Notes under the pieces: model-generated
The model's input: the letters and a program-made list of their open reading frames with translations, nothing else
What the model was told of the DNA's origin: nothing
Database searches by the model: none
In this document: piece after piece, positions 1 through 64,000 of the stretch
Position numbering within the stretch: position 1 is the first letter of the stretch
How the letters are laid out: each line of letters begins with the position of its first letter
Position numbers and translations under genes: made by a program
Assembly (NCBI RefSeq): GCF_900178005.1
Contig: NZ_FXBS01000003.1
Span: forward strand, 262,166-326,165
Source of the DNA: Tuberibacillus sp. Marseille-P3662
GTDB taxonomy: Bacteria; Bacillota; Bacilli; Bacillales; Sporolactobacillaceae
DNA length: 64,000 nt
Direction: 5' to 3'

Positions 1-1
1 T

Positions 2-1453
2 CAATATGCACGTAATGACATGAATTTTGTCCGTGGGACATTCCGGGTTCGCGGTGATGTCGTTGAAGTGTTCCCGGCTTCCCGGGATGAACACTGTATT
101 AGAGTTGAATTCTTTGGTGATGAAATCGACCGGATCACGGAAATTGATGCGTTAACAGGCGAAGTCATGGGGACGCGTGATCATGTTGCCATCTTTCCAG
201 CCTCACACTTTGTCACACGTGAAGAAAAGATGAAAAAGGCAATTAAAAATATTGAAGCTGAATTACAAGATACGTTGAAAGCTTTAAAAGAGCAGGATAA
301 ATTATTGGAAGCTCAGCGACTTGAGCAGCGCACACGTTATGATTTGGAAATGATGGAAGAAATGGGGTTCTGCTCGGGTATCGAGAACTATTCCCGTCAT
401 GTTGCCTTACGTGAGCCAGGTTCGACTCCTTATACTTTACTGGATTATTTTCCGGATGATTTTCTTATGATTGTTGATGAGTCACACGTGACGCTGCCAC
501 AAATACGCGGTATGTATAAGGGTGACCAAGCGCGAAAACAAGTTCTAGTTGATCACGGCTTCCGTCTTCCCTCGGCTAAAGACAATCGGCCGTTAGAGTT
601 TGAAGAATTTGAAGACCATATCAACCAAATTTTATATATATCGGCAACCCCGGGTCCTTATGAGTTGGAGCATTCCCCAGAGGTAGTCGAGCAAATCATT
701 CGTCCGACCGGTTTACTTGATCCAACCATTGACGTACGACCCATTGATGGCCAAATTGATGACTTGTTAGGGGAAATCAACAAACGTGCTGAGAAGAATG
801 AACGTGTGCTTGTGACAACCCTAACGAAAAAAATGGCAGAAAACTTAACGGATTACCTTAGTGATATGGGCGTTCGTGTTCGTTGGATGCATTCCGAAAT
901 TAAGACGCTTGAACGGCATGAATTGATAAGAGATTTGCGCATGGGAACATATGATGTCCTGGTTGGCATTAACCTGCTTCGAGAAGGCATAGATATTCCA
1001 GAAGTATCGTTGGTTGCTATATTGGATGCTGATAAAGAAGGGTTCTTGCGAGCTGAACGTTCTTTGATTCAAACAATTGGCCGCGCAGCGAGAAATGCGA
1101 GTGGACATGTTATCATGTATGCGGATCGCATCACTAAGTCAATGGATGTCGCAATCCAAGAAACGGATCGACGTCGTGATTCTCAGCGGGTCTATAATGA
1201 AAAATATGATATTACACCACAGACGATTCAAAAGGCAATTCCTGATTTGATTAGCGCTACACAGGTAGCTGAAGATAAGCAAGGTTATGAAGAAAAACAA
1301 TCTAAATTAGATCCTAAGCAGATGAGTAAAAAGGAACGCGAAAAAGTTATAGATAATCTCGAAAAGAACATGAAGGATGCGGCCAAAGATATGGACTTTG
1401 AGCGTGCTGCTGAACTTCGTGATATGATGATTGAGCTCAAAGCGGAAGGATGA
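2..1453 (+). CDS. uvrB: UvrABC excinuclease subunit B, 5'-truncated by window edge
   Basis: Damage-verifying helicase-like subunit of the UvrABC nucleotide excision repair complex. The frame is open from base 2, so about 175 N-terminal residues (with Walker A) lie outside the window and the first in-window ATG at 20 is internal. Visible: the DESH Walker B box in [12 protein letters not shown], helicase motifs V/VI in [12 protein letters not shown] and QTIGRAARN, and the C-terminal UVR domain ([13 protein letters not shown]) that contacts UvrA or UvrC. The stop is 5 nt before uvrA, so the two are co-transcribed. Identity is secure from the near-universal motifs. Confidence 0.98.
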
Positions 1454-1458
1454 CCTGA

Positions 1459-4329
1459 ATGGCTTTGGAAAACATCGTCGTTAAAGGGGCGAGAGCCCAC
1501 AATTTAAAAAATATTGATGTTACGATACCACGTGATCAACTGATTGTTCTGACGGGTCTGTCTGGTTCAGGTAAATCTTCACTAGCATTTGATACGATCT
1601 ATGCTGAGGGGCAGCGCCGTTATGTAGAATCTTTATCAGCCTATGCCCGTCAATTTCTCGGTCAGATGGATAAACCTGATGTTGATGCCATCGAAGGTCT
1701 GTCGCCAGCAATTTCGATAGATCAAAAAACGACAAGTAAAAACCCTCGGTCAACGGTTGGTACGGTTACGGAGATTTATGATTATCTCCGTTTGCTGTAT
1801 GCACGAATTGGCCGGCCCATTTGTCCCTATCATGACGTTGAAATTGATTCGCAAACCATCGGTGAAATGGCAGATCGCGTGCTTGAACTGCCTGAACGGA
1901 CAAAAATGCAAGTCCTGGCACCGCTTGTGTCCGGGCGTAAGGGTGAGCATGTTAAATTATTGGAAGACATTAAGAAACAAGGCTATGTTCGGGCACGGGT
2001 AGATGGCGAAATTCGTGATGTTGCTGAAGACATTAAGTTAGAAAAAAATAAGAAGCATAATATCGAGGTCGTTATCGACCGGATTGTTGTAAAAGACGGC
2101 ATAAGATCACGGTTGGCCGATTCACTTGAGACAGCGGCAAGATTGTCTGAAGGGCGAGTCATTGTTGACATTATTGATGGTGATGAACTCCTGTTTAGTG
2201 AACACCATGCTTGTCCACATTGTGGCTTTTCCATCGGTGAATTGGAACCGCGTCTGTTTTCATTTAATAGTCCTTTCGGTGCCTGTCCTGCTTGTGACGG
2301 TCTAGGGGCAACGTTAGAAGTTGATTTGGACTTAGTTATACCTGATGAAGACAAGACCCTGCGCAATCATGCGATCGTCCCTTGGGAACCGATCAGTTCG
2401 CAATATTACCCGCAAATGCTGGAAAGTGTTTGCAACCATTTCGGTATTGATATGGACGAACCGGTCAAAAACTTACCGAAAGATCAAATGGATAAGATCT
2501 TATATGGAAGCGGCAAAGAACGTATTCTATTTCGCTATACTAACGATCGCGGTCAAGTTCGAGAAAATATGATTTACTATGAAGGTGTCGTAAACAATAT
2601 TAGTCGTCGTTATCGCGAAACAGGTTCCGATTTTATTCGTGAACAGATGGAAGGGTTCATGTCAAAAAAAGTGTGTCCGAAATGCCGTGGACACCGTTTG
2701 AAGCCGGAAGCACTTGCGGTAAAAGTTGGAGGCAAACATATAGGTGAGGCAACGGACTTGTCGATTAAAGACTCCCGCGATTTTTTCTCATCGCTGTCTT
2801 TAACTGAAAAAGAGCAGACTATTGGACAGCTCATTTTACGGGAAATTACGAACCGGACAGGATTCTTAGTCGATGTCGGATTGGATTATCTCACAGTTAG
2901 CCGTTCAGCGGGCACTTTATCTGGCGGTGAAGCCCAGCGCATTCGTTTAGCAACGCAAGTCGGATCACGTTTAATGGGTGTTTTGTATATATTAGATGAA
3001 CCGTCAATTGGTTTGCACCAACGTGACAATGCCCGGTTGATTCGAACACTGGAAAATATGCGTGATGTAGGGAATACTTTGTTGGTTGTCGAACATGATG
3101 AAGATACGATGCTCGCGGCTGATCAAATCATTGATATTGGACCAGGAGCAGGGGATCATGGTGGTTGGGTAACCTCCCAAGGGACACCGGAGGCATTAAA
3201 GCAAGATGATGCCTCACTAACTGGGCAATACTTGGATGGCAAGAAGTTCATCCCGGTTCCTCAAGAACGGCGTCAAGCAACGAAAAGGGCTTTACGCGTG
3301 ACGGGGGCTAAAGAAAATAATCTTCAAAATATCAGCGCTGATTTTCCTCTGGGAACCTTTACTTGTGTGACCGGTGTTTCTGGATCGGGAAAAAGTACGC
3401 TCGTCAATGATATTTTATTTAAGAGCTTGGCACAGAAGCTTCATGGCCGCAAAGAAAAACCAGGATCATTTAAAACCATCAAGGGAGTTGACGAGCTCGA
3501 CCGTGTCATTGATATTGATCAATCCCCAATTGGGCGAACACCGCGCTCGAATCCGGCAACCTATACCGGCGTCTTTGACATGATCCGTGATGTCTTTGCC
3601 CAGACGAACGAAGCTAAAGTTCGCGGTTATAAGAAAGGACGATTTAGTTTTAATGTTAAAGGCGGGCGTTGTGAAGCCTGCCGTGGTGATGGGATTATCA
3701 AAATTGAAATGCATTTCTTGCCTGATGTCTATGTCCCTTGCGAGGTTTGCGATGGTAAACGGTACAATCAAGAAACCTTGGAAGTGACATATAAAGGCAA
3801 AACAATTGCAGATGTTTTGGATATGACTGTCGAGCAAGGGCTCGAATTCTTTAAAAACATTCCAAGGATTAAGCGCCGCCTACAACCGCTCAATGATGTC
3901 GGGCTAAGTTATATGACGCTTGGTCAGTCGGCTACAACACTATCGGGCGGTGAGGCTCAGCGCGTAAAGCTTGCCTCACAACTGTACCGGCGCACAAAAG
4001 GCCGGGCCTTATACATTCTTGATGAGCCGACAACTGGGCTGCATGTCGATGACATTGATCGATTGCTGCAGGTTTTACAGCGTTTGGTGGAGAACGGTGA
4101 CTCTGTTTTGGTGATTGAGCATAACCTTGATGTGATTAAAACAGCTGATCATCTCATTGATCTCGGTCCTGAAGGCGGTGACGGCGGTGGTTACATTGTG
4201 GCTACTGGCACCCCTGAAGTGATTGCTGAAACGCCAAGCTCCTATACAGGTCAATATCTGCAGCCTATCTTAGAGCGGGATAAGAAGCGAATGGAAGAGC
4301 GAATAAAAAGCAAAGAAACGGCATTATAA
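1459..4329 (+). CDS. uvrA: UvrABC excinuclease subunit A
   Basis: ABC-type ATPase that scans DNA for lesions and loads UvrB. 956 aa, full length for the family. Two nucleotide-binding modules are visible: Walker [10 protein letters not shown] at residues 33-41 and GVSGSGKST in the second half, each with an LSGGEAQR signature. Zinc modules: CPHCGFSIG...CPACDG and CEACRGDG...CEVCDG. The ATG at 1459 has GGAAGGATGA upstream, overlapping the end of uvrB. It is followed by a terminator, so uvrBA ends here. Confidence 0.99.
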
Positions 4330-4337
4330 TTTTGGGA

Positions 4338-4384
4338 GGGTGTCCTAAAAGTTTTGAATAACACTTTTGGGCACCCTTTTTGTT
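4338..4384 (+). terminator. Intrinsic terminator after uvrA
   Basis: Long stem pairing GGGTGTCCTAAAAGT with ACTTTTGGGCACCC (one bulge and one G-T), followed by TTTTTGTT. It closes the uvrBA operon. Confidence 0.85.
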
Positions 4385-4584
4385 ATCACTGACCCTCTAT
4401 TAGTTAACGATTTACGAAGCAGACACGGTTCCTGCATGATGCATTTGCTGATAAGAAGTATGACAATATGGATTAATAAGTTTTCCAACGTTTAAACACT
4501 ATTCTATATTTAATTGGTATCATGGCTTTTGTTGTATTAGTATAGAATTAAGTACAGGCTAGTGTATGGAGGGGAGATTAAAAA

Positions 4585-4779
4585 ATGAGAAAGTTATATC
4601 GTTCACGGCAGAATCGGATTTTTGGCGGTATTCTGGGTGGAATCGGCGAATACTTGCATGTTGATCCGACGGTCATAAGACTCATTTACCTTGTCTTATT
4701 TGTCATGACAGGGGGTATTCCGTTAGGCATATTGTATATTGCTTCCTTATTTATTATTCCAGGGGAGGATCCGCATTAA
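4585..4779 (+). CDS. PspC-domain small membrane protein (YvlC type)
   Basis: 64-aa PspC-family protein: N-terminal MRKLYRSRQNRIFGGILGG (the basic/Gly-rich PspC start), then HVDPTVIRLIYL and one hydrophobic segment (about 31-58). PspC proteins are membrane-associated and linked to envelope stress. RBS GGAGGGGA lies 10 nt upstream of the ATG. The stop directly abuts the next start, so it forms a two-gene unit resembling yvlC-yvlD, which also lies near uvrA in B. subtilis. Partner yvlA/yvlB genes are absent here. Exact function unknown. Confidence 0.85.
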   Translation: MRKLYRSRQNRIFGGILGGIGEYLHVDPTVIRLIYLVLFVMTGGIPLGILYIASLFIIPGEDPH

Positions 4780-5157
4780 ATGTTGAGACATTGGTTGATA
4801 TCCATTATTGTAAATACAATCTTGTTAATGGTCATTGCCGGCTACATGAATCATTTTCACCTCTCAGGGGTCACGGCAGCCATCATTGCTAGTATTATTC
4901 TGTCTTTGTTAAATGTCATTGTTAAACCGGTCTTAATATTGTTGACTTTGCCTGTCACCGTGTTTACTTTGGGACTGTTTTTGTTTATTATCAATGCGGT
5001 GACTTTGTCCTTAACGGCTGGCATTATGGGCAATCACTTTATGATTGACGGTTTTGGCAGTGCCATTATAGCTGCTATTGTTATGTCCGTGCTTAATCTT
5101 ATCACGCAGAACCTAATTATCAAACCAATTTTTGAAAAGAAAAGTAAAGGAGACTGA
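4780..5157 (+). CDS. yvlD: YvlD-type four-TM membrane protein (phage holin superfamily IV fold)
   Basis: 125 aa with four hydrophobic segments (about 5-22, 28-50, 54-78, 88-110). It matches the YvlD/'phage holin family 4' group of cellular integral membrane proteins; despite the name these are not lysis holins. It starts directly after the PspC stop codon, so it is translationally linked. In B. subtilis the equivalent pair belongs to an envelope-stress operon; no such promoter was recognised here. Confidence 0.8.
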   Translation: MLRHWLISIIVNTILLMVIAGYMNHFHLSGVTAAIIASIILSLLNVIVKPVLILLTLPVTVFTLGLFLFIINAVTLSLTAGIMGNHFMIDGFGSAIIAAIVMSVLNLITQNLIIKPIFEKKSKGD

Positions 5158-5182
5158 GGTTAACACGGTTAACCATAGTCTC
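5150..5182. repeat. Inverted repeat at the end of yvlD
   Basis: GAGACT-GA-GGTTAAC / ACG / GTTAACC-AT-AGTCTC: a 13-bp dyad with a 2x2 internal loop, overlapping the yvlD stop. No U-run follows, so it may be a processing or stability hairpin, or a weak terminator. Confidence 0.6.
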
Positions 5183-5250
5183 GTCAAATCTTAATTAATG
5201 TTATAAAATAATGATTGGGCAATACAGTTATGAAGGGGGTAAGGGAGAAT

Positions 5251-6174
5251 ATGGCAACTGTCATCGTTCAAGAGATTATAGATCAATTTGATTTAGAGAT
5301 GATTTCGGGTGACTCGGGTATTGATAGAGAAATTGTGACCAGTGATATTTCAAGACCAGGATTGGAAATGGCTGGTTTTTTTACATATTATCCGGCAGAA
5401 CGGGTGCAACTGTTAGGCAAAACAGAATTATCGTTCTTTAATTCCTTGCCCGATAGTGAGCGAAACGCACGGATGGACCGATTGTGTACATTAGAAACAC
5501 CATGCATCATCATCACCCGCAATTTGGATATACCTGAAGAACTCATATCGGCAGCTAATGAGGCAGGAATTCCAGTGCTTCGCTCTAAATCAAAAACAAC
5601 CCATTTAAGCAGTCGAGTGACCAATTATTTGGAAGCACGCTTAGCTCCAATGACATCGGTGCATGGCGTTCTAGTTGATATCTATGGCATCGGTGTACTT
5701 CTTACAGGAGCAAGTGGTGTCGGAAAGAGTGAAACGGCGCTTGAGCTTGTGAAACGGGGTCACCGGTTAGTGGCTGATGACTCCGTCGAAATTAGGCAGA
5801 CAGGCGACAATGATTTGGTGGGTAATGCTCCAGATCTTATCAGGCATCTATTGGAAATCAGGGGGCTTGGTATCATTAATGTAATGACTTTGTTTGGAGC
5901 AGGCGCCATTAGGAATTATAAAAAAATCTCAATTACCATGGAACTTGAATTATGGAATGAGCAAAAAATGTATGACCGTTTGGGTCTCGAGGAAGACAAA
6001 ATTGATTTCATCGACACAACGCTGCCTCGCCTGACGATCCCTGTTAGACCAGGACGAAATCTGTCTGTCATTGTGGAAGTAGCGGCTATGAACTTCCGTC
6101 TAAAGCGAATGGGGATTAATACAGCTAAGCAATTTAATGAACGTCTTAACGATGCGATTAAAAATCACGAATAA
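5251..6174 (+). CDS. hprK: HPr(Ser) kinase/phosphorylase
   Basis: Bifunctional enzyme that phosphorylates and dephosphorylates Ser46 of HPr and of Crh, the key sensor of carbon catabolite control. 307 aa with the start at ATG 5251 ([13 protein letters not shown]), preferred over the upstream in-frame TTG at 5215 because GGGGGTAAGGGAG lies just before it and homologues start there. Walker A GASGVGKS at residues 153-160; the HprK signature [11 protein letters not shown] follows. The target Crh is encoded at 23179 in this window. First gene of hprK-lgt-yvoD-ppaX-yvoF. Confidence 0.98.
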
Positions 6175-6189
6175 TTTGGAGGTGTCACC

Positions 6190-6999
6190 GTGAATCAAAT
6201 CGAACCCTTGGATCGGACCGCCTTTGAACTTGGGCCGATCTCAGTTTATTGGTATGGTATTATTATTGCTTTTGGTGCTTTGTTGGGGCTATTGATAGCT
6301 GTTAAAGAATCGCGCCGCCGTGGTTTTCCACAAGATGCCTTTGTTGATTTGGTATTGTTTGCTATTCCGATTTCAATTATTTGTGCGCGTGCATATTATG
6401 TGGTATTTAAGTGGGAGTATTATAGCCATCATCTCAGTGAGATCGTTGCTGTCTGGCATGGTGGTATCGCTATTCACGGAGCGTTAATTGGTGCGGTGTT
6501 GACTGCAATTATTTATTGTAAAGTGAAAGGCTATTCGTTTTGGTCATTGGCGGATATTGCTGCTCCGAGTATCATCCTTGGTCAAGGGATCGGACGCTGG
6601 GGCAATTTTATGAACCAAGAAGCCCATGGTGGTGAAGTATCACGTGCTTTTCTAGAAAATCTTCATCTACCGGATTTTATAGTTAATCAAATGTTTATTG
6701 ATGGGGCCTATTATGCGCCGACGTTCTTATATGAATCCGTATGGGATATTTTAGGTTTTGTTATTTTAGTCATTTTATGGCGTGTGAATTTGGGGCGCGG
6801 AGAAGTGTTTTTGAGTTATATTATTTGGTATTCGATCGGCCGCTTCTTTATCGAAGGCATGCGGACGGATAGTTTAATGTTGACTGACACTCTTAGGATG
6901 GCTCAGGCCATTTCCATTGCGCTTATCATCTTAGCCATCGTACTTTGGATTTATCGACGTATGAAAGGCTACTCGAAAACAAACATCTCGGATGAGTAA
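6190..6999 (+). CDS. lgt: Prolipoprotein diacylglyceryl transferase
   Basis: Transfers diacylglycerol from phosphatidylglycerol to the lipobox Cys of prelipoproteins, in the cytoplasmic membrane. 269 aa with about seven TM segments. The signature [14 protein letters not shown] sits at 135-148 and the HGG motif at 90-92. GTG start at 6190 with TTGGAGGTG upstream. Second gene of the hprK operon; this order is typical of Bacillales. Confidence 0.98.
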
Positions 7000-7021
7000 A
7001 GAGACATCTTGGAGGATCCTG

Positions 7022-7963
7022 ATGAACACATTAAAAGTCGGGCTAAAGAATGGCTTGCAAACAACTTGGGCGTTAGGAAAAGTAATATTTCCGATTACGC
7101 TGATTATGACGATATTAAGTTATACTGCTGTATTTGATCAGTTGATCCACTGGATCAGCCCGGCGATGCATTGGCTCGGACTACCGGGTGAAGCAGCTGT
7201 TCCTTTGGTTTTTGCGAATTGTCTTAACCTATATGCTGGGATCGGTGCTGTGCTTTCTCTTGATTTAACAGTTAAGAGTGTGCTTATTTTAGCAGTGATG
7301 ATGTCCTTTTCTCATAATCTTTTTATAGAATCAGGGGTCGCAGCTAAGGTTGGTGTCAGACTGTGGGTGATGTTTGCGGTTCGTATCGGGCTAGCCATCG
7401 TATCTGCAATTTTGATTGCAAATTTTTGGGATGGCGGTGGGGACATGGCTGAATACGGTATGCTTTCCTCGAGTGAAACAACCGACCCAGTTGGTTGGAT
7501 GATCGTATGGTCAGGCATTGAAAAAGCCATCGCAGGCATTATTCAACTGGCTGTTATCGTGATTCCCCTAATGATTTTTATTCAGTTTTTAAAAGATAGG
7601 CAATGGTTAAAGGTGTTTTCCAGCTGGATGGCACCGATCACTCGGGCTTTAGGTATGAGTTCGAAGACATCAACAACGCTCGCAGCGGGGCTTTTGTTCG
7701 GTCTTGCTTATGGTTCGGGAGTCATGATACAGGCGGTCAAAGACGATGGGGTCGATCGGAGAAGCCTGTATTTAGCGTTTATTTTTCTCGTTTCTTGTCA
7801 TGCTGTTATTGAAGATACACTCGTGTTTGTTCCATTAGGCATTCCTGTTTGGCCGTTGCTACTGATCCGATTTGTTGTTGCGGTGATTCTAACAGGAGCG
7901 ATTGCTTTTGTTTGGAATCGCAAACGACCGGCAACTAAGCAAGCCAAAGCCAGCAGCTATTGA
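7022..7963 (+). CDS. yvoD: Nucleoside-recognition (Gate) domain membrane protein, YvoD type
   Basis: 313-aa polytopic membrane protein with two Gate/nucleoside-recognition-like halves (roughly 10-120 and 175-310), similar to the lgt-ppaX spacer gene of Bacillus. The ATG at 7022 is chosen because GGAGGATCCTG precedes it; an ATG at 6992 overlapping lgt has no good RBS. Substrate unknown. The domain name is historical and does not prove nucleoside transport. Confidence 0.8.
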   Translation: MNTLKVGLKNGLQTTWALGKVIFPITLIMTILSYTAVFDQLIHWISPAMHWLGLPGEAAVPLVFANCLNLYAGIGAVLSLDLTVKSVLILAVMMSFSHNLFIESGVAAKVGVRLWVMFAVRIGLAIVSAILIANFWDGGGDMAEYGMLSSSETTDPVGWMIVWSGIEKAIAGIIQLAVIVIPLMIFIQFLKDRQWLKVFSSWMAPITRALGMSSKTSTTLAAGLLFGLAYGSGVMIQAVKDDGVDRRSLYLAFIFLVSCHAVIEDTLVFVPLGIPVWPLLLIRFVVAVILTGAIAFVWNRKRPATKQAKASSY

Positions 7964-8016
7964 GGGCACTTTAGCCGTTCCACGAAGTTCGGCCTATTTT
8001 TTAGCAGGAAGTCATT
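7964..8016. repeat. Diverged copy A of an intergenic dyad repeat
   Basis: Starts right after the yvoD stop. Shares GCACT and, 34 nt later, TTTAGCAGGAAGTCATT with the two better copies at 30205-30258 and 34358-34412. The 5' half is diverged, so membership is tentative. Confidence 0.4.
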
Positions 8017-8102
8017 AAGGAACACCGGCTCAAGAAGTTGCGAACACCGATGCCTAGCATGTCCTGTGCGTCGAAACATCATTGTAGAGGGAGGCCAATG
8101 AC

Positions 8103-8765
8103 TTGAAACCAACATTGCTATTTGATCTGGATGGTACATTAATTAATACCAACGAATTGATCATCGCTTCGTTTACTTATACGCTTGATCGATTTTGTCC
8201 TGGGCAATTTACCAGACAAGATATCGTCGGCTTTATCGGAGAGCCGCTTGAAGATAGTTTTAAGAAAGTTAGCCCGGAATCAGCTGACGAAATGGTGCAG
8301 GTTTATCGAAAGCATAACATCCAGCATCATGATGACTTAGTGACGGAGTTTCCAAATGTCTATGAGACGATTCGAACGTTATCGGAAAAGGGGTATCCAA
8401 TCGGGATTGTGACGACAAAACGTCGGAAAACGGTAGATATGGGACTTAAGCTCACAGGATTAGATGCCTTTTTCGATGTGATCGTAACTATGGATGATGT
8501 TAACCATGCAAAACCTGATTCGGAACCGATTGATTTGGCATTGAAACAATTGGGTTCAAGTCAGGCGTGCGTGTACATGATTGGTGACAGTCCGCATGAT
8601 ATCCAGGCCGGAAAGCATGCAGGTGTAAATACTATAGGTGTTTCCTGGAGCGTTAAAGGCAGAGATGTTATCAGTGACCAATCACCGGATTATTTAATTG
8701 ATGATATGTACGAGATTCTTGAGATTGTGAGGCCGCATGCGAATGAGGAGAACGAAGCGCTATAA
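8103..8765 (+). CDS. ppaX: Pyrophosphatase PpaX (HAD family)
   Basis: HAD hydrolase that in Bacillus removes the pyrophosphate made by the phosphorolysis reaction of HprK, which fits its place in the hprK operon. 220 aa. HAD motif I FDLDGTLINT near the N-terminus, motif II VTTKRR, motif III lysine in HAKPDSEP, motif IV GDSPHDIQAG. TTG start at 8103 with GAGGGAGG 8 nt upstream; no in-frame ATG is placed better. Confidence 0.93.
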   Translation: MKPTLLFDLDGTLINTNELIIASFTYTLDRFCPGQFTRQDIVGFIGEPLEDSFKKVSPESADEMVQVYRKHNIQHHDDLVTEFPNVYETIRTLSEKGYPIGIVTTKRRKTVDMGLKLTGLDAFFDVIVTMDDVNHAKPDSEPIDLALKQLGSSQACVYMIGDSPHDIQAGKHAGVNTIGVSWSVKGRDVISDQSPDYLIDDMYEILEIVRPHANEENEAL

Positions 8766-9273
8766 AGTACAGGGGGCCAATTCGCTCTGGCAATTGTATC
8801 GAACCGTTCCGTTTTTTAAAGTGGCTAAAAATTTTTTCGTTATCCAGGTGGGGCGCTATACGCCATCAGTGCGTGTTAAACGTTGGTTGTATCAGAAATG
8901 CCTGCGTATGACTATTGGTGAAAAGACGGCGCTTGCTGTGATGGTGATGCCTGATATTCTGTTTCCAGAGATGATTAGCATCGGCCGGAATTCGATTGTC
9001 GGCTATCATTCAACGCTCTTAGCGCATGAATATCTCATTGATGAATACCGGCTTGGGGCGATTGAAATCGGGGACGAGGTAATGATTGGTGCGAACTGTA
9101 CGGTTTTACCCGGAGTCACGATCGGGAATGGCGCCATTATATCAGCAGGAACGCTGGTTCATAAGGATGTTCCTGCTGGTGCGTTTGTCGGCGGTAACCC
9201 AATGACGATTGTTTCCACCAAAGAGGAGAGGGACCATCGCGATAATAAGGGGAATGATGATGAAAGAACATGA
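8737..9273 (+). CDS. yvoF: Left-handed beta-helix acyltransferase (YvoF type)
   Basis: 178-aa hexapeptide-repeat acyltransferase. The C-terminal half shows the repeats IGDEVMIGANCTVLPG, VTIGNGAIISAG and VPAGAFVGGNP of the LbH/maltose O-acetyltransferase-like fold. Overlaps ppaX by 29 nt, so translational coupling is likely. An alternative ATG at 8743 (MRRTKRYKV) fits homologues equally well. Acceptor unknown. Confidence 0.88.
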   Translation: MRMRRTKRYKVQGANSLWQLYRTVPFFKVAKNFFVIQVGRYTPSVRVKRWLYQKCLRMTIGEKTALAVMVMPDILFPEMISIGRNSIVGYHSTLLAHEYLIDEYRLGAIEIGDEVMIGANCTVLPGVTIGNGAIISAGTLVHKDVPAGAFVGGNPMTIVSTKEERDHRDNKGNDDERT

Positions 9274-9463
9274 GCGGCAAGCCATAATCAATCACTACCA
9301 TGCCTGTGCATCATGCCGCCATTTTGGCCATGACGACAGGCAGGGTAAACAAGTTCCTATTTGCAGGCGGCTAGGTTATGATACTCAGCCTGATTGGCAA
9401 TTTAATTGTTGGGATCCGAAACCCCGCGTCAAACAAGCGATACATAAAAAAATGGGATGGTGA
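9260..9463 (+). CDS. Small Cys-rich hypothetical protein
   Basis: 67 aa. Three consecutive in-frame ATGs (9254, 9257, 9260) follow AAGGGG; 9260 has the best spacing. Contains CASC plus two further Cys (ICRRLGY, NCWDPKP), suggesting a metal-binding knuckle. Last gene of the hprK operon, overlapping yvoF and ending inside a strong terminator. Function not recognised. Confidence 0.7.
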   Translation: MKEHERQAIINHYHACASCRHFGHDDRQGKQVPICRRLGYDTQPDWQFNCWDPKPRVKQAIHKKMGW

Positions 9464-9495
9464 TCCAAAAACGTTAGAGGTCACCATCCCTTTTT
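9454..9495. terminator. Bidirectional intrinsic terminator
   Basis: Perfect 10-bp stem GGGATGGTGA/TCACCATCCC with TTTTT on the plus side and a T-run on the minus side, between convergent hprK-operon and antiporter genes. Confidence 0.9.
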
Positions 9496-9550
9496 ATTAT
9501 CTTAAAACTAGGCTGTTTTTATAAATGTAACCCTCCATACGAAAAGGGCC

Positions 9551-10615
9551 TTAAAGCAAGTAAAAACCGACACCCATGATAATATAGGCACCTAACATCA
9601 TCGCACCTTCAAACCAATTGGTATCGCCATCAGACGTTAAATTAATCACGAGTAAAGCACTTAGTACCATACTGATTAACTCTGTTGATGAAAAGACGAG
9701 CGGCATGAAGTCGCCTAACAGTAAAGAAATCAAAACGAGTATAGGTGCGCCAAACATTGCTATTTGTAATGATGATCCAACGGCAATTTCTACGGCAACG
9801 TTCATACGCTTTTGGTAAGCCATCATAACAGCTGAAGAGTGCTCGGCAGCATTGCCGACAATGGCAACAATAATCACCCCGATGAAGAGATCGGACCAAC
9901 CTAATGAAGCACCAACAGGTTCAATCCGGTGAACAAGGTCTTCACTTATATAAGCAACTGCAGCAGTAGATGCGACGAGAACGCCAATGGCCATCCACAA
10001 ATTCCAGTCTGGCTCCTCTTCCGCTTCACTTTTTTCATTTTCCTTTGGGCTACTGCTTTTAAACACGCCACGATGGGTTACTAATTTAAAGAACAGTCCT
10101 GCTAAGTATATAATGATTAAAACAATTGATATGATGATACTCATGATTTGGGTATCGTTATCTTCAACTCTGCTCGAAAATATATAGGGAAATACAAACG
10201 CAATAACAATGGCAAATAAAAGGAGTCCAGCATTATGTCTTGCCTCGTGGACATTTAATTGATGTCGCTTGGCTCGTAAACCACCGACAAAAAAAGACAA
10301 CCCGCCGACTAATAACAGATTGCCTAAAACAGAACCTGTTAACGAAGCTAAAACAACTTGCGTTAACCCTTCGCTTAAAGCAAAGACCGCAATAATAATT
10401 TCAGCGGCATTGCCAAAGGAGGCATTAAGCAGTCCGCCAATACTTGGTCCCGTGACAACCGCCAAGTTTTCTGTTGCCTTTCCTATATAAAAAGCCAAAC
10501 CTATAACGGCGACGCTGTCAATGATAAACATTAATAAGGCTGGCCAATCCATAAAACCACCGATTACAGCTACAGGAACGCTGATAACAGTGATAACCAA
10601 AAAGAAGATATTCAA
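9551..10615 (-). CDS. chaA: Ca2+/H+ antiporter, CaCA/CAX family (ChaA/YfkE type)
   Basis: Membrane exchanger exporting Ca2+ in return for protons. 354 aa with the predicted TTG start at 10615 (MNIFFLVITVIS), which has AGGAAGGGTGA upstream and gives the family length; a longer frame from 10666 is possible but lacks an RBS. Two CaCA alpha-repeats: GGLLNASFGNAAEIIIA and GNAAEHSSAVMMA, with an acidic loop (KENEKSEAEEEPDW) between them. About 10-11 TM segments. Monocistronic. Confidence 0.93.
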   Translation of the reverse strand: MNIFFLVITVISVPVAVIGGFMDWPALLMFIIDSVAVIGLAFYIGKATENLAVVTGPSIGGLLNASFGNAAEIIIAVFALSEGLTQVVLASLTGSVLGNLLLVGGLSFFVGGLRAKRHQLNVHEARHNAGLLLFAIVIAFVFPYIFSSRVEDNDTQIMSIIISIVLIIIYLAGLFFKLVTHRGVFKSSSPKENEKSEAEEEPDWNLWMAIGVLVASTAAVAYISEDLVHRIEPVGASLGWSDLFIGVIIVAIVGNAAEHSSAVMMAYQKRMNVAVEIAVGSSLQIAMFGAPILVLISLLLGDFMPLVFSSTELISMVLSALLVINLTSDGDTNWFEGAMMLGAYIIMGVGFYLL

Positions 10616-10770
10616 AATCTCACCCTTCCTTCCACTTTTTACTCCCAGCACAGACGGTGTATACAAATACAGGATGTTAATCTCCGGTTAGTTTGAGTTA
10701 AATCAAGATCTTTTATTTATGTGTATCAATCAAATTCCGTTAAACCACTATATAAATTATGAAAAAAGTC

Positions 10771-10799
10771 TTGACGATGCAGTCAACTTTGTGTAAAGT
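10771..10799 (+). promoter_or_regulatory. Predicted SigA promoter of the his operon
   Basis: TTGACG-17-TAAAGT, 65 nt before hisZ. No T-box or attenuator hairpin is visible in the short leader. Confidence 0.65.
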
Positions 10800-10864
10800 A
10801 AATCATAAGTTTTATTCCGTTATCACATTAGCGAATTAAAGTAAATTTTATATTAGGTGATTAT

Positions 10865-12073
10865 ATGACAACATATATGTTTGAAAAGCCTTTAGGCATG
10901 CGTGATACGTTGCCGCAAGTATATGAAGCCGGGCAGACTTTAAAAACAACATTGAATGCGATGATCCAACAATGGGGTTATCCATTTGTTAAGACACCGG
11001 CTTTGGAATACAGTGAAACAGTCGGTCAGGCATCCGCGATACGAGATGAACAATTATTTAAATTTCATGATCGACAGGGGCGTCCTGTCGTGCTGCGGCC
11101 CGATATGACCTCACCGATTGCCCGAATGGCTGCATCCGGATTGAAGACCGAACCATTACCGATCCGTTTAGGTTATCAAGCTTCTGTCTACCGCAAGCAG
11201 CAATATGAAGGGGCACGTCCCGCTGAGTTTGAGCAGACAGGGGTTGAATTGATCGGTGACGAAACCCCTGATGCTGATGCGGAAGTGATGGCTTTAATGA
11301 TTCAGCTTTTAAAAGCATCAGGATTGAATCGTTTTAAAGTAGCTGTCGGTCATGCGGGTTTTATAGAAGCGTTGTTTAACCATCTACTTGATAATGCGCA
11401 AGAGGCTAACATCCTGCGACGTTACTTATATGAAAAAAATGATGTTGGGTTCCAGCAACATATTCGTGAACTGTCGTTATCGGCCTCGACTTTGGATAGT
11501 CTTGAGCAGTTTTTACAGTCTAGAATGAAACCGAATGATGATACATTGCAGCTCATTAAAGCTTTGCTACCTGGTGATAAAGGAAGGCAAGTCTTTGACC
11601 ATTTGTCTAACGTATTGGCAGCCTTAAAGGATTACGGGGTTGCCGACGATATTGATATTGATATCACGCTTGCTGGTGAGCTTGATTATTATACAGGCGT
11701 TGTCTTTGCAGGCTATGGCGGTGAAAATGGTTTTGTTATCAGTAACGGTGGTCGTTATGACGGGTTGTTATCAAAATTCAATCGCCCTGCGCCTGCAACT
11801 GGTTTCGGAATCCGTATGGATCGGTTAACAGAAGCACTAGATGTTCCAGAGAAAAAGACATCGAGCACTTGTATCTTATTTACAAAGAGTAAGCGGTCTG
11901 AGGCTCTACAATATGCCGAACGAACAAGAGCTACTTGTACTCATGTGGTGATGCAGAACATTAGTGGTATCCAAGATCTTGATATTTTTGCGAAAAAATT
12001 TGATTATATCGTTGATTTCACAGATAGGCGAGAGGAGGAAGTCAATGCTCCCGTTAACTCTAGCCATGCCTAA
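10865..12073 (+). CDS. hisZ: ATP phosphoribosyltransferase regulatory subunit
   Basis: HisRS-like paralogue that forms the active, histidine-sensitive complex with short-form HisG. 402 aa. Class II synthetase-like motif 2 region ([18 protein letters not shown]) and motif 3-like [12 protein letters not shown] are visible, but the tRNA-binding parts of true HisS are absent. It heads the his operon and overlaps hisG by 29 nt. Confidence 0.95.
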
Positions 12074-12671
12074 AGGACGGATTTTTACAGAAGCAACAGC
12101 CATTTTATCAAAGGCTGGTGTCGATGTGCCTGATCAGTTTGAGGATTCTCGTAAGTTGATTTTGAAAACCGCTGACGAGTCTCTAACATTTATTATGGCA
12201 AAACCCATGGATGTTCCGACCTATGTGGAATATGGCGTTGCTGACATCGGCATCGCGGGTAAAGATGTGATGTTAGAAGAACAAAGAGATGTCTATGAAC
12301 TTCTTGATTTAATGGTTAGTTCATGTCATTTAGCGGTTGCCGGTTTAAATGCCGAAGAACCGGTATTTGCTCCAAAAATCGCAACGAAATATCCGAATGT
12401 GGCCGCTGACTATTTCAGGCAACAAGGCGAACAGGTCGAAATTATTAAGTTAAATGGATCAATTGAATTGGCTCCTCTCGTTGGATTGGCTGACCGTATC
12501 GTTGACATTGTTTCATCAGGACAGACACTTAAAGAGAACGGGCTGGTGGAAACAGCTAAAATCATGGATATCACTTCGCGGTTAATTGTGAATCCGGGGA
12601 GTTATCGCATAAAGAAAGACCGGATTGATCCGCTCATTGAGCAGATTGCCGCGGCTTTGAAGGGAGATTAA
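12045..12671 (+). CDS. hisG: ATP phosphoribosyltransferase, short form
   Basis: First step of histidine synthesis (ATP + PRPP to PR-ATP). 208 aa from ATG 12045 ([14 protein letters not shown]), preceded by GAGAGGAGGAA. This short form lacks the C-terminal regulatory domain and therefore needs HisZ, encoded just upstream. The ligand-binding [16 protein letters not shown] segment is present. Confidence 0.97.
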
Positions 12672-12674
12672 CTG

Positions 12675-13994
12675 ATGGACGTGATCACTAAAGGTGAGCT
12701 GTCATTTTTAAAAGACCGGCACATTGCTGGAACGCATGAACAACAAACATCTGTCCAGGCGATTCTACGTGACGTTCGCCTTGAGGGTAATAAGGCTGTT
12801 CGTAGGTATACACAAACCTTTGACCAAGTGACTTATAACACTGATGACGATTTTCGGGTCACACCGGAAGAAATAGAGAACGCTTATAATGCCGTTCCGG
12901 CTAATTTCGTACAAACGATCCAAGCGGCTGCTCAGAATATCAAGGCTTTTCACGTCAAACAACTTCCGGAGTCTTGGTCAGAACGGGATGCTTCAGGAAC
13001 CTTGCTTGGTCAAAAAGTGACGCCGCTGGATAGGGTCGGTGTCTATGTTCCAGGAGGCACGGCGGCTTATCCATCTTCTGTGCTTATGGGCTGCATCCCG
13101 GCACTGGCAGCAGGCGTTCAAGAGATTGCACTTGTGTCACCACCTTCTCCCGAAGGAAAACTGTCCCCTGGTGTGTTGGTTGCCGCCCATGAAATTGGCA
13201 TTGATCATATTTATAAGATTGGCGGTGCCCAAGCGATTGGTGCTTTAGCCTATGGAACAGAGACGATTCAGGCTGTTGATAAAATCGTCGGACCAGGTAA
13301 CATTTACGTTGCTCTTGCGAAAAAAGAAGTGTTCGGTATTTGTGACATCGACAGTATCGCAGGTCCCAGCGAGGTGGTTGTGCTAGCTGATCAGACAGCC
13401 AAACCGAAATGGGTGGCGGCCGATTTACTATCACAAGCCGAACACGATAAGTTATCAATGGCTGTATTAGTAACCCCGGACCGGAGCTTGGCTGAGGCTG
13501 TTAATGATGAAGTTGAACGACAAGTCAAGGATTTGCCCCGTTATGCGATTGCCACCGAAGCGATTCGTCGAAACGGAAAAATCTTAATAACGGAATCGAT
13601 TGCGACCGGTATTGATTTGGTGAATAAAATAGCTCCTGAACATTTGGAAGTTGTTACAAGTGCGCCATATGAGACCCTTCAAAACATTAAGCATGCCGGA
13701 GCGATTTTTATCGGGCCATATAGTTCTGAACCCATTGGTGATTACTTCGCTGGGCCGAACCATATCATTCCAACTAATCAATCGGCCCGCTATGCCAGCC
13801 CGCTCAATGTGGAAGCTTTTCTTAAACGTTCCAGCCTCATTGAATATAGTGAGTCGGCTCTGTTACAACATGTAGACAAAGTTGCTGATATCGCCCGCTT
13901 TGAGGGACTGGAAGCTCACGCGAGAGCGGTAGAAACCCGTGTTAAAGGAGGTCGATTGCATGCGGACAAGTCAGGTTACACGAACAACCGGTGA
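12675..13994 (+). CDS. hisD: Histidinol dehydrogenase
   Basis: Zn-dependent NAD enzyme catalysing the last two oxidations of L-histidinol to histidine. 439 aa. Family signatures are visible: GRVGVYVPGG-like DRVGVYVPGGTAAYPSSV, the IDSIAGPSEVVV region, LLSQAEHD with metal-ligand Gln-His, and PEHLEV. It begins 3 nt after hisG and overlaps hisB by 35 nt. Confidence 0.98.
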   Translation: MDVITKGELSFLKDRHIAGTHEQQTSVQAILRDVRLEGNKAVRRYTQTFDQVTYNTDDDFRVTPEEIENAYNAVPANFVQTIQAAAQNIKAFHVKQLPESWSERDASGTLLGQKVTPLDRVGVYVPGGTAAYPSSVLMGCIPALAAGVQEIALVSPPSPEGKLSPGVLVAAHEIGIDHIYKIGGAQAIGALAYGTETIQAVDKIVGPGNIYVALAKKEVFGICDIDSIAGPSEVVVLADQTAKPKWVAADLLSQAEHDKLSMAVLVTPDRSLAEAVNDEVERQVKDLPRYAIATEAIRRNGKILITESIATGIDLVNKIAPEHLEVVTSAPYETLQNIKHAGAIFIGPYSSEPIGDYFAGPNHIIPTNQSARYASPLNVEAFLKRSSLIEYSESALLQHVDKVADIARFEGLEAHARAVETRVKGGRLHADKSGYTNNR

Positions 13995-14547
13995 AACGGA
14001 TATTCGTCTTGAACTGGGTATTGATGGAGATGGGAATCGAGATATTCAAACACCAGTGCCATTCATGACCCACATGCTGGACTTATTAACCAAGCATGGC
14101 TTATTTGATATTAAGTTAAAGGCTGGCGGTGATACAGAGGTTGATGATCATCATACAACGGAAGACATTGGGATTTGTCTAGGTCAAGCCTTGAAGGATG
14201 CTTTAGGAGACAAAGCAGGTATTAAACGGTATGGCAATGCATTTGTCCCTATGGATGATGCCTTAGCCCAAGTGGTGGTTGATTTGAGTGATCGGCCTCA
14301 TTTTGAATTCAAAGGAGATTGGCCTGCGGCAAAAGTCGGGACTTTTGATACTGAGCTCGTCCAAGAATTTTTATGGAAATTAGCTTTGGAAGCTCGAATC
14401 AATCTCCACGTCATTGTCCATTATGGTTACAATACGCATCACCTTATTGAAGCCGTATTCAAGGCACTCGGTCGTGCATTGGATGAAGCTTCTGCTGCTG
14501 ATCATCGTGTCCAAGGTGTTCCGTCCACGAAAGGAAAACTATCATGA
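13960..14547 (+). CDS. hisB: Imidazoleglycerol-phosphate dehydratase
   Basis: Mn-dependent dehydratase; 195 aa, the monofunctional form without an N-terminal phosphatase. Start at ATG 13960 with AAAGGAGGTCG. Metal-binding HMLDLLTKHG, EVDDHHTTEDIG and a second VHYGYNTHHLIEA repeat are all present. Confidence 0.98.
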   Translation: MRTSQVTRTTGETDIRLELGIDGDGNRDIQTPVPFMTHMLDLLTKHGLFDIKLKAGGDTEVDDHHTTEDIGICLGQALKDALGDKAGIKRYGNAFVPMDDALAQVVVDLSDRPHFEFKGDWPAAKVGTFDTELVQEFLWKLALEARINLHVIVHYGYNTHHLIEAVFKALGRALDEASAADHRVQGVPSTKGKLS

Positions 14548-15167
14548 TTGGTGTATTAGACTACGGGATGGGCAACTTGTTCAGCGTGAGTGCAGCATTG
14601 GATCGTTTGCATATCCCACACCTTGTCAGTCCCAATCACGATGAATTAGCAAGGACAGATGGATTAATTCTTCCCGGGGTGGGTTCTTTCCATGATGCGA
14701 TGGCCATCCTGCGGGACCAAGACCACGATCGTTTCATTGACGAGTACGTTCGGCATAAACCATTATTAGGGATTTGTCTAGGCATGCAATTATTGTTAGA
14801 AACAAGTGAAGAGAATGGAACAACCGATGGGTTGGCACTATTGCCAGGTCATGTTGTCCGCTTTGCTGGTTTTGATGAACAGACGGGGCATCGTTATAAA
14901 GTGCCGCACATGGGGTGGAATCACATTCAGTGGCATCAACAAGATTCACCACTATATGCAGAAACCGAGGAAACGTATGTTTATTTTGTTCATTCTTATA
15001 AAGCAGTCATGGCCGAATCCGCTACCTGCTTGGCATCGGCCGATTATCACGGTGATGTACCAGCGGTCATTGGTCAAGGCCGCATATTTGGAACGCAGTT
15101 TCACCCTGAAAAAAGCGGTACCTTAGGTATGACGATTTTAAATAATTTTTGTTCACTGTGTCTTTGA
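14544..15167 (+). CDS. hisH: Imidazole glycerol phosphate synthase, glutaminase subunit
   Basis: Class I glutamine amidotransferase that feeds ammonia to HisF. 207 aa. Catalytic Cys in LLGICLGMQLL and the His-x-Glu pair in FGTQFHPEKSG. Start overlaps the hisB stop by 4 nt. Confidence 0.98.
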   Translation: MIGVLDYGMGNLFSVSAALDRLHIPHLVSPNHDELARTDGLILPGVGSFHDAMAILRDQDHDRFIDEYVRHKPLLGICLGMQLLLETSEENGTTDGLALLPGHVVRFAGFDEQTGHRYKVPHMGWNHIQWHQQDSPLYAETEETYVYFVHSYKAVMAESATCLASADYHGDVPAVIGQGRIFGTQFHPEKSGTLGMTILNNFCSLCL

Positions 15168-15180
15168 AAGGTGGTTGAAC

Positions 15181-15921
15181 ATGGCATTCACAATATATCC
15201 GGCGATCGATATTCGCTCCGGCCGCTGCGTTCGCTTATTCCAAGGTGATTATGATCAAGAAACGGTGTATGCAGACTCGCCATTTAATGTGGCCAAAGTC
15301 TATGCAGCCCAGGGTGCAGAATGGCTGCATGTGGTGGATCTAGATGGGGCCAAAGAGGGTCGTCCGGTTAATGACAAGATCATTGGTGAAATCGCTAAAA
15401 ACTTATCCATGAACGTTCAAGTGGGTGGTGGTATCCGTAACGAAGCAACAATTAAGGCTTATTTAGAAGCTGGTGTTGACCGTATTATATTAGGTAGTGC
15501 AGCTATATCCGACCAGTCTTTCGTAAAATCGATGGTAAAAAAGTATGGTGAGCAAATAGCAATTGGTATTGATGCGAAAGAGGGAATGGTGGCGGTTGAA
15601 GGATGGTTAGAGACATCTACGACTTCAGCCAAGGAGCTCGCAAAAGAATTAACAGCGTTCGGAGCAAAGACATTTATTTTCACAGATATCGCAAAAGATG
15701 GGACGCTATCAGGGCCTAATATCCATAGTATTGTTGAGATCGCGGAAGCAACGGGTCAGCGAGTCATTGCTTCCGGAGGCGTTTCGTCGTTGGCCGATGT
15801 AAAAGCGTTGAAGGCCCATCAGGCTGCTGGGGTCTCTGGTGCGATTATTGGAAAAGCCCTTTATACGAAGCAGATACCATTCATGTCAGCACTAGAGGTG
15901 GCGGAAGCAGATGCTTACTAA
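15181..15921 (+). CDS. hisA: ProFAR isomerase
   Basis: 1-(5-phosphoribosyl)-5-[(phosphoribosylamino)methylideneamino]imidazole-4-carboxamide isomerase, a TIM barrel with two half-barrel repeats. 246 aa from ATG 15181 (GAAAGGTGG upstream; the TTG 6 nt earlier is less likely). Catalytic Asp in [14 protein letters not shown] and phosphate-binding VQVGGGIR and IASGGVSS loops are seen. Confidence 0.98.
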
Positions 15922-16669
15922 ACGGATTATTCCATGTTTGGATGTTAAAGACGGTCGTGTCGTTAAAGGGATTCAATTTTTAGATTTACGTGATGCGGGT
16001 GATCCAGTTGAACTTGCGGCTTACTATGATTCGGAAAGAGCGGATGAACTTGTCTTTTTGGATATATCAGCAACGCATGAAGGTCGGGAAACGATGGTGC
16101 ATGTGGTCGAGCAAGTAGCTAGGACATTAGCAATTCCTTTTACAGTTGGAGGCGGGATTCGCACCCTTGAAGATATGAAGAAGATGTTACGCGCAGGCGC
16201 TGATAAGGTGTCTATTAATTCGGCGGCAGTTCAGCATCCTGATTTGATTCAACAAGGTGCCGATTATTTTGGGTCCCAGTGCATCGTGGTTGCCATTGAT
16301 GCCCGCTATGAACCTGAACGAGGTGGTTGGACAGTCTATACTCACGGCGGACGGCGTTCAACAGGACGGGATGTGATGGAGTGGGCCGAGGAAGCTGTGG
16401 CGTTAGGAGCTGGGGAAATTTTATTAACGAGTATGGATTGTGACGGCGCTAAAGAAGGATTTGATATTCCTTTAACAAGGGCGGTAAGTCACAAGGTCAC
16501 GGTGCCCGTTATTGCTTCCGGAGGTGCGGGCAGTCGAGACCATTTTGAGTCCGTGTTAACCGAGGGTCATGCGGATGCAGCGCTAGCAGCGTCCATTTTT
16601 CATTTTAAAGAAACGGCAATTAGACATGTTAAAGACGATCTTAGTAAAAAAGGAGTGCGGATTCGATGA
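15911..16669 (+). CDS. hisF: Imidazole glycerol phosphate synthase, cyclase subunit
   Basis: TIM-barrel cyclase partner of HisH. 252 aa. [15 protein letters not shown] carries the catalytic Asp; phosphate loops FTVGGGIRT and VIASGGAGS. Overlaps hisA by 11 nt and hisI by 4 nt. Confidence 0.98.
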
Positions 16670-17292
16670 ATCTGGAACACTTGCAATTCGATGAAAACGG
16701 ACTAATACCGGCTATTGTCCAAGATGCGGCTTCGAAGGATGTTCTGACTTTAGCTTATATGGACCGGACGTCCTTGGAAAAAACATTGGCAACCGGTGAA
16801 ACTTGGTTCTATAGTCGCTCAAGGCAAGCATTATGGCACAAAGGAGAAACATCAGGCCATACGCAAACCGTTAAGGATCTTCGTTTTGATTGCGATCAGG
16901 ATGCTTTGGTGGTCCTTGTTGAGCCAAAAGGTCCGGCATGCCATACGGGGGCCTATAGTTGCTTTAATGATTCACTCATACAAGAAGAGCCAGTGCCCAA
17001 TGAGAGTGGACGCTATTCGATTTTAAATCAATTGGAGTCTGTGATCGCTTCAAGAGAAACGGAACGTCCTGAGGGCGCCTACACAACCTATCTATTTACT
17101 GAAGGTATTGACAAAATATTGAAGAAGGTCGGTGAAGAGGCTTCGGAAGTCATTATCGCTGCCAAAAATCGGTCGGTGGAAGAGATGGAATGGGAAGTTA
17201 GTGATTTAATTTTTCACGTACTGGTCTTGTTACGTGAACAAAATATCAGCATCGATCAGGTTTTGGCGACATTGAAGGTACGCCATCAATAA
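16666..17292 (+). CDS. hisI: Bifunctional PR-AMP cyclohydrolase / PR-ATP pyrophosphohydrolase
   Basis: HisIE fusion, 208 aa. The N-terminal cyclohydrolase (about 1-115) has the Zn/Mg residues in [10 protein letters not shown] and [12 protein letters not shown]. The C-terminal MazG-like HisE domain (about 118-208) has [16 protein letters not shown]. It performs steps 2 and 3 of the pathway and closes the complete his operon. Confidence 0.97.
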
Positions 17293-17298
17293 AGAAGG

Positions 17299-17331
17299 GT
17301 TCTCTGCTGCCGGTCAGCGAGAACTTTTTTT
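17299..17331 (+). terminator. Terminator of the his operon
   Basis: Stem GTTCTCTGCTG/CAGCGAGAAC (one bulge) followed by seven T. Confidence 0.88.
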
Positions 17332-17486
17332 ATGACGGGCTTATAGTACAATGGTCTTGATTTCAGCATGGATTACCCTTAAAATGCAAATGTCGCGAAA
17401 TGATGGCATATCGCATTTACAGGTCTGGTGAAGTAGGACAGATATGTTATACTTTAGAAGGAGATATATTGGAAACGAGGGAGCCC

Positions 17487-19004
17487 ATGAGTATTGACGA
17501 GCAAAGAAAGAAGGCACGGGTCATCGCTTTTAACCCTGACGGTGATTATTATTACCAAAAAGGGATGACGGCCTATCATAGAGGCGATTTACACCGGGCT
17601 AGCAAATATGTTAATCGTGCGATTGCCTTTGAACCTAATGAACCTGAATATTTATGTCAACAAGCAGCCATTCTTGCTGAACTTGAGAACCATCAAGAGT
17701 CCATTCGGTTGTTAAAAAAAGTTGTTGATGACATTGATGATAGCATTACCGAATGCTTCTTTTTTATCGCCAATAATCATGCCTATCTAGGAAACTATGA
17801 TGAGGCGATTCATGAGGTACAGCGGTATATGGCGTTGGAACCAAATGGGACTTTTATAAATGAAGCCCGTGAATTATATAAATTGTTAGTTTTAGAATCA
17901 GGCCAGGAACAAGTTGAAGAAGAACCGCACGTCACTGAACATGAGAAAGGTCGGCAAGCATTGGAAAACGGCCATTACGAAAAAGCTATTTATTTTTTTG
18001 ATAAAATTATTAATGATAAACCTGAATTTTGGGCGGCATACAATAATCTTGCAGTCGCTTATTATTCTCAAGGACAAGTGGATAAAGCTCTAGATACCCT
18101 TTATCGGGTTTTGGCCGCTGACTCGGGTAATGTCCATGCTTTATGTAACTTAGCGACGTTTTATTTTCAATTGGACCGGCGCGAAGCCATGGTTGAAGCA
18201 GCTGAGGTGCTTAAAAAATTGTATCCTATGTTTCCAGAACATCAAAGCAAATTGGGATCGACTTTCTTTCTCATGGGTGAGTATGATGCGGCCTATTACT
18301 GGTTAAAAAAAGCTCAGAAGAATGATCGTTATCTAGAAACGGCTTTTTATTATTGGTTAGCGCTCACAGCTTATAAAGTGGGCAGGGAATCAGAGGCTAT
18401 GGTTGCTTGGCGGAAGGTCAACTTTTTTAAGGACAGCCCTTTTCACGCTTTTGAATATGGTAAAATAAGGGAAATGTTTCGTGCCGATGATGCAGCTATT
18501 AATCCCATTGTTCGCTCATTGTTGGAGCAACAATTATTGGAAGGGGATTATGAATCGCAGACGTTTTCGATGTTCATGCTTTATGATTTTGGTGACAATC
18601 AAGCAAGGGCCTTACTTAGTTATGAAGCCGGGCGCCATGATCTTGATGACCGTTACACCAAGACCATTGCTCAGGAACTGTTAAATCGTTTGAGCGGTAA
18701 TCACTTTGAGACGACTGCGATTGACGTGATGCTGACAATTCAACAACACATGGATGGCGGTAAGCCCGATCTTCGATATTATAAGATGTACGGCTTTTGG
18801 AAACAAATGATGCAGGATGGTGCCATGCATGCTGATGACGATGTGCTTGCTTTTGCGGCGGCAATTGATTATGTTTGGAAGAAGCAAAATAAAAATACGG
18901 TCACACAAAAACAAATCGCTGATCGTTACCAAGTGACACGCTATCGACTCAAGAAGTACATTAATAAAGTATCAGAAGCGTCCATCCATACAGTTGAATC
19001 ATGA
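17487..19004 (+). CDS. yvcD: TPR-repeat protein (YvcD type)
   Basis: 505 aa from ATG 17487 (MSIDEQRKKARVI), the start that matches homologues; a TTG at 17469 with AAGGAGA upstream is a real alternative. Several tetratricopeptide repeats are visible (for example PDGDYYYQKGMTAYHRGDL, KPEFWAAYNNLAVAYYSQG, AALCNLATFYF-like), followed by a C-terminal helix-turn-helix-like segment (TQKQIADRYQVTRYRLKKYI). An extended -10 (TGTTATACT, 17445-17453) lies just upstream. A protein-interaction role is inferred; no enzyme motif is seen. Lies between hisI and trxB as in Bacillus. Confidence 0.85.
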   Translation: MSIDEQRKKARVIAFNPDGDYYYQKGMTAYHRGDLHRASKYVNRAIAFEPNEPEYLCQQAAILAELENHQESIRLLKKVVDDIDDSITECFFFIANNHAYLGNYDEAIHEVQRYMALEPNGTFINEARELYKLLVLESGQEQVEEEPHVTEHEKGRQALENGHYEKAIYFFDKIINDKPEFWAAYNNLAVAYYSQGQVDKALDTLYRVLAADSGNVHALCNLATFYFQLDRREAMVEAAEVLKKLYPMFPEHQSKLGSTFFLMGEYDAAYYWLKKAQKNDRYLETAFYYWLALTAYKVGRESEAMVAWRKVNFFKDSPFHAFEYGKIREMFRADDAAINPIVRSLLEQQLLEGDYESQTFSMFMLYDFGDNQARALLSYEAGRHDLDDRYTKTIAQELLNRLSGNHFETTAIDVMLTIQQHMDGGKPDLRYYKMYGFWKQMMQDGAMHADDDVLAFAAAIDYVWKKQNKNTVTQKQIADRYQVTRYRLKKYINKVSEASIHTVES

Positions 19005-19085
19005 GCATTATAGTGGACGCTGAGCCAGGGTCTTTATTAGCATATAATAAGGTTCTAAACAAATACTAACGATAACAATCATTGA

Positions 19086-20060
<975 letters not shown>

Positions 20061-20160
20061 ACGTCATTTACATTTAAAAACAGTGTAACACGTGTGAAAT
20101 AATCTTCGCGTAGTATGGAGGGTAAGAAATTGACCCCCTTTTTAATAAAAATTTCTGATG

Positions 20161-20188
20161 AGCATGGGCCTAGCCCATGCTATTTTTT
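20161..20188 (+). terminator. Terminator after trxB
   Basis: AGCATGGGC-CTA-GCCCATGCT, perfect 9-bp stem, then ATTTTTTC. Confidence 0.88.
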
Positions 20189-20212
20189 CACATAAAAGAC
20201 ATTGTTTCTTTT

Positions 20213-20241
20213 TTGTGAGTGATTAACAATCGTAGTATAAT
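20213..20241 (+). promoter_or_regulatory. Predicted SigA promoter of rapZ-yvcK-whiA-crh
   Basis: TTGTGA-17-TATAAT located between the trxB terminator and rapZ. Confidence 0.7.
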
Positions 20242-20326
20242 ATAGGCAAGTAGTTGTGCATTTAAAAAGTATTCGCATGAACAGCTATAACATAAAACGA
20301 ATCCCTCCACAAAAGGTTGTGGTGTT

Positions 20327-21226
20327 ATGAGCAAGAAAGACATTCAAGTGATCATCATTACAGGTATGTCAGGAGCAGGCAAAACCGTGGCAACTCAAAG
20401 TTTTGAGGATCTCGGTTTTTTCTGTATTGATAATTTACCACCGACATTGCTTCCAAGGTTTATTGATATGGTCGAGGAATCAGGGGATACATTGAATAAG
20501 TTGGCTTTAGTTATGGATCTCCGCGGCGGTGAATTTTTTGAGTCGTTGTTTTCCTCGATTGATGCTCTTGGAAATCGAGATAAAATTAAACCACAAATTT
20601 TGTTTTTAGATGCGAGTGATGACAGTCTTGTCCGTCGCTACAAGGAGACGCGTCGCTCACATCCACTGGCACCCAACGGTTTGCCTTTGGATGGGATTAA
20701 GAAAGAACGCCGGACGCTTGAAGAACTTAAAGGCCGGGCACAACATAACATTGATACGACCAATCTTAAGCCGCGTGATTTGCGTGACCAATTAATTGAC
20801 ACGTTTTCCGAGAAAAATGATCAAGTCTTTAATGTTAACGTTGTTTCATTCGGGTATAAGCACGGTCTGCCGATCGATAGTGATCTCGTGTTTGACGTCA
20901 GATTTTTACCTAATCCCCACTATGTTGAACATATGCGGCACCGTACTGGTTTGGAAAAAGATATCTCTGATTATGTTTTTAAATGGACAGAAACAAAACA
21001 GTTTTTAGAAAAACTCATGGATCTATTGCGATACATCTTACCGCAATATAAACGGGAAGGAAAAACTCAGTTAGTGATTGCTATTGGTTGTACAGGAGGT
21101 AAACACCGGTCAGTGGCTTTAGCGGAACATATCGGTGAACAAATTTCTGATGATTATCCAACCACGGTGTCACATAGGGACATGAGAAAAGGAAAGGTAA
21201 CCGATCATGATCAAAAAAAATCCTAA
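20327..21226 (+). CDS. rapZ: RNase adapter / nucleotide-binding protein RapZ (YvcJ)
   Basis: 299-aa P-loop protein. Walker A GMSGAGKT near residue 13 and the conserved C-terminal [14 protein letters not shown] segment. In E. coli RapZ steers RNase E onto sRNAs; the Bacillus orthologue YvcJ hydrolyses nucleotides and affects competence. Overlaps yvcK by 20 nt. Confidence 0.95.
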
Positions 21227-22184
21227 AGTCGTCGCGATTGGCGGAGGGACCGGTTTGTCAGTTATTCTCCGGGGCTTAAAACAACATCCGCTCGATATCA
21301 CGGCGATTGTCACCGTTGCTGATGACGGTGGCAGTTCCGGGATCCTGAGGCATGAGCTGAAAATGCCGCCGCCTGGGGATATCCGAAACGTGATAGCCGC
21401 ACTAGCTGAAACGGAACCGTTATTTGAAGAGCTCTTGCAGCACCGTTTTACTGACGGCAATGGCTTGAGCGGTCATTCACTCGGGAATCTGCTTCTCGCT
21501 GCGATGACGAATATTACCGGGGACTTTGCGACAGGCATTCGCGAATTAAGCCGTGTTCTTAATGTTAAAGGCCGGGTATTGCCGGCGGCTAATCAGAGTA
21601 TTCTTTTAAATGCAGTTATGACGGATGGATCAGTCGTTCAAGGTGAATCGGCGATCCCTACACATAATAAAAAAATTGAACGCGTGTTTTTAACCCCAAG
21701 TGATGTTCATCCATTGCAGGAAAGTCTAGAAGCGATTCGTGAAGCGGATTTAATTGTCATAGGTCCAGGAAGTTTATATACAAGTGTGCTTCCGAATTTA
21801 CTTGTTCCTCAACTTGGGGAGGAAATTTGCCGGTCGGAAGCGAAAAAAATATATATATGTAATGTGATGACGCAACAAGGAGAAACGGATGCTTATACAG
21901 CTTCCGATCATATTGAAGCTTTATCTAATCATTTACCTAACCCCGGTAGTTGTATTGATTATGTATTCGTGAATAACCGTGAAGTCCCTGATGACATTTT
22001 AAAACTTTATGCTTTAGAAGGCGCTACCCCTGTTCTCTATGACAGACAACGCCTCGAATCGTTTGGTTTTAATCTTGTGAGTGACCATCTCGTTAAATTT
22101 GACAGTTCTATCATTCGTCATGATGAAGACAAAATTGCTAAAAATTTAATGAGTGTTCTCCGTTTATCAGACCCAACCGTGTAA
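21207..22184 (+). CDS. yvcK: Gluconeogenesis factor YvcK/MgfK
   Basis: 325-aa CofD-like fold protein; [14 protein letters not shown] at the N-terminus and [12 protein letters not shown] are the nucleotide/UDP-sugar site. In Bacillus it is needed for growth on gluconeogenic carbon sources and for correct PBP1 placement, binding UDP-GlcNAc. RBS AAAAGGAAAGG. In the conserved rapZ-yvcK-whiA-crh operon. Confidence 0.95.
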
Positions 22185-22201
22185 AAGAGGGGTGGTATGA
22201 A

Positions 22202-23158
22202 GTGTCATTTGCCGCAGAAACAAAGAAGGAACTCACACAGTTGGCATTGGATGATGGCTGCGCGCGCGCGGAATTGGCGGCCTTAATACGTATGAATGGC
22301 TCAATCTCCATCGTTAATAAGCAGCTGGGTTTAGATATATCGACTGAGAATGCTGCCATTGCAAGAAGAATTTATTCTTTAATCAAGCATGTGTATGGTT
22401 TTTCTGCTGAATTGCTAGTGCGTAAAAAAATGCGTCTTAAGAAAAACAACGTATATATTGTCCGGTTGCACGGTGAAGCGCGTGAGATCCTAGGTAATCT
22501 GAAAATTGTCGATCATTCTTTTACGTTCACACGGGCAATCGCTAATGATCTGATTAAGGATTCAAATGGCAAGCGCGCATATTTACGAGGAGCCTTTCTT
22601 GCTGGTGGTTCTCTTAATCATCCGGAGTCATCTTATCATTTAGAGATATTCTCTAGTTATGAGGATCATACCATGTCACTCGCTGAGCTTATGAATCGCT
22701 TTGATCTTAATGTGAAAATCCTTGAAAGAAAAAACGGTTATATTTTGTATATGAAAGAGGGCGAAAAAATAACCGAATTTCTAAGTATTATCGGAGCCAA
22801 TGTAGCATTATTTAGTTTTGAAGATGTTCGCATTGTCAAAGATATGCGCAACTCGGTTAATCGACTGGTGAACTGTGAAACTGCCAATTTAAATAAAACA
22901 GTCAGTGCTGCTATGCAGCAAGTAGAGAATATCAAATTAATTGACGGGGTCATTGGTCTTGATGAACTTCCGGACAAATTACGAGTGGTCGCTGAACTGC
23001 GTGTTAAACATCCTGATGTCACATTGCGAGAACTTGGGGATTTATATGAGGGTGGAACGATTAGTAAATCGGGGATTAATCACCGGTTTCGGAAACTTGC
23101 CGACATTGCCGATCGAATTCGAAAGGGAAACCATGACCCATCGACAATCAAGTCCTAA
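22202..23158 (+). CDS. whiA: DNA-binding protein WhiA
   Basis: 318 aa. N-terminal LAGLIDADG-derived domain ([22 protein letters not shown] without nuclease function) and C-terminal HTH ([22 protein letters not shown]). In Streptomyces WhiA is a sporulation activator; in Bacillus it affects cell division and chromosome segregation. GTG start at 22202 with GAGGGGTGG upstream. Confidence 0.96.
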
Positions 23159-23178
23159 AAGAAGGGAGAAACGAGATG

Positions 23179-23439
23179 ATGAAAGAAATTCAAGCGACGG
23201 TTCAACTGAAAAACGGTTTGCAAGCCCGTCCAGCTGCCTTGTTTGTTCAAGAGGCGAACCGGTTCAATTCCGATATCCGTCTTATTAAAGATGGCAAAAA
23301 GGTGAGCGCAAAGAGTATTATGGGTATTATGAGTCTAGCTGTCGGATTTGGTATGGATGTGACAGTCACTGCTGAAGGTACTGACGCTGATGAGGCTGTT
23401 GCAACATTAGATGAGTTTTTATCACAGGAACAGGTTTAA
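23179..23439 (+). CDS. crh: Catabolite repression HPr-like protein Crh
   Basis: 86-aa HPr paralogue. The histidine of HPr is replaced by Gln (GLQARPAALF) so PTS phosphotransfer is impossible, while the regulatory Ser in KSIMGIMSLA is retained. Choosing the second of two adjacent ATGs (23179) places these at Gln15 and Ser46, exactly HPr numbering. It is phosphorylated by HprK (encoded at 5251) and then acts as CcpA co-repressor, relevant to the cre-like site before sigL. Confidence 0.96.
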   Translation: MKEIQATVQLKNGLQARPAALFVQEANRFNSDIRLIKDGKKVSAKSIMGIMSLAVGFGMDVTVTAEGTDADEAVATLDEFLSQEQV

Positions 23440-23583
23440 ATAATAGTTTTCTTCGTAGGGATTGTTGCTTTTGGCTGCATTTGATATATACTTTGCTGCT
23501 TATGGGAGTGTGCATCAATTCAAATGCTCGGCATCCAACTTTTAATTCCGTATTTAAAAGCAGTCATCTTTCCAAACCAATAA

Positions 23584-23613
23584 CAAGAGCCGTCTCAATA
23601 GAGGCGGCTCTTG
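23584..23613. terminator. Hairpin between crh and clpP, probably bidirectional
   Basis: CAAGAGCCGTCTC-aata-GAGGCGGCTCTTG with one G-T pair, located between convergent genes and 8 nt past the clpP stop. Flanking T-runs are short. Confidence 0.7.
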
Positions 23614-23620
23614 TTTACGA

Positions 23621-24208
23621 TTATTTTTGGTCTGGTGTTAAAACTTCGTCGACGAGACCGTAGGCTTTAGCGTCTTCCGCATCCATGAAATTGTCACGTT
23701 CAGTGTCGTGTTCGATGGTTTCAATCGGTTGACCAGTACGTTCGGAATAAATACGGTTCAATTTCTTACGCATTTTAACAATTCGACGGGCATGAATATC
23801 GATGTCCGTTGCTTGACCTTGTGTTCCACCAAGAGGTTGGTGAATCATGACTTCACTGTTTGGCAGAGCATAACGTTTTCCTTCAGCACCTGCTGTCAAT
23901 AGGAATGAACCCATAGAAGCAGCCATGCCAACACAAATGGTGGATACTTTTGGCTTAATGTGCTGCATCGTATCGTAGATACCCATACCAGCGGAAATGG
24001 AGCCTCCCGGGCTGTTTATGTAGAGTGAGATATCTTTATCAGGGTCTTCGGCTGCAAGGAACAATAATTGTGCAACAATGTTATTAGCAACGTTGTCATC
24101 AATCGCTGTTCCCAACATGATAATCCGATCCTTTAATAGACGGGAATAAATATCATATGCACGTTCTCCGCGGTTGGTTTGTTCAATGACCGTAGGAATT
24201 AATGGCAT
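23621..24208 (-). CDS. clpP: ATP-dependent Clp protease proteolytic subunit
   Basis: 195-aa self-compartmentalising serine protease that degrades substrates delivered by ClpX/ClpC/ClpE. Triad Ser98 (GMAASMG), His123 (MIHQPLGG), Asp172 (ERDNF). RBS AAAAGGAGGAGA. Transcribed from a promoter overlapped by a CtsR operator. Confidence 0.99.
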
Positions 24209-24241
24209 TTTATTGTCTCCTCCTTTTAATTAATGACTTCA

Positions 24242-24271
24242 TCATACATTAAAGGTCAAAAAAGGTCAAAT
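24242..24271 (-). promoter_or_regulatory. clpP promoter with overlapping CtsR operator
   Basis: Minus-strand promoter TTGACC-17-TATGAT. The plus strand reads GGTCAAA-AAA-GGTCAAA at 24255-24271, the CtsR tandem heptad. The operator covers the -35 and half the spacer, so class III heat-shock repression of clpP is expected. Confidence 0.88.
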
Positions 24272-24349
24272 GAAAATGCATGGCGATTTCTATGACCATT
24301 TTACCCTTTGCTCAGGAATTTAAAACAAAAGGTGGATTGATCCACTCTT

Positions 24350-24381
24350 AACAAACAAGCGCCCATAAGCGCTTGTTTGTT
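24350..24381 (-). terminator. Hairpin terminator of the HMA-domain gene
   Basis: Perfect 13-bp dyad AACAAACAAGCGC/GCGCTTGTTTGTT starting inside the stop codon of the upstream minus-strand gene. T-rich 3' arm but no long U-run. Confidence 0.65.
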
Positions 24382-24691
24382 ATTGAATGTCTCCAGGATT
24401 AAATCCAGCGGCTTCCAGTGCTTGAACAATCCATTCAGGCTGCATAGAATGAGGGTTGAATGTTACTGATATCGCTTGTTCATCTTCATTTAACTTGTAG
24501 TCTTTAATGCCAATCATTTTACCTAAGGCGGCTTCTGCCTTTGACATACACTGCTTACAATCAAGGTTGACACTGGTAATCACCGCATGATTGTCACTTT
24601 TAGCTTCAGTACTAGTGTCATTATTAACGAAAAAAATGCCAAAGGCAAGCACAATGGCGCTTACTATAAGAACGGCATAATGTTTTCTCAT
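24380..24691 (-). CDS. Membrane-anchored heavy-metal-associated (HMA) domain protein
   Basis: 103 aa from ATG 24691 (GGAGGATTG upstream). One N-terminal hydrophobic anchor (about 5-22), then an HMA fold with CKQC (Cys45, Cys48) and the C-terminal EWIVQALEAAGF typical of CopZ-like domains. Probably an outward-facing Cu+ (or other soft metal) binder; no P-type ATPase is adjacent. Confidence 0.8.
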   Translation of the reverse strand: MRKHYAVLIVSAIVLAFGIFFVNNDTSTEAKSDNHAVITSVNLDCKQCMSKAEAALGKMIGIKDYKLNEDEQAISVTFNPHSMQPEWIVQALEAAGFNPGDIQ

Positions 24692-24814
24692 GTCAATCCT
24701 CCATGTTCTATGATTTTGTCTTAGTTTTTCATGAGACATGCATCTCTATTCATAGAACCACAGTGAGTCGTTGCCTGACTGTCTTGCAGATAAAAACAAT
24801 TTAGCAATTAACCC

Positions 24815-24844
24815 TTGACTTTACATAGGCATTTGTCGTATACT
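24815..24844 (+). promoter_or_regulatory. Predicted promoter of tRNA-Arg
   Basis: TTGACT-18-TATACT, 57 nt upstream of the tRNA. Confidence 0.7.
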
Positions 24845-24900
24845 ATTCATTGCGCGTGAGACAGAGATTGTCTTCATCAAACATTTGAAGCAATATATAT

Positions 24901-24974
24901 GCGCTCGTAGCTCAGTTGGATAGAGCTGTGGATTCCGGTTCCACGTGCCGGGGGTTCGAATCCTCCCGAGCGCA
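24901..24974 (+). tRNA. tRNA-Arg(CCG)
   Basis: Cloverleaf with acceptor GCGCTCG/CGAGCGC, D-arm AGCTCAGTTGGATAGAGC, anticodon stem GTGGA/TCCAC with loop TTCCGGT (anticodon CCG, 24935-24937), T-loop GGTTCGAATCC, discriminator A. CCA is not encoded. Followed by its own terminator, so a single-gene unit. Confidence 0.96.
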
Positions 24975-24999
24975 CTATTTAATAATAATGATTGAAGAA

Positions 25000-25036
25000 A
25001 GCCCTTTTGTAATCTTATTACAGAAGGGCTTTTTTA
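25000..25036 (+). terminator. Terminator after tRNA-Arg
   Basis: AGCCCTTTTGTAA-tctta-TTACAGAAGGGCT, then TTTTTTA. Confidence 0.9.
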
Positions 25037-25178
25037 TGCTTTACTCTTTGATTGGAGAGGAAGGCGTGAGACGCCTGCGGCCGGAAATCAACAATCACGT
25101 TTAACGGAGCCTTTTTAACAAAAGGGTGTTAAAATTATCCTTTCAATGATTCTTAATATTTACCATGGCATTCCTTTA

Positions 25179-25192
25179 TGTAAGCGCTTATA
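25179..25192 (+). promoter_or_regulatory. cre-like (CcpA) site before sigL
   Basis: TGTAAGCGCTTATA matches the cre consensus TGWAARCGYTWWCA at 13 of 14 positions (C to T at 13). It lies 24 bp before the sigL ATG. In B. subtilis sigL is repressed by CcpA through a roadblock site. Confidence 0.65.
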
Positions 25193-25215
25193 ATTTTATT
25201 TAGAGGGTGATAACC

Positions 25216-26526
25216 ATGGCGTTAGAATTAGTTCAAACGCAAGAGCAACAATTAAAAATGACCCCGGCGCTTTTTCAGGCCATTACATTGTTACAATATA
25301 ACCACCAAGAGCTAACGGAATATATTGAGGAACGAGCGCTTGATAATCCGCTGATAGAACTTGAACGTCCATTTGATCGGTATGAACAGCCAATACCGTC
25401 TGGAGGGTGGGATCGAACAGCGGATAGTCGGACGGATATCCTTGAAGCAACGGTGTCCAATCAGCAAAACTTTCGAGAAGATTTATCGGCACAAGTTCGC
25501 CTTCTGTCACTGTCCGGCGCTGTACGGAGAACGGTTCAATATTTAATTGAAGCATTGAATGAGTCGGGGTATCTTATGATGAGTGAGTCGGAATTATCAT
25601 CGATGTTGGATGAAGATGAAGCGACGATTGACCAAGCGATAGATATATTGCAGTCTTTGCATCCCGCCGGTATAGGTGCTCGGGGCTTGACGGAGTGTCT
25701 ACTTTTACAATTAAGAGCTCAAGGTCATGATGAATCACTGGCCGCTTGTATTTTACAGACCCAACCTGAAGTATTTGTTAATGGCGATTGGGAACATGTC
25801 AAAAATCAATTGAATGTCACGGATGCGGCCTTGACAGCGGCGATTGAACAGATTCGCGCATTAAACCCAACACCCATCCAAGACTCAGTCAAAGAAGATG
25901 ATTATATTGTCCCCGAATTGACGATACGTAAAAACGGACCCAAGTATGAAGTGTTCTTAGATCAAGATGATTTACCGGTCATCCATATTGATAATGATTA
26001 CTATCAGCAAATGCAAAAATACGAAGGAGCTACGGCGAAGTATATTAATCAAAAGTACCAGGAGGTTCTATCGTTACGCCAAGCGATTTTGCAGCGGAAA
26101 CAAACGATGTCATCTATCGCTCAGACCTTTATTCATTATCAGGACGCCTTTTTAGATTACGGACGTTTCTATCTAAAACCAATGACACTTAAATCCGTTG
26201 CCGAAACAATTGGTGTCCATGAATCAACTGTCAGTCGGGCGGTGAAACATAAATATATTCAAACGCCCCAAGGCGTGTTCGAATTTAAACAATTGTTCGT
26301 GCGCGGAGGACCAAAAGATTCGACAGGTGAGGCGACACCTTATAAAATAAAACAATGGATTAAAAGGATGATTGATGATGAAAATACGTCACAACCTTAT
26401 TCGGATCAGAAGTTAAGCGAATTATTGGCTCAACAACAGAGTATCAATCTTTCACGAAGGGCTGTCGCTAAATATCGGAAGACAATCGGTATTCCATCAT
26501 CAACACGTAGGAAGAAAGGTGAGTAA
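25216..26526 (+). CDS. rpoN: RNA polymerase sigma-54 factor SigL
   Basis: 436 aa, the same length as B. subtilis SigL. Gln/Leu-rich region I (LVQTQEQQLKMTPALFQAI), core-binding middle, HTH (TLKSVAETIGVHESTVSRAV) and the RpoN box SRRAVAKYRKTIGIPSS at the C-terminus. It reads -12/-24 promoters with enhancer-binding activators. Start at ATG 25216 with AGAGGGTGA. Followed 3 nt later by a glutaredoxin-like gene. Confidence 0.98.
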   Translation: MALELVQTQEQQLKMTPALFQAITLLQYNHQELTEYIEERALDNPLIELERPFDRYEQPIPSGGWDRTADSRTDILEATVSNQQNFREDLSAQVRLLSLSGAVRRTVQYLIEALNESGYLMMSESELSSMLDEDEATIDQAIDILQSLHPAGIGARGLTECLLLQLRAQGHDESLAACILQTQPEVFVNGDWEHVKNQLNVTDAALTAAIEQIRALNPTPIQDSVKEDDYIVPELTIRKNGPKYEVFLDQDDLPVIHIDNDYYQQMQKYEGATAKYINQKYQEVLSLRQAILQRKQTMSSIAQTFIHYQDAFLDYGRFYLKPMTLKSVAETIGVHESTVSRAVKHKYIQTPQGVFEFKQLFVRGGPKDSTGEATPYKIKQWIKRMIDDENTSQPYSDQKLSELLAQQQSINLSRRAVAKYRKTIGIPSSTRRKKGE

Positions 26527-26529
26527 GCT

Positions 26530-26787
26530 GTGTCCTCACGAATTGAAATTTACACACAACCGGACTGTCCGTTATGTGACGAAGCGAAAGAAAAGCTCGC
26601 GTTTGTCTGCAACAGCTTCAATCTTACTTTTAGTGAGATTGATATACATAACCAGGACTCATTATTGGAAGCCTACTTAATAAGGGTTCCAGTTATAAAA
26701 ATTAATGGTCATGAAATCGCGGAAGGTAACGTTTACATGCATGAAATTGAAGATTCGGTGAAGAAGTTTTGTTTTGAAAATGGGTGA
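26530..26787 (+). CDS. Glutaredoxin-like thioredoxin-fold protein
   Basis: 85 aa; GTG start with AAAGGTGAG. YTQPDCPLCDEAKEKL carries a CPLC redox motif, and RVPVIKINGHEIAEG is the cis-Pro/GSH-site region of the DUF836/glutaredoxin family. Sits between sigL and cggR; its 3' end overlaps the -35 of the cggR promoter. Confidence 0.85.
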   Translation: MSSRIEIYTQPDCPLCDEAKEKLAFVCNSFNLTFSEIDIHNQDSLLEAYLIRVPVIKINGHEIAEGNVYMHEIEDSVKKFCFENG

Positions 26788-26801
26788 ACGTTTGATATAA
26801 T
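26774..26801 (+). promoter_or_regulatory. Predicted promoter of the cggR-gapA operon
   Basis: TTGAAA-16-TATAAT, directly followed by the CggR-type operator. Confidence 0.75.
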
Positions 26802-26816
26802 AATTTTTGGAGAGAT

Positions 26817-26853
26817 CGGGACACCGATTGACTTAGTTGGGACTTTTTCTGTC
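26817..26853 (+). promoter_or_regulatory. CggR operator
   Basis: Two direct half-sites CGGGAC-N6-TGAC and TGGGAC-N6-TGTC separated by 5 nt, between the -10 and cggR. This closely follows the known CGGGAC-N6-TGTC tandem operator of B. subtilis, with one base changed per repeat and N5 instead of N4. Confidence 0.8.
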
Positions 26854-26873
26854 CAATGGAAATGGAGGATGCT

Positions 26874-27896
26874 ATGGACGACTTAATCAATGTTCAACAA
26901 AAACTTGTACCTGACATGCTCGAAGTCATGACAAGTCGGTATCGCGTCCTCCAATCGATCAGATTTCTTCAGCCGATTGGCCGGCGAACGCTTGCGTCTA
27001 ACCTTGGTGTGACAGAGCGGGTGCTCCGAGGTGAAGTCACATTTCTGCATGAACAGGGTTTAATCGACATGTCATCCAGTGGTATGCGTCTCACTCAAGA
27101 AGGGGATCGCTTAATACATACTTTGGATGATGTGATAAGCGATGTATCAGGTCGTGCCGAATTGGAGAAACAATTAGAGAAGCAACTTGGAGCAACTGAC
27201 GTTGTTGTCATTCCTGGTGACAGTGATCATCAACCTTGGGTTAAGACAGAACTTGGGTTAGCTTGTGTCAAGGTGATGCAAGACTATGCGGAAGCGGAAA
27301 CGATCATTGGGGTCACAGGAGGCACGACACTCGCGGCAGTCGCTGATGTCATGCGTCCGTTCAAAAATAATGTTAAGCCCTTGTTTATTTCTGCTCGAGG
27401 CGGTCTTGGTGAACAGGCCGAGAATCAGGCTAATACCATTTGTACGAAAATGGCCTATAAGGCGGATGGCCATTACCGGTTGTTGCATGTTCCTGATCAA
27501 GTGAGTGAGGAATCTTATCAAATCATGACTGCAGAACCTAGTATTCATGAAGTTCTGCAATTGATTGATTCAGCCGGGATGATTGTCCATGGTATTGGTG
27601 ACGCTAAAACAATGGCTGAACGCCGGCGTTCCAGTGAGGTTTTGCTTAAGAAAATTCATCAAGAGAGAGCTGTCGCTGAAGCGTTTGGTTACTATTTTAA
27701 TCGGGACGGGGAAGTTGTCCACAAAGTCAAAACGATCGGTCTACAGTTGGAAAATATCTATGAAAATCGGACGGTTATCGCTGTTGCCGGCGGCCATTCG
27801 AAAGCACAAGCTATACAAGCGTATTACCAACAAGGACCAAGCTCGATTCTCATTACCGATGAAGGTGCAGCCCGAGGTATATTGAACGCTGAGTAA
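26874..27896 (+). CDS. cggR: Central glycolytic genes regulator
   Basis: 340-aa SorC/DeoR-family repressor, the B. subtilis length. N-terminal winged HTH (RRTLASNLGVTERVLRGEV) and a C-terminal sugar-phosphate-binding domain (GVTGGTTLAAVAD). It represses its own operon and is released by fructose-1,6-bisphosphate. ATG 26874 chosen with ATGGAGGATG upstream. Heads cggR-gapA-pgk-tpiA-gpmI-eno. Confidence 0.97.
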   Translation: MDDLINVQQKLVPDMLEVMTSRYRVLQSIRFLQPIGRRTLASNLGVTERVLRGEVTFLHEQGLIDMSSSGMRLTQEGDRLIHTLDDVISDVSGRAELEKQLEKQLGATDVVVIPGDSDHQPWVKTELGLACVKVMQDYAEAETIIGVTGGTTLAAVADVMRPFKNNVKPLFISARGGLGEQAENQANTICTKMAYKADGHYRLLHVPDQVSEESYQIMTAEPSIHEVLQLIDSAGMIVHGIGDAKTMAERRRSSEVLLKKIHQERAVAEAFGYYFNRDGEVVHKVKTIGLQLENIYENRTVIAVAGGHSKAQAIQAYYQQGPSSILITDEGAARGILNAE

Positions 27897-27930
27897 TATT
27901 TCAAGATACATTCTGAGGAGGAGAATATTT

Positions 27931-28932
27931 ATGGCAGTTAAAGTAGGAATTAATGGTTTTGGTCGTATTGGTCGTAATGTATTTCGCGCAGCTCTTAAGA
28001 ATCCAGAAGTCGACGTTGTAGCGGTGAACGACCTTACTGACGCTAACATGTTGGCTCATTTGCTCCAGTACGACACCGTTCATGGCAAATTGGATGAAGA
28101 AGTGACTGTTAATAACGACAATCTCGTTGTTGGTGGCAAAGAAGTCAAAGTTCTTTCTGAACGGAATCCAGTTGATCTCGGTTGGGGTGACCTTGGTATT
28201 GACATTGTCGTTGAATCGACAGGTCGTTTCACACAACGCGATGACGCAGCTAAACACCTTGAAGCAGGTGCGAAAAAAGTTGTCATTTCCGCGCCGGCCA
28301 AACAAGAAGACATTACGGTTGTTATGGGTGTTAATGAAGATCAGTACGATGCATCCAAGCACGATGTTATTTCCAATGCTTCTTGCACAACGAACTGCTT
28401 GGCCCCGGTTGCCAAAGTGCTTAACGAGAAATTCGGGATCAAACGCGGCCTTATGACAACCGTTCACTCATTTACAAATGACCAACAAATCCTTGATTTG
28501 CCGCATAAAGATTATCGCCGTGCCCGTGCTGCCAGCGAAAATCTTATTCCGACAACAACAGGTGCAGCACAAGCTGTTTCCCTTGTATTGCCTGAACTTG
28601 ATGGCAAGCTAAACGGCATGGCTATGCGTGTTCCTACAGCGAACGTATCGACGATTGACCTTGTTGCTGAACTAGATAAAACGGTAACGCGTGATGACAT
28701 CAACGCTGCTCTTAAAGAAGCGGCTGAAGGTGAACTTAAAGGTGTACTTGGTTATAGTGAAGAACCCCTTGTATCAAAAGACTATAACGGTAACCAACTT
28801 TCATCCGTTGTTGACGCGATCTCAACAATGGTGTTAGAAGATAACATGGTTAAAGTGATTTCATGGTATGATAACGAAACAGGTTACTCCAACCGTGTTG
28901 TTGACCTTGTTGATTACATCGCAAGCAAATAA
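27931..28932 (+). CDS. gapA: Glyceraldehyde-3-phosphate dehydrogenase, glycolytic
   Basis: NAD-dependent GAPDH, 333 aa. NAD-binding GINGFGRIGRNVFRA, catalytic SCTTNC with Cys152. RBS TGAGGAGGAG. Position directly behind cggR marks it as the glycolytic GapA, not the gluconeogenic GapB. Codon choice is noticeably regular, as expected for high expression. Confidence 0.99.
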   Translation: MAVKVGINGFGRIGRNVFRAALKNPEVDVVAVNDLTDANMLAHLLQYDTVHGKLDEEVTVNNDNLVVGGKEVKVLSERNPVDLGWGDLGIDIVVESTGRFTQRDDAAKHLEAGAKKVVISAPAKQEDITVVMGVNEDQYDASKHDVISNASCTTNCLAPVAKVLNEKFGIKRGLMTTVHSFTNDQQILDLPHKDYRRARAASENLIPTTTGAAQAVSLVLPELDGKLNGMAMRVPTANVSTIDLVAELDKTVTRDDINAALKEAAEGELKGVLGYSEEPLVSKDYNGNQLSSVVDAISTMVLEDNMVKVISWYDNETGYSNRVVDLVDYIASK

Positions 28933-29016
28933 TGTTTATAACTGTGTGTTTAAAGAGGGGGCCAGAGTGCTTCCTCTTTAAGCATGGCTTATTTTTGTGT
29001 ATTGGGAGGCCCAACT

Positions 29017-30204
29017 ATGAATAAAAAAACGATGCGGGATATTGATCTAACCGATCAGACCGTCTTTTGCCGTGTCGACTTTAATGTCCCATTAGAGGAT
29101 GGGGTGATAACGGATGATACGCGAATTCGAGCAGCTGTTCCAACGATCCAGTATATGGTGGAACAAGGAGCTAAAATTATTTTAGCGTCACATCTCGGTC
29201 GTCCGAACGGCGAAGTTGTTGATGAACTTAGACTTGATCCTGTAGCTAAGCGTCTTAGTGATCTGCTTGGCGAATCAGTCTATAAAACGGACGAGGTCAT
29301 CGGTGAGGAAGTCGATAAGGCGGTGTCCAACTTAGAATCCGGCGATGTATTACTCATTGAAAATGTGCGTTTTCACCCTGGAGAGAAGAAAAATGATGCT
29401 CAATTAGCCGAAGCCTTTGCTGAATTAGCGGATGTTTTTGTCAATGATGCTTTTGGGGCAGCACACCGGGCTCATGCTTCTACCGCGGGTATCGCCGATC
29501 ATCTTCCAGCGGTTGCCGGCTTCTTATTGGAAAGAGAAATCAATATTATTGGTAAAGCATTGGCAGACCCTGATCGACCGTTCACAGCCATCATCGGTGG
29601 TGCTAAGGTTAGTGACAAAATCGGTGTGATTGATAATTTAATCGATAAAGTCGATAACTTGATTATTGGCGGTGGCCTTGCTTACACCTTTATTAAGGCT
29701 CAAGGTTATGAAATCGGTAAGTCTTTACTTGAGAAAGACCGGGTTGAAGACGCCAAGGCTTTTATGCAAAAAGCAAAAGATCAGGGCGTCAATTTCTACC
29801 TAGCTGAGGACGCTGTTGTCGGCGATGATTTTTCTAATGATGCCCATACAAAGATTGTCTCAATTGATGAGATTCCAGCTGATTGGGAAGCGATGGACAT
29901 TGGCCCCAAAACTCGGGAAACTTTTACGAAAGTGATCAAGGATTCCAAGCTCGTTATGTGGAATGGTCCAATGGGCGTTTTTGAGCTCGAACCTTTTGCA
30001 GGAGGAACCAGGGCGGTTGGTGAAGCACTCGCCAATGCTGATGACACATACACCATAATTGGCGGCGGTGACTCCGCAGCGGCTGTAGAGAAATTTGGTT
30101 ACGTAGAGGACATGGACCATATTTCAACCGGCGGTGGAGCCTCTCTAGAGCTCATGGAAGGAAAAACACTACCGGGCATTGCCATTCTTAGCGATAAAGA
30201 ATAG
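29017..30204 (+). CDS. pgk: Phosphoglycerate kinase
   Basis: 395 aa from ATG 29017 (TTGGGAGGCCC upstream). [13 protein letters not shown] signature at the N-terminus, LASHLGRP, and the ATP-site [13 protein letters not shown] and [11 protein letters not shown] near the C-terminus. Makes ATP and 3-phosphoglycerate. Confidence 0.99.
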
Positions 30205-30258
30205 GAGCACTTCCCCGCTTCGCTAAGTACACGATATTAGTTTAGCAGGGAAGTCAAT
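30205..30258. repeat. Intergenic dyad repeat, copy B
   Basis: Begins at the base after the pgk stop. Outer arms ACTTCCC/GGGAAGT and inner arms GCTAA/TTAGC form an imperfect hairpin. Nearly identical to 34358-34412 except for a variable 13-14 nt centre. Confidence 0.8.
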
Positions 30259-30296
30259 GCGACGTAGCAAAAAAATAGTTAAGGGAGGAGACTAAC

Positions 30297-31050
30297 GTGC
30301 GTAAGCCTATTATTGCTGCTAATTGGAAGATGAATAAGACGATTCAGGAGGCCCATCAGTTTGTTCAAGAAACAAAAGGGCTGTTACCTGATAAAAGCCA
30401 GGCAGATGCTTTGATCTGTGCTCCGTCTCTATTTTTAGATGCGTTAGTTGATCAAACGGAGGATATGGATTTTGGTATCGGTGCGCAAAATATGTATTTT
30501 GAAGAAAGCGGCGCCTTTACCGGTGAGATCAGTCCGGTGATGTTAGAAGATTTGGGTGTGAGTGCTGTCATTATTGGTCACTCGGAACGCCGTGATATTT
30601 TCCAAGAAACAGATGAGATCGTTAATAAGAAAGTTCATGCGGCTTTCAGTCATAACCTGTTGCCCATTGTTTGTGTGGGTGAATCCGATGAACAACGTGA
30701 AAATAACGAAACAAATGCGGTTGTAAAAAGACAACTCACTAAGGGTCTAGAAGGATTGACTAAGGAGCAAGCGGGACAAGTCGTGATTGCCTACGAACCG
30801 ATTTGGGCGATTGGTACAGGGAAGTCAGCTACGGCTGATGATGCCAATGCTGTGTGCCGTGTGATTCGCGAAGACATCAGCGAGATGTTTGGACAAGATG
30901 TTGCTGATGCGGTTCGTATCCAATATGGCGGTAGTGTCAAACCGAATAACATCGATACTTTCATGCAGCAACCGGATATTGATGGTGCACTTGTTGGTGG
31001 TGCGAGTCTCGATCCGAAATCGTTCTTGCAATTATTGGAGGCTGCCAGTC

Positions 31051-31061
<11 letters not shown>
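30297..31061 (+). CDS. tpiA: Triosephosphate isomerase
   Basis: 254-aa TIM barrel. Catalytic Lys in ANWKMN, His95 in IIGHSERR, Glu167 in [11 protein letters not shown], and [12 protein letters not shown] start with AAGGGAGGAG. Overlaps gpmI by 11 nt. Confidence 0.99.
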
Positions 31062-33890
<2,829 letters not shown>

Positions 33891-33900
33891 TGCTACGGCG

Positions 33901-33933
33901 AACCGGGCTGCTCAAGGGCAGTCCGGTTTTTCT
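33901..33933 (+). terminator. Terminator of the glycolytic operon
   Basis: AACCGGGCTGC-tcaag-GGCAGTCCGGTT followed by TTTCTT. Confidence 0.88.
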
Positions 33934-34007
33934 TAAACGATTGCCACTGTGATTGCATTATGTTACATTTAAAATATCGTGTTTCAAGACACAGGAGGTG
34001 GAGTTCT

Positions 34008-34238
34008 GTGCATACATTATTGACAATTCTATTGATGATAGCAGCACTCGGTATTATAACCATCGTTTTATTGCAGTCAGGTAAGAGTGAAGGACTTTCC
34101 GGTGCCATCACGGGCGGTGCTGAGCAACTCTTTGGCAAACAAAAAGCTCGCGGTATAGATAAGGTCTTACATCGGACAACCGTTATTTTGTCAATTGTGT
34201 TCTTTGTTAGCGCGTTCTTACTTGCGTTTTATGTTTAA
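34008..34238 (+). CDS. secG: Preprotein translocase subunit SecG
   Basis: 76 aa, the B. subtilis length, from GTG 34008 with AGGAGGTGGAG upstream. Two TM helices (about 3-22 and 52-74) flank the conserved [20 protein letters not shown] loop. Accessory subunit of the SecYEG channel. Confidence 0.96.
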
Positions 34239-34262
34239 AAATTGAGTGAGTTTTGAAAGTTG

Positions 34263-34290
34263 GAGTCAAGCGCTAGCTTGGCTCTTTCTA
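34263..34290 (+). terminator. Terminator after secG
   Basis: GAGTCAAGC-GCTA-GCTTGGCTC (one G-T) then TTTCTATTTGTTTTT. Confidence 0.8.
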
Positions 34291-34357
34291 TTTGTTTTTG
34301 AGTGATGTCACCGTCATAATTTAAATTCCGGTGAGTCATTCTAGGAGTAGCGATAGA

Positions 34358-34412
34358 GAGCACTTCCCCGCTTCGCTAAGCACCACCATATCATTTTAGC
34401 AGGGAAGTCAAT
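34358..34412. repeat. Intergenic dyad repeat, copy C
   Basis: Same 5' block (GAGCACTTCCCCGCTTCGCT) and 3' block (TTTAGCAGGGAAGTCAAT) as 30205-30258; the centre differs. Lies between the secG terminator and the esterase RBS. Confidence 0.8.
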
Positions 34413-34444
34413 CGACATTGTAATAATGATAGTAGGGAGAGATT

Positions 34445-35197
34445 ATGATGAAAATTGTACCACCAAAACCATTTACATTTGAAGCAGGCCCCCGAGCTGT
34501 ATTGCTATTACATGGATTTACGGGCAATTCAGCGGATGTTCGCATGTTAGGGCGCTTTTTGCAAGAAAGAGGTTATACAAGCCATGCACCGCATTTGACC
34601 GGTCACGGTGTTCCCCCTGAGGCATTATTGGATGCTGATCCGGAGCAATGGTGGGCAGACGTACAAAATGCTTATCAACATTTGCAAGATCTTGGTTACA
34701 AGGAAATCGCAGTAGGTGGATTGTCACTTGGTGGTGTATATTCATTAAAATGTGGTTACAATTTACCTGTAAAGGGAATTGTAACAATGTGTGCGCCATC
34801 AAGTGCTAATACATCAGAAAATATTTATGAAGGTGTTTTAAAGTACGCGCGTGAGTGGAAACAAAGAGAAGGGAAATCCAAGGAACAAGTGGAAGAGGAA
34901 ATGGAGGTTTTTTATAACACCTCCGTGGATCAACTGGTGAAAACAAAAGAGGTCATTAATGAAGTACGGGACAATATTGATATGATTTATGCACCGGCCT
35001 TCATTGCTCAGGCAACGCATGATGACATGATTGATCCACAAAGTGCCACATTTATTTATGAATCACTTGAATCAGAACACAAAAATCTAAAATGGTATGA
35101 CGATTCACCGCATGTCATTACTTTTGGAGACGAGAAAGAACAGCTTCATCAAGATATCTATGAATTTCTTGAAGAGCTTGATTGGACCGTCTCTTAA
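34445..35197 (+). CDS. est: Carboxylesterase (Est30/YvaK family)
   Basis: 250-aa alpha/beta hydrolase closely resembling Geobacillus Est30. Oxyanion LLHGFTGNS, nucleophile Ser94 in GLSLGG, acid Asp193/194 in THDDMID, His223 in SPHVITF. Hydrolyses short-chain esters; natural substrate unknown. The secG-est-rnr-smpB-ssrA order is typical for Bacillales. Overlapping frame ends 18 nt before the chosen rnr start. Confidence 0.95.
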
Positions 35198-35214
35198 CGA
35201 TAGGAGGTATGCTC

Positions 35215-37500
35215 GTGGAAGGCGACATTAAGCAGCAAGCACTTGATTATTTAAGAGATGAATCGGAAAAGCCGTTGAGTGTCAATGAATTAGAAGAAAC
35301 ATTGGAGCTTTCTGATGCCGATGGGTTTAAGGCGTTAATGAAAGCTTTGAACGAATTAGAGGACAATGGTCAGGTGATCCGGACTCGCAGCAACCGCTAC
35401 GGTGTTCCGGAAAAAATGAATTTGCTTCGCGGGAAAATTCAGGCCCATGCCAAAGGGTTTGCTTTCTTAATCCCGGATGAAGGTGACGTTTATGATGATG
35501 TCTACATTCCCCAAGGTGAGTTGAATGGGGCGATGAATAAGGATATCGTTTTAATTCGTGTGAACCAGGATGCGAAAGGTGGCGGACGCCCTGAAGGGAC
35601 CGTGGTTCGCATTGTTGAACGCGGCAATTCCAAGGTCGTCGGTACATATGATGATAACAATCATTTCGGCTTTGTGATTCCCGATGATCAAAAAATCCCT
35701 TCGGATATTTTTATTCCGAAAAATTCGATTAACGGGGCCGTGGACGGACACAAGGTAGTTGTTGAGATCACAAAATATCCGGAAGGCCGCAAGAATGCGG
35801 AAGGTGCTATTGTTCACATTCTCGGTCATAAGAATGATCCAGGTATCGATATCCTTTCGATCATTCACAAGCATGGTATTCCTACCGATTTTCCGGACGA
35901 GGTGATGGATGAAGCCAAGGCGGCCCCAAGTGAGATTGATCCTGCAGAAATTGAAGGGCGACGGGATTTACGTGATGAGACGATTGTCACCATCGATGGT
36001 GCTGATGCTAAAGACTTGGATGATGCGGTTCATGTTGTCAAATTAGACAACGGCAACTATAAATTGGGCGTTCATATCGCTGACGTCACCTATTATGTCG
36101 AAGAAGATTCAGCCTTAGATAAAGAAGCTTATGAGCGAGGCAATAGTACCTATTTAGTGGACCGTGTTATTCCTATGATACCGCATCGGCTATCCAATGG
36201 TATTTGTAGTTTGAATCCGAATGTTGATCGGTTAACATTATCATGTGAAATGGAAATCACGCCGGAAGGACAAGTCATTGATCACGACATTTTTCCGAGT
36301 GTCATTAACACGACAGAGCGCATGACCTATACCGATGTGCGCAAAATTCTGCTTAAAGAAGATGACGAGGTTATCGAAAGGTATAAGACATTGGTTCCGT
36401 TCTTTGAGACTATGGGTGAACTGGCTAATATCCTAACGGAAAAACGACGTTTGCGTGGCGCGGTTGACTTCGATTTTAAAGAAGCTAAAGTGTTAGTTGA
36501 TGATGAAGGTCATCCGACAGATGTTGCTTTACGTGAGCGTTCCGTTGCTGAGCGGCTAATTGAAGAATTCATGTTAGCTGCGAATGAAACGGTCGCCGAA
36601 CATTTTCATTGGATGGATCTTCCGTTTATTTATCGGATACACGAGGAGCCGAATCCTGATAAGCTATCCACTTTCTATAATTTCGCTGTTAACTTCGGTT
36701 ATGTCGTTAAGGGCAGTCTTGAGAGTATTCATCCGCGCACGCTGCAGGCTTTGCTTGAAGAAGTCAAGGATGAACCCGAAGAACCGATTATCAGTACAGT
36801 TATGTTGCGGTCGATGCAGCAAGCTAAGTATTACGAGGAAAGTTTGGGTCACTTTGGATTGGCGACGGATTTCTACACGCACTTCACGTCACCGATTCGT
36901 CGTTATCCTGACTTAATTGTGCATCGATTAATTCGTAAATATTTGATTGAAAAACGACAAGATGCAAGTGTCCAAAAGCATTGGGCGAACAAGCTACCTG
37001 ATATCGCGCAACATTCATCAGAAACGGAACGTCGATCTGTTGATGCGGAACGGGAAACCGATGATTTGAAAAAAGCTGAATTCATGAAGGATCAAGTCGG
37101 TGAAACGTTTGACGGAATGATTAGCGGTGTGACAAGCTTTGGCTTGTTTGTTGAGCTGCCGAATACGATTGAAGGTCTCGTCCACATCAGTTATTTGACC
37201 GATGATTATTATCACTACAGTCAAGAACATATGGCATTGATTGGTGAGCGTACAGGCAACGTCTTTCGAATCGGTGATGAAGTCACTGTCCAAGTGATGA
37301 GTGTTAGCACAGAAGAGCGCCGTATTGACTTTGAGATTTCTGGGATGCAAAAACCAGAACGCACACGCAAAGCACGGCCGAAAGTGATTACGGATAAACA
37401 TTCAGGAGCAAATGATAAGAAGAAAAAAGACAAAAAGAAAAAAGGGAAAGACCAGCCGTTCTATGAGGGTGCTAAAAGGAAGAAAAAGCGTAAGAAATAA
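35215..37500 (+). CDS. rnr: Ribonuclease R
   Basis: 761-aa 3'-5' exoribonuclease of the RNB family. N-terminal winged helix and cold-shock domains, the RNB core ([17 protein letters not shown] catalytic Asp cluster), S1 domain ([20 protein letters not shown]) and a Lys-rich tail ([11 protein letters not shown]). GTG 35215 preferred (AGGAGG at 7-nt spacing) over ATG 35209, where the AGGAGG abuts the codon. Works with the SmpB-tmRNA system encoded next door to degrade non-stop mRNAs. Confidence 0.97.
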
Positions 37501-37506
37501 GTATCC

Positions 37507-37531
37507 GGGAGTGTCTGCTAGGGCACTCTCC
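37507..37531 (+). terminator. Hairpin after rnr
   Basis: GGAGTGTC/GGGCACTC-type stem just past the rnr stop. Weak downstream U content, so possibly only partial termination before smpB. Confidence 0.5.
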
Positions 37532-37621
37532 GATTGACTCATCATCGCCTCTTGGTCTTTTTCGCTTTTTTTGATACACTTTTGTATTACAGATAGAAAG
37601 AAGGATTAAGGGGGGAGAGAA

Positions 37622-38098
37622 ATGGCCAAGAACACAACTGAAGGACGACTCGCAGCCCAAAACCGGCGCGCAAGGCATGATTATTTTATTGAAGAGACAT
37701 TTGAAGCTGGGCTTGTTCTGCAAGGGACGGAGATCAAGTCGATCCGCAAAGGTTCGGTCAGCATTAAGGAAGCATTTGGTCGTGTGGATGGCGGCGAGGT
37801 ATTCATTGATAACATGAATATTTCACCTTATGAACAAGGCAACCGCTATAATCATGACCCTATACGTAAACGTAAGCTGTTGCTTAATCGTAAGCAAATC
37901 AGCACGATTATCGGTAAAACTCAGCAAGCAGGGTATGCGCTTGTCCCGCTGAAATTGTATATTAAAAACGGGTACGCGAAGCTGTTAGTCGGTATCGGTA
38001 AAGGTAAGAAGAAATATGATAAACGTGCCGATGAGAAGAAAAAATCCGCGAAGCGGCAAATGGAGAAAGCGGTTCGTCGTGAAGAGAAGGGCATGTAG
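37622..38098 (+). CDS. smpB: SsrA-binding protein SmpB
   Basis: 158 aa. Oligonucleotide-binding fold with [13 protein letters not shown] and the basic C-terminal tail ([18 protein letters not shown]) that mimics mRNA in the decoding centre. Binds tmRNA, encoded 123 nt downstream. RBS AAGGGGGGAGAG. Confidence 0.98.
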
Positions 38099-38116
38099 TT
38101 TTGGATCCATTGAGAC

Positions 38117-38145
38117 TTGATTTTTAATCACTTCAGTGTTATGAT
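38117..38145 (+). promoter_or_regulatory. Predicted promoter of ssrA
   Basis: TTGATT-17-TATGAT with an extended TGt before the -10. Predicted start near 38152, giving a roughly 70-nt leader removed by RNase P. Confidence 0.75.
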
Positions 38146-38221
38146 ATATATTGTGACGTTGATAACACAGTAACTAATTAAATAAATATCGGTTCATTTC
38201 CGATGTCTTCTTTAAAATCAA

Positions 38222-38582
38222 GGGGACGTTCCGGATTCGACAGGGGCAGATCGGATTTGAGTTGCGAGTCGAGTCGGCGCGCTCGTAAAAAACGCCAACG
38301 CCTATAAATGGCAAAGAAGATAACGATTACGCTCTAGCTGCTGCATAGTAGCTAAGCGGTTCCTGCCTGACATCGCCCGTGTGTCAGTCTGCAGGAACTC
38401 ACACTAAGCGGGATACGCCAGCGGCCCACCGCCTGAGGGCAGCTGGAAGAGATCAAACAGGCTAGCGGGACGGACGCCCGTCGATAGGCAGATGTCACCG
38501 CGAAACGCTAATATATCGACTACGCTCGTAGAAGCTTAAATTGCGATGTCTCTGGACGTGGGTTCAACTCCCACCGTCTCCA
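38222..38582 (+). ncRNA. ssrA: Transfer-messenger RNA
   Basis: One-piece tmRNA. The 5' GGGGACG pairs with 3' CGTCTCC; T-arm GGGTTCAACTCCC; resume codon GGC at 38310; stop TAG at 38346. Encoded tag is AGKEDNDYALAAA (first Ala from the charged tmRNA), ending with the ALAAA degron seen by ClpXP. The CCA is not encoded after the discriminator A (next bases are TACCA). The prophage integrase lies directly downstream, so the 3' end is the probable attachment site. Confidence 0.95.
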
Positions 38583-38609
38583 TACCAACAATCTGGAACA
38601 AACAGATTA

Positions 38610-38665
38610 AAAGTCCAAGAATGTTGATGTGACAACGTTTTTGGGCTTTTTATTATTGTGTATAA
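38610..38665 (+). terminator. Terminator after ssrA
   Basis: AAGTCCAAGAATGTTG/CAACGTTTTTGGGCTT stem with mismatches, then TTTATTATT. It lies on the prophage side of the presumed att core, so it may be phage-supplied. Confidence 0.8.
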
Positions 38666-38703
38666 TACTAAACAATCCGATACTTTAGGAAAATTTTTTG
38701 CAT

Positions 38704-39837
38704 TTATTTTGCATTGTATAGTTCCTCCATCGTGTTGTCTACTTGGCGTGATTCCATTTGCTCCATTTCATCAATGATATGGGAATAAGTTTGTAATGTG
38801 GTCACAATATCTTTATGACCAAGTCGTCGAGATAGATACTTTACGTTAACACGTTTATATAAAAGCATTGAAGCGTGGGTGTGTCGTAGGGAATGACATG
38901 TGATCTTTGTTACGTTGACTTTTTGGCATAAGTTTCTAAGTGTTTTATTTACGGCGCTGTTGCTAACTAATTCCATTTTGCTGTTTGCAAAGACGAGATT
39001 TTTAGTATTACGTAATCCGGTGGCCACCGCATTCTTATTTTGTTGCTTTTTGAGATCATCTAAAATGTTCAGAGTTTCCTCGTCGATCGTGATAGTCCGT
39101 TTTGAAGAATAATTCTTTGTATTGCTAAAATTATTTGTATACTTTGAATCCCATGTCTTATTTATTTTGATTTTATGATTAACGAAGTCCACGCAATCCC
39201 AAGTCATACCGATAATTTCAGAAAATCGACAACCCGTTGCCAAGCCAAACAAAATTATGTATCGCGAAATGTAGCGAGGTTGAAGATTACTCATTAATTC
39301 TAATATCAATCTTTTTGATTCACCGTAACTGAGATATTTTAAATCTTCATTTTTAGGTGCGACTTTTCCAACAGCAACCGCCTTATATGTCGGATCCTTG
39401 AAAATAACCTCGTCCTGTATAGCATCTCGTAAACACGCTCGCATATATGTATGATGTTTTTTGACGGATGCAGTGGCGTGAGTTTCACCATAATCATTGA
39501 GCGCCTGTTGATACATATTCCTTGTAAGATCTTTTAGCTTTACTCCCACGAATTTTTCTTCTGCAAATTCTACAGCGCGCCTTATGTCACCGTCGTTGTC
39601 AGGTCCTTTTTTCCCTTTACGATAGAGGTCATACCAATCACGAAAATATTCCGGAAAGAAGCGTTCGGCTGCCCTAATGTCATATCCTTTATTAAGTCTC
39701 TGTTCCATTTCAGATGCGGCAATTTTCGCTTCTCCCTTGGTCCTAAAGCCGTTTTCGCTTTTGGTTGAATACTTGCCGTTGGCTTTATATGATATTCGGT
39801 ACTGCCACCCTGATTTAAGTTTTTTGAAGCTTGCCAT
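38704..39837 (-). CDS. int: Prophage tyrosine integrase
   Basis: 377 aa from ATG 39837 (GAAGGTGG upstream; the longer frame from 39897 has none). N-terminal AP2-like arm-binding region (KSGWQYRISYKANGKY), SAM-like core-binding domain, then the catalytic residues Arg204 (TGCRFSE), His315-x-x-Arg318 (HSLRHTHASM), His341 and Tyr351 (QTYSHI). Expected to have inserted the element at the ssrA 3' end. Confidence 0.96.
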   Translation of the reverse strand: MASFKKLKSGWQYRISYKANGKYSTKSENGFRTKGEAKIAASEMEQRLNKGYDIRAAERFFPEYFRDWYDLYRKGKKGPDNDGDIRRAVEFAEEKFVGVKLKDLTRNMYQQALNDYGETHATASVKKHHTYMRACLRDAIQDEVIFKDPTYKAVAVGKVAPKNEDLKYLSYGESKRLILELMSNLQPRYISRYIILFGLATGCRFSEIIGMTWDCVDFVNHKIKINKTWDSKYTNNFSNTKNYSSKRTITIDEETLNILDDLKKQQNKNAVATGLRNTKNLVFANSKMELVSNSAVNKTLRNLCQKVNVTKITCHSLRHTHASMLLYKRVNVKYLSRRLGHKDIVTTLQTYSHIIDEMEQMESRQVDNTMEELYNAK

Positions 39838-39859
39838 GATATGATACCACCTTCTCTTT

Positions 39860-40522
39860 CTAATCCAATGTAACTGAATACCAAATAACCTTGGCATAAA
39901 TCTTCAAATCGTTGGAAGTGTTATAAGGAATGACGATATCTCTAAACCTTCGATTGTGCGACTCAGGGCTGAAGACAATCTCGTCATTTTCTTCATCCTT
40001 CCATACGCGCTTCATGCTGTATTCGTTACTGTAACTGAAGATTACAATATCATCATCTTTAATTTCAGATTGCTCGATAGGTTTTGCAACAACGTAGGAG
40101 CTGTCTGGTATGATTTTGTTCATACTCTCTCCATTGACCTTCATTGCGAATAATTGGTTGTTATATTTGTGTTTGCCAAGAAGTTCTCTATTTATATGAA
40201 GATGTTCCACGTTTTTCTCTGTTACAGTTTCGACAGTTGCAAGCGCACCTGCTGCAATATCTCCAAAAAGAGGAATATATTTTGCTGTGTCCGGTTGTTT
40301 ATCATCTAAATCTGTGAGAAGATCCGATTTATTGACTTGGAAATGTTCACTAAGTCTTTCAATTGCGCCAGCACGTGGCATTTTCTTCGCATTCTCCCAA
40401 TCAGAAATGGTTGATTGAGCAACGTTCAAATCGTTTGCTAAATCAACAGTTGTTTCGTTTTTTATGTCCCGTAATCTTTTCAAATTCTCCGCAAAAATTT
40501 CTCTTACATCACGATTCGTCAT
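39860..40522 (-). CDS. Phage CI-like repressor, XRE-S24 peptidase
   Basis: 220 aa. N-terminal HTH (LANDLNVAQSTISDWE), C-terminal S24/LexA-like domain with Ser133 (NGESMNK) and Lys171 (SMKRVW); Ala91-Gly92 is the likely RecA-stimulated self-cleavage bond. SOS-type induction is therefore expected. RBS CAGGGGAG; 22 nt upstream of int on the same strand. Confidence 0.93.
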   Translation of the reverse strand: MTNRDVREIFAENLKRLRDIKNETTVDLANDLNVAQSTISDWENAKKMPRAGAIERLSEHFQVNKSDLLTDLDDKQPDTAKYIPLFGDIAAGALATVETVTEKNVEHLHINRELLGKHKYNNQLFAMKVNGESMNKIIPDSSYVVAKPIEQSEIKDDDIVIFSYSNEYSMKRVWKDEENDEIVFSPESHNRRFRDIVIPYNTSNDLKIYAKVIWYSVTLD

Positions 40523-40555
40523 TAATTTTCTCCCCTGTCACATTTTCTGTATTTG

Positions 40556-40584
40556 ATTATATCGCTTTGAGACTGGTTTTTAAA
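40556..40584 (-). promoter_or_regulatory. Repressor (lysogenic) promoter
   Basis: Minus strand TTTAAA-17-TATAAT; its spacer contains a degenerate operator half-site (TATCGCTTT at 40560). Confidence 0.65.
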
Positions 40585-40601
40585 GCATTTTTATAAAAAA
40601 A

Positions 40602-40654
40602 TATCGCAAAAAGCAAATTTAACACTTGTAATATCGTTTTTAGCGATATATAAT
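40602..40654 (+). promoter_or_regulatory. Early promoter with repressor operators
   Basis: Early promoter TTGTAA (40626-40631)-17-TATAAT (40649-40654). The spacer is exactly the palindrome TATCGTTTTTAGCGATA (40632-40648). A second, less perfect copy TATCGCAAAAAGCAAAT lies at 40602-40618. These are the expected binding sites of the CI-like and Cro-like proteins. Confidence 0.82.
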
Positions 40655-40679
40655 ATCATTAAGAAAGGAGATGAACATA

Positions 40680-40946
40680 TTGACCGTACCCATTTACTTG
40701 AAAATGACTTTGCCTGCATTAAGGGTAAGAATGGATATGAATCAGGATGAAGCGGCAAAGGAACTAGGTATTACAAGAGATACTCTCCGTAGATGGGAAA
40801 AGAACCCAACAAAAATACCATACGGATATATGGAAAAGTTTTCTGAGCTATACTTCATTCCTTTAGACTATATTTTTTTTGACAGCAATATCGCTTTTAG
40901 CGATAAAGTAAAAAAAGAATATGTTGGAGGGATTTATGATGGATAA
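40680..40946 (+). CDS. Cro-like XRE regulator
   Basis: 88-aa HTH protein (MNQDEAAKELGITRDTLRRWE). TTG 40680 is favoured because AAAGGAG sits 9 nt upstream, whereas the ATG at 40671 directly abuts it. First gene right of the switch. An operator copy lies inside its 3' end. Confidence 0.8.
   Translation: MTVPIYLKMTLPALRVRMDMNQDEAAKELGITRDTLRRWEKNPTKIPYGYMEKFSELYFIPLDYIFFDSNIAFSDKVKKEYVGGIYDG
40889..40905. promoter_or_regulatory. Distal repressor operator inside the cro-like gene
   Basis: TATCGCTTTTAGCGATA, a perfect palindrome around A, differing at one base from the operator at 40632-40648 and 257 bp downstream of it. Confidence 0.75.
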
Positions 40947-41169
40947 ATTGTGGTGGTCAATGCAGGATCTAAAACAACAGACAGGCCGCGGAGAAGATTG
41001 GTTGAAAGAAAACATTCTCCTTCGGCCTAGTTACAAAAAGATACTCGACATTGACCGAGGTGGGTTTGTTTATTATCCGGATCGCAAGGGTGATCCGTGG
41101 TGCTTTATCGCATCTAGGATGAGCGAATTTTTAGAACAACACTTTGCTGAAATTTTTATGGGGAGGTGA
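40936..41169 (+). CDS. DUF771-type phage protein
   Basis: 77 aa (or 76 from ATG 40939), RBS TTGGAGGG. WWSMQDLKQQTGRGEDWLKENIL and GGFVYYPDRKGDPWCF match the DUF771 family common beside phage regulators. Probably DNA-binding; function unproven. Overlaps the previous gene. Confidence 0.78.
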   Translation: MMDKLWWSMQDLKQQTGRGEDWLKENILLRPSYKKILDIDRGGFVYYPDRKGDPWCFIASRMSEFLEQHFAEIFMGR

Positions 41170-41175
41170 ATTGTA

Positions 41176-41274
41176 ATGAAATGCGATGGATGTAATAGAA
41201 ATGGCGGATATTTCGACGGTGATATTTGCTTAGGGGTTTGTGTTGATTGTGATGGAAAAGGTGAAAGGAGGTAA
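41176..41274 (+). CDS. 32-aa Cys-rich phage peptide
   Basis: MKCDGCNRNGGYFDGDICLG... with CDGC and CVDC pairs: a miniature zinc-ribbon. GGGGAGGTG lies upstream, and the stop lies in the RBS of the next gene. Confidence 0.6.
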   Translation: MKCDGCNRNGGYFDGDICLGVCVDCDGKGERR

Positions 41275-41282
41275 GTTGTTAA

Positions 41283-41942
41283 ATGAATGAATTAGTATTT
41301 GTCAAAAATGATGAAGCGGTAACCGATAGTTTGACGGTGGCTGGATCTTTTGGAAAACGACATTCCGATGTTTTAAGAGACATCAAAATTCTTGAGTGTA
41401 GCAATGATTTTGCTGAACGCAATTTTGCGTTGAGTGAATACAACGATAAAACAGGCCGTGCGCTCCCTAAATATTATATCAAACAAGATGGATTCACCTT
41501 TTTAGTTATGGGCTATACCGGTAAGAAAGCGGCTGAGTTCAAGGAAAAATACATCAATGAGTTTCGCAGGATGGAAAAGCAATTGAACCAACCACAGCCA
41601 TTAAGCGAACGTGATCAGCTGATATCAGCTATGAAGTTATCAATAGAATCAAATGAGCGAATGGACGGTATTGAGGAAGAAGTAGGGGAACTGAAAACTC
41701 GTTTTGATAACGAATTAACGCTAAACCATGGACAAGCAACCACGTTGAATCATGCGATCAAAAAGCGTATTGAGAAACTGTTTAGCGATGGAGTCATGGG
41801 CACTCTTGATACAAAACATCAAATGTATTCTCACATCCACAGTCAATTAAGACGTGCTTTTCAGGCACCAACATATAGGGAAGTTAAGCGTGTTGATTAT
41901 GACGATGCCATTCAGTGGGTGAGCGTTTGGCGTCCTTTATAA
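41283..41942 (+). CDS. Rha-family phage regulatory protein
   Basis: 219 aa. N-terminal pRha domain (VTDSLTVAGSFGKRHSDVLRDI, YYIKQDGFTFLVMGYTGKKA) and C-terminal ORF6C-like domain (TTLNHAIKKRIEKL). Family members interfere with or modulate infection in hosts lacking IHF; role in Gram-positive phages unclear. GAAAGGAGG upstream. Confidence 0.9.
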   Translation: MNELVFVKNDEAVTDSLTVAGSFGKRHSDVLRDIKILECSNDFAERNFALSEYNDKTGRALPKYYIKQDGFTFLVMGYTGKKAAEFKEKYINEFRRMEKQLNQPQPLSERDQLISAMKLSIESNERMDGIEEEVGELKTRFDNELTLNHGQATTLNHAIKKRIEKLFSDGVMGTLDTKHQMYSHIHSQLRRAFQAPTYREVKRVDYDDAIQWVSVWRPL

Positions 41943-41978
41943 ATCCAATCTATCAATCTACGAAAGGAGGTTATCGGA

Positions 41979-42068
41979 ATGGAAGACAACGGAGATCGTT
42001 GGTATCACTTTGTCATTGCCGGTGTGGTTATATTCATTGGCGTCTATTCAATCACATTTGGATTATGA
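41979..42068 (+). CDS. 29-aa single-TM phage peptide
   Basis: A short polar start (MEDNGDRWYH) then one hydrophobic helix (FVIAGVVIFIGVYSIT). RBS GAAAGGAGG. Reading supported by RBS and position in the operon; function unknown. Confidence 0.55.
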   Translation: MEDNGDRWYHFVIAGVVIFIGVYSITFGL

Positions 42069-42173
42069 GGGGAAAGGGTAGCAGCCCATAATTCCCCTCT
42101 GAAAAAGGCTTGTATTATCAGTATATCAAACTTGTACACATTTATGCATGATAAATCAAAAGAAGGTGAAATC

Positions 42174-42965
42174 ATGAGCGATGTTAAGTGGATCAAGCTA
42201 AGCACGCACATGTTCGAGGATGAAAAAATAAAGCTCATTGAGCAGATGCCAGAAGCCGACACCATTCTGGTCATATGGGTTAAGTTGCTATCACAGGCAG
42301 GAAAGACAAACGCAAGTGGATATATCTTTTTAAGTGAACAGATACCATACACTGACGAAATGTTGGCGACGATATTCAACCGACCCGTAAATACAGTTCG
42401 CATGGCGTTAGAAGCTTTTAAAAGCTTTGGGATGATTGAAATAGACGAACAGTCATTCATCAGCATAAGGAATTGGGAAAAACATCAAAACGTTGCTGGT
42501 ATGGAAAAAATTCGTGAGCAAACAAGGCAACGAGTTGCAAAGCATCGGAATAAAAAGCAAATTGAACAAGCTGAAAAAGAGAGTAACGTTACAGTAACGG
42601 AAGGTAACGCAACAGAAGGAGAAGTAGAAGAAGAATTAGATAAAGAAAGAGAAGAAGAGAAAATACCTTACGTCGAGATAGTAAACTATCTTAACTCTGC
42701 AACTGGATCCAAATATCGGGCACAAACTAATAAAACACGATCACTGATCAAAGCACGTTGGAACGAAGGTTTTCGATTTAATGATTTTAAACTTGTCATA
42801 GAGATTAAGACCCATGAATGGGTGAATGATCCTAAAATGTCCAAGTTCCTTCGTCCTGAAACGTTATTTGGAACAAAATTTGAATCGTATCTCAATCAAG
42901 AAGAGGTTGGTGAGCAAAGTGCAGTCGGTCAAGGAAACACTAGCCAATATGAAGAGCTATTTTAA
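42174..42965 (+). CDS. Phage replisome organiser (DnaD-like)
   Basis: 263 aa from ATG 42174 (AAGAAGGTGAAA upstream). N-terminal organiser domain (WIKLSTHMFEDEKIKLIEQMP), acidic low-complexity linker (EVEEELDKEREEEK) and a conserved phage C-terminal domain (EIVNYLNSATGSKYRAQ...FLRPETLFG). Binds the phage origin and recruits the helicase loader encoded next. Confidence 0.9.
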   Translation: MSDVKWIKLSTHMFEDEKIKLIEQMPEADTILVIWVKLLSQAGKTNASGYIFLSEQIPYTDEMLATIFNRPVNTVRMALEAFKSFGMIEIDEQSFISIRNWEKHQNVAGMEKIREQTRQRVAKHRNKKQIEQAEKESNVTVTEGNATEGEVEEELDKEREEEKIPYVEIVNYLNSATGSKYRAQTNKTRSLIKARWNEGFRFNDFKLVIEIKTHEWVNDPKMSKFLRPETLFGTKFESYLNQEEVGEQSAVGQGNTSQYEELF

Positions 42966-43728
42966 GATAATCGGCACTCGAACGTGTGAGCATTGTGGTT
43001 CTGAGGTTCAAATCATTGAAACATCGAGGGGACAAGCTAGCCGATGCCTTAAGTGCGATGAGCAAGAACTGAAAGAACGGCAAAAAAAATTACGCAAAGA
43101 ACAAAAATGGAGAAAAGCCAAAGCGATTTTTGAACAATATAGCTTGGTATCAGAGGATCTTCTGAACGCATCTTTTGATAATTACATACCTGATGATCCA
43201 TCAAAAGAAGATGCTCTGAAAAAAGCCAAGTGGTACGCCAATCACTTCATGGATGAGGAATTCAAAGAAAAAAACATCAAGTCATTGTTTTTCCGTGGTT
43301 CATACGGATTAGGGAAATCCCATTTGTCCTATTGCATTGCAAAAGCAGTTGAGGAAAAGGGATATCAATCACTTTTTATTAATGTCCCTGATCTTATGAC
43401 AGCCATTAAGGACACTTTTAACAAGCAATCTACAACGACAGAATCAGAGATTATGAATATTATCAAAGACGTTGATCTACTGGTTTTGGATGATATCGGC
43501 GCTGAATATGTGAAATTTGATGATGGTAAGGAAAGTTGGGCAGCGGACAAGCTGTTTCAGGTCATGAACTCGCGCATCGGAAAGTCTAATGTTTTTACCA
43601 CCAATTATTCATCTGGAGATTTGATCAAAAAATACGGGCATCATGGTGGTCGCCTTGTATCCCGAATGATGCAAGGCACTAAGCCAATCCAAGTACAAGG
43701 TGATGATTGGAGGTTGAAGCAATCATGA
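42919..43728 (+). CDS. DnaC-like helicase loader ATPase
   Basis: 269 aa from GTG 42919 (AGAGGTTGGTGAG upstream); ATG 42949 is an alternative but has no RBS. N-terminal zinc finger (CEHCGSEV...CLKC), Walker A GSYGLGKSH, Walker B LLVLDDIGAE, sensor NVFTTNYS. Overlaps the organiser gene by 47 nt. Loads host DnaB/DnaC helicase. Confidence 0.92.
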   Translation: MQSVKETLANMKSYFKIIGTRTCEHCGSEVQIIETSRGQASRCLKCDEQELKERQKKLRKEQKWRKAKAIFEQYSLVSEDLLNASFDNYIPDDPSKEDALKKAKWYANHFMDEEFKEKNIKSLFFRGSYGLGKSHLSYCIAKAVEEKGYQSLFINVPDLMTAIKDTFNKQSTTTESEIMNIIKDVDLLVLDDIGAEYVKFDDGKESWAADKLFQVMNSRIGKSNVFTTNYSSGDLIKKYGHHGGRLVSRMMQGTKPIQVQGDDWRLKQS

Positions 43729-43913
43729 TCTGCTCTAATTGTCACGGACGCGGTGTTCTATATGAGGATGTCGGTTATGGGGTTAAAACTCAACCGTGTG
43801 GATGCCAGGAGCGATGGACGCCAAGACAAGCACAGCAATGGTTCGAGGAATTTAAAAAGGAATTGCGGGGTGAATGTCATGGATCAAATGAAACACCTCA
43901 GACAGCAATATGA
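43725..43913 (+). CDS. Small zinc-ribbon phage protein
   Basis: 62 aa from ATG 43725 (TGGAGG upstream). CSNCHGRG and CGC form a DnaJ-like zinc knuckle; the C-terminal helix is RQAQQWFEEFKKEL. Overlaps the loader stop by 4 nt. Confidence 0.7.
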   Translation: MICSNCHGRGVLYEDVGYGVKTQPCGCQERWTPRQAQQWFEEFKKELRGECHGSNETPQTAI

Positions 43914-44043
43914 AACGGCTCTATCACGCGGCAACATCCAAGAGGCTCTACACATCAAGTTCAAAATAGAAGACTTGGAGGTTAGATGCTATGGATCAGC
44001 AAATCAATTACGGCACTCGGGACCACAAACGTCCGGCAAATAG
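43879..44043 (+). CDS. 54-aa hypothetical phage protein
   Basis: Starts MDQMKHLRQQYETALSRGN; helical N-terminal half. GGGGTG precedes the ATG. Overlaps both neighbours by 35 and 53 nt, typical of this dense early operon. Unrecognised. Confidence 0.55.
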   Translation: MDQMKHLRQQYETALSRGNIQEALHIKFKIEDLEVRCYGSANQLRHSGPQTSGK

Positions 44044-44611
44044 TGAGATAACGGAGTACAAGCTGTCCCCGGAAGAACTTGAAAAATACCGAAACGGAGG
44101 TCATGAAACGATGCCAAGTACAAAGGAAAGCGCAAAAGAGGGTTTGCAAAAGGCCAAGCAAATAATCGATGAAGCAATAGAAAATAACCAAGCTGTTGAT
44201 CTTATGAAAATTGCGGATAAGACCGGAGCTAATCGAGGAACGATCAAGACCTATTATTATCAGCAGCGTTCCAAGCAACAGCAAGAATATTATTCCGAAA
44301 AGAAGGAGGAAGCCGACACTACTGACTCAAATGAGCAGTTGCAAAACCAGTACAAGGCGCTTGAAGCGAACATGAAAAACACCAGTCAATGCCTCGCCGA
44401 TGCTGAAGCTGAGTTAGAGGATCTGAGAAAGCAAAACGGAGAATTGAAAATCGAAAACGCTGACTTGGTTCGAGAAAAGGACAATCTTAAAACTTTTTCT
44501 AAGCACATTGAGCAGGAAAATCAGACGCTTCTAAGCGACAACGATCAATTGAAACGGACTGTTCACATTCTCAGTCGTAATGAAGATGAATCGGAAAGGT
44601 GGATGATTTAA
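43991..44611 (+). CDS. Coiled-coil phage protein with HTH-like N-terminal half
   Basis: 206 aa, TTGGAGG upstream. Residues 55-95 resemble a helix-turn-helix (LMKIADKTGANRGTIKTYYY). Residues 110-200 form a long coiled coil (ELEDLRKQNGELKIENADL). Possibly DNA-binding and self-associating; function unknown. Confidence 0.75.
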   Translation: MDQQINYGTRDHKRPANSEITEYKLSPEELEKYRNGGHETMPSTKESAKEGLQKAKQIIDEAIENNQAVDLMKIADKTGANRGTIKTYYYQQRSKQQQEYYSEKKEEADTTDSNEQLQNQYKALEANMKNTSQCLADAEAELEDLRKQNGELKIENADLVREKDNLKTFSKHIEQENQTLLSDNDQLKRTVHILSRNEDESERWMI

Positions 44612-44612
44612 G

Positions 44613-44882
44613 ATGACTGAGCAAGTAAAAGTTTACACCCCATATTCACCAGCAGGGAAAGGTCCTGCCTTCCCGAATCCAAATGAGGCGCTTTATGAAT
44701 TGCTATTCAAGTACAGTGAAGACTTTGAACTGGATACGGTCCAAAAGACGGTTGAAGAGACGGCTCTCAAACTTGGCAAACTATTAGATTTGGAAAATAC
44801 CGTCGGTGATATTGAGATATTTAAAGATTACAAGATCGAGTGCAAGTTGTATGAATTTATGTCTTTTGAATCGGAGTCTTAA
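44613..44882 (+). CDS. Hypothetical phage protein, 89 aa
   Basis: Acidic, probably helical; one base after the previous stop. N-terminal Pro/Gly-rich stretch (TPYSPAGKGPAFPNPNE). No family recognised. Confidence 0.65.
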   Translation: MTEQVKVYTPYSPAGKGPAFPNPNEALYELLFKYSEDFELDTVQKTVEETALKLGKLLDLENTVGDIEIFKDYKIECKLYEFMSFESES

Positions 44883-44883
44883 C

Positions 44884-45003
44884 ATGGCTCGCAAGATTTG
44901 GGTCACAGAAAGCAAACGGAAAAACAGTGACGGTGAAATACTTAGGACGATTACGACCCATGAGAGCAAGCCCAACAAATTCAAGTACATTATTTGGAAG
45001 TGA
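44884..45003 (+). CDS. 39-aa basic phage peptide
   Basis: MARKIWVTESKRKN..., Lys-rich. GGAG lies 12 nt before the ATG. Its stop is followed by the hairpin CTCCAC-ggtttt-GTGGAG (45009-45026). Confidence 0.5.
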   Translation: MARKIWVTESKRKNSDGEILRTITTHESKPNKFKYIIWK

Positions 45004-45040
45004 ATTCACTCCACGGTTTTGTGGAGTAAGGAGGCTAACG

Positions 45041-45196
45041 ATGAGTGATAACAATAAATGTGATTGGTGCGAAAAAGAAGTTGATCAGTTGTTCCGTAAT
45101 CCTTTAATCATGATTGATATTAAAACAGGCAAACAAGTTTCAGACGAGTATATTTGCAAAGACTGTGTGTATTTTGCAATTGAAGAATTAGCATAA
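45041..45196 (+). CDS. 51-aa zinc-knuckle phage protein
   Basis: CDWCEKEV and CKDCVYF pairs. Starts MSDNNK with a strong TAAGGAGG. Its RBS and first five codons are duplicated before the next gene at 45208. Confidence 0.65.
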   Translation: MSDNNKCDWCEKEVDQLFRNPLIMIDIKTGKQVSDEYICKDCVYFAIEELA

Positions 45197-45207
45197 GGAG
45201 GCTAACG

Positions 45208-45510
45208 ATGAGTGATAACAACACAGTCGTATTAGACGACGACATGGAAACGGTGTATGTCAAGCTATCAAAAGTCCGCGTTGGTCAGATGTGGGATCAT
45301 CACAAGGTACGTCTTGCTATCGCTGATCATGTTACATCAGTTTTAGGTGTGGAGATCGACTACAAACGTGATATTCGATGCGAGGAAAGACCAATTGACA
45401 TGGTCTACACCGAAAACGGCATAGCGGGAGACCGGCTCGTGCCGCTTGAAGATTACGAGGTTGTGAAAATGATTAGATGCAAAGTCAAAATTCCGGAGGG
45501 GATAGCATGA
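45208..45510 (+). CDS. Hypothetical phage protein, 100 aa
   Basis: Starts MSDNNT behind the duplicated TAAGGAGG cassette. Mixed alpha/beta composition (MWDHHKVRLAIADHVTSVLG). Unrecognised. Confidence 0.65.
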   Translation: MSDNNTVVLDDDMETVYVKLSKVRVGQMWDHHKVRLAIADHVTSVLGVEIDYKRDIRCEERPIDMVYTENGIAGDRLVPLEDYEVVKMIRCKVKIPEGIA

Positions 45511-45872
45511 TTGAGAAGGTTGTTCTACCTAAGTATGTTGCGGATGCGATTAAAGAGCTTCAAAAGTATCACGATAATCAAAAGATTGTCTACTTGGCTT
45601 TTAAGGCAGGTAGCCTAGCGAAGAACATACAAATCATTGCGAATTTTGCAGCAGATAACTTTGATGAATTTTTAAATGCACTTGTCAACGGTTACGAAGT
45701 CGAACAAACGCCGGAGGAACGGATTAAACAAAAATTTGATCACGCTTATAACATTTACCTATACAATATAAACCCGGCGGGATGGGGTTTTTGTGAGGGA
45801 GTCAAAACGGTTCTTAACGAATACGGGACCAAAATACCCGGCATCAACGCACCAGAGGATGACGGCGAATGA
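45507..45872 (+). CDS. DUF1642-like phage protein
   Basis: 121 aa from ATG 45507 (CCGGAGGGG upstream). VLPKYVADAIKEL at the start and LNALVNGYEVEQTPEE resemble DUF1642 proteins found in Gram-positive phage early regions. Function unknown. Confidence 0.6.
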   Translation: MIEKVVLPKYVADAIKELQKYHDNQKIVYLAFKAGSLAKNIQIIANFAADNFDEFLNALVNGYEVEQTPEERIKQKFDHAYNIYLYNINPAGWGFCEGVKTVLNEYGTKIPGINAPEDDGE

Positions 45873-46042
45873 AAACAAACCCAACAAACGCGCTCCTTCG
45901 CCAGTGGATCCAAAGGCGTGATTCAGCTAGTGATTGGCACACACGCCGTTATTACTACGAGAAAATTGAAAACTCAAGGAAACAATTAGTCGAGATGGAC
46001 GATGGACGAAAAACGATTATGCAGGAGGGGTTATATGACTGA
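45869..46042 (+). CDS. 57-aa hypothetical phage protein
   Basis: MKTNPTNALLRQWIQRRDSA..., Arg/Tyr-rich. Overlaps the previous stop (ATGA) and the next start by 8 nt; RBS AGAGGATGA. Confidence 0.55.
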   Translation: MKTNPTNALLRQWIQRRDSASDWHTRRYYYEKIENSRKQLVEMDDGRKTIMQEGLYD

Positions 46043-46433
46043 ATTTCTAACGACAGGGCAGATGGTGGACAGGTTGAAGGTTTTAGATGTGGCTAAGGGG
46101 ATATCAGGTATTGATGGTCATATTCAATACTTAACTTTGAGAAATGACGGTGTGATTACGGATTGCGATAGAGATGGCAACGAATACGGCGAATCTCCTG
46201 AATTGATGATACTAAACCGTAACATGAGAAATAAGAGGTGGAGGATTTTACCCCGGTACGTGTCCTTTGAGGAAGCAATGAAGGCAATTGGTGAAGGCAA
46301 AACTGTTAAATTCCATGAGAGCCCAAGTAAAGAAATCATTGTTGACCAATACGTCTGTTTAGGGATTTTTGAAGAAGATGGAATAGCTTTTAGGGATTTG
46401 TTCGACGGTCAATGGACTATAGAGGACAAGTAA
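46035..46433 (+). CDS. Hypothetical phage protein, 132 aa
   Basis: Start ATG 46035 with GCAGGAGGGG. The segment FEEAMKAIGEGKTVKFHE is reminiscent of the short 'EAMKAL..GKKV' modules of many phage proteins. Function not assigned. Confidence 0.65.
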   Translation: MTEFLTTGQMVDRLKVLDVAKGISGIDGHIQYLTLRNDGVITDCDRDGNEYGESPELMILNRNMRNKRWRILPRYVSFEEAMKAIGEGKTVKFHESPSKEIIVDQYVCLGIFEEDGIAFRDLFDGQWTIEDK

Positions 46434-46435
46434 CC

Positions 46436-46489
46436 ATGGAGGCTTTAATGCTCCTGCTGATATGTAGCTTGTTTGTGATTAGTGATTAG
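46436..46489 (+). CDS. Possible 17-aa hydrophobic micro-ORF
   Basis: MEALMLLLICSLFVISD behind AGAGGA. It ends just before the next RBS. It may be a leader or membrane micropeptide, or chance. Confidence 0.25.
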   Translation: MEALMLLLICSLFVISD

Positions 46490-46503
46490 GAGGGTGAGTG
46501 TGG

Positions 46504-46800
46504 ATGCGGGTATCGGTAGAACGTCGACACGGCAAGCGGTGGATGATAACGCGGTGGCACGGAACTAAACTAACGGAGTATCTAGGCAAGCGTTGGTATG
46601 GGCGTAAGTATGAAATTGAAACGTATAACACGAAAGGCCTACCGGATAGAGTTGAGACGTTTCGTGTATTAAAGGGACCTTTTAGGATACGAAGGACAAT
46701 GCGGGCTGTTAACCGTAACTTTGAAAAAATAAAGCATCGTTACCGCGAGTGGGGAATACCTGATTCGCAAATAAAATTCCCATGGAAAAAGAGAGGGTGA
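46504..46800 (+). CDS. Basic hypothetical phage protein, 98 aa
   Basis: Very Arg/Lys/Trp-rich (RRHGKRWMITRWHG, KGPFRIRRTMRAV), so nucleic-acid binding is conceivable. ATG 46504 behind GGAGGGTGA; a GTG two codons earlier is also possible. Confidence 0.6.
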   Translation: MRVSVERRHGKRWMITRWHGTKLTEYLGKRWYGRKYEIETYNTKGLPDRVETFRVLKGPFRIRRTMRAVNRNFEKIKHRYREWGIPDSQIKFPWKKRG

Positions 46801-46806
46801 GTGTGG

Positions 46807-47184
46807 ATGAGCAATATTAAATTTCGCTATATCGTGAGGCACAAAGCAAGTGGAAACATTGAAACAAAGCATTATTTTTTATCACAAATCGAAGAACGAC
46901 CATTAAAAGAATTATCCCCAGCATTCTTAGCAGATTATGAATTGCTATCTAGAGATCAGTACACCGGACTCAGGGACAAAAACGGAGTTGAGGTTTATGA
47001 CGACGACCTAATCAATTCTCAAGGGGGAATATACCGAGTTAGATATGTTGACGGTTCTTATTACGCCGTTAAACCTAATGCAATTAACACGCTGCACTTT
47101 TATTTAGATTATAAGACAAAGTACAACGTAGAAGTCATCGGAAATGTTCATGAGAATCCCGACTTGTTGGAAGGCGGTGAGTGA
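46807..47184 (+). CDS. YopX-family phage protein
   Basis: 125 aa. SRDQYTGLRDKNGVEVYDDD and the C-terminal VIGNVHENPDLL are the YopX family signatures (small hexamer-forming phage proteins of unknown role). Start behind the same GAGGGTGAGTGTGG cassette as the preceding gene. Confidence 0.88.
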   Translation: MSNIKFRYIVRHKASGNIETKHYFLSQIEERPLKELSPAFLADYELLSRDQYTGLRDKNGVEVYDDDLINSQGGIYRVRYVDGSYYAVKPNAINTLHFYLDYKTKYNVEVIGNVHENPDLLEGGE

Positions 47185-47186
47185 GG

Positions 47187-47318
47187 ATGGATCAAATAAT
47201 GATGTGCCCAGTATGTGGTGATGAGATGGAGCACTGGAATCAAGGTATCTACGAGTGTTCTGAATGCGGGGTGATGATAGATTCGGAAGCTATGGAAGGC
47301 GGTGCTAATGATGACTGA
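47187..47318 (+). CDS. 43-aa zinc-ribbon phage peptide
   Basis: CPVCGDEMEHWN...CSECGVMI: a two-knuckle zinc ribbon. Starts 2 nt after the YopX stop and ends in an EGG-x tail whose codons hold the RBS of the next gene. Confidence 0.65.
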   Translation: MDQIMMCPVCGDEMEHWNQGIYECSECGVMIDSEAMEGGANDD

Positions 47319-47541
47319 CAACGAAATGATGAACGGATCACGTTGTGGTGTTTGTAACCATGACGTTCCTATGGAACACACGCAGGTCATGCGGAGGGAA
47401 TACGACGATTCGATCACCTCTTACCACATGAGGTGTGAATATGGAGCTAGTAAGTTGAAACCTTGTGAGGATTGCGGATATCACAGGCTGTTGTGTAACG
47501 AATGTGCAGACCCAACGGAAGGCGGTGCTAGTGATGACTGA
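47311..47541 (+). CDS. 76-aa Cys-rich phage protein
   Basis: Three Cys pairs or singles (CGVC, CEDCGYHRLLCNEC). Start ATG 47311 (or 47308) behind GGAAGGCGGTG. Overlaps its neighbours by 8 nt on each side. Confidence 0.62.
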   Translation: MTDNEMMNGSRCGVCNHDVPMEHTQVMRREYDDSITSYHMRCEYGASKLKPCEDCGYHRLLCNECADPTEGGASDD

Positions 47542-47779
47542 TCAGACAAAAGACTTGATTAATGATTTACGCAATACACCAGATGCCACGCTTTCAAGGG
47601 AAGGTTGTTTACAGCTTGCCGATGAGGTCGAGCGGTTAATCAAAGATAAGGAACTTATGTTGAAACGAGTCCAACAAATCCACGCCAGTATGACCCAAGC
47701 ATTAGACAGTATGCATGAACATGATTATCCAGACGCTATATACATTTTATCCCAAGAAGCGGGCGGTGAGGATGAATGA
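47534..47779 (+). CDS. Hypothetical helical phage protein, 81 aa
   Basis: Start MTDQTKDLINDLR behind a copy of the GGAAGGCGGTGCTA cassette. Two predicted amphipathic helices. Unrecognised. Confidence 0.6.
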   Translation: MTDQTKDLINDLRNTPDATLSREGCLQLADEVERLIKDKELMLKRVQQIHASMTQALDSMHEHDYPDAIYILSQEAGGEDE

Positions 47780-47988
47780 ACATCTACATCCATAAAAACA
47801 AGGTCAACAATTATTCAAAATGGGAAGTTGCTCTAACTGACGATGACAGAGTATTAGTCCGATTTAACGCAGATTACGGTGGTTTTTATCATCTGTTCAC
47901 GAATGAGCGTGAAGTGGACAGGGCAAACATACCGAATCAGATCAAGCGGTGGGCTTTGGAAATATTTGAGGAAAGGAAGTTTGTTTGA
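47776..47988 (+). CDS. Hypothetical phage protein, 70 aa
   Basis: MNIYIHKNKVNNYSKWEVAL...; small beta-rich protein. GGCGGTGAGG upstream; its stop shares bases with the dUTPase start (TGATG). Confidence 0.6.
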   Translation: MNIYIHKNKVNNYSKWEVALTDDDRVLVRFNADYGGFYHLFTNEREVDRANIPNQIKRWALEIFEERKFV

Positions 47989-48524
47989 TGGACTTAAAAC
48001 AGCTTTTCACGATGCAAGCGGAACTGGACAAGCATATTGTCGATGAGAAGGGGTTGGAAGGTCAGGATTTAACCCAGAAAAAGATCATTGCTTTTAAGGT
48101 TGAACTGGGAGAATTTTTGAATGAGTGGCGCGGGTTTAAGTTTTGGTCAAAAGATCAGACCCCTAGGATTAGTGTACCCATCAAAAGATGGATAGGAGAG
48201 ATTAAACGGATAGTCGGATTTAAAAATCCACTCTTAGAAGAATATATAGATGGTGTGCACTTTTTGCTCAGTATTGGGATTGAGCGTGGATACGATAAAT
48301 GGTTAGAAGATCAACGGAAATCTGATGTTTCTAATTCTGTCACTGTAATGGATTTTGCTGAAGATATATTCAACAATCCGATAAATAGCGCGGGTAAATG
48401 GCTAAAAGCGTTATTAGATTATATATCATTAGGAAAAGAACTCGGCTTTTCGGATGAGGATATTTTCAATGCATACATGGACAAAAACGCGGTTAATCAC
48501 ACCAGACAGGAGAGTGGATATTAA
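47988..48524 (+). CDS. Dimeric dUTPase, all-alpha NTP pyrophosphatase family
   Basis: 178 aa. The MazG-like core KVELGEFLNEWRGFKFW and LEEYIDGVHFLLSIGIERG carry the Mg-binding Glu/Asp residues, and NAVNHTRQESGY is the C-terminal motif of dUTPase_2. Hydrolyses dUTP (and dUDP) to keep uracil out of phage DNA. RBS GGAAAGGAAG. Confidence 0.88.
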   Translation: MDLKQLFTMQAELDKHIVDEKGLEGQDLTQKKIIAFKVELGEFLNEWRGFKFWSKDQTPRISVPIKRWIGEIKRIVGFKNPLLEEYIDGVHFLLSIGIERGYDKWLEDQRKSDVSNSVTVMDFAEDIFNNPINSAGKWLKALLDYISLGKELGFSDEDIFNAYMDKNAVNHTRQESGY

Positions 48525-48709
48525 TGGAATGTACTAAATGCGGACGGGAACTGAAGGATAAGAAAAGCAAAGAACGTGGATACGGGCCTGTTTGTTGGGA
48601 GAAGGAAAAGGAGTGTCCTCATTGCGGCGGTGAGATGAACGTGGACATGTCGGATGGTCCGGTGACTGCTAATTGTGATGATTGCGGATATGAGAGGGTG
48701 TTGTTCTGA
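48524..48709 (+). CDS. Zinc-ribbon protein, DUF6011-like
   Basis: 61 aa. CTKCGRELKDKKSKERGYGPVCW resembles DUF6011 and is followed by a second ribbon CPHCGG...CDDCGYE. Overlaps dUTPase stop by one base. Confidence 0.68.
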   Translation: MECTKCGRELKDKKSKERGYGPVCWEKEKECPHCGGEMNVDMSDGPVTANCDDCGYERVLF

Positions 48710-48912
48710 TGACATTCTATTACTTTGTCACTTTCTATGGGCAAACTAGAGAAGGGTACGGGGTTTCGGCATGCGAAATCACATTTCCGAAAAGGATATC
48801 TTCTCATAGAGACATTACCGAAATGCAAAATTTTATTAAAGAAAAAAGTGATAGAAAATATGATGATGTCACAATAACTGATTTCAAGTTATTAAGGCGG
48901 TCGAGATATTGA
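48709..48912 (+). CDS. Hypothetical phage protein, 67 aa
   Basis: MTFYYFVTFYGQTREGYG...; beta-rich, shares one base with the previous stop. Unrecognised. Confidence 0.58.
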   Translation: MTFYYFVTFYGQTREGYGVSACEITFPKRISSHRDITEMQNFIKEKSDRKYDDVTITDFKLLRRSRY

Positions 48913-48966
48913 TAGCCACAAATCGACAGAATCGGCGCACGCAAGGTCGGAAAGGAGGGATAAGTC

Positions 48967-49116
48967 ATGACTCAATCAGAACGTGACAATATCACCGAAT
49001 GGCTTTTTGTTATGACCGGAATTGTGGCCGAATACTGGAAAAAGTTCGATGATAAGCAGTTATTTGGCTTATATAAACAGCATCTTGGTGACCATAGCGA
49101 GGAAGTGATTGGTTGA
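48967..49116 (+). CDS. 49-aa hypothetical phage protein
   Basis: Starts MTQSERDNITEWLFVM; helical. Good AAAGGAGGG upstream. Confidence 0.55.
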   Translation: MTQSERDNITEWLFVMTGIVAEYWKKFDDKQLFGLYKQHLGDHSEEVIG

Positions 49117-49250
49117 ACACCGAAGAAGCAAAGTCAGAGTTACAGGCGATATTGAAACAAAAAACCGTCCGTGTATCCCGACTTCAAAAGGTTAAAAAGA
49201 GCCTGGTTCGATTCCCGGGCTCTTTAAACAAATCTTATGGTCATGTATAG
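49113..49250 (+). CDS. 45-aa phage peptide with embedded hairpin
   Basis: TTG start overlapping the previous stop by 4 nt; GAGGAAG upstream. Basic (KQKTVRVSRLQKVKK). An 11-bp hairpin lies within its coding sequence, so this could instead be an untranslated terminator region. Confidence 0.4.
   Translation: MNTEEAKSELQAILKQKTVRVSRLQKVKKSLVRFPGSLNKSYGHV
49196..49225 (+). terminator. Hairpin before arpU
   Basis: AAAGAGCC-TGG...CCG-GGCTCTTT stem, possibly attenuating early transcription ahead of the late regulator. Only a short T-rich 3' edge. Confidence 0.5.
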
Positions 49251-49278
49251 GTTAATTATACCATAAGGGGGACATTTA

Positions 49279-49731
49279 GTGAATCAGTTATCCTTCAAAC
49301 TACCGGAAATCGACCGTTTTGCAACAAGGAAGGCTGTAGAAGAGGCGTTGGAAACTTATCAAATGTTTTTGTTCACGGTACCAGAAGAGAAGATTCCAAA
49401 TGTAACACAGCAGTTCTCGTTAGTTCCTCCGAGTAATACCAACGTCAATCATTCAGACACCGAGGATGTGGCTATTCACAATATCGACCAGGAACGGTTC
49501 CGTCAGCAACACATCAAGAAAATACAAAAGGCTGTTAATCGGCTTAGTTACTTTGAACGGGCGATTATTATACAACGGTACATGAGCGATGATGCTTTCG
49601 ATTATGAAGTTTATAACGATATCGGAATGAGCGAACGGAAATATTATAGGGTGAAATCCAGAGCGTTCTATAAACTAGCCTTCCTTCTAAAAATTGAGGT
49701 CTATAAAGAAGAGACGGTGACATCCCAATGA
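49279..49731 (+). CDS. ArpU-family late transcriptional regulator
   Basis: 150 aa, GTG start with AGGGGGA. RLSYFERAIIIQRYM and NDIGMSERKYYRVKSRAFYKLAF form the sigma-4-like HTH of ArpU/RinA-type proteins. These control late (packaging/structural/lysis) genes. It sits at the end of the early operon and overlaps the next gene by 4 nt. Confidence 0.88.
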   Translation: MNQLSFKLPEIDRFATRKAVEEALETYQMFLFTVPEEKIPNVTQQFSLVPPSNTNVNHSDTEDVAIHNIDQERFRQQHIKKIQKAVNRLSYFERAIIIQRYMSDDAFDYEVYNDIGMSERKYYRVKSRAFYKLAFLLKIEVYKEETVTSQ

Positions 49732-50270
49732 ATTTTGTTCAACCGATTCGGGATCCGGAGCTTATTTTTTATATCAAGCGTTTCTTAAGGGAAAAAAGTG
49801 AACGAAATTACATGATGTTTGTGACCGGCATTAACTCGGGGCTCCGGATATCAGATATTTTATCTCTTAGGGTGAGGGACGCTAAGCGAACATACTTTAA
49901 CATATTCGAAATCAAGACCGGTAAGAAAAAACGCATTGATATGACACCACAGCTGCAACGTGAGTTTAAAACATATGTCGAAGGCAAAGAGGACCATGAG
50001 TTTCTATTTAAAAGCAGAGAAGGCCTAAATCAGCCTATTAGCCGGAGCATGGCCTATAAGATACTCAATGATGCTGCTGATTATGCCAGTTTAGATGACA
50101 TCGGTACTCATACATTAAGAAAGACATTTGGTTATCATTTTTACAAACAGACCGGGGATGTAGCGATGCTCCAGAAAATATTTAATCACTCAGATCCGGC
50201 TTTTACGTTAAGATATATCGGCATCGACCAAGACGCGATGAACAAAGCAATGAAAGGATTTAAAATCTAG
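49728..50270 (+). CDS. Short tyrosine recombinase
   Basis: 180 aa, catalytic domain only: Arg40 (SGLRISD), Lys in TGKKKRI, His128-x-x-Arg131 (HTLRKTFG), His154, Tyr163 (RYIGI). Such proteins commonly follow arpU in Bacillus phages; distinct from the integrase at 38704. Role unproven, perhaps dimer resolution or regulation. Confidence 0.88.
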   Translation: MNFVQPIRDPELIFYIKRFLREKSERNYMMFVTGINSGLRISDILSLRVRDAKRTYFNIFEIKTGKKKRIDMTPQLQREFKTYVEGKEDHEFLFKSREGLNQPISRSMAYKILNDAADYASLDDIGTHTLRKTFGYHFYKQTGDVAMLQKIFNHSDPAFTLRYIGIDQDAMNKAMKGFKI

Positions 50271-50302
50271 CTCACCTTGTCCTTCAGGGTGAGTTATTTT
50301 TA
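50271..50302 (+). terminator. Terminator of the early operon
   Basis: CTCACC/GGTGAG stem starting directly after the recombinase stop, then TTATTTTTATTTTTG. Confidence 0.75.
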
Positions 50303-50437
50303 TTTTTGATGTTCAATTCAACTCAATAAGCCAATGTGTAACTCATTTTAGGGAACGGGCGTGAAAATATGTGTGACAAGGGTTTTGGCGTTTGGAGGAA
50401 TTACACAGTTTATAAGATATGGGTAATTGAATAACAA

Positions 50438-50446
50438 TGATATAAT
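50438..50446 (+). promoter_or_regulatory. Extended -10 of the cargo gene
   Basis: TGATATAAT, 26 nt before the gene start; no good -35. Independent transcription is expected because terminators flank the gene. Confidence 0.5.
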
Positions 50447-50471
50447 TGATTTATCAAGGTGGTGTTAAATT

Positions 50472-51602
50472 GTGGAGGATATTAATGCTTTAATAAATTA
50501 CTATGATTATTTATTAAAAGGAAAAACTATGAAGGGGCTAAGTGGTATCCCAAAAAAATGTTATAGGTACACTCTTGCGGCTATTTTCATCAATATTATT
50601 TTTGGTAATCAACTTAATGATGGCCAAAAGGTCAATTCGCTGATTGCGCAGAGGATTTTGGACAACCCAAAAGAATTCACAAATTTTAATTTGCAAGATA
50701 TTAAAGGTACCGTCGAACAAAGTATGAAAGCTAAACATTTTTATAATCCGACTGATTATGAAACAGTTGACAAATGTATTCGTTTTTTTAGGGAAAGAAT
50801 CAAATCAATAAAAACTAAACAAGCATCATTGTTTAAGGCGAGTGAGTTATCCGAAATTTTGGATGTCCAAAAAATATTTGAGCAAGTTATCAAACCACAC
50901 CATTGGTTGGATTTTAATTTAAACGACGGTTTAATTCCTACAGTTCCTGAGTTTATTGCGTATGGTGATGTTGTGAATTTGTGGAATGACTTGATTGAGA
51001 AAGCTGAATTGTATCAAGAAGAGGAAAAACAACCAATCAACGATTTTGAAAGATATAACTCAAAATCTAATCGGTTGGTAAGATATCAGCTAGGTACATT
51101 AATGAGAACAACATGGATTGCCGCGGTAACATTTGCAGAGTGCTATTTGTATTATATTTTTTACAATTTGTCTAATGATAATTATCCTTTGCATAACCAA
51201 GCATCAAAGGATCTTCTTGGTGCGAAAAAAATAGAGGATGAAGAAATAGTGGAAAGGATATTATTTTTGGAGTTCAGTGATATTAGTTCTAATCATAAAA
51301 TAAAAAAATTATATAAAGATTATAAGGAAATAAATAATAAAAGGAATAGATTTATTCATCCTTCTGCATTTAATGATAAATCCCAAAACATATCATTACT
51401 GCAAACCATTTTAAATACAAATACTGGTGAAGTTCGAGATGCCGTTATTGTCTGTACCAAGTTAGTGAAAGAAATAGATGATAATTTGCCTGATGAATTA
51501 AGAATACTATTTTGGTGGGAAAAGATCACTCATCCTGATTATGAAAATTATAAGGTCGGTTCGATCGTAAATCCTAATAAAAGGCTAAAGAATAACGACT
51601 GA
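50472..51602 (+). CDS. Cargo (moron) protein with HEPN-type RNxxxH motif
   Basis: 376 aa, GTG start with AAGGTGGTG. Not recognised as a named family. Largely helical; residues 291-296 (RNRFIH) match the R-N-x3-H catalytic motif of HEPN RNases, within a helical C-terminal region (about 205-330) of the kind seen in HEPN domains. Markedly more AT-rich than its neighbours, flanked by terminators on both sides with its own -10, and set between the early and packaging modules. All this suggests acquired cargo, perhaps an antiphage or abortive-infection protein. Motif observed; function inferred. Confidence 0.65.
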   Translation: MEDINALINYYDYLLKGKTMKGLSGIPKKCYRYTLAAIFINIIFGNQLNDGQKVNSLIAQRILDNPKEFTNFNLQDIKGTVEQSMKAKHFYNPTDYETVDKCIRFFRERIKSIKTKQASLFKASELSEILDVQKIFEQVIKPHHWLDFNLNDGLIPTVPEFIAYGDVVNLWNDLIEKAELYQEEEKQPINDFERYNSKSNRLVRYQLGTLMRTTWIAAVTFAECYLYYIFYNLSNDNYPLHNQASKDLLGAKKIEDEEIVERILFLEFSDISSNHKIKKLYKDYKEINNKRNRFIHPSAFNDKSQNISLLQTILNTNTGEVRDAVIVCTKLVKEIDDNLPDELRILFWWEKITHPDYENYKVGSIVNPNKRLKNND

Positions 51603-51610
51603 CAGACTAA

Positions 51611-51654
51611 TGGCAGAAAAATGGCAGGATTATGGCAAGATGTTGGCAGGTTGT
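51611..51654. repeat. Four TGGCAG iterons at 11-bp spacing
   Basis: TGGCAG at 51611, TGGCAG at 51622, TGGCAA at 51633 and TGGCAG at 51644, each exactly 11 bp apart, so all on one helix face. They lie between the cargo gene and the packaging genes; candidate ArpU or terminase binding site. Confidence 0.75.
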
Positions 51655-51699
51655 TCCGTATATAAGGTGTTATGATGTTAATAGATGAAAAGTGATAAG

Positions 51700-51728
51700 G
51701 ACGTGTCCGTTACGGGCGCGTCTTTTTT
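51700..51728 (+). terminator. Terminator before the packaging module
   Basis: GACGTGTCC-gttac-GGGCGCGTC with TTTTTT. Confidence 0.85.
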
Positions 51729-51779
51729 ATGCAGGACTTTTGTCTCCTTTTGCCGAATTGCGAAGTAGGAGGGGATGAT

Positions 51780-52061
51780 ATGGTTGATTGGACTAATGAT
51801 GAATTATCCAACTATAACAAAGCTGAAAGAGCACATTATGATGTTGGGATGAATGGAAAAACTGATATTAGCCCTGTTATTGGAACTGCTGATTATAGAA
51901 TAGGGTTATCAGTTAAAGGGATGTTTAGATTGACTAAGGATTGGCTATCATCTGGACATCAATTGAGTACCGAGGAACGCGCTGAATTAATTGATCTAAT
52001 CGCAACCAGAGGAAAAAAGGTTTACAATCCGAAAACGAAAGAATGGGAAGATAAAGACTGA
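51780..52061 (+). CDS. Hypothetical phage protein, 93 aa
   Basis: ATG 51780 behind AGGAGGGGATGAT. MVDWTNDELSNYNKAERAHYD...; polar, no recognised domain. First gene of the late region. Confidence 0.6.
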   Translation: MVDWTNDELSNYNKAERAHYDVGMNGKTDISPVIGTADYRIGLSVKGMFRLTKDWLSSGHQLSTEERAELIDLIATRGKKVYNPKTKEWEDKD

Positions 52062-52105
52062 AGTAAAGCATCCTTAACGGGGTGCTTTTTTATTTGGTGA
52101 TAAAC

Positions 52106-52399
52106 ATGAAACCATACGCGAAAAAATTCTATAAAGGTAAAGCGTGGCGACAATGTCGTGACGCTTATTTTGTGTCTCAGCATGGATTATGTGAGCGATG
52201 TGGATCACCAGGAAAGATTGTTCACCACGTCATTTGGTTGAATCCAGATAACATTAGTGATCCAGACATTGCGTTGAATCATAATAATTTAGAACTGGTC
52301 TGTCAATGGTGCCACAACGTCATACATCACGGTTCTAATGGAATTACGAGAAACGATGTAACATTCAACATTAACGGCGAATTGATTAAAAAGGATTGA
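52106..52399 (+). CDS. Phage HNH endonuclease (packaging-associated)
   Basis: 97 aa from ATG 52106. CERCGSPGKIVHHVIWL and NHNNLELVCQWCHNVIHH give the two zinc Cys pairs and the His-Asn-His core. In HK97-type phages an HNH protein at this position works with terminase in cos cleavage. Confidence 0.92.
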   Translation: MKPYAKKFYKGKAWRQCRDAYFVSQHGLCERCGSPGKIVHHVIWLNPDNISDPDIALNHNNLELVCQWCHNVIHHGSNGITRNDVTFNINGELIKKD

Positions 52400-52404
52400 T
52401 ATTC

Positions 52405-52926
52405 GTGGAAATATGGAAAGACATTGAAGGATATGAAGGGTTTTATCAAGTGAGTAATAAAGGGAGAGTTAAGAGGTTGCCGGGAACGGTATGGAACGGA
52501 AGAGGATTTGCTAAGAAGAGCGGAGGTATCCTTAAGCAATCTAAGACAAGAGGGGATTACTTAATGGTCAGTTTGTGCAAGGATAATGAGTCAAGATTAT
52601 TTAGGGTTAACAGGCTCGTGGCTTCGGCGTTTATACCCAATCCTGATCTCCTTCCTCACGTAGGACACAATGATGATAACAAAAAGAATAACGTTGTTGT
52701 TAATTTATATTGGACTGACGCTAAAGAAAACAACACTCACAATGGCAAGCATTTAAGGGTTGGTGAAAAGCTAAGTAAAAGGGTAATCGGTATTAAAGAA
52801 GAAGAAAGAATTGAATTTAATTCAACACTTGAAGCTGGTAAGAATGGTTATAATGCATCAGCAATTAGAAATTGCTTAACAGGGAGAGCAAAAACCCACA
52901 AAGGATATAGATGGGAATATGCATAG
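52405..52926 (+). CDS. Freestanding HNH homing endonuclease (NUMOD4-HNH)
   Basis: 173 aa, GTG start at 52405. N-terminal NUMOD4 (EIWKDIEGYEGFYQVSNKGRVKRL), HNH-type centre (HVGHNDDNKKNNVVVNLYW), C-terminal DNA-binding NUMOD1-like part (ASAIRNCLTGRAKTHKGYRW). It separates the HNH gene from the terminase genes that normally follow directly, so it looks like a selfish insertion. Confidence 0.88.
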   Translation: MEIWKDIEGYEGFYQVSNKGRVKRLPGTVWNGRGFAKKSGGILKQSKTRGDYLMVSLCKDNESRLFRVNRLVASAFIPNPDLLPHVGHNDDNKKNNVVVNLYWTDAKENNTHNGKHLRVGEKLSKRVIGIKEEERIEFNSTLEAGKNGYNASAIRNCLTGRAKTHKGYRWEYA

Positions 52927-53026
52927 CCCCCCCATTTCCAAAAGATGGGCAAGGGTTATGGAGACCGATGGGTGGACTTTTGTGTAATACGCAGGCCATT
53001 TTCACATAAGGGGGGGTTAGGCAAGA
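52927..53026. other. Candidate cos region
   Basis: 100 nt without a gene immediately before the small terminase. Holds a C7 run at its left end, the dyad CCCAT-N9-ATGGG (52931-52949), GAGACCGATGGGTGG and a G7 run at its right end. Position and G/C blocks suit a cohesive-end site of HK97-like phages. Not proven. Confidence 0.45.
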
Positions 53027-53386
53027 ATGGCTAAATTAAGCGCGAAGAAACAAGATGAAATGATTGCTACGGAAATTGAAAAATTAGAGGAAATACTTGA
53101 AGACATTTCTGAGGAAAAACAAAAAGTTGCAAAGAGATTGATTGAACGGGTCGCTTTTATGACGATTACGCTTCAGATCTTAGAAGATGATATCAAACGT
53201 AAAGGACCGACCTATTTATTCAAGCAAGGAAACCAAGAAATGTATATTGAAAACCCTGCACAAAAGTCATATAACACAATGATTAACCGATATACTGCTG
53301 CTTATGATAAATTGTTTAACCTCTTGCCGAAAGAAGAGCCTATTGAGGATGAGGATGAGTTTGACTCGTTCGTGAATAAACGATGA
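53027..53386 (+). CDS. Phage terminase small subunit, P27 family
   Basis: 119 aa, mostly helical, acidic C-terminus (EEPIEDEDEFDSF). Central segment (AKRLIERVAFMTITLQILEDDI) is P27-like. Recognises phage DNA for packaging. Overlaps terL by 4 nt. The RBS region is GGGGGG. Confidence 0.88.
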   Translation: MAKLSAKKQDEMIATEIEKLEEILEDISEEKQKVAKRLIERVAFMTITLQILEDDIKRKGPTYLFKQGNQEMYIENPAQKSYNTMINRYTAAYDKLFNLLPKEEPIEDEDEFDSFVNKR

Positions 53387-55047
53387 ATCCGATTATTGAG
53401 TATTGGAACAAGATTGAATCCGGTGAAGAAATCGTCAGTAATAAGATTAGACGGGTTTTTAAGAAACTGGTTAATGACATGCATGATAAAGAATCCGTTT
53501 ATGAGTATTCAGAAGAACGGGCTAATCACGCGATTGATTTTGTTGAGAAGTTTTGCAAACACTCTAAAGGTAAAATGGGTGGTAAGCCTTTTAAATTAGA
53601 ATTATGGCAAAAGGCCATGACTGCTGCGTTGTTTGGGTTTGTTCATGAAATAGAGGGTACTCGGAAATATCGCGAATTCATACTTATCGTCGCCCGTAAA
53701 AATGGCAAGTCTGCTTGGGGATCTGCTGTTGCCTTATACATGCAAATGGCAGATGGAGAACCAGGTCCTGAAATTGTGAGTGCAGCAACCAAAAAAGATC
53801 AAGCTAAAATTGTGTGGCTGGAATCTAAGCGGATGGTTAAAAAATCGCCGATGTTACGTAAAAGGATCCGTTCATTAGTTGGTGAATTGCTATCTGATTT
53901 CAATGACGGCAGTTATCGACCACTATCAAGTGAATCAAACACACTAGATGGTTTGAACATTCATTGCTCGCTTATTGATGAACTACACGCTATTGAGGAC
54001 AAAAACCTTTATGACGTTATTGTTGATGGTATGAGCGCTAGGGAACAACCTTTGTCGATTATCACTACCACTGCTGGTACTGTTCGTGAAGGTATATTTG
54101 ATGTTAAGTACGATGAAGCCGAACAGATCATAAACGGTTATGACGACCCCAACGGTTATAAAGATGAACATGTTTTGCCAATCATTTATGAGTTAGACAA
54201 TCGGAGCGAATGGACAGATCCAAAGGCTTGGAAAAAAGCCAATCCCGGATTAGGAACCATCAAAAAATTAGACGAGTTAGAACGTAAAGTGAATAAGGCA
54301 AAAGCAAATCCTTTGTTGGTTAAAAACTTACTGACAAAGGATTTTAATATTCGTGAGACCGCAAGTGAAGCGTGGTTAACGTTTGAACAGCTGGATAATA
54401 CAGCGACTTTCGATATTAAACAATTAGAACCGAAATACGGTATTGGCGGCGTTGACCTGTCAGCTACAACAGACTTAACGTCTGCGTGCGCGTTGTTCCA
54501 AATTCCGGATGATGAAACGATTTATTTTAAGCACATGTATTGGTTGCCTGAAGATTTGTTGGACAAAAGAGTAGCTGAAGATAACGTCCCGTATGATACT
54601 TGGAAAGAACAAGGATATTTGCGAACCACACCCGGCAACAAGGTGCATTATAAATTTGTGGTTGATTGGTTCTTAGAATTGCAAAATGAATATGATTTGT
54701 TCCTTCCATGGATTGGATATGACAGTTGGTCTGCTCAATATTTTGTAGAGGATATGCAAAATAACTTTGGTAAGGATGGCATGATTCCAGTCATCCAAGG
54801 TAAAAAGACATTGTCAGGACCAATGAAGTCATTGGGAGCTGATCTAGAGTCTAAACGGATTAATTACGGAAACAACCAAATCACGAAATGGTGTCTCTCT
54901 AATACTTCAGTTGAAGTTGATAAAAATGACAACATTCAGCCAGCAAAAGGAAAGCAACAAAAGAAACGTATTGACGGTACTGCTGCCATGCTTAATGCTT
55001 ATGTGATTTATCAAGACAAGAATCAAGATTACGTTAATTTGATCTAA
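53383..55047 (+). CDS. Phage terminase large subunit
   Basis: 554 aa. Packaging ATPase with Walker A VARKNGKS (103-110), Walker B CSLIDELHAIED, motif III ITTTAG, and a C-terminal RNase H-like nuclease (GIGGVDLSATTDLT, GYDSW). HK97-type cos phage terminase. Confidence 0.96.
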   Translation: MNPIIEYWNKIESGEEIVSNKIRRVFKKLVNDMHDKESVYEYSEERANHAIDFVEKFCKHSKGKMGGKPFKLELWQKAMTAALFGFVHEIEGTRKYREFILIVARKNGKSAWGSAVALYMQMADGEPGPEIVSAATKKDQAKIVWLESKRMVKKSPMLRKRIRSLVGELLSDFNDGSYRPLSSESNTLDGLNIHCSLIDELHAIEDKNLYDVIVDGMSAREQPLSIITTTAGTVREGIFDVKYDEAEQIINGYDDPNGYKDEHVLPIIYELDNRSEWTDPKAWKKANPGLGTIKKLDELERKVNKAKANPLLVKNLLTKDFNIRETASEAWLTFEQLDNTATFDIKQLEPKYGIGGVDLSATTDLTSACALFQIPDDETIYFKHMYWLPEDLLDKRVAEDNVPYDTWKEQGYLRTTPGNKVHYKFVVDWFLELQNEYDLFLPWIGYDSWSAQYFVEDMQNNFGKDGMIPVIQGKKTLSGPMKSLGADLESKRINYGNNQITKWCLSNTSVEVDKNDNIQPAKGKQQKKRIDGTAAMLNAYVIYQDKNQDYVNLI

Positions 55048-55061
55048 AAGGGGGTGGTTAT

Positions 55062-56213
55062 TTGGGATTGTTCGATCGCTTTAAAAACAGGAATGTAAAA
55101 GTGTCCAAGTATCAAATGATTACGGATGAAGGAAACGGATTTTATGCATGGAACGGTAGATTATATCACTCTGATATTGTCCGATCTGCTATTCGGCCCA
55201 AATCACAGGCTGTTGGCAAGGCGGTTGGCAAACATATTCGTAAAGCTCAAGACAGTACACTGGTAAATCCTGAACCTTACATGCGGTTTCTTTTAGAAGA
55301 ACCTAATCCATATATGACAGGGCAACAATTACAAGAAAAACTAGCCATTCATTTAGAGTTGAACAACAATGCATTTGCTTATATTGCTCGTGATGACAAT
55401 AATATGCCGATGGAAATTTATCCAATTAATGCTGTTGGAACTGAGGCTATTTTGAATAATAACGGTCGCTTGTATCTTCGATTTAGCTTACAGAATGGTA
55501 AAGTAGCCACATTTCGTTATACGGATGTTATCCATTTACGTAAAGACTTTAATGAAAACGAACTGTTCGGTGACTCTCCCGGGGAAGCATTATCTTCACT
55601 TATGGAAATAGTTAATACCACAGACCAGGGTATTGTGAAGGCAATTAAAAACTCAAATGTTATCAAATGGCTTTTGAAGTTTAATCAAACATTACGTCCT
55701 GAGGATATGAATAAACAAACAAAACAATTTGTTGATGATTTCCTAAAGGTAGATAAAAACAATGACTCAGTTGGCGCAGCTGCTACTGACGCAAAGTTTG
55801 ATGCACAACAAGTTGATCCAAAAGATTATGTTCCGAATGATAAACAGATGACCAATACGATTGATCGTCTTTTTTCTTTTTTCAATACGAACAGAAAAAT
55901 CATCCAAGGTAGTTACACCGAGGATGAATGGATAAGTTATTACGAATCATCGGTTGAACCAGTGGTTGTACAGATGAGTAACGAGTTTACGAGAAAACTA
56001 TTTTCACGGAGGGAGCGAGGACATGGCAACAAAATTGTTTTTGAAGCTTCTAATTTAACATTTGCTAGCATGAAAACAAAATTGAGTCTCAGAGAAATGG
56101 TTGACCGCGGTGCGCTAACGCCAAACGAATGGCGTGAAACACTCAATCTCGCTCCTATCGAGAACGGCGATCAGTCGATAAGGCGTTTGGACACTCGTCC
56201 TTCCGATGAATGA
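55062..56213 (+). CDS. HK97-family portal protein
   Basis: 383 aa, TTG start with AAAGGGGGTGG. GNAFAYI-like NNNAFAYIARDD, GDSPGEALSSLMEIVN and TRKLFSRRERG are standard portal segments. Dodecameric ring at the capsid vertex. Confidence 0.95.
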   Translation: MGLFDRFKNRNVKVSKYQMITDEGNGFYAWNGRLYHSDIVRSAIRPKSQAVGKAVGKHIRKAQDSTLVNPEPYMRFLLEEPNPYMTGQQLQEKLAIHLELNNNAFAYIARDDNNMPMEIYPINAVGTEAILNNNGRLYLRFSLQNGKVATFRYTDVIHLRKDFNENELFGDSPGEALSSLMEIVNTTDQGIVKAIKNSNVIKWLLKFNQTLRPEDMNKQTKQFVDDFLKVDKNNDSVGAAATDAKFDAQQVDPKDYVPNDKQMTNTIDRLFSFFNTNRKIIQGSYTEDEWISYYESSVEPVVVQMSNEFTRKLFSRRERGHGNKIVFEASNLTFASMKTKLSLREMVDRGALTPNEWRETLNLAPIENGDQSIRRLDTRPSDE

Positions 56214-56232
56214 TTTGAAAGGGGGTGAATGA

Positions 56233-56955
56233 ATGAAAAAGATTAATGTCAAAGGACCGATCGTATCGAACAATGTTCAATGGATATATGATCTTTTCGA
56301 TATTGAAGCAACAAGTCCTCGAAATGTACAAGATGGACTGGACGATGCCAACGGAGATGACATTGAAGTTGAAATTAACTCCGGCGGCGGTTCAGTTTTT
56401 GATGGTTCAGAGATTTATACTGCTTTGCGAAGACACAAAGGGAATGTCACTGTCAATGTAGTTGGATTAGCTGCTAGTGCTGCTTCCGTCATTGCTATGG
56501 CTGGAAATAAATTGGCTATGTCTCCAACATCTCAAATGATGATTCACAACGCTTCAGTTATACACGCTGGCGATCGTAACGATATGCAACATATCACTGA
56601 TGTTTTGTCTAATGTAGACCAAACAATCGCTAATGCCTATAAGGAAAAAAGCGGTTTGGACGATCAAACATTATTATCTATGATGGATAAGGAAACGTGG
56701 CTCACGCCCGATCAAGCATTGGATAAAAATTTGATTGACGAAGTGATGTTCCAAGATAATCAATCTAACTTTGCGGCTAGTTTCAATCAAATGTCCATGT
56801 TACCCGATGAAGTGATCAACAAAGTTAGAAATATGAAAGACACCTTTTATCCGGCTAATCCGAGTGATGATAGTTCACAAGGAAATCAGTCGGATATTTT
56901 AAATGCAAAATTAAATCTATTAAAACTTAGGAAGGATGATGAGAATGTTGACTAA
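56233..56955 (+). CDS. ClpP-like head maturation protease
   Basis: 240 aa. EINSGGGSVFDG, Ser82 in GLAASAASV and His105 in MIHNAS mirror host ClpP. Cleaves the scaffold region of the capsid protein encoded next. Overlaps the capsid gene. Confidence 0.94.
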   Translation: MKKINVKGPIVSNNVQWIYDLFDIEATSPRNVQDGLDDANGDDIEVEINSGGGSVFDGSEIYTALRRHKGNVTVNVVGLAASAASVIAMAGNKLAMSPTSQMMIHNASVIHAGDRNDMQHITDVLSNVDQTIANAYKEKSGLDDQTLLSMMDKETWLTPDQALDKNLIDEVMFQDNQSNFAASFNQMSMLPDEVINKVRNMKDTFYPANPSDDSSQGNQSDILNAKLNLLKLRKDDENVD

Positions 56956-58204
56956 AGAACAATACCTGAATCAGCGAAGCGAACTAATGAAAGCTGCTGA
57001 AAATCTAATTGCTGAGGGTAAAACGGATGAAGCAAATGCGAAAATGCAAGAGATCGAGGATCTTGATAATAAGTGGGAAGATGCTAAGAAAGCAAATGCT
57101 AATTTGAAAGCTTTAAAGGGCAATGAACAAGCAACAAACATTGCGGATCAATCAGTCGATGTTCCGGGTGGACAACGACTTGATAATACCCAAACAAAAC
57201 AACCAACTGATGAGAAAGAAGTGTACAAAAATGCATGGGCTAAAGACATGATGGGGATGTCTTTGTCTGATGATGAGCGTTCTGTTTTTGATAAAACCAA
57301 CACCGAGATTCGCAATGAGACGCAAACCATGCAGGAGCATGCGGTTGTTATTCCAGAAACCGTACGTAATAGCATTTGGGAAGAAGCCGGTGAATTGTAT
57401 CCAATCCTTGGTGACGCTCGTATGACATTTGTTCCTGGTGATTTGACGATCATAAAAGAGACAGACAGTGGATCTGATGCCGATTGGTACGATGAGACAA
57501 CGACAGTTTCTGACGGTGATTTTGACCTTGGCGAACTCAATCTAACAGGTTGCGAACTAGCCAAATCAATCCCGATTAGTTGGAAGTTGCGTAAAATGTC
57601 CATCAACGCATTTATTTCTTATATCACTGGCTTGTTATCTGAAAAAATGGGCGCGGCTCTTGCAAAAGGGATTGTTAGTGGTAAAGGAAAACCTGCATCC
57701 GGTGATACATTTAAGCCACAACCTACTGGCATTATCACAACGCTTGAAGGCGCAAGCGGTACACCGCAAGTTATCACTTATGATCCCGAGGCATCTACGC
57801 CGGATCCATTGACTTATGATAAATTAGCACAAGCTATGGGTCTGATTAAATCTGTATATAAATCCGGCGCTTCTATTTATGCTAAAAACACAGTTATCTG
57901 GAACGAGCTAGCACAATTAAAGGACAATGATGGCCGTCCATTGTTTGTTCCGGATGTAAATAGTGGTGGTGTTGGTCGTATTTTTGGTATCACAGTCAAG
58001 GAAGAGGACAGCGTTCCAGACAATGCAATTCTGTTTGGTAGTGTCCGTCGTGGTTACGCTCTCAATGTGAATGAGAACGCGACAATTTATCGCGAAGATC
58101 ATGTTAAGGCACGTTACACCGATTATATGAGCTACTCGATTGTTGATGGCGACGTACTTACGGACAAAGCGTTTGCTTTGATTCAAAGAACGACAACGGC
58201 ATAA
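56945..58204 (+). CDS. HK97-family major capsid protein
   Basis: 419 aa from ATG 56945 (AGGAAGG upstream; ATGs at 56936 and 56939 are alternatives in or near the frame). An N-terminal coiled-coil delta/scaffold domain (to about 110) is presumably removed by the protease. The E-loop, P and A domains follow (VVIPETVRNSIWEE, AFALIQRT end). Confidence 0.96.
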   Translation: MLTKEQYLNQRSELMKAAENLIAEGKTDEANAKMQEIEDLDNKWEDAKKANANLKALKGNEQATNIADQSVDVPGGQRLDNTQTKQPTDEKEVYKNAWAKDMMGMSLSDDERSVFDKTNTEIRNETQTMQEHAVVIPETVRNSIWEEAGELYPILGDARMTFVPGDLTIIKETDSGSDADWYDETTTVSDGDFDLGELNLTGCELAKSIPISWKLRKMSINAFISYITGLLSEKMGAALAKGIVSGKGKPASGDTFKPQPTGIITTLEGASGTPQVITYDPEASTPDPLTYDKLAQAMGLIKSVYKSGASIYAKNTVIWNELAQLKDNDGRPLFVPDVNSGGVGRIFGITVKEEDSVPDNAILFGSVRRGYALNVNENATIYREDHVKARYTDYMSYSIVDGDVLTDKAFALIQRTTTA

Positions 58205-58216
58205 GAGGTGAAATAA

Positions 58217-58468
58217 ATGCCTGAAGTAACAAGGCGTTTCCGGGATAAAAATACAATGGATATATATAATGTGGGCGACACGTTTAAATCTGATGATTAT
58301 AAGCGCGTCGCCTTTTTAGTTGATAGGGGGTTTCTTGAAGGGTCAAAACAAACTACCCAATACCCTAAACACGTCGGCGGTGGATGGTACGAACTCTCAG
58401 ACGGTGAAAAAGTGCAAGGCAAGGATGAAGCACAAGAAGCTGAAAAGGCGTTGAATAACGATGCTTAA
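58217..58468 (+). CDS. Small phage head-region protein, 83 aa
   Basis: MPEVTRRFRDKNTMDIYNVGDTF... then an acidic tail. Often found between capsid and connector genes; function unknown. Confidence 0.65.
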   Translation: MPEVTRRFRDKNTMDIYNVGDTFKSDDYKRVAFLVDRGFLEGSKQTTQYPKHVGGGWYELSDGEKVQGKDEAQEAEKALNNDA

Positions 58469-58745
58469 TGATATTAAACAGGCATTACGTATTAGTTCAT
58501 CAATGACAGCTTTTGATGATGAAGTACAAGATTTAATTGAAGCGGCCCGGATTGATCTGATTCAGTCTGGGGTTTCTTCTGAAAAAGCCAACGATGATAC
58601 TGATGCGCTGATTAAACGTGCAATAACTGTTTATTGTAAGGCTAATTTCGGCTATGACAACCCCGATGCTGAACGGTTTGAACAATCATATAAGATGCTT
58701 AAACAGCACCTATCCTTGGCGGGTGATTATAATGCGACACAATGA
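58461..58745 (+). CDS. Head-tail connector protein, gp6-like
   Basis: 94 aa, all-helical: DIKQALRISSSMTAFDDEVQDLIEAARID is the typical start of the HK97 gp6/YqbG adaptor family. Forms the ring below the portal. Confidence 0.88.
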   Translation: MLNDIKQALRISSSMTAFDDEVQDLIEAARIDLIQSGVSSEKANDDTDALIKRAITVYCKANFGYDNPDAERFEQSYKMLKQHLSLAGDYNATQ

Positions 58746-59040
58746 TGTGATCTATTTTTTGATTCCTGAAACACGTGAGGATGAATTGGGGCAGAAAATC
58801 CCGACCGGAAATTATAATGAACGGATGGTATATGCCAATCAGTATAGTATCAGTCAATCCGAGTTTTACAACGCGTCTGCGCAAGGATTGAAACCTGAAA
58901 AGGAATTTGAAATTTATTCGTTTGAATATCAAGGTGAAGATCTACTGCGGCATGAAGGAACCACGTATCATATCATTCGTGGATCAACGTCCGGTGAAAA
59001 AATGCGCATCACTTGTGAAAAGGATGTTGGCAATGGATGA
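58732..59040 (+). CDS. Phage head closure protein
   Basis: 102 aa from ATG 58732 (GGCGGGTGA upstream). The beta-rich fold, VYANQYSISQSEFYNASAQGLKPEKEFEI and YEGTTYHIIRG-like end, matches the SPP1 gp16/HK97 gp7 family. Overlaps both neighbours. Confidence 0.88.
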   Translation: MRHNDVIYFLIPETREDELGQKIPTGNYNERMVYANQYSISQSEFYNASAQGLKPEKEFEIYSFEYQGEDLLRHEGTTYHIIRGSTSGEKMRITCEKDVGNG

Positions 59041-59392
59041 TTTTGCAAAAGAGATAGCAAAGGCCTTGTCTGAATATACAAATGAAGTCACCGAGGGTTT
59101 GGATGAAGCTAAAAAAGAGGTCGCTAAAGAGACAGCCAAAACCTTGAAGCGGACAAGCCCTGTGGGTGACTATAAAGGGGGCGGTGATTATGCAAAAGGA
59201 TGGCGTGCGAAAAAGGTTGGTAATGGCTATGTTGTTCATAACAAAACGGATTACCAACTTACTCATTTGCTTGAATATGGTCACGCAAAGCGTGGTGGCG
59301 GGCGCGTCCAAGCCTACCCGCACATAGAAGAAGCGGAAGAACAGGCAATTGAAGAATATGTAGATCGTGCAGAGAAGGTGATTAGGGGATGA
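59033..59392 (+). CDS. HK97 gp10-family tail-joining protein
   Basis: 119 aa. KRTSPVGDYKGGGDYAKGWRAKKVGNGYVVHNKTDYQLTHLLEYGHA-type core is diagnostic (given here in parts: SPVGDYKGG, VVHNKTDYQLTHLLEYGH). Tail completion. Confidence 0.9.
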   Translation: MDDFAKEIAKALSEYTNEVTEGLDEAKKEVAKETAKTLKRTSPVGDYKGGGDYAKGWRAKKVGNGYVVHNKTDYQLTHLLEYGHAKRGGGRVQAYPHIEEAEEQAIEEYVDRAEKVIRG

Positions 59393-59703
59393 CGCTAGGC
59401 GAATTAAAAACATTACTTGATGCCACGGAATATCCGGTGTCTTATTCGCATTTCGATGATGAAGTCACGCCTCCTTACATCACATATCTAGTAACCGGTT
59501 CTTCAAACATGATAGCCGATAATCATGTCTATCAAAAAATCGACAATGTTCGAGTTGAGTTATATACGAATTATAAGGATTTGCAAGCTGAAAAAGCGAT
59601 TGAGGATTTACTTGTTCAAAATGATATTCCCTATGAATCAACTGAAACTTTTATTGATAGCGAAAGGCTATTCCAAAAAGTTTATGAAATTGGAGTGATA
59701 TAA
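59389..59703 (+). CDS. Phage tail completion protein
   Basis: 104 aa. PPYITYLVTGSSNMIADNHVY and VRVELYTNYKD resemble the gp17/DUF3168-like tail terminator group by composition and position. Overlaps gp10 gene by 4 nt. Confidence 0.75.
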   Translation: MTLGELKTLLDATEYPVSYSHFDDEVTPPYITYLVTGSSNMIADNHVYQKIDNVRVELYTNYKDLQAEKAIEDLLVQNDIPYESTETFIDSERLFQKVYEIGVI

Positions 59704-60285
59704 ATGGCCGAAAACAAAGTGGTATTTGGATTAAAAAACGCTCACTATGCCGTTATTTCCGAAGATGAATCAACGGGTGAATTGACATATGGAACCCCCA
59801 AACCTTTGAAGGGGAGCACAGAACTTTCATTAGAAACACGCGGTGATCCTGCTGAATTTTATGCTGACGACATGTTATACTATTCGGCTTCAAACAACCA
59901 AGGTTATGACGGAACATTAACTATCGCTAAAGTTACCGATGAGTTCAGACAAGATGTACTAGGCGAGGAATTAGACAGTAACGACAGTGTCCTGATCGAG
60001 AAGCAAGACGCAAAGCCGAAAAATTTCGCGCTCATGTTTGAATTTGATGGGGATCAAAAAGCAACACGGCATTTGCTGTATAATTGCTCTGCTTCCCGTC
60101 CTAATGTGGGTTCTAGCACAAAAACAGATAGCGTTGAGCCGTCTACAACTGAATTGTCCTTCATCGCGTCAGCAAGAGAAGAAGACCGTGCTGTGAAAGT
60201 ATCAACAACAGCCGACACAACCGATAGCATATACAGCTCTTGGTTTGAGTCTGTGTATGAACCAGGAACAACCACAACATCTTAA
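59704..60285 (+). CDS. Major tail protein, phi13 family
   Basis: 193 aa. VVFGLKNAHYAVISED, KGSTELSLE and the DDMLYYSASNNQGYDGTL block are typical of phi13-type tail tube proteins. Ends in a Thr-rich tail. High expected expression. Confidence 0.93.
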   Translation: MAENKVVFGLKNAHYAVISEDESTGELTYGTPKPLKGSTELSLETRGDPAEFYADDMLYYSASNNQGYDGTLTIAKVTDEFRQDVLGEELDSNDSVLIEKQDAKPKNFALMFEFDGDQKATRHLLYNCSASRPNVGSSTKTDSVEPSTTELSFIASAREEDRAVKVSTTADTTDSIYSSWFESVYEPGTTTTS

Positions 60286-60298
60286 GGGGGCTGATTAG

Positions 60299-60649
60299 AT
60301 GGAAAAAACAATTACGATTGATGATAAACAGGTTAAGTTTGAATCAAAAGGGTCTACTCCCCTTCGATATAAAAAGCAATTTAATAGTGATTTTTTTACG
60401 GATTTAATGAAAATGCAAGAGTTAGCCAAGATCCAAAAAAAGAAAACCCAACCTACTTATGAAGAGATAAAAAGTTTAGATATGGAAGTCTTTTATAATA
60501 TCTGTTGGGTGTTAGCAAAGACGGCTGATCCAAATATACCAGAACCGTTGGAATGGCTAGATAAGTTTGATGTGTTCCCTCTGGTCAATATTCTCACTGA
60601 ATTGCAAGAACTCATAACGGCGTCTTTGCAAGACAGTAAAAAAAAATAG
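60299..60649 (+). CDS. Tail assembly chaperone gpG
   Basis: 116 aa; ITIDDKQVKFESKGSTPLRYKKQF then helical. Ends on the A9 run SKKK-stop that doubles as the frameshift site. Lies between tail tube and tape measure as usual. Confidence 0.9.
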   Translation: MEKTITIDDKQVKFESKGSTPLRYKKQFNSDFFTDLMKMQELAKIQKKKTQPTYEEIKSLDMEVFYNICWVLAKTADPNIPEPLEWLDKFDVFPLVNILTELQELITASLQDSKKK

Positions 60650-60864
60650 GTAGCGACAGTGGAGAGTCAGATAGTGAGCCAATCACTACTGACTCTTTTT
60701 TATATTCATGTAAACAAACCAATCTTGATCACGATGATTTAGAAACGATGACAATCGGCATGTGTATAGATTATTTCCACGAATACGTCGAGCAAAACAA
60801 GCCTGAAAAAGAAAAGAAAGCAAAATCAAGACGAGCTACACAAGCTGATTTTGATGCTTTTTGA
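60299..60864 (+). CDS. Tail assembly chaperone gpGT by -1 frameshift
   Basis: At the A-run 60638-60646 a -1 slip enters a frame open to the TGA at 60862-60864, giving about 188 aa. The extension reads ...DLETMTIGMCIDYFHEYV...RRATQADFDAF, the classic T-domain ending, so the frame is real even though it has no start codon of its own. G and GT together chaperone the tape measure protein. Confidence 0.88.
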
Positions 60865-60871
60865 TACAAAA

Positions 60872-60911
60872 CCTCACCTCTTGCTATGGTATAATATTAA
60901 TAGAGGTGAGG
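60872..60911 (+). promoter_or_regulatory. Hairpin with internal promoter before the GIY-YIG gene
   Basis: CCTCACCTCT (60872-60881) pairs perfectly with AGAGGTGAGG (60902-60911), which contains the RBS. The 20-nt loop holds an extended -10, TGGTATAAT (60887-60895). Transcripts from it would begin near 60902 and lack the left arm, leaving the RBS free; read-through transcripts would hide it. Confidence 0.75.
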
Positions 60912-60914
60912 GTG

Positions 60915-61964
60915 ATGAAAGGCGTAATCTATAAAATTGAAAATCTAGTAAATGGCATGGTTTACGTTGGACAGACAGTAGTGGGATTTGAAACTAGAAC
61001 ATCAGCGCATAAAAGAGCGTTATTGAGGAACGAACATAATAATGATCATCTTCAAAGAGCATGGAATAAGTATGGGAAAGATAATTTTTTGTTTTCCGTT
61101 ATAGAAGAAATATCCATTGATGAATTGGATAAAAAAGAAATTGAATGGATTGCGCATCATAGAAAAACGACAGGTTCTTATAATCTGGAAAGTGGCGGTA
61201 ATAAGAATAAGACACATAGTTCATACACGAAAGCAAAAGTTTCTAAAGCAACTAAAGAAGCATTCAAAAGACCAGAAATTGCAAATAAATTAAAAGAGGC
61301 TGCCAACAAAAGAAGAGGTAAAAACAATTATAACGCAAGGGAAATTATTTGTGTAACGACTGGTGAAATATTCGAAACATTATATGACGCATCTAAAAAA
61401 TTTAAAATTGACATAAACGCCATTTATAAGTGTTGTAAAGGTATATACAAAAGCGCTGGTAAATACACGAATGGAAATCCGATTCAATTCGCTTATTATG
61501 AAAAGGGTAAAACGTACAAAGAAAAAGAAATTAAAGGGCTGTATGAACGTAAAAGGGTTGTTTGCACAAATACTGGTGAGATTTTTGATTCAGCAACAAA
61601 AGGCGCTAAAAAATATGGCCTTTCGCAAAGTACTGTATCAAGTTGTTGCAAAGGTGAAATTAAATCAGCAGGAAAGCTACCTAACGGCGAATATTCTGTA
61701 TGGGTTTATGAAGATGACTATGATCCGAATAATGATTATTCGTTTAATAGACATAAAGGGAAACATAATCCAAGAGCAAAAAAGGTTATTTGCTTAACTA
61801 CTGAAGAAGTTTTTGACACCATGCAAGAAGCCGGAAAAAGATATGGAATAAAAACACCTTGTAAAATTTCATTAGCTTGTAGAGGGAAAAGAAAACACGT
61901 TGGCAAATTGGCAGATGGCACAAAACTAAAGTGGTCATATTACGAAGTTGAAGCATCCAATTAA
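60915..61964 (+). CDS. Freestanding GIY-YIG homing endonuclease with three NUMOD1 repeats
   Basis: 349 aa from ATG 60915. Nuclease domain 1-95: GVIYKIENLVNGMVYVGQT, Arg/His region SAHKRALLRNEHNND, catalytic Glu in EIEWIAHH. A basic linker follows, then three NUMOD1 DNA-binding modules (each VxCxxTGEIFxT... through KSAGK). More AT-rich than the tail genes; it has its own promoter and terminator and separates the chaperone genes from the tape measure. Confidence 0.93.
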   Translation: MKGVIYKIENLVNGMVYVGQTVVGFETRTSAHKRALLRNEHNNDHLQRAWNKYGKDNFLFSVIEEISIDELDKKEIEWIAHHRKTTGSYNLESGGNKNKTHSSYTKAKVSKATKEAFKRPEIANKLKEAANKRRGKNNYNAREIICVTTGEIFETLYDASKKFKIDINAIYKCCKGIYKSAGKYTNGNPIQFAYYEKGKTYKEKEIKGLYERKRVVCTNTGEIFDSATKGAKKYGLSQSTVSSCCKGEIKSAGKLPNGEYSVWVYEDDYDPNNDYSFNRHKGKHNPRAKKVICLTTEEVFDTMQEAGKRYGIKTPCKISLACRGKRKHVGKLADGTKLKWSYYEVEASN

Positions 61965-61977
61965 GGGTGCTTTTTTT
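61951..61977 (+). terminator. Terminator of the GIY-YIG gene
   Basis: AAGCATCC-aattaa-GGGTGCTT overlapping the stop codon, then T7. It lies inside the late operon, just ahead of the tape measure gene. Confidence 0.85.
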
Positions 61978-61993
61978 ATACCTTTAAAGGTAG

Positions 61994-64000
61994 GTGATTA
62001 AAATAGCTAAACGAATAAAAGGTATTAGTATAGAAATCGATGGTTCAACCAAAGGTTTGGATAAAGCACTTAAGAGCGTCAATAAACGTTCTCGTGATCT
62101 TCAAGATGAACTTAAAGACGTTGAAAAGCTGCTCAAATTTAACCCAGGTAATACCGAACTATTGGAGCAACAGCAAAAGCTTTTAGGTGAACAAGTCGAA
62201 AATACATCGGACAAGCTTAAAAAATTGAAAGATGCTCAAAAAGACGTTCAACGGCAATTTGAAAATGGTGATATCGGCGTTGATCAATATAGAGCTTTTC
62301 AGCGTGAAGTAGCTGAAACAGAAAGCAAGCTGGAACACTTTGAAGATCAGTTGCAATCATCCCAAAGAAAAACCGATAAATTCAGTAAAAAGCTGGATGA
62401 CGCCGGTGAGAAAATGAAGGGTTTCGGCAACAAAGCAAAAAGCGCCGGTAGCACCATGAGTGCTTCTTTCACTGCACCTATTATTGGTGGTATGTACGCC
62501 GTTACTGAAGGAACTGAAGACTTCCGTACAAGCTTATCCAAGTTAGAACAAAACGCGGAAAATGCCGGAATGAGTGCAGATGAAATTAGAGATTCGTTGA
62601 TGGATTTATCTGCTGCATCAGACGGCACCGACGAAAGTGTTGAAGGACTTTCTAACCTGCTTGCGACCGGGTTTGATAAACAAGGCATGGCGCAAGCAGT
62701 CGATGCGTTGAGTGGTGCGGTATTAAAATTTCCGGAAACCTTAAAGTTTGAAAACTTAGCTGAGAGTCTGCAGGAGACGTTAGCAACAGGTGAAGCTACA
62801 GGTCAATTCGAGGAAATGCTAGGGCGTGTAGGGATCAATGCAGAAAAGTTTTCAAAGGGGCTAAAAGAAGCCAAAAAACAAGGTGACGAGCAAAACTACG
62901 TATTGAAAACATTAGCAAATAAAAATCTTTCTGAAGCCAATAAGAAATACAAAGAAAACAACGAGGAATTAGTTGAGTCTAAAAAAAGTGCAACAAAATT
63001 TATGTTGGCAATGGGTGACTTGGGTGATACTTTAACCCCTATTGTCACAAAAATAAATGAACAAATATCAAAATTGGTTGAATGGTTTAATGATTTAAGT
63101 CCGACTGCACAAAAGGTAGTCGGTGTCATCGCTGGAATAGTTGCTGTAGCTGGACCTTTGCTTGTTATTATCGGTTCCCTTGTCACGGTTTTCGGAGCTA
63201 TAGCATCGGCGGTTGCTGCCATAGGTCTAGGTCCTTTAATCGGGATTATAGCTGGGGTTGTTGCAGGTATAGTCGGACTGGTGGCAGCTGGCATTAAATT
63301 GATAAATAACTGGGACACGGTTGTAGCCATGGGGAAACTCTTATGGAATTTGTTAGTACAAACGATTCAGACCATTTTGCTACAACTGGCAGCATTCTTG
63401 GTGAAAACATGGAACGGAATATTATCGACAATTAAAGTCGTTTGGAATCTTATTAAACTTTTTATAACGTCAGCATGGAATGGCATAAAAGATATGGCTT
63501 CGAGTATTTTCCCAGGCATCGCTATGATTCTTAGCAGTGTCTGGGATTCTATATGGGGGACAATAAAAAGCGTTTGGAATCACATAAAGTCATTCATTTC
63601 GGGGCTTTGGGACGGCATATCATCGACAGCATCAAGCGTATTTCATGGCATCAAAGACACCATCGAGGGTGTTTGGAACAGTATTTCAAGCACTACATCA
63701 AGCATTTGGGATGGCATTGTCGGTACGATTAAAGGCGCAATAAATGGTGTGATTGGTGCTATCAATGGCATGTTGAATGCGATTAGTAGTATCAGCATCG
63801 ACCTTCCTTCTGTTCCTGAATGGGTTCCTGGTTTAGGGGGGTCCGGTGGTGGTTCGATTGATTTCCCTAACCTACCTAACATTCCTAAGCTTAAGCGAGG
63901 GACGAACTACGTTGAAGATGAAGGAATGGCTTATTTACACGAAGGTGAAGCAGTTGTTCCTAAAAAATATAACCCTGCTGCTGACGGTAGTAAAGGCGGC
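61994..64000 (+). CDS. Phage tail tape measure protein, 3'-truncated by window edge
   Basis: 669 codons visible, open to the last base. Homologues start M-AKRIKGI; here that Met codon is ATA (62003), so the usable start is GTG at 61994 (MIKIAKRIKGIS) with AAAGG close by, or ATA itself. Coiled-coil N-terminus (to about 115), TMP core, hydrophobic stretch (VVGVIAGIVAVAGPLLVIIGS onward), then W-x-x-I type repeats (WNGIKDM, WDSIWGTIK, WDGISSTAS, WNSISSTTS, WDGIVGTIK) and the usual YLHEGEAVVPKKYN. Sets tail length. Confidence 0.93.
   Translation, partial: MIKIAKRIKGISIEIDGSTKGLDKALKSVNKRSRDLQDELKDVEKLLKFNPGNTELLEQQQKLLGEQVENTSDKLKKLKDAQKDVQRQFENGDIGVDQYRAFQREVAETESKLEHFEDQLQSSQRKTDKFSKKLDDAGEKMKGFGNKAKSAGSTMSASFTAPIIGGMYAVTEGTEDFRTSLSKLEQNAENAGMSADEIRDSLMDLSAASDGTDESVEGLSNLLATGFDKQGMAQAVDALSGAVLKFPETLKFENLAESLQETLATGEATGQFEEMLGRVGINAEKFSKGLKEAKKQGDEQNYVLKTLANKNLSEANKKYKENNEELVESKKSATKFMLAMGDLGDTLTPIVTKINEQISKLVEWFNDLSPTAQKVVGVIAGIVAVAGPLLVIIGSLVTVFGAIASAVAAIGLGPLIGIIAGVVAGIVGLVAAGIKLINNWDTVVAMGKLLWNLLVQTIQTILLQLAAFLVKTWNGILSTIKVVWNLIKLFITSAWNGIKDMASSIFPGIAMILSSVWDSIWGTIKSVWNHIKSFISGLWDGISSTASSVFHGIKDTIEGVWNSISSTTSSIWDGIVGTIKGAINGVIGAINGMLNAISSISIDLPSVPEWVPGLGGSGGGSIDFPNLPNIPKLKRGTNYVEDEGMAYLHEGEAVVPKKYNPAADGSKGG

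Follow-up and report, generated by a model that had tools for sequence, protein, structure and literature searches.

A GIY-YIG homing endonuclease gene in a prophage tail operon is read here, with a probability of about 0.62, as part of a self-contained mobile cassette in which endonuclease translation would be set by where the RNA begins. In read-through RNA from the tail operon, both arms of an inverted repeat upstream of the gene would be present and would fold, hiding the Shine-Dalgarno sequence (SD) and part of the AUG, and little endonuclease would be made. RNA from the cassette's own extended -10 element, which lies in the loop, would start at the right arm, lack the left arm and be translated. 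Endonuclease expression would then be set by the cassette's promoter and insulated from tail-gene transcription. The features are given below by their positions in the window (the whole 64-kb stretch of DNA analysed).

60299..60649, + strand: G-like tail gene ORF, 116 aa (phrog_709), with a run of A at its end and then TAG
60640..60864, + strand: T-like extension, -1 with respect to the G frame, with stop TGA at 60862-60864; a frameshift is suggested by the frames
60865..61980, + strand: inserted segment, edges approximate, from comparison with 17 insertion-free relatives
60872..60881, + strand: left arm, CCTCACCTCT, complementary to the SD and absent from RNA begun at 60902
60885..60895, + strand: extended -10 element TATGGTATAAT in the loop, with a predicted start at about 60902
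60902..60911, + strand: right arm, AGAGGTGAGG, holding the SD GAGGTGA (60903-60909)
60915..61964, + strand: GIY-YIG homing endonuclease, 349 aa (Pfam, PHROG)
61950..61977, + strand: intrinsic-terminator-like hairpin and T run, with the endonuclease stop TAA (61962-61964) in the loop
61994..64000, + strand, continuing beyond the window: tape measure protein gene (PHROG match, relatives)

The last 9 kb of the window were identified from PHROG matches as a head-tail operon containing portal, head protease, major head protein, connectors, tail terminator, major tail protein, G-like protein and tape measure protein. The endonuclease locus lies within a 411-kb contig of a 3.68-Mb genome and an identical endonuclease gene was found in a 37-kb IMG/VR contig (L002), so that the locus sits in a prophage. 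Streptococcus accounted for 137 of the 205 phage records matching the tape measure protein, and the best match was an Exiguobacterium phage (53%); these tape measure relatives make a Bacillota host likely. At the G/T pair (60637-60864), the run of A and the open -1 frame correspond to the known layout of tail-assembly frameshifts. The endonuclease protein scored 27.1 bits against PF01541 (Pfam cut-off 22.6) and matched the PHROG 314 homing endonuclease family with an E value of 3.7e-29. In a 12-row alignment of the GIY-YIG domain, Y6, Y17 and G19 were invariant and R28 and E75 nearly so, and the gene is assigned by its catalytic domain and these conserved residues to the GIY-YIG homing endonuclease family.

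Comparison was made with 17 relatives in which G and the tape measure gene were both matched (eleven same-order genomes, L503-L513, and six from IMG/VR, L516-L521; own copies L502 and L515 and the weak match L514 were excluded), and the insertion was absent from all 17. The distance from the G match to the tape measure start was 20-503 nt in these relatives versus 1,348 nt here, and in the six closest (G approximately 70-75% identical) the tape measure SD directly followed or overlapped the T stop. Promoter, dyad, gene and 3′ terminator-like hairpin were therefore taken as one unit of approximately 1.1 kb. On this comparison the gene interrupts a site left whole in the relatives, which was used as the sign of mobility, and dyad and promoter arrived together with the endonuclease gene. 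A surrounding group I intron was rejected, as no Intron_gpI match at the Rfam gathering score was obtained in the window and the ORFs flanking the endonuclease directly adjoin each other in relatives, which counts against an intron. A near-direct repeat is present at the insertion ends (TGCTTTTTGATAC at 60855-60867 and TGCTTTTTTTATAC at 61968-61981) and is perhaps a trace of insertion. At the terminator-like hairpin (61950-61977), untranslated read-through RNA could stop, starving the tape measure gene, and ribosomes finishing at the endonuclease stop might open it.

The two arms form 10 bp with 100% complementarity and are spaced by 20 nt. The SD in the right arm lies five bases 5′ of the ATG at 60915, and the start predicted 7 nt past the -10 element falls at 60902, where the right arm begins. 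The original prediction had given the coordinates of the inverted repeat exactly and had correctly placed the SD in its stem; its geometry of an extended -10 in the loop and a predicted start at this base was equally exact. The window holds the pattern TRTGNTATAAT twice, the expectation being 0.48; two or more copies arose in 11 of 100 shuffles. No -35 element was found at 16-18 nt from TATAAT (60890-60895), the nearest candidate, TTGATA (60861-60866), being 23 nt away. The promoter scan paired TTGATA with TATGGT (60885-60890) in an overlapping register (9 of 12 positions), from which a start would likewise lie beyond the left arm; its overall yield was 7 sites versus 7.5 expected. From its sequence the putative promoter resembles the host sigma-A type, and its timing may for that reason be constitutive. 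Two other roles for the repeat were rejected: a terminator, for lack of a T run behind the hairpin, and an SD for a divergent gene in the left arm, since the gene upstream runs in the same direction and finishes at 60864.

RNA 60862-60940 folded at -18.8 kcal/mol (z -2.7, with 2 of 200 shuffles as low) and RNA 60850-60930 at -27.2 kcal/mol (z -5.1, 0 of 200), the latter value arising because the final codons of T pair with the opening codons of the endonuclease in an outer stem that includes the start codon. The short RNA 60902-60980 gave a z of +0.3. In the folding model the unpaired probability of the SD was 0.00 for each of seven 5′ ends placed between 60600 and 60872, 0.51 for a 5′ end at 60877 and 0.49-0.68 for eight 5′ ends tried from 60882 to 60903 (0.50 at 60902), so that past the left arm the outcome hardly depended on the exact start. 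Comparison of long and short transcripts, proposed with the original prediction, thus gave 0.00 for the long form versus 0.49-0.68 for the short. In the long RNA the start codon was hidden in part (modelled unpaired probability 0.36-0.78). As a positive control, T4 I-TevI (NC_000866) was folded with the same model and gave an unpaired SD probability of 0.00 in the long RNA and 0.68-0.73 in the short RNA, begun after the presumed late -10 element. The two-transcript logic first proposed for this locus therefore held in the folding models, as it did for the I-TevI control, and the mechanism itself is what we infer from it. In the cell, the promoter would be active and initiate at about 60902, the hairpin would block ribosomes, and the arrangement would bring a biological benefit.

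Recurrence of the arrangement was examined in loci gathered by several scans. A scan of IMG/VR for CACCTC/TGNTATAAT/GAGGTG returned at least 120 stretches, mostly with non-GIY-YIG genes among the matches listed; the longest dyad among the matches listed was one of 20 bp that surrounds TGATATAAT and lies upstream of a truncated GIY-YIG gene (L106). Scans for the spacing of TATAAT, SD and GIY-YIG motif returned 19 and 53 stretches from IMG/VR and 21 from genome contigs, and two further scans returned at least 120 stretches each. The GIY-YIG set was drawn from all gathered loci, including the matches listed; L329, L334 and L337 were dropped as not GIY-YIG and L190 and L275 were moved to it from the controls, giving a total of 44, mostly fetched by a TATAAT near the SD and not by dyads. 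Controls were phage genes with TATAAT-GAGG-ATG spacing, with hosts unmatched, and numbered 108 in the SD-accessibility test (without L488). After removal of near-copies, 38 GIY-YIG genes and 105 controls were used in the pairing test, in which the upstream part lying outside the predicted local transcript was scored for pairing with the RBS and ranked against its own shuffles. As the window gene had been found beforehand by an earlier reader, counts are also given without it.

A pairing rank of 0.05 or below was obtained for 11 of the 38 GIY-YIG genes with TATAAT near the SD versus 10 of 105 controls (one-sided Fisher p 0.006; 10 of 37 without the window gene, p 0.012), and a one-sided Mann-Whitney test gave p 0.0004 on ranks and 0.0007 on energies. 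The eleven positives were the window gene, L106, L186, L200, L367, L378, L358, L362, L201, L202 and L379, and their arm sequences differ. In nine of them the model exposed the SD more in the short RNA than in the long one; for L186 and L200 the short RNA was also predicted to hide the SD (0.11 and 0.06), and no switch is predicted. The dyad was less perfect in L192, L193 and L208, close relatives of L106 outside the eleven. The SD-accessibility test was weaker (8 of 44 versus 7 of 108, one-sided p 0.033; 0.063 without the window gene). As 10 of 105 controls also reached the threshold, the arrangement is not exclusive to endonucleases and other genes may use it.

Several further dyads were noted in the gathered loci. 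In three related GIY-YIG genes (L348, L364 and L371), CTCCCA/TGGGAG or CTCCAC/GTGGAG flanks the SD in the manner of a paired change, with shuffle ranks that were not significant (0.11, 0.42 and 0.50). Dyads of 12 bp, CACCTCCTTTCT ... AGAAAGGAGGTG around TGCTATAAT or TGTTATAAT, were present in L040, L065, L074 and others, before several different short phage genes, and gating of this kind may also operate beyond endonucleases. L360, a gene of 348 aa that is not GIY-YIG, was one of the strongest controls (rank 0.01), with ACCCTCTCTTAT ... ATAAGGGAGGGT around TATGGTATAAT, and at L055:3017-3057 (reverse strand) a 14-bp dyad AACACCTCTTTTCT/AGAAAAGAGGTGTT around TGATATAAT precedes a 127-aa ORF. Rfam matches to RAGATH-18 and int-alpA RNA were found at L193:2344-2415 and L208:4714-4783, on contigs of GIY-YIG genes.

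The dyad is symmetrical about the promoter and might instead act in the DNA, as an operator around the -10 element bound by the endonuclease or a repressor, with the RNA hairpin as a by-product. Autorepression of I-TevI is described in PMC2988022, and the window endonuclease matched NUMOD-like and I-TevI DNA-binding models, both below cut-off. Against an operator, the right arm coincides with the SD, the fold extends to the start codon, and the recurring cases share complementarity to the SD though their arm sequences differ; we regard this explanation as unlikely, and the two roles are compatible with each other.

The generality of the arrangement was limited. In a GIY-YIG set gathered without regard to promoters, SD accessibility was not shifted relative to neighbouring genes (56 versus 392, p 0.45), and general SD sequestration in GIY-YIG genes was rejected. 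An SD hidden in the long and open in the short RNA was found in 6 of these 56 genes versus 15 of 392 neighbours, and together with a nearby -10-like hexamer in 2 of 56 (the window gene and L313) versus 2 of 392. Among 36 homologue loci besides the window gene and L106, of which 33 had a start that could be found, a comparable dyad was present only in L005, where the -10 lies in the dyad loop and the SD just outside the stem. Starts were missing for four of the 38 rows of this survey (L014, L106, L158 and L159), those of L158 and L159 because the match was on the minus strand. In L008 a 15-bp AT-only dyad with TATAAT within its arms leaves the SD outside and was not counted. A dyad over the SD was absent from L160, the nearest order-level homologue, in a survey of 26 loci of which 8 with a minus-strand match were read on the wrong strand; the promoter-blind scan took both strands. 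L106 and L160 appeared intron-like by eye, yet gave no Intron_gpI match, and among nine sources L170 alone matched. Conservation in homologues, on which the prediction had been staked, was therefore divided: the nearest homologues mostly lack the dyad, and GIY-YIG genes with TATAAT near the SD are enriched for similar arrangements. The switch is at most one among several control modes for GIY-YIG genes.

These results bear on whether a compact promoter beside an SD acquired its upstream complementarity by accident and without a regulatory role, in a feature picked out of a long window, with the arm missing from most homologues and similar pairing in the 10 of 105 controls. When the 43 nt upstream were shuffled with the -10 element and all downstream letters held fixed, an arm of at least 10 bp over the SD arose in 13 of 20,000 shuffles. 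A survey of 1,993 gene starts was taken from the gathered loci minus those fetched for dyads, with an SD of at least 4 nt sufficing for GIY-YIG genes and at least 5 nt being needed for others. The SD was covered by a perfect arm of 10 bp or longer in 2 of 129 GIY-YIG genes (the window gene and L379, each with TATAAT between the arms) versus 0 of 1,864 others, and by one of 8 bp or longer in 2 of 129 versus 8 of 1,864, with TATAAT between the arms in 0 of those 8. The rarity in shuffles and in non-GIY-YIG starts, together with the enrichment among GIY-YIG genes with an adjacent -10, makes accident improbable. Translational coupling, in which the ribosome ending the -1 frameshift product would open the left arm (the gene otherwise being off) and a small amount of endonuclease would come from read-through RNA, tied to tail-gene translation, is very unlikely: the T stop lies 7 nt 5′ of the left arm, the outer stem uses T codons and the SD opens to 0.51 in a model where the ribosome reaches as far as 60876, but the frameshift is read from the frames alone and the ribosome footprint and timing are assumed.

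The element is accordingly considered real and probably functional, working like the I-TevI switch but with a promoter of host type and a cleaner geometry. If control by RNA origin does operate here, it recurs for selfish genes in busy operons and is not a T4-like peculiarity, and it would explain how an endonuclease gene can stand before the tape measure gene without overproduction during tail-gene transcription. The locus offers a compact test case, with two RNAs from one short stretch. A wider reading, in which a portable switch of the T4 type driven by a host promoter is common in phage GIY-YIG endonucleases as a means of insulating their expression from the genes around the insertion, and was either gained repeatedly with unrelated sequences or inherited in the group of I-TevI and then rewritten, is put forward only tentatively; its layout would comprise a promoter in the loop, a start at the SD arm and a terminator at the end, with a frameshift link as well at this locus.

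Silencing of a mobile gene on impinging RNA is known from IS10 and other insertion sequences, in which an inverted repeat hides the RBS and translation of read-through RNA is prevented; the window gene is alike in this respect, and differs in that those are transposase elements with terminal repeats. Among phage endonucleases, structures hiding the RBS are described for I-TevI, I-TevII, I-TevIII, T4 segB and Aeh1 mobE in PMC2988022, where the hiding structure is also described as absent from the I-TevI late RNA and I-TevI as repressing its own late promoter. By the same source, segB of T4 and mobE of Aeh1 are free-standing phage endonucleases with similar promoter and RNA-structure arrangements; both belong to phages of the T4 kind, mobE is an HNH enzyme, and the likeness is one of description. 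The terms 'hairpin' and 'promoter' are absent from the main text of a review of bacterial group I introns (PMC3984707). A search covering titles and the openings of abstracts, with few subscription journals, returned no title on such control in Bacillota phages, which counts weakly towards novelty.

A tree built from 47 GIY-YIG domains placed the window gene in a ten-row group with I-TevI (support 90/83), together with L005, the gene of Staphylococcus phage IMEP5 (L186) and its relative, L160, L332 and the L192, L193 and L208 genes; I-TevI itself forms a long branch. That the window gene is unrelated to I-TevI, as the original prediction held, is accordingly doubtful. A single origin of the feature was not favoured, since a 14-row label required 11 changes and 142 of 500 shuffles were as low; the label was assigned partly by eye, with L005, L313, L372 and I-TevI added and the truncated L106 excluded. 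Shared inheritance within the ten-row group and repeated gain elsewhere are both possible. By eye, CTATGGTATAAT...ATAGAGGTGA of IMEP5 nearly equals the promoter-SD stretch of the window; MAFFT did not align the two SDs in register, and the near-identity may reflect common descent. The IMEP5 gene lies among terminase ORFs, perhaps in an intron, with no Rfam match for L186, and is 76% identical to L200 (IMG/VR, same contig as L522). Both have an upstream-RBS pairing rank of 0.01 and share the tree group of the window gene, from which they differ in a shorter inner stem and in a short RNA predicted to hide the SD too.

The closest likeness is to I-TevI, also a GIY-YIG enzyme, with the SD hidden in the long RNA and open in the RNA from its own promoter. 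The I-TevI dyad, ATAAATACTTCT/AGAGGTATTTAT, carries AGAGGT in its right arm, as does that of the window gene. Its -10 element, which we take to be AATAAATA from the late consensus, overlaps the left arm, whereas that of the window gene lies wholly in the loop and the whole left arm would be lost from the short RNA. I-TevI lies in a group I intron (td) and uses a phage late promoter, whereas the window gene is free-standing in a tail operon and has a host-type extended -10 element. The logic of transcript origin is thus already known from T4 I-TevI; the window locus departs from it in having a host-type promoter that lies entirely within the loop, in the start predicted where the right arm begins, and in being a gene that stands free in the tail operon of a prophage.
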